Position numbers and translations under genes: made by a program
Notes under the pieces: generated by a model
Database searches by the model: none
Told to the model about the DNA's origin: nothing
Seen by the model: the letters and a program-made list of their open reading frames with translations, nothing else
Assembly: GCA_003647765.1 (NCBI GenBank)
Contig: QMNM01000062.1
Location: 1-7,429 of the forward strand
DNA: 7,429 nt
Source: Candidatus Cloacimonadota bacterium
GTDB lineage: Bacteria > Cloacimonadota > Cloacimonadia > JGIOTU-2 > B8-G9
Direction of reading: 5' to 3'
Shown here: in pieces, positions 1-7,429 of the stretch
Position numbering within the stretch: position 1 is the stretch's first letter
Layout of the letters: every line of letters starts with the position of its first letter

Positions 1-50
1 AAGTCTTCTATTGACTTGAAATTTCTTATTTTCAGCGTTTTAAGCCGCAT
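1..50 (-). CDS. N-terminus of an AAA-family (RecF/OLD/SMC-like) ATPase, partial
   Basis: This is the start of a gene that runs off the left edge; only 16 codons plus 2 nt are visible. Reading leftward from the ATG at 50-48 gives MRLKTLKIRNFKSIED. The pattern 'L..L.I.NFKSIED' is the typical opening strand of AAA15/AAA21, RecF and OLD-type ATPases, where it comes just before the Walker A loop, here outside the window. The start is backed by GAGGTGAT at 64-57, which matches the anti-Shine-Dalgarno sequence and lies 6 nt before the ATG. A TATAAT-like -10 lies further upstream at 101-96. The gene has the same direction as dnaK and occupies the place where dnaJ often sits. The exact role (overcoming-lysogenization nuclease, toxin partner, recombination protein) cannot be told from so short a piece. 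The family call is from recognition of the motif. Confidence 0.7.
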   Translation of the reverse strand, partial: MRLKTLKIRNFKSIED

Positions 51-56
51 ATTCTC

Positions 57-64
57 ATCACCTC
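57..64 (-). promoter_or_regulatory. Ribosome binding site of the left-edge ATPase gene
   Basis: The minus strand reads GAGGTGAT, an eight-base match to the complement of the 16S rRNA 3' end, 6 nt before the ATG at 50. It decides the reading frame here: an ATG at 58-56 within the same site opens only seven more codons, while the ATG at 50 leads into an open frame to the window edge. Confidence 0.7.
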
Positions 65-95
65 AAGGCGGTATCCAAATGAATGTCGTATAACT

Positions 96-101
96 ATTAT
101 A
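96..101 (-). promoter_or_regulatory. Possible -10 box for the left-edge ATPase gene
   Basis: The minus strand has a perfect TATAAT at 101-96, about 45 nt upstream of the ATPase start codon. I found no good -35 at normal spacing, so this may be a weak, activated or false promoter. It overlaps the left arm of the inverted repeat at 96-165, an arrangement that would suit an operator. Confidence 0.3.
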
Positions 102-165
102 TATCCGAACAAGCCCTTACATATTACCAAATCTGGCAATAGGATAGGACAAGTTCGGATATAAT
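96..165. repeat. Inverted repeat with 11-bp perfect arms between dnaK and the ATPase gene
   Basis: TATATCCGAAC at 100-110 is the exact reverse complement of GTTCGGATATA at 153-163, with 42 bp between. Allowing a 2-nt slip the arms extend to ATTAT on the left (from 96) and ATAAT on the right (to 165). There is no T-run after the arm on either strand, so it is not a standard intrinsic terminator. It could be a paired operator, a transcript-end hairpin for dnaK mRNA, or a very short miniature mobile element. Confidence 0.6.
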
Positions 166-168
166 TTG

Positions 169-196
169 TAACTCCTAACTCGTAATTCCTAACTCC
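169..196. repeat. Heptamer tandem repeat (TAACTCC)x4
   Basis: Four 7-bp units lie end to end: TAACTCC (169-175), TAACTCG (176-182), TAATTCC (183-189) and TAACTCC (190-196). A degenerate fifth unit runs into the dnaK stop region. The array starts 7 bp beyond the dnaK stop codon in the direction of transcription. Seven is not a multiple of three, and the open frame across it (32-214, minus) has typical translated-repeat composition, so I do not treat it as coding. Confidence 0.8.
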
Positions 197-203
197 TAAT
201 TTT

Positions 204-2153
204 TTATTTATCATCTACAACTTCAAAATCAGCATCTACGGCTTCTCCACCTTCTTTGGGCTTTTTAGGTTCTTCAGGTTGTTCTTGTCTAGGTTGAGGA
301 CCTCCTGTTTGCTGCGATGTCTGTTGTGCCTGCTGTTGTTTTACAGCTTCCTGATATACTGCCTCACCTAATTTTTGAGCTCTCTGTTCTAATTCCTTTC
401 TCGCTCTTTTTAGTTCGTCAATGTTATCACTTTCCAACTTCTTTTTGGCATCCTTTATCGCTTGTTCAATATCCTGTTTATCTTTAATTGGTATCTTGTC
501 GCCATAATCTTTAAGGGACTTCTCTGTTGTAAAGATGAACGCATCCAGTTCATTTCTTGCAGATACTTTTTCTTTGACTTTTTTATCTTCCTCAGCATGC
601 ATTTCTGCATCTTTTACCATTTTTTGAATCTCATCATCGCTAAGCGCTCCAGCTTTATCAATCTTGATTTGCTGTTTTTTACCAGTTCCTTTATCAACAG
701 CAGATACATTTAATATACCATTGGCATCAATATCAAAAGCAACCTCTATTTGCGGAATGCCTCGTGGTGCAGGTGGAATGCCTACTAAGTCAAAACGACC
801 AAGTGTTCTATTATCCCTTGCCATCTCTCGTTCACCTTGTAATACATTGATAGTAACAGCTGTTTGATTATCTGCGGCTGTAGAGAAAATCTGAGATTTT
901 CTTGTAGGAATAGTAGTATTGCGGTCAATTAGTCGTGTCATAACTCCGCCCAGGGTTTCAATTCCTAATGACAGAGGAGTTACATCCAATAATAATACAT
1001 CATGCACATCTTCATCACCAGAAAGGATTCCACCTTGTATAGCAGCACCCACTGCTACAACTTCATCCGGGTTCACACTTTTATTTGGTTCTTTCTTAAA
1101 GAAATTGACCACAGCTTCCTGAACCGCTGGTATTCTTGTGCTTCCACCTACTAAAATTACTTCATTTATATCATCAACAGAAATATTAGCATCTGCAATA
1201 GCTTTTCTACACGGCTCTAATGTCATATTGATGAAATCATCAATCATCCTATTGAATTGTGAACGAGTGAGTGTAAGGCTGAGATGCTTTGGACCTGTCT
1301 GATCTGCTGTAATATATGGAAGGTTTATATTAGTAGATTGTGTGCCAGAGAGTTCAATTTTAGCTTTTTCAGCAGCTTCTTTTAATCTCTGCATAGCCAT
1401 ATTATCTTTTGTCAAATCTATACCTTGCTCTTTTTTGAATTCTTTAACCATCCAGTCAATTATTTTCTTATCAATATCATCCCCACCAAGATGCGTATTG
1501 CCATTGGTAGATTTGACTTCTACAACACCTTCTCCGATTTCTAAAATGGATATATCAAATGTGCCGCCGCCAAAATCATATACAGCGACCGTCTCATCTT
1601 TCTTTTTATTCAGACCATAAGCAAGAGCTGCGGCTGTTGGCTCATTGATAATTCTACGAACTTTTAATCCAGCAATTTTTCCAGCATCTTTTGTTGCCTG
1701 CCTTTGAGCATCATTAAAATATGCTGGGACAGTAACAATTGCTTCCTCTATTGTTGTGCCTAAATACTCTTCTGCTGTTTTTTTCATCTTCTGCAGAATC
1801 ATTGCTGATATTTCCTGTGGTGTGAACTCTTTATTTATATTAGGCACATAAACAAGCACTTCTCCCTTTTTCCCACTTCTAATTTCGTATCCAACAATTT
1901 TTTCCTCTTCTTTTACTTCGTAGTGTTGTCTGCCCATAAATCTTTTTATAGAATACACAGTATTAGCAGGGTTTGTAACTGCTTGATGCCTTGCCAATTG
2001 TCCAACCAATCTCTCTCCATTCTTGGCAAATCCTACCACAGAAGGCGTTGTTCTACCACCTTCTGAATTAGGAATCACAACTGGTTTACCACCTTCAAGA
2101 ACAGAGACACAAGAATTGGTTGTGCCTAGATCTATGCCAATTATTTTAGCCAT
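204..2153 (-). CDS. dnaK: Molecular chaperone DnaK (Hsp70)
   Basis: This is a full-length Hsp70 of 649 residues that binds exposed hydrophobic stretches of client proteins in the cytoplasm and cycles them by ATP hydrolysis with DnaJ and GrpE. The ATPase domain shows phosphate-1 [10 protein letters not shown] (5-14), [15 protein letters not shown] (144-158), [11 protein letters not shown] (170-180), phosphate-2 YDFGGGTFD (192-200, with F where most have L) and adenosine motif VILVGGSTR (332-340). The linker and start of the substrate domain are [16 protein letters not shown] (385-400). The lid is followed by a Gln/Pro-rich tail (606-636) and the acidic end [12 protein letters not shown]. The segment around 73-115 is the longer form found in Gram-negative-type DnaK, not the shortened Firmicute form. 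The start at 2153 has a perfect AGGAGG at 2167-2162, 8 nt upstream. It is the last gene of the hrcA operon; no dnaJ follows in the window. Confidence 0.98.
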
Positions 2154-2161
2154 TTTTTATT

Positions 2162-2167
2162 CCTCCT
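2162..2167 (-). promoter_or_regulatory. Ribosome binding site of dnaK
   Basis: Perfect AGGAGG on the minus strand with an 8-nt spacer to the dnaK ATG. Such a strong site fits the need for high DnaK output relative to the upstream genes of the operon. Confidence 0.85.
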
Positions 2168-2179
2168 ATTTTTTATTTT

Positions 2180-2324
2180 GCCACGGAGACACAGAATCGC
2201 AGAGAATGATTTAAAATTACTATTCAATATTTCCATAATGCTTATTTTCCAAAGAATAAAGCATATTTGGTCATATTACTCTGTGTTCTTAAATATTACT
2301 CTGTGTTCTCCGTGTCTCTGTGGC
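2180..2324. repeat. Inverted pair of 'CACAGAGACAC'-type interspersed repeats between grpE and dnaK
   Basis: The left arm on the plus strand (2180-2204) begins GCCACGGAGACACAGA. The right arm, read on the minus strand from 2324, begins GCCACAGAGACACGGAGA. The arms agree over about 25 bp with a few substitutions and one gap, and enclose an AT-rich core. The whole is about 145 bp and fills the gap between dnaK and the conserved part of grpE. The form resembles a miniature inverted-repeat element or two independent insertions of one repeat. I recognise this motif as one that recurs between genes in environmental genomes, which is memory and not shown here. Confidence 0.65.
2273..2309. repeat. 17-bp direct repeat, period 20
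   Basis: ATATTACTCTGTGTTCT occurs perfectly at 2273-2289 and again at 2293-2309, separated by three bases. The second copy contains the grpE stop codon (2298-2296) and belongs to the right arm of the inverted repeat element, so the first copy looks like a short tandem duplication of the element's inner end. Confidence 0.85.
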
Positions 2325-2934
2325 TACTTTTTCCTTTAGACACGGCAACTTTTGCGTGTCTGATAACTTTATTATTAAGTATGTATCCAGTTTGGATTTT
2401 GTCTGCAACGATATTTTCTTCATATTTATCACTTTCAATATTAGCTACAGCTTCGTGATAGCGAGGGTCAAATTCTTTTCCCACTGTCTCAATTTCTGTA
2501 AGTCCTCTTTTCTTTAATAAATTCATTAATTGTTCATATATCATTTCTATTCCTTTATAGAAAGCAGGATAGTCCTTATGGTCTTTTCCTGATTCCAATG
2601 CACGCTCAAAATTATCCAGCACATCAGCAATCTCTAATATCAGTTGCTCATTAGCATTCATAATCCATTCTGCTTTCTCTTTTAGAGTCCTTTTTCTAAA
2701 ATTTTCCCATTCTGCTCTCGTTCTTAACCATCTATCCTTATAAAGATCTATCTCATTAGTAAGTAATTTTATTTGCTCATTTGGACTTATCTCCTTTTCT
2801 GCTTCTGTTAATTCCTCTTCAGCTATCTGATTAGATAACTTTTTCCTTTTCTGTTTCTTGGTTTCTACTTGAACGTTTTCATCAATGTGTTCAATATTTC
2901 TTTTTACTTTTTCACTTTTCTTCTTTTTTGGCAT
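2296..2934 (-). CDS. grpE: Nucleotide exchange factor GrpE
   Basis: A 212-residue GrpE, the dimeric cytoplasmic cofactor that releases ADP from DnaK. The N-terminus is very basic and then acidic and charged (1-55). The long helix follows, with EIDLYKDRWLRTRAEWENFRKR at about 61-82, then the four-helix region with IADVLDNFERAL (102-113). The beta wing has FDPRYHEAV (155-163) and QTGYILNNKVIRHAKVAVSKG (181-201). The start is taken at 2934, not at the upstream ATG at 2970, because AGGAGG at 2949-2944 sits 9 nt before it and the earlier ATG would overlap hrcA. The gap to hrcA is then 25 nt. The last residues, SSHRDTENTE and the stop, are encoded by an interspersed repeat and are not part of the usual family; GrpE proteins commonly end shortly after the VAVSKG strand. 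Confidence 0.96.
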   Translation of the reverse strand: MPKKKKSEKVKRNIEHIDENVQVETKKQKRKKLSNQIAEEELTEAEKEISPNEQIKLLTNEIDLYKDRWLRTRAEWENFRKRTLKEKAEWIMNANEQLILEIADVLDNFERALESGKDHKDYPAFYKGIEMIYEQLMNLLKKRGLTEIETVGKEFDPRYHEAVANIESDKYEENIVADKIQTGYILNNKVIRHAKVAVSKGKSSHRDTENTE

Positions 2935-2943
2935 TTTATTAAT

Positions 2944-2949
2944 CCTCCT
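2944..2949 (-). promoter_or_regulatory. Ribosome binding site deciding the grpE start
   Basis: Perfect AGGAGG on the minus strand, 9 nt before ATG 2934. It lies inside the longer open frame that begins at 2970 and therefore argues that the first twelve codons of that frame are not translated. Confidence 0.85.
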
Positions 2950-2959
2950 TTTTCCTTTT

Positions 2960-4036
2960 CTATATATCACTGGAAAATCTGACCGATGGTATAACTACAC
3001 CCTTATTTGTCATATCAGTAATCATTTTAGAAGCAAAACACACCATTGGTATATTATCCATATAATTCATTCTCTTTGGACCGAGAATTCCAATAAAACC
3101 TGGTATATTTAAAATGCTATATTTAGCAAAAACAAAGCTTAAATTACTAAATCCCTTATGACCAATTTCATCTCCTACTATGACTGAGTAATCATCATCA
3201 AAATGAGAATGGAATATCTTTATAATGCTATCCTTGTCCTGTAAAATTCTTAAAAAATTAAGGATTTCATCTTTTGATGAAAACTCTGGCTGTTCTAAGA
3301 ATTTAATATTACTATCATAATATATCTTATAGTCAGTTACTTTGCTAAGTGCTTTATACAGAACACCTAATAATTTATATAATAAAGTATTATCAATATT
3401 TTTGCTTTTGACATTACTATACTCAAATTGAGATAGATAATAATGTTCAATCTGATAAATTTGCTTTCCTGTAAAATTCTTATGTAGATAACGAATAATT
3501 GCTTGTAGTTGTGCATCTGTAACTTGATATTTACAATCTATTATTACTGTCTTATCTAGTCCTGACTCCAAGCTAACAACAAATAGCAGCTTATTCTCAG
3601 CAATTTTGAATATATTGATGTTTTTGATTATTCCGTATGATAGTTCTGGCTCTGCAATAATGCTCACTTGTCCAGAAATATTTGTCAAAAATCGCATCAA
3701 GGATTTCAACATTTTATCAATACTTTGATAATTTTGAGCTAGAACTCTCTGCATCCAACGAATCTTTTCTTCCGGAATATTATCTTCATAGTTAATTAAC
3801 TCTGTAATATAAAAGCGATAACCCTCTTCTGTTGGCACTCTTCCTGCTGATATATGCGGCTGAGTTATATACCCCATATTAGTCAAGTTAGCCATCTCAT
3901 TACGAACAGTTGCAGAACTGACTGACAGATTATAGTGTTCCTGTAATACTTTAGAACCGACTGGCTTTGCGGTTTTCAAGTATTCTAATATTATCGCTTT
4001 TAATATGGACTTCTGCCTTTTTGTAAGTGTTCTCAT
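2960..4036 (-). CDS. hrcA: Heat-inducible transcription repressor HrcA
   Basis: A 358-residue repressor that binds CIRCE and shuts off the chaperone operon when free chaperone is plentiful. The N-terminal winged helix is MRTLTKRQKSILKAI through SSATVRNEMANL (40-51). The HrcA signature is QPHISAGRVPTEEGYRFY at 59-76, with Ile where Thr is common after the His. The middle GAF-like dimerisation domain follows, and the C-terminus has GFIGILGPKRMNYM at about 313-326. I place the start at 4036 and not at the ATG at 4075: the latter lies inside the CIRCE operator with no spaced ribosome binding site, whereas AAGG at 4045-4042 precedes 4036 by 5 nt and the family normally begins at about this point. 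It is first in the operon, before grpE and dnaK, and is predicted to repress its own synthesis. Confidence 0.96.
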   Translation of the reverse strand: MRTLTKRQKSILKAIILEYLKTAKPVGSKVLQEHYNLSVSSATVRNEMANLTNMGYITQPHISAGRVPTEEGYRFYITELINYEDNIPEEKIRWMQRVLAQNYQSIDKMLKSLMRFLTNISGQVSIIAEPELSYGIIKNINIFKIAENKLLFVVSLESGLDKTVIIDCKYQVTDAQLQAIIRYLHKNFTGKQIYQIEHYYLSQFEYSNVKSKNIDNTLLYKLLGVLYKALSKVTDYKIYYDSNIKFLEQPEFSSKDEILNFLRILQDKDSIIKIFHSHFDDDYSVIVGDEIGHKGFSNLSFVFAKYSILNIPGFIGILGPKRMNYMDNIPMVCFASKMITDMTNKGVVIPSVRFSSDI

Positions 4037-4041
4037 GTTTG

Positions 4042-4045
4042 CCTT
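4042..4045 (-). promoter_or_regulatory. Weak ribosome binding site deciding the hrcA start
   Basis: AAGG on the minus strand, 5 nt before ATG 4036. It is far weaker than the AGGAGG of grpE and dnaK, which would keep repressor output low compared with the chaperones. Confidence 0.55.
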
Positions 4046-4064
4046 GCTTATAACATTTAATATT

Positions 4065-4091
4065 TTAGCACTCATTTCCCAAGAGTGCTAA
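4065..4091. promoter_or_regulatory. CIRCE operator (HrcA binding site)
   Basis: A perfect CIRCE: TTAGCACTC at 4065-4073, nine bases, then GAGTGCTAA at 4083-4091. Both 9-bp arms match the consensus without a mismatch. It lies 28 bp upstream of the chosen hrcA start and just downstream of the predicted promoter, so it would sit at or after the transcription start, as in other HrcA-controlled operons. Because it is palindromic and lies between divergent genes, it could also affect the plus-strand pair, although no plus-strand promoter overlaps it. Confidence 0.97.
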
Positions 4092-4100
4092 ATCAATTAA

Positions 4101-4128
4101 AATTTAATATTATTTATTGTAATGTCAA
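4101..4128 (-). promoter_or_regulatory. Predicted housekeeping promoter of the hrcA operon
   Basis: The minus strand has a perfect TTGACA -35 at 4128-4123. At 16 bp spacing is TAAATT (4106-4101), or TTAAAT at 15 bp, each a 4-of-6 match to TATAAT. Either choice puts transcription start near 4094-4092, at the edge of CIRCE, which is what is expected for repression. The -35 is convincing; the exact -10 in this AT-rich tract is not certain. Confidence 0.6.
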
Positions 4129-4146
4129 AATTTTTTTTTTGACATT
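4121..4146. repeat. 26-bp perfect palindrome carrying a TTGACA in each arm
   Basis: AATGTCAAAA (4121-4130) and TTTTGACATT (4137-4146) are exact reverse complements around six T residues. Each arm holds a TTGACA hexamer, one facing hrcA and one facing the plus-strand genes. On the plus strand no good -10 stands 16-18 bp after its TTGACA (4139-4144). The site could be a pair of divergent -35 boxes, an operator for an unknown regulator, or a poly-T tract that folds back. Confidence 0.75.
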
Positions 4147-4228
4147 CTTTTATTATTGCCTGCGATGTAACTTATTTCTAACTTTACGAGAATTTGGAAC
4201 TTTCCCAAAGCTGGCTTGGAACAATAAA

Positions 4229-4483
4229 ATGAAAATATATAAATCAAAAAGTAATAACGAGGAAAAAGAACTAAAATTGGAATTGGATTATTTACTCTCT
4301 CTCACAACCCAGGAGAGATTTCAGATGATGTTTGAAAAATCCAGAATTATCAATGAGATGTTAATAAGAAATGGACATAAAAAATCTATTGAAAAAATTA
4401 AAAGGAAAGTAGCAATAGAGACACAGAGTAATTCTAATTTTTTAATTATAATTGTTCATTGCAAAAAGGGGATTTTCAGATGA
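4229..4483 (+). CDS. Small charged protein of unknown function, coupled to the metal-binding lipoprotein
   Basis: An 84-residue open frame, which I do not assign to a named family. Residues 1-60 are highly charged and predicted helical, with the core LDYLLSLTTQERFQMMFE at about 19-36 and RNGHKKSIEKIKR at 47-59. That shape ('L..LS...ERF..MFE....NGHKK...IIKR') reminds me of short conserved hypothetical proteins of AT-rich uncultured bacteria, sometimes beside nucleotidyltransferase genes; this is memory only. The frame is open upstream to a GTG at 4085 inside CIRCE, but that extension is hydrophobic and unlikely, so I start at 4229; the GGAA before it is a weak ribosome binding site. Its stop overlaps the next start as ATGA (4480-4483). 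Residues 61-67 are encoded by a repeat-like stretch, and the tail after it (FLIIIVHCKKGIFR) may be read-through of formerly noncoding DNA. Confidence 0.5.
   Translation: MKIYKSKSNNEEKELKLELDYLLSLTTQERFQMMFEKSRIINEMLIRNGHKKSIEKIKRKVAIETQSNSNFLIIIVHCKKGIFR
4418..4432 (+). repeat. Partial copy of the 'GAGACACAGAGTAAT' repeat inside the small gene
   Basis: GAGACACAGAGTAAT matches the two outer parts of the repeat copy at the grpE end (GAGACAC...CAGAGTAAT) with the middle missing. It lies in the C-terminal part of the small plus-strand gene and is translated in a different frame from the grpE copy. Confidence 0.5.
4466..4472 (+). promoter_or_regulatory. Ribosome binding site deciding the lipoprotein start
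   Basis: AAGGGGA lies 7 nt before ATG 4480. It is inside the open frame that could start at 4459, so it selects 4480 as the true start. It also lies within the last codons of the upstream small gene, consistent with translational coupling. Confidence 0.7.
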
Positions 4484-5442
4484 AAAGTTTAAGTTCGTAT
4501 AAGGTTTCAAAAATAATCACTCTGGTTTTCCAAAAACGACCCAGATTCTCACCACTCCACAAAATAAAATATCTAAATTATTCTATAATACCTATAATAA
4601 TGCTCCTAATATTCGGATGTTCAAAAGAGCAAAATGCAAAAAATATGCGGTTAAATATATTTGTAAGTATATTACCGCAGAAGTATTTTGTGGAGAAAAT
4701 TACAAAAGATAAAGCTAATATATCTGTTATGGTCTTGCCGGGCGCGAGTCCAGCCACTTATGAACCAAGACCAAATCAGATGAAATCATTAAGCAATGCT
4801 GATTTGTATGTGCGCATCGGAGTCCCTTTTGAGAATGTATGGATGGAAAAAATCAGTAATGCTAATGAGAAAATGAAAATCATTAAATCTTATGAAGGCA
4901 TAAAACGAATTATCAGTGATAAGCAATCATTTACACAACTAAAAGATAATGGAAAATGTATAGATCCACATATATGGCTTTCACCAAATCTTGTTAAAAT
5001 TCAGGTAGAAAATATTTATAATGCCATTGTAGAAATAGATAGCAAAAATAAAGAATTCTATACCAAAAATAATAAGCAATTCCTTACAGAGATAAATGAA
5101 CTTGATAAAAATATAAGAGATATTCTCAAAAATGTTAAGAAAAGGAAATTCATAGTGTTCCATCCTTCGTGGAGTTATTTTGCCAATGATTATGGATTAG
5201 AGCAAATCCCAATTGAAATTGAAGGAAAAGAACCAAGTGCAATTGAAATGAAAAAGTTAATTGAGCTAGCTAAAAAAGAGAGCATAAAAGTTATTTTTGT
5301 TCAGCCACAATTTAATAAGAAGAGTGCAGAAACAATCGCTAAACAGATAGATGGAAAAGTGGTTGAAATTGACCCACTCGCAGAGAACTGGATAGAAAAT
5401 TTATTGAAAGTTGCTAATACTTTTTCAAAAGAACTAAAATGA
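4480..5442 (+). CDS. Metal ABC transporter substrate-binding lipoprotein (ZnuA/TroA family)
   Basis: A 320-residue periplasmic or surface lipoprotein of the cluster A-I zinc/manganese-binding family, which delivers the ion to a membrane permease. A hydrophobic segment (34-46) ends in the lipobox IFGC, with lipid-acceptor Cys47. The stretch before the core is unusually long (about 33 residues, many basic). Family landmarks are VSILPQKYFVEKI (62-74), PGASPATYEPRPNQM (87-101), RIGVPFE (112-118), DPHIWLSP (162-169), HPSWSYFANDYGL (228-240), EGKEPSA (248-254) and EIDPLAENW (296-304). Expected metal ligands His164, His228 and Asp298 are present. The first ligand, His in the usual 'PHTYEP', is Ala92. 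There is no His-rich loop. It is coupled to the small upstream gene; no permease or ATPase gene follows. Metal choice (Zn or Mn) cannot be assigned, so I give no symbol. Confidence 0.9.
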   Translation: MKSLSSYKVSKIITLVFQKRPRFSPLHKIKYLNYSIIPIIMLLIFGCSKEQNAKNMRLNIFVSILPQKYFVEKITKDKANISVMVLPGASPATYEPRPNQMKSLSNADLYVRIGVPFENVWMEKISNANEKMKIIKSYEGIKRIISDKQSFTQLKDNGKCIDPHIWLSPNLVKIQVENIYNAIVEIDSKNKEFYTKNNKQFLTEINELDKNIRDILKNVKKRKFIVFHPSWSYFANDYGLEQIPIEIEGKEPSAIEMKKLIELAKKESIKVIFVQPQFNKKSAETIAKQIDGKVVEIDPLAENWIENLLKVANTFSKELK

Positions 5443-5556
5443 TTTCACAGGTAGGTTGCGACTGTGTAATCCTACTTCGTTAAAATGTCCTAAGACAAGA
5501 CACAGACGCTTGATCATACAGGAAAAGTAGGACTAATATAAAAAAATAAATCACTC
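5443..5556. other. Convergent intergenic region with short nested inverted repeats
   Basis: This 114-bp gap separates the 3' ends of the lipoprotein and aspartate kinase genes. It holds CACAG (5446-5450) with CTGTG (5462-5466), interleaved with GTAGG (5451-5455) and CCTAC (5471-5475), plus TCCTACTT (5470-5477) with AAGTAGGA (5525-5532). None is followed by a clear T-run, so no standard terminator is evident on either strand although both genes must end here. No coding potential is seen. Confidence 0.45.
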
Positions 5557-6735
5557 TTATTCACACAATTCAATAAAATTATCATACAGCAATTTTACTG
5601 TTTTATTTTTATCTTTCTCATTAACAAAAACAGAAATTGCTAGCTTTCTACTTTCCAACATCTTTATATTTATATTATTCTTTGTTAAAATACTATTTAA
5701 TTTATTGATAATTGCAAAATTTTGAGTGAAACTTTTTCCTATTAAAGTGATTTCAGCCAAACCACTTTCAGTAAAAATCTCTGAAATATTGAAATCGTGC
5801 AATAAATGACGAATCCTTTCGGAATCGGTTTCATTAGTAATTATAATAACATTATTATTGAGTTGCTGAAAACTTTCAAAAATTAAATTCTTTTGATTAG
5901 TCAATTCCAAAATGTGTTTCAATTTAGCTTGTTTGACACTGAATTTTATTATTGCTAAATTTTGTTTATCTGTAATTGCTTTAAATTTTACTTCTTCCAT
6001 TTTATCATTTCCATAAATTAAAGTGCCGGGATTATTATTAAAACTTGAACAGATTGTTATTGGTATTTGATATTTTTGTGCAAATTCAACTGCTCTTGGA
6101 TGAATAATTTTTGCTCCTGAATAAGCCATTATCAGCATTTCCTGAAAATTTATTTTATCAAACTTCTTTGCTTTTTTTATAACATCAGGATTAGCATTGA
6201 AAACACCGTCTACATCTGTAAAAATCTGACATTTATCAGCATTAAGATAACAGGCAAGAGCAACTGCTGTTGTGTCCGAACCACCTCGTCCTAATGTTGT
6301 TACTTCCTTATTTTCGCTTACACCTTGAAAACCAGCTACAATAACAATTTTACCTCTGTCCAATTCTTGTTTTATACGAAAAGCACGAATATCCTTAATT
6401 TTGGCATTACAATGATCATTGGTTGTGATAATACCACTTTGCGAGCCAGTAAAAGAAATAGCACGGAATCCGAAATTATTAAGTGCCATTGATAACAAAG
6501 ACATACTAATTCTCTCGCCAGCACTAAGAAGCATATCCATTTCTCGTTCTGATGGAAATGGTGTAATTTGATGCGCCAAACTATACAATTCATCAGTAGT
6601 ATCACCAATTGCAGAAATAACAATAACGATATGATCACCCTTTTTATATTCTTTGACAATGCGACGGGCAATGGCTTTTATTCTGTGAATATCTTTGACA
6701 GAAGAGCCACCAAATTTTTTCACTATTATTGACAT
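5557..6735 (-). CDS. lysC: Aspartate kinase (monofunctional aspartokinase)
   Basis: A 392-residue cytoplasmic enzyme that phosphorylates aspartate, the first step to lysine, threonine, methionine and diaminopimelate. The kinase domain has KFGGSS (7-12), LLSAGERISM (69-78), GFQG (135-138), TLGRGGSDTTA (147-157), TDVDGVFNANP (173-183, where YTADP is usual), AYSGAKIIHPRAVEFA (204-219) and NNPGTLI (234-240). Two ACT domains follow at about 255-320 and 328-392, ending SRKLAISVFV...LLYDNFIEL. The ACT modules are degenerate: the usual Pro-Gly turn after the first strand is absent from both. There is no fused homoserine dehydrogenase and no other pathway gene nearby. The start at 6735 has AGGTAGG at 6747-6741, 5 nt upstream. 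The gene symbol is the generic one; which paralogue or feedback type it is cannot be read from sequence alone. Confidence 0.94.
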   Translation of the reverse strand: MSIIVKKFGGSSVKDIHRIKAIARRIVKEYKKGDHIVIVISAIGDTTDELYSLAHQITPFPSEREMDMLLSAGERISMSLLSMALNNFGFRAISFTGSQSGIITTNDHCNAKIKDIRAFRIKQELDRGKIVIVAGFQGVSENKEVTTLGRGGSDTTAVALACYLNADKCQIFTDVDGVFNANPDVIKKAKKFDKINFQEMLIMAYSGAKIIHPRAVEFAQKYQIPITICSSFNNNPGTLIYGNDKMEEVKFKAITDKQNLAIIKFSVKQAKLKHILELTNQKNLIFESFQQLNNNVIIITNETDSERIRHLLHDFNISEIFTESGLAEITLIGKSFTQNFAIINKLNSILTKNNINIKMLESRKLAISVFVNEKDKNKTVKLLYDNFIELCE

Positions 6736-6740
6736 ATTAT

Positions 6741-6747
6741 CCTACCT
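6741..6747 (-). promoter_or_regulatory. Ribosome binding site of aspartate kinase
   Basis: AGGTAGG on the minus strand, 5 nt before the ATG. Further upstream a TTGACA is seen at 6790-6785 but no -10 of good quality stands at 16-18 bp, so I do not call a promoter. Confidence 0.65.
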
Positions 6748-6779
6748 GAATTTATAATAAATTTCTGTTAATATACTGG

Positions 6780-6918
6780 ATTTGTGTCAAGGTAAATTAG
6801 CTACAAGGCGTAATGCGTAGTGCATAATGCGTAGCCACAGAGTAGCGCGTAGAGCGTAAATTAGACACAAATGGACACGAAAAAAATTTAACAATATTCG
6901 TGAAAATTCGTGTTAATT
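6780..6918. repeat. Composite repeat zone between lysC and tRNA-His
   Basis: Several repeat types are nested here. A 14-bp tandem unit occurs twice (6808-6821 and 6822-6835, 12 of 14 identical, core TAATGCGTAG). GTAAATTAG is directly repeated at 6792-6800 and 6856-6864 around it. ATTTGTGTC (6780-6788) and GACACAAAT (6864-6872) form an outer inverted pair. A GCCACAGAGTA motif (6834-6844) resembles the repeat near grpE. Then ACACGAA (6875-6881) pairs with TTCGTG (6897-6902) or TTCGTGT (6907-6913). No open frame of note covers it. Confidence 0.7.
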
Positions 6919-6991
6919 GATGGCTTAAAAAGAATAGATTATCTAAAAATTTGACAAATTATTTTTCCATTTTTTCGTTAGTATAAAATGT

Positions 6992-7069
6992 GCAGCCGTA
7001 GCCCAGTTGGTTTAGAGCGCCTGACTGTGGATCAGGAGGTCGTGGGTTCAAATCCCGCCGGCTGTACCA
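6992..7069 (+). tRNA. tRNA-His (anticodon GTG), with encoded CCA
   Basis: A full cloverleaf can be drawn. Acceptor GCAGCCG (6992-6998) pairs with CGGCTGT (7059-7065), then A73 (7066) and encoded CCA (7067-7069). The D arm is GCCC/GAGC (7001-7004, 7015-7018) with a C-A mismatch and a ten-base loop. The anticodon stem CCTGA/TCAGG is perfect, with loop CTGTGGA and anticodon GTG at 7027-7029. The variable loop is AGGTC, and the T arm GTGGG/CCCGC has loop TTCAAAT. Oddly for tRNA-His, the base before position 1 is T, position 73 is A, and pair 1-72 is G-U, so the usual G-1:C73 identity pair is not encoded. A TTGACA lies at 6951-6956, and TATAAA (6982-6987) is too close to the 5' end for a normal -10, so the promoter is unresolved. 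No T-rich terminator follows. Confidence 0.93.
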
Positions 7070-7106
7070 TCTATTTAAGAATTCAGTGCATTAAAACAAG
7101 AGGCAA

Positions 7107-7312
7107 ATGTATGGTAGAAGAAAAAGAGCACCAAGGAACAAAACAATCATTCTGACAGATGAAGATAAATTTCCCATAACTTATCCATCCAATTTGTGGA
7201 CTGATATTTCTATCACATTCTGGTGAATATACATTATGAAAAGCCTAATGAAAATAATTTAACATACAAGACCAATTCTTTGATTTTAATAGAAATAATC
7301 TATATTTTATAG
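7107..7312 (+). pseudogene. Remnant of a DNA methyltransferase (N6/N4 type), internally deleted and frameshifted
   Basis: A 39-codon frame (7107-7223, TGA at 7224-7226) begins MYGRRKRAPRNKTIILTD, preceded by AAGAGG at 7098-7103. From about codon 22 it continues ITYPSNLWTDISITFW. In site-specific DNA methyltransferases of the type II family I remember, the first block is the extreme N-terminus, and the second ('ITYPSN.WTDISIPFWSMPENT') lies well over a hundred residues later, shortly before 'HPTQKPEKLL'. After the stop, the +2 frame reads NIHYEKPNENNL, a decayed match to that 'HPTQKP' block, ending at TAG 7310-7312. All catalytic parts (DPPY motif and SAM-binding FxGxG) are missing, so this cannot be an active enzyme. 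Homology is from memory and needs a database check; the alternative is an unrelated short peptide. Confidence 0.5.
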
Positions 7313-7334
7313 AACTGGAAAAGGAAATTATTAA

Positions 7335-7429
7335 ATGGATAGATTTAAACAAAAATTAGAAACATATTTTGATGAGTTCTTTAGGCTTGTTTCAACCGAT
7401 AACGGTGATTGGACTATAAAGGGTTTTAT
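7335..7429 (+). CDS. N-terminus of a possible EcoRV-like type II restriction endonuclease, partial
   Basis: An open frame starts at ATG 7335 with AAGGA at 7321-7325, 9 nt upstream, and runs off the right edge after 31 codons. It begins MDRFKQKLETYFDEFF, continues with RLVSTDNGDW and ends TIKGF. The pattern of a short amphipathic helix, then 'DNG.W.IKGFI', is one I associate with EcoRV-like restriction enzymes, in which the catalytic PD...D.K residues come later and are not visible. Its position directly after a methyltransferase remnant supports the idea of a restriction-modification locus. The visible part is intact. It could also be any other protein; 31 residues are too few to be sure. Confidence 0.4.
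   Translation, partial: MDRFKQKLETYFDEFFRLVSTDNGDWTIKGF

What the first reader, a model, noticed from the sequence alone, without database searches (positions are those of the whole stretch)
6992..7069. tRNA-His gene lacking both G-1 and C73
The anticodon is clearly GTG, but the base before position 1 is T, the discriminator is A73, and pair 1-72 is G-U. Nearly all bacterial tRNA-His genes encode an extra G-1 opposite C73, the main signal for histidyl-tRNA synthetase. Exceptions with A73 and no G-1 are known in some Alphaproteobacteria, which have a divergent synthetase. A second occurrence in what seems to be an unrelated lineage would point to recoded histidine identity or to post-transcriptional G-1 addition by a Thg1-like protein.
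Basis: partly seen in the sequence, partly recalled or inferred. Interest (0 to 1): 0.6.

Follow-up and report, generated by a model that had tools for sequence, protein, structure and literature searches.

The report
Horizontally swapped histidine tRNA and synthetase
This bacterium's only detected histidine tRNA lacks the usual "histidine tag" because its lineage appears to have replaced both the tRNA and its charging enzyme with a foreign matched pair known from some Alphaproteobacteria, and the same kind of pair turns up in several other unrelated bacterial phyla.

Summary
Window 6992-7069 is a well-formed tRNA-His(GUG) with U-1, a G1:U72 pair and A73. It is the only tRNA-His detected in this 89%-complete MAG. 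All 20 tRNA-His genes read from its order and class relatives are canonical (G-1, C73). No Thg1 was found in the genome or in 29 relatives.

The explanation lies on another contig. The only HisRS (500 aa) is not the phylum's enzyme; 123 other phylum genomes lack it. It belongs, with strong support, to the G-1-independent HisRS clade known from Alphaproteobacteria. The canonical motif-2 Gln (PQKG) is replaced by Lys. The tRNA is up to 92% identical to tRNA-His from genomes with the same HisRS type, but 60-73% to its own relatives' tRNA-His. DnaK on the tRNA contig and a permease beside hisS look vertically inherited, so contamination is unlikely.

Best reading: a horizontally acquired orthogonal HisRS/tRNA-His pair. 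The same pair occurs in Planctomycetota, Coatesbacteria, Zixibacteria and other bins; tRNA-His lies within about 150 nt of hisS in 10 genomes. [quoted passage not shown] Donor and direction are unresolved; charging is untested.

The parts
6992..7069 (+). tRNA-His(GUG), CCA encoded; A73-type, without encoded G-1
   Evidence: ARAGORN, Rfam RF00005
6991..6991 (+). U at position -1, where canonical tRNA-His encodes G-1
   Evidence: sequence; relatives have G-1
6992..6998 (+). 5' acceptor strand GCAGCCG; G1 pairs with U72 (7065)
   Evidence: sequence, Rfam alignment
7027..7029 (+). anticodon GTG (within TGTGGATC, which starts at 7026)
7059..7065 (+). 3' acceptor strand CGGCTGT, with U72 at 7065
   Evidence: sequence
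7066..7066 (+). discriminator A73, where canonical is C73
   Evidence: sequence; compared with 20 relatives

Best explanation
The tRNA-His is one half of a horizontally acquired, orthogonal HisRS/tRNA-His pair of the kind known from Alphaproteobacteria. In this lineage the ancestral pair (G-1:C73 tRNA-His plus HisRS with motif-2 PQKG) was replaced by a foreign HisRS that does not need G-1 and a foreign tRNA-His that it reads through A73, the G1:U72 pair and the GUG anticodon. RNase P would simply cut at +1 as in other tRNAs, and no G is added later. Shown: tRNA features, HisRS type, phylogeny, absence of Thg1 and of a detected canonical pair, native contig context. Inferred: that this HisRS charges this tRNA, the mature 5' end, and that both genes came together.
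For: Only tRNA-His and only HisRS found in the genome are both of the non-canonical type. HisRS: 44-54% identity to alphaproteobacterial-type HisRS of Alphaproteobacteria, Planctomycetota and Coatesbacteria against about 23-25% to order/class relatives' full-length HisRS; clade with them at 100/100 support; grouping with its relatives' HisRS rejected (p-AU 1e-6), placement outside the A73-type clade rejected (p-AU 4e-4). Motif 2: canonical Gln of PQKG replaced (KPKPG; alphas PGPG). tRNA: 92% identical to planctomycete A73 tRNA-His, 60-73% to own relatives'. Covariation: 28 tRNA-His genes (this one included) from genomes with the A73-type HisRS carry A73 and one U73, none C73; all canonical ones carry C73. 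Native context: DnaK on the tRNA contig 71-78% to order relatives, at most 70% elsewhere; permease beside hisS 45-49% to order, 37-41% to class, at most 33% outside for full-length or near full-length matches. Identity elements A73, U72 and GUG established for alphaproteobacterial HisRS (PMC9976931, PMC7590224).
Against: Own motif 2 is unusual even for the type: Lys where alphas have Gly, and Ser (AGC) in place of a near-invariant Arg (GRF/GRY in nearly all other sequences). The two genes are on different contigs, so co-transfer is not shown here. MAG is incomplete (88.8%, 360 contigs); a canonical copy could hide in gaps. No aminoacylation data.
Confidence: 0.88

Rival explanations
1. Post-transcriptional G-1 addition: the tRNA is processed to +1 and a Thg1/TLP enzyme adds G-1, restoring canonical identity.
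For: Encoded G-1 is absent; such enzymes do this in eukaryotes.
Against: No PF04446 match in this genome or 29 relatives, control positive in Methanosarcina. A73 would still not match a C73-reading HisRS, and the HisRS present is of the G-1-independent type.
Confidence: 0.02
2. Bin contamination: the hisS contig and/or the tRNA contig come from another organism (for instance a planctomycete or alphaproteobacterium).
For: MAG of 360 contigs; only 1 of 124 phylum genomes carries this HisRS; hisS contig is only 3.7 kb.
Against: DnaK on the tRNA contig is 71-78% identical to same-order genomes; the permease 25 nt upstream of hisS on C248 is 45-49% to the order, about 30% to A73-type donors. Both contigs independently look native, and no canonical pair was found.
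Confidence: 0.05
3. Only HisRS was acquired and the resident tRNA-His then mutated to fit it (A73, U72, loss of G-1).
For: The two genes are unlinked here (C88 and C248).
Against: Whole tRNA body matches A73-type genes (up to 92%, with identical acceptor stem in planctomycetes G321 and G215), not relatives' tRNA-His (60-73%). The order's tRNA-Pro(GGG)-tRNA-His tandem is not seen here: no tRNA-His in the 132 nt after tRNA-Pro before the contig ends.
Confidence: 0.1
4. Second, accessory tRNA-His or pseudogene, with a canonical one missing from the assembly.
For: MAG 88.8% complete; several other tRNAs are also missing from the recovered set.
Against: A canonical HisRS is also missing, and an A73-type HisRS is present; two coincident losses are needed. 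The tRNA folds well (66.5 bits).
Confidence: 0.04

Closest known systems
Alphaproteobacterial (RRCH clade / Caulobacter) HisRS-tRNA-His orthogonal pair
   Same: No encoded G-1, A73, G1:U72, GUG anticodon; divergent roughly 500-aa HisRS of one clade; canonical motif-2 Gln lost; no Thg1 found here (PMC3937112, PMC7590224)
   Different: Found in a lineage of another phylum. Motif 2 has Lys instead of Gly and Ser instead of Arg. Branches beside, not clearly inside, the alphaproteobacterial group
Planctomycetota A73-type HisRS/tRNA-His pairs (seen here)
   Same: 49-54% HisRS identity, mostly PGPG/PGLG motif, tRNA-His up to 92% identical with the same acceptor stem
   Different: There tRNA-His in several genomes lies directly upstream of hisS; here the two are on different contigs
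Canonical bacterial HisRS/tRNA-His (as in this organism's order and class)
   Same: GUG anticodon, class II HisRS family TIGR00442
   Different: G-1:C73 and motif-2 PQKG; HisRS only about 24% identical
Protist tRNA-His without G-1 (Trypanosoma, Acanthamoeba)
   Same: G-1-independent HisRS (PMC9976931)
   Different: Eukaryotic enzymes; separate lineage; not compared in detail here

Membership tests
Alphaproteobacterial-type G-1-independent HisRS/tRNA-His pair | tRNA-His without encoded G-1 | tested here: met
   T at 6991
Alphaproteobacterial-type G-1-independent HisRS/tRNA-His pair | A73 and U72 (G1:U72) as acceptor identity elements | tested here: met
   A7066, G6992:T7065; elements reported in PMC9976931 and PMC7590224
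Alphaproteobacterial-type G-1-independent HisRS/tRNA-His pair | U20a in the D loop (recalled from Yuan et al. 2011, paper not read) | tested here: met
   D loop AGTTGGTTTA has U20, U20a, U20b; the requirement itself is recalled, not read
Alphaproteobacterial-type G-1-independent HisRS/tRNA-His pair | HisRS in the same clade as alphaproteobacterial A73-type enzymes | tested here: met
   100/100 clade; exclusion from A73-type clade p-AU 4e-4
Alphaproteobacterial-type G-1-independent HisRS/tRNA-His pair | Motif-2 loop Gly in place of the canonical Gln | tested here: not met
   Gln is lost but replaced by Lys (KPKPGSFREF); other A73-type HisRS also vary there (Gly, Asp, Asn, Glu), so Gly does not define the wider clade, only the alphaproteobacterial form
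Alphaproteobacterial-type G-1-independent HisRS/tRNA-His pair | HisRS charges A73 tRNA-His lacking G-1 | not testable with these tools
   needs aminoacylation assay
Alphaproteobacteria as an organism group | Host belongs to the RRCH alphaproteobacteria | tested here: not met
   DnaK and permease are closest to the window's own order, in a phylum whose other searched members lack this HisRS
Thg1-dependent tRNA-His | Thg1/TLP gene in the genome | tested here: not met
   PF04446: 0 of 30 genomes
Canonical bacterial tRNA-His | encoded G-1 opposite C73 | tested here: not met

The most novel reading that the evidence does not exclude
The G-1-independent hisS and its tRNA-His form a linked, mobile, self-sufficient pair (tRNA-His within about 20-150 nt upstream of hisS in 10 genomes of three phyla) that has repeatedly displaced the canonical pair across bacterial phyla. 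The alphaproteobacterial identity change would be one such import, possibly from Planctomycetota-like donors, and not a unique invention.
Probability: 0.45. Interest if true: 0.7.

Novelty: new member of a known kind. Interest (0 to 1): 0.58.

Why it matters
A change of tRNA identity rules is thought to be very rare because both partners must change at once. [quoted passage not shown] Here one lineage, in a phylum where no other searched genome has this enzyme, carries the switched pair in native context, and the same pair with consistent tRNA-enzyme covariation is found in Planctomycetota, Coatesbacteria, Zixibacteria and others. That makes the origin of the trait, and whether tRNA and enzyme move together, directly testable. 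It also adds natural orthogonal HisRS/tRNA-His pairs of interest for genetic code engineering.

Tried and rejected
Thg1 search: nothing. Contamination: tested with DnaK and the hisS neighbour, judged unlikely. Hidden canonical tRNA-His after tRNA-Pro(GGG), the order's tandem site: none before the contig end 132 nt downstream (one relative has a spacing of 141 nt, so this is not conclusive). Promoter scan upstream of the tRNA: no convincing sigma-70 site on the + strand. Donor direction: AU tests do not reject own plus alphas as one clade (p 0.34), planctomycete enzymes as one clade (p 0.19), or own outside the 25 closest (p 0.21), so donor and order of events are left open. Wang 2007 and Ardell 2006 are not in the library; Yuan 2011 was not looked up; statements from these rest on papers that cite them or on recall. 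Literature searches for A73-type tRNA-His outside Alphaproteobacteria found nothing, which is weak evidence of novelty because most subscription papers are not held.

Full report
OBSERVATION. The tRNA at 6992-7069(+) is real and well formed. Position -1 is U (6991), pair 1:72 is G:U (6992:7065), the discriminator is A (7066), CCA is encoded and the anticodon is GUG. It is the only tRNA-His among 35 tRNA matches in the genome, of which the 30 best were read in full; pattern searches for the tRNA-His anticodon/T-arm found no other. The genome is a MAG of 1.97 Mb in 360 contigs, 88.8% complete, 1.4% contaminated.

RELATIVES. Among 29 relatives of the same order and class, tRNA-His was read from 20 loci; all have G-1 and C73. 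None of the 30 genomes has Thg1.

THE SYNTHETASE. The genome has one HisRS, L053:1480-2982 on contig C248 (500 aa; TIGR00442 381.7 bits, where full-length canonical hits of order/class relatives score 477-526). Other TIGR00442 hits in the genome are partial and weak. A search of 124 genomes of the phylum with this protein at E at most 1e-30 finds it only here. It is 44-54% identical to the nearest A73-type HisRS of Alphaproteobacteria, Planctomycetota and Coatesbacteria and about 24% to its own relatives' HisRS. In two maximum-likelihood trees it lies in a fully supported clade with them (100/100). Forcing it with its relatives' enzymes is rejected (p-AU 1e-6), and so is placing it outside the A73-type clade (p-AU 4e-4). 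Its place within the clade is not resolved.

MOTIF 2. The loop that reads the 1:72/73 end is PQKGRYRQF in canonical HisRS and PGPGRFRQF in the alphas; here it is KPKPGSFREF. The Gln that covaries with C73 (PMC3937112) is gone, as expected, but replaced by Lys and not Gly, and a near-invariant Arg is Ser (codon AGC). Related A73-type enzymes carry Gly, Asp, Asn or Glu, or a two-residue insert (NPYEKRG, Phycisphaerae). One planctomycete outside the clade (L262) has PGKG with a C73 tRNA, so Gly alone is not diagnostic.

NATIVE CONTEXT. DnaK on the tRNA contig is 71-78% identical to order members, 66-70% to class members and 68% or less elsewhere. The FtsX-like permease 25 nt upstream of hisS is 45-49% to the order, 37-41% to the class (best match per genome, one class genome lower) and at most 33% outside for full-length or near full-length matches. 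Both contigs therefore most likely belong to this organism.

THE tRNA ITSELF LOOKS FOREIGN. It is 92% identical to tRNA-His of planctomycetes G321 and G215 (same acceptor stem GCAGCCG/CGGCTGU), 77-87% to alphaproteobacterial ones, 79-83% to Coatesbacteria ones, but 60-73% to its own class's tRNA-His. The order's tRNA-Pro(GGG)-tRNA-His tandem, present in all four relatives examined, is not seen: the tRNA-Pro(GGG) here is followed by 132 nt without tRNA-His and then the contig end.

COVARIATION ACROSS PHYLA. The state of base 73 follows HisRS type without exception in what was read: 28 tRNA-His genes from genomes with A73-type HisRS (this one included) have A73 and one (Zixibacteria, L118) has U73; none has G-1:C73. 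Eight control genomes with other HisRS and all 20 relatives have C73. Phycisphaerae members mostly have A73 with G1:C72, the others G1:U72. All four Coatesbacteria-group genomes searched carry the enzyme. In Planctomycetota, about a dozen of 392 sampled genomes match over the full length including the C-terminal part and have the alpha-type motif.

LINKAGE. In L091, L092, L093, L099, L102, L234, L235, L238, L242 and L244 the tRNA-His lies about 20-150 nt upstream of hisS on the same strand. No tRNA of any kind lies in the flanks of the fetched canonical hisS loci. This is what co-transfer would need. In the window's genome the two genes are on different contigs, so co-transfer is inferred.

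HOW IT WORKS. Shown: the tRNA has the A73, U72 and GUG elements that experiments on Caulobacter and other alphaproteobacteria identify for this enzyme type (PMC9976931, PMC7590224). Inferred: RNase P cleaves at +1 in the ordinary way, no G is added, and the HisRS charges the G1:U72/A73 end; the canonical pair was lost after the import.

KNOWN AND NEW. The pair itself is a known kind. A published view is that it likely arose once in bacteria and marks a clade of Alphaproteobacteria, with a eukaryote-derived HisRS imported there (PMC3937112). The presence of the same pair in a lineage of another phylum, and in several more phyla, was not found in the held literature. The direction of transfer and the donor remain open.

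LIMITS. MAG data only, no charging assay, phylum not named by the tools. From memory, a single-contig 2.2 Mb genome in the same class (G018) would fit Cloacimonadota; this was not tested.

Noticed in passing
window 4065-4091: Perfect CIRCE element (TTAGCACTC-N9-GAGTGCTAA) at the start of hrcA, heading an hrcA-grpE-dnaK cluster on the minus strand.
   Followed up: no
window 6800-6870: Short imperfect repeats (taatgcgtagtgcataatgcgtag) between the aspartokinase gene and the tRNA-His.
   Followed up: no
L030 1498-1586 (G000:C162): tRNA-Leu with anticodon AAG (A34), unusual for bacteria; would need A-to-I editing to read more than CUU.
   Followed up: no
L053 motif 2 (residues in VEKPKPGSFREF): HisRS carries Ser (AGC) in place of a near-invariant Arg, and Lys where alphas have Gly; possible new discriminator-reading solution or a base error.
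   Followed up: partly
L118 1468-1544 (Zixibacteria): tRNA-His with U73 and G1:U72 in a genome with A73-type HisRS; a further discriminator variant.
   Followed up: partly
L094, L100, L101, L102, L103 (Phycisphaerae): HisRS with two-residue motif-2 insert (NPYEKRG, like the eukaryotic DNPAMTRG). tRNA-His with A73 but G1:C72 and no G-1 was read for L101, L102, L103 and, as L122, for the genome of L100; it was not resolved for L094.
   Followed up: partly
L251 / G462 (Planctomycetota): HisRS with two-residue motif-2 insert but C73 tRNA-His with C1:G72 and G-1; shows the insert alone does not mark A73.
   Followed up: no
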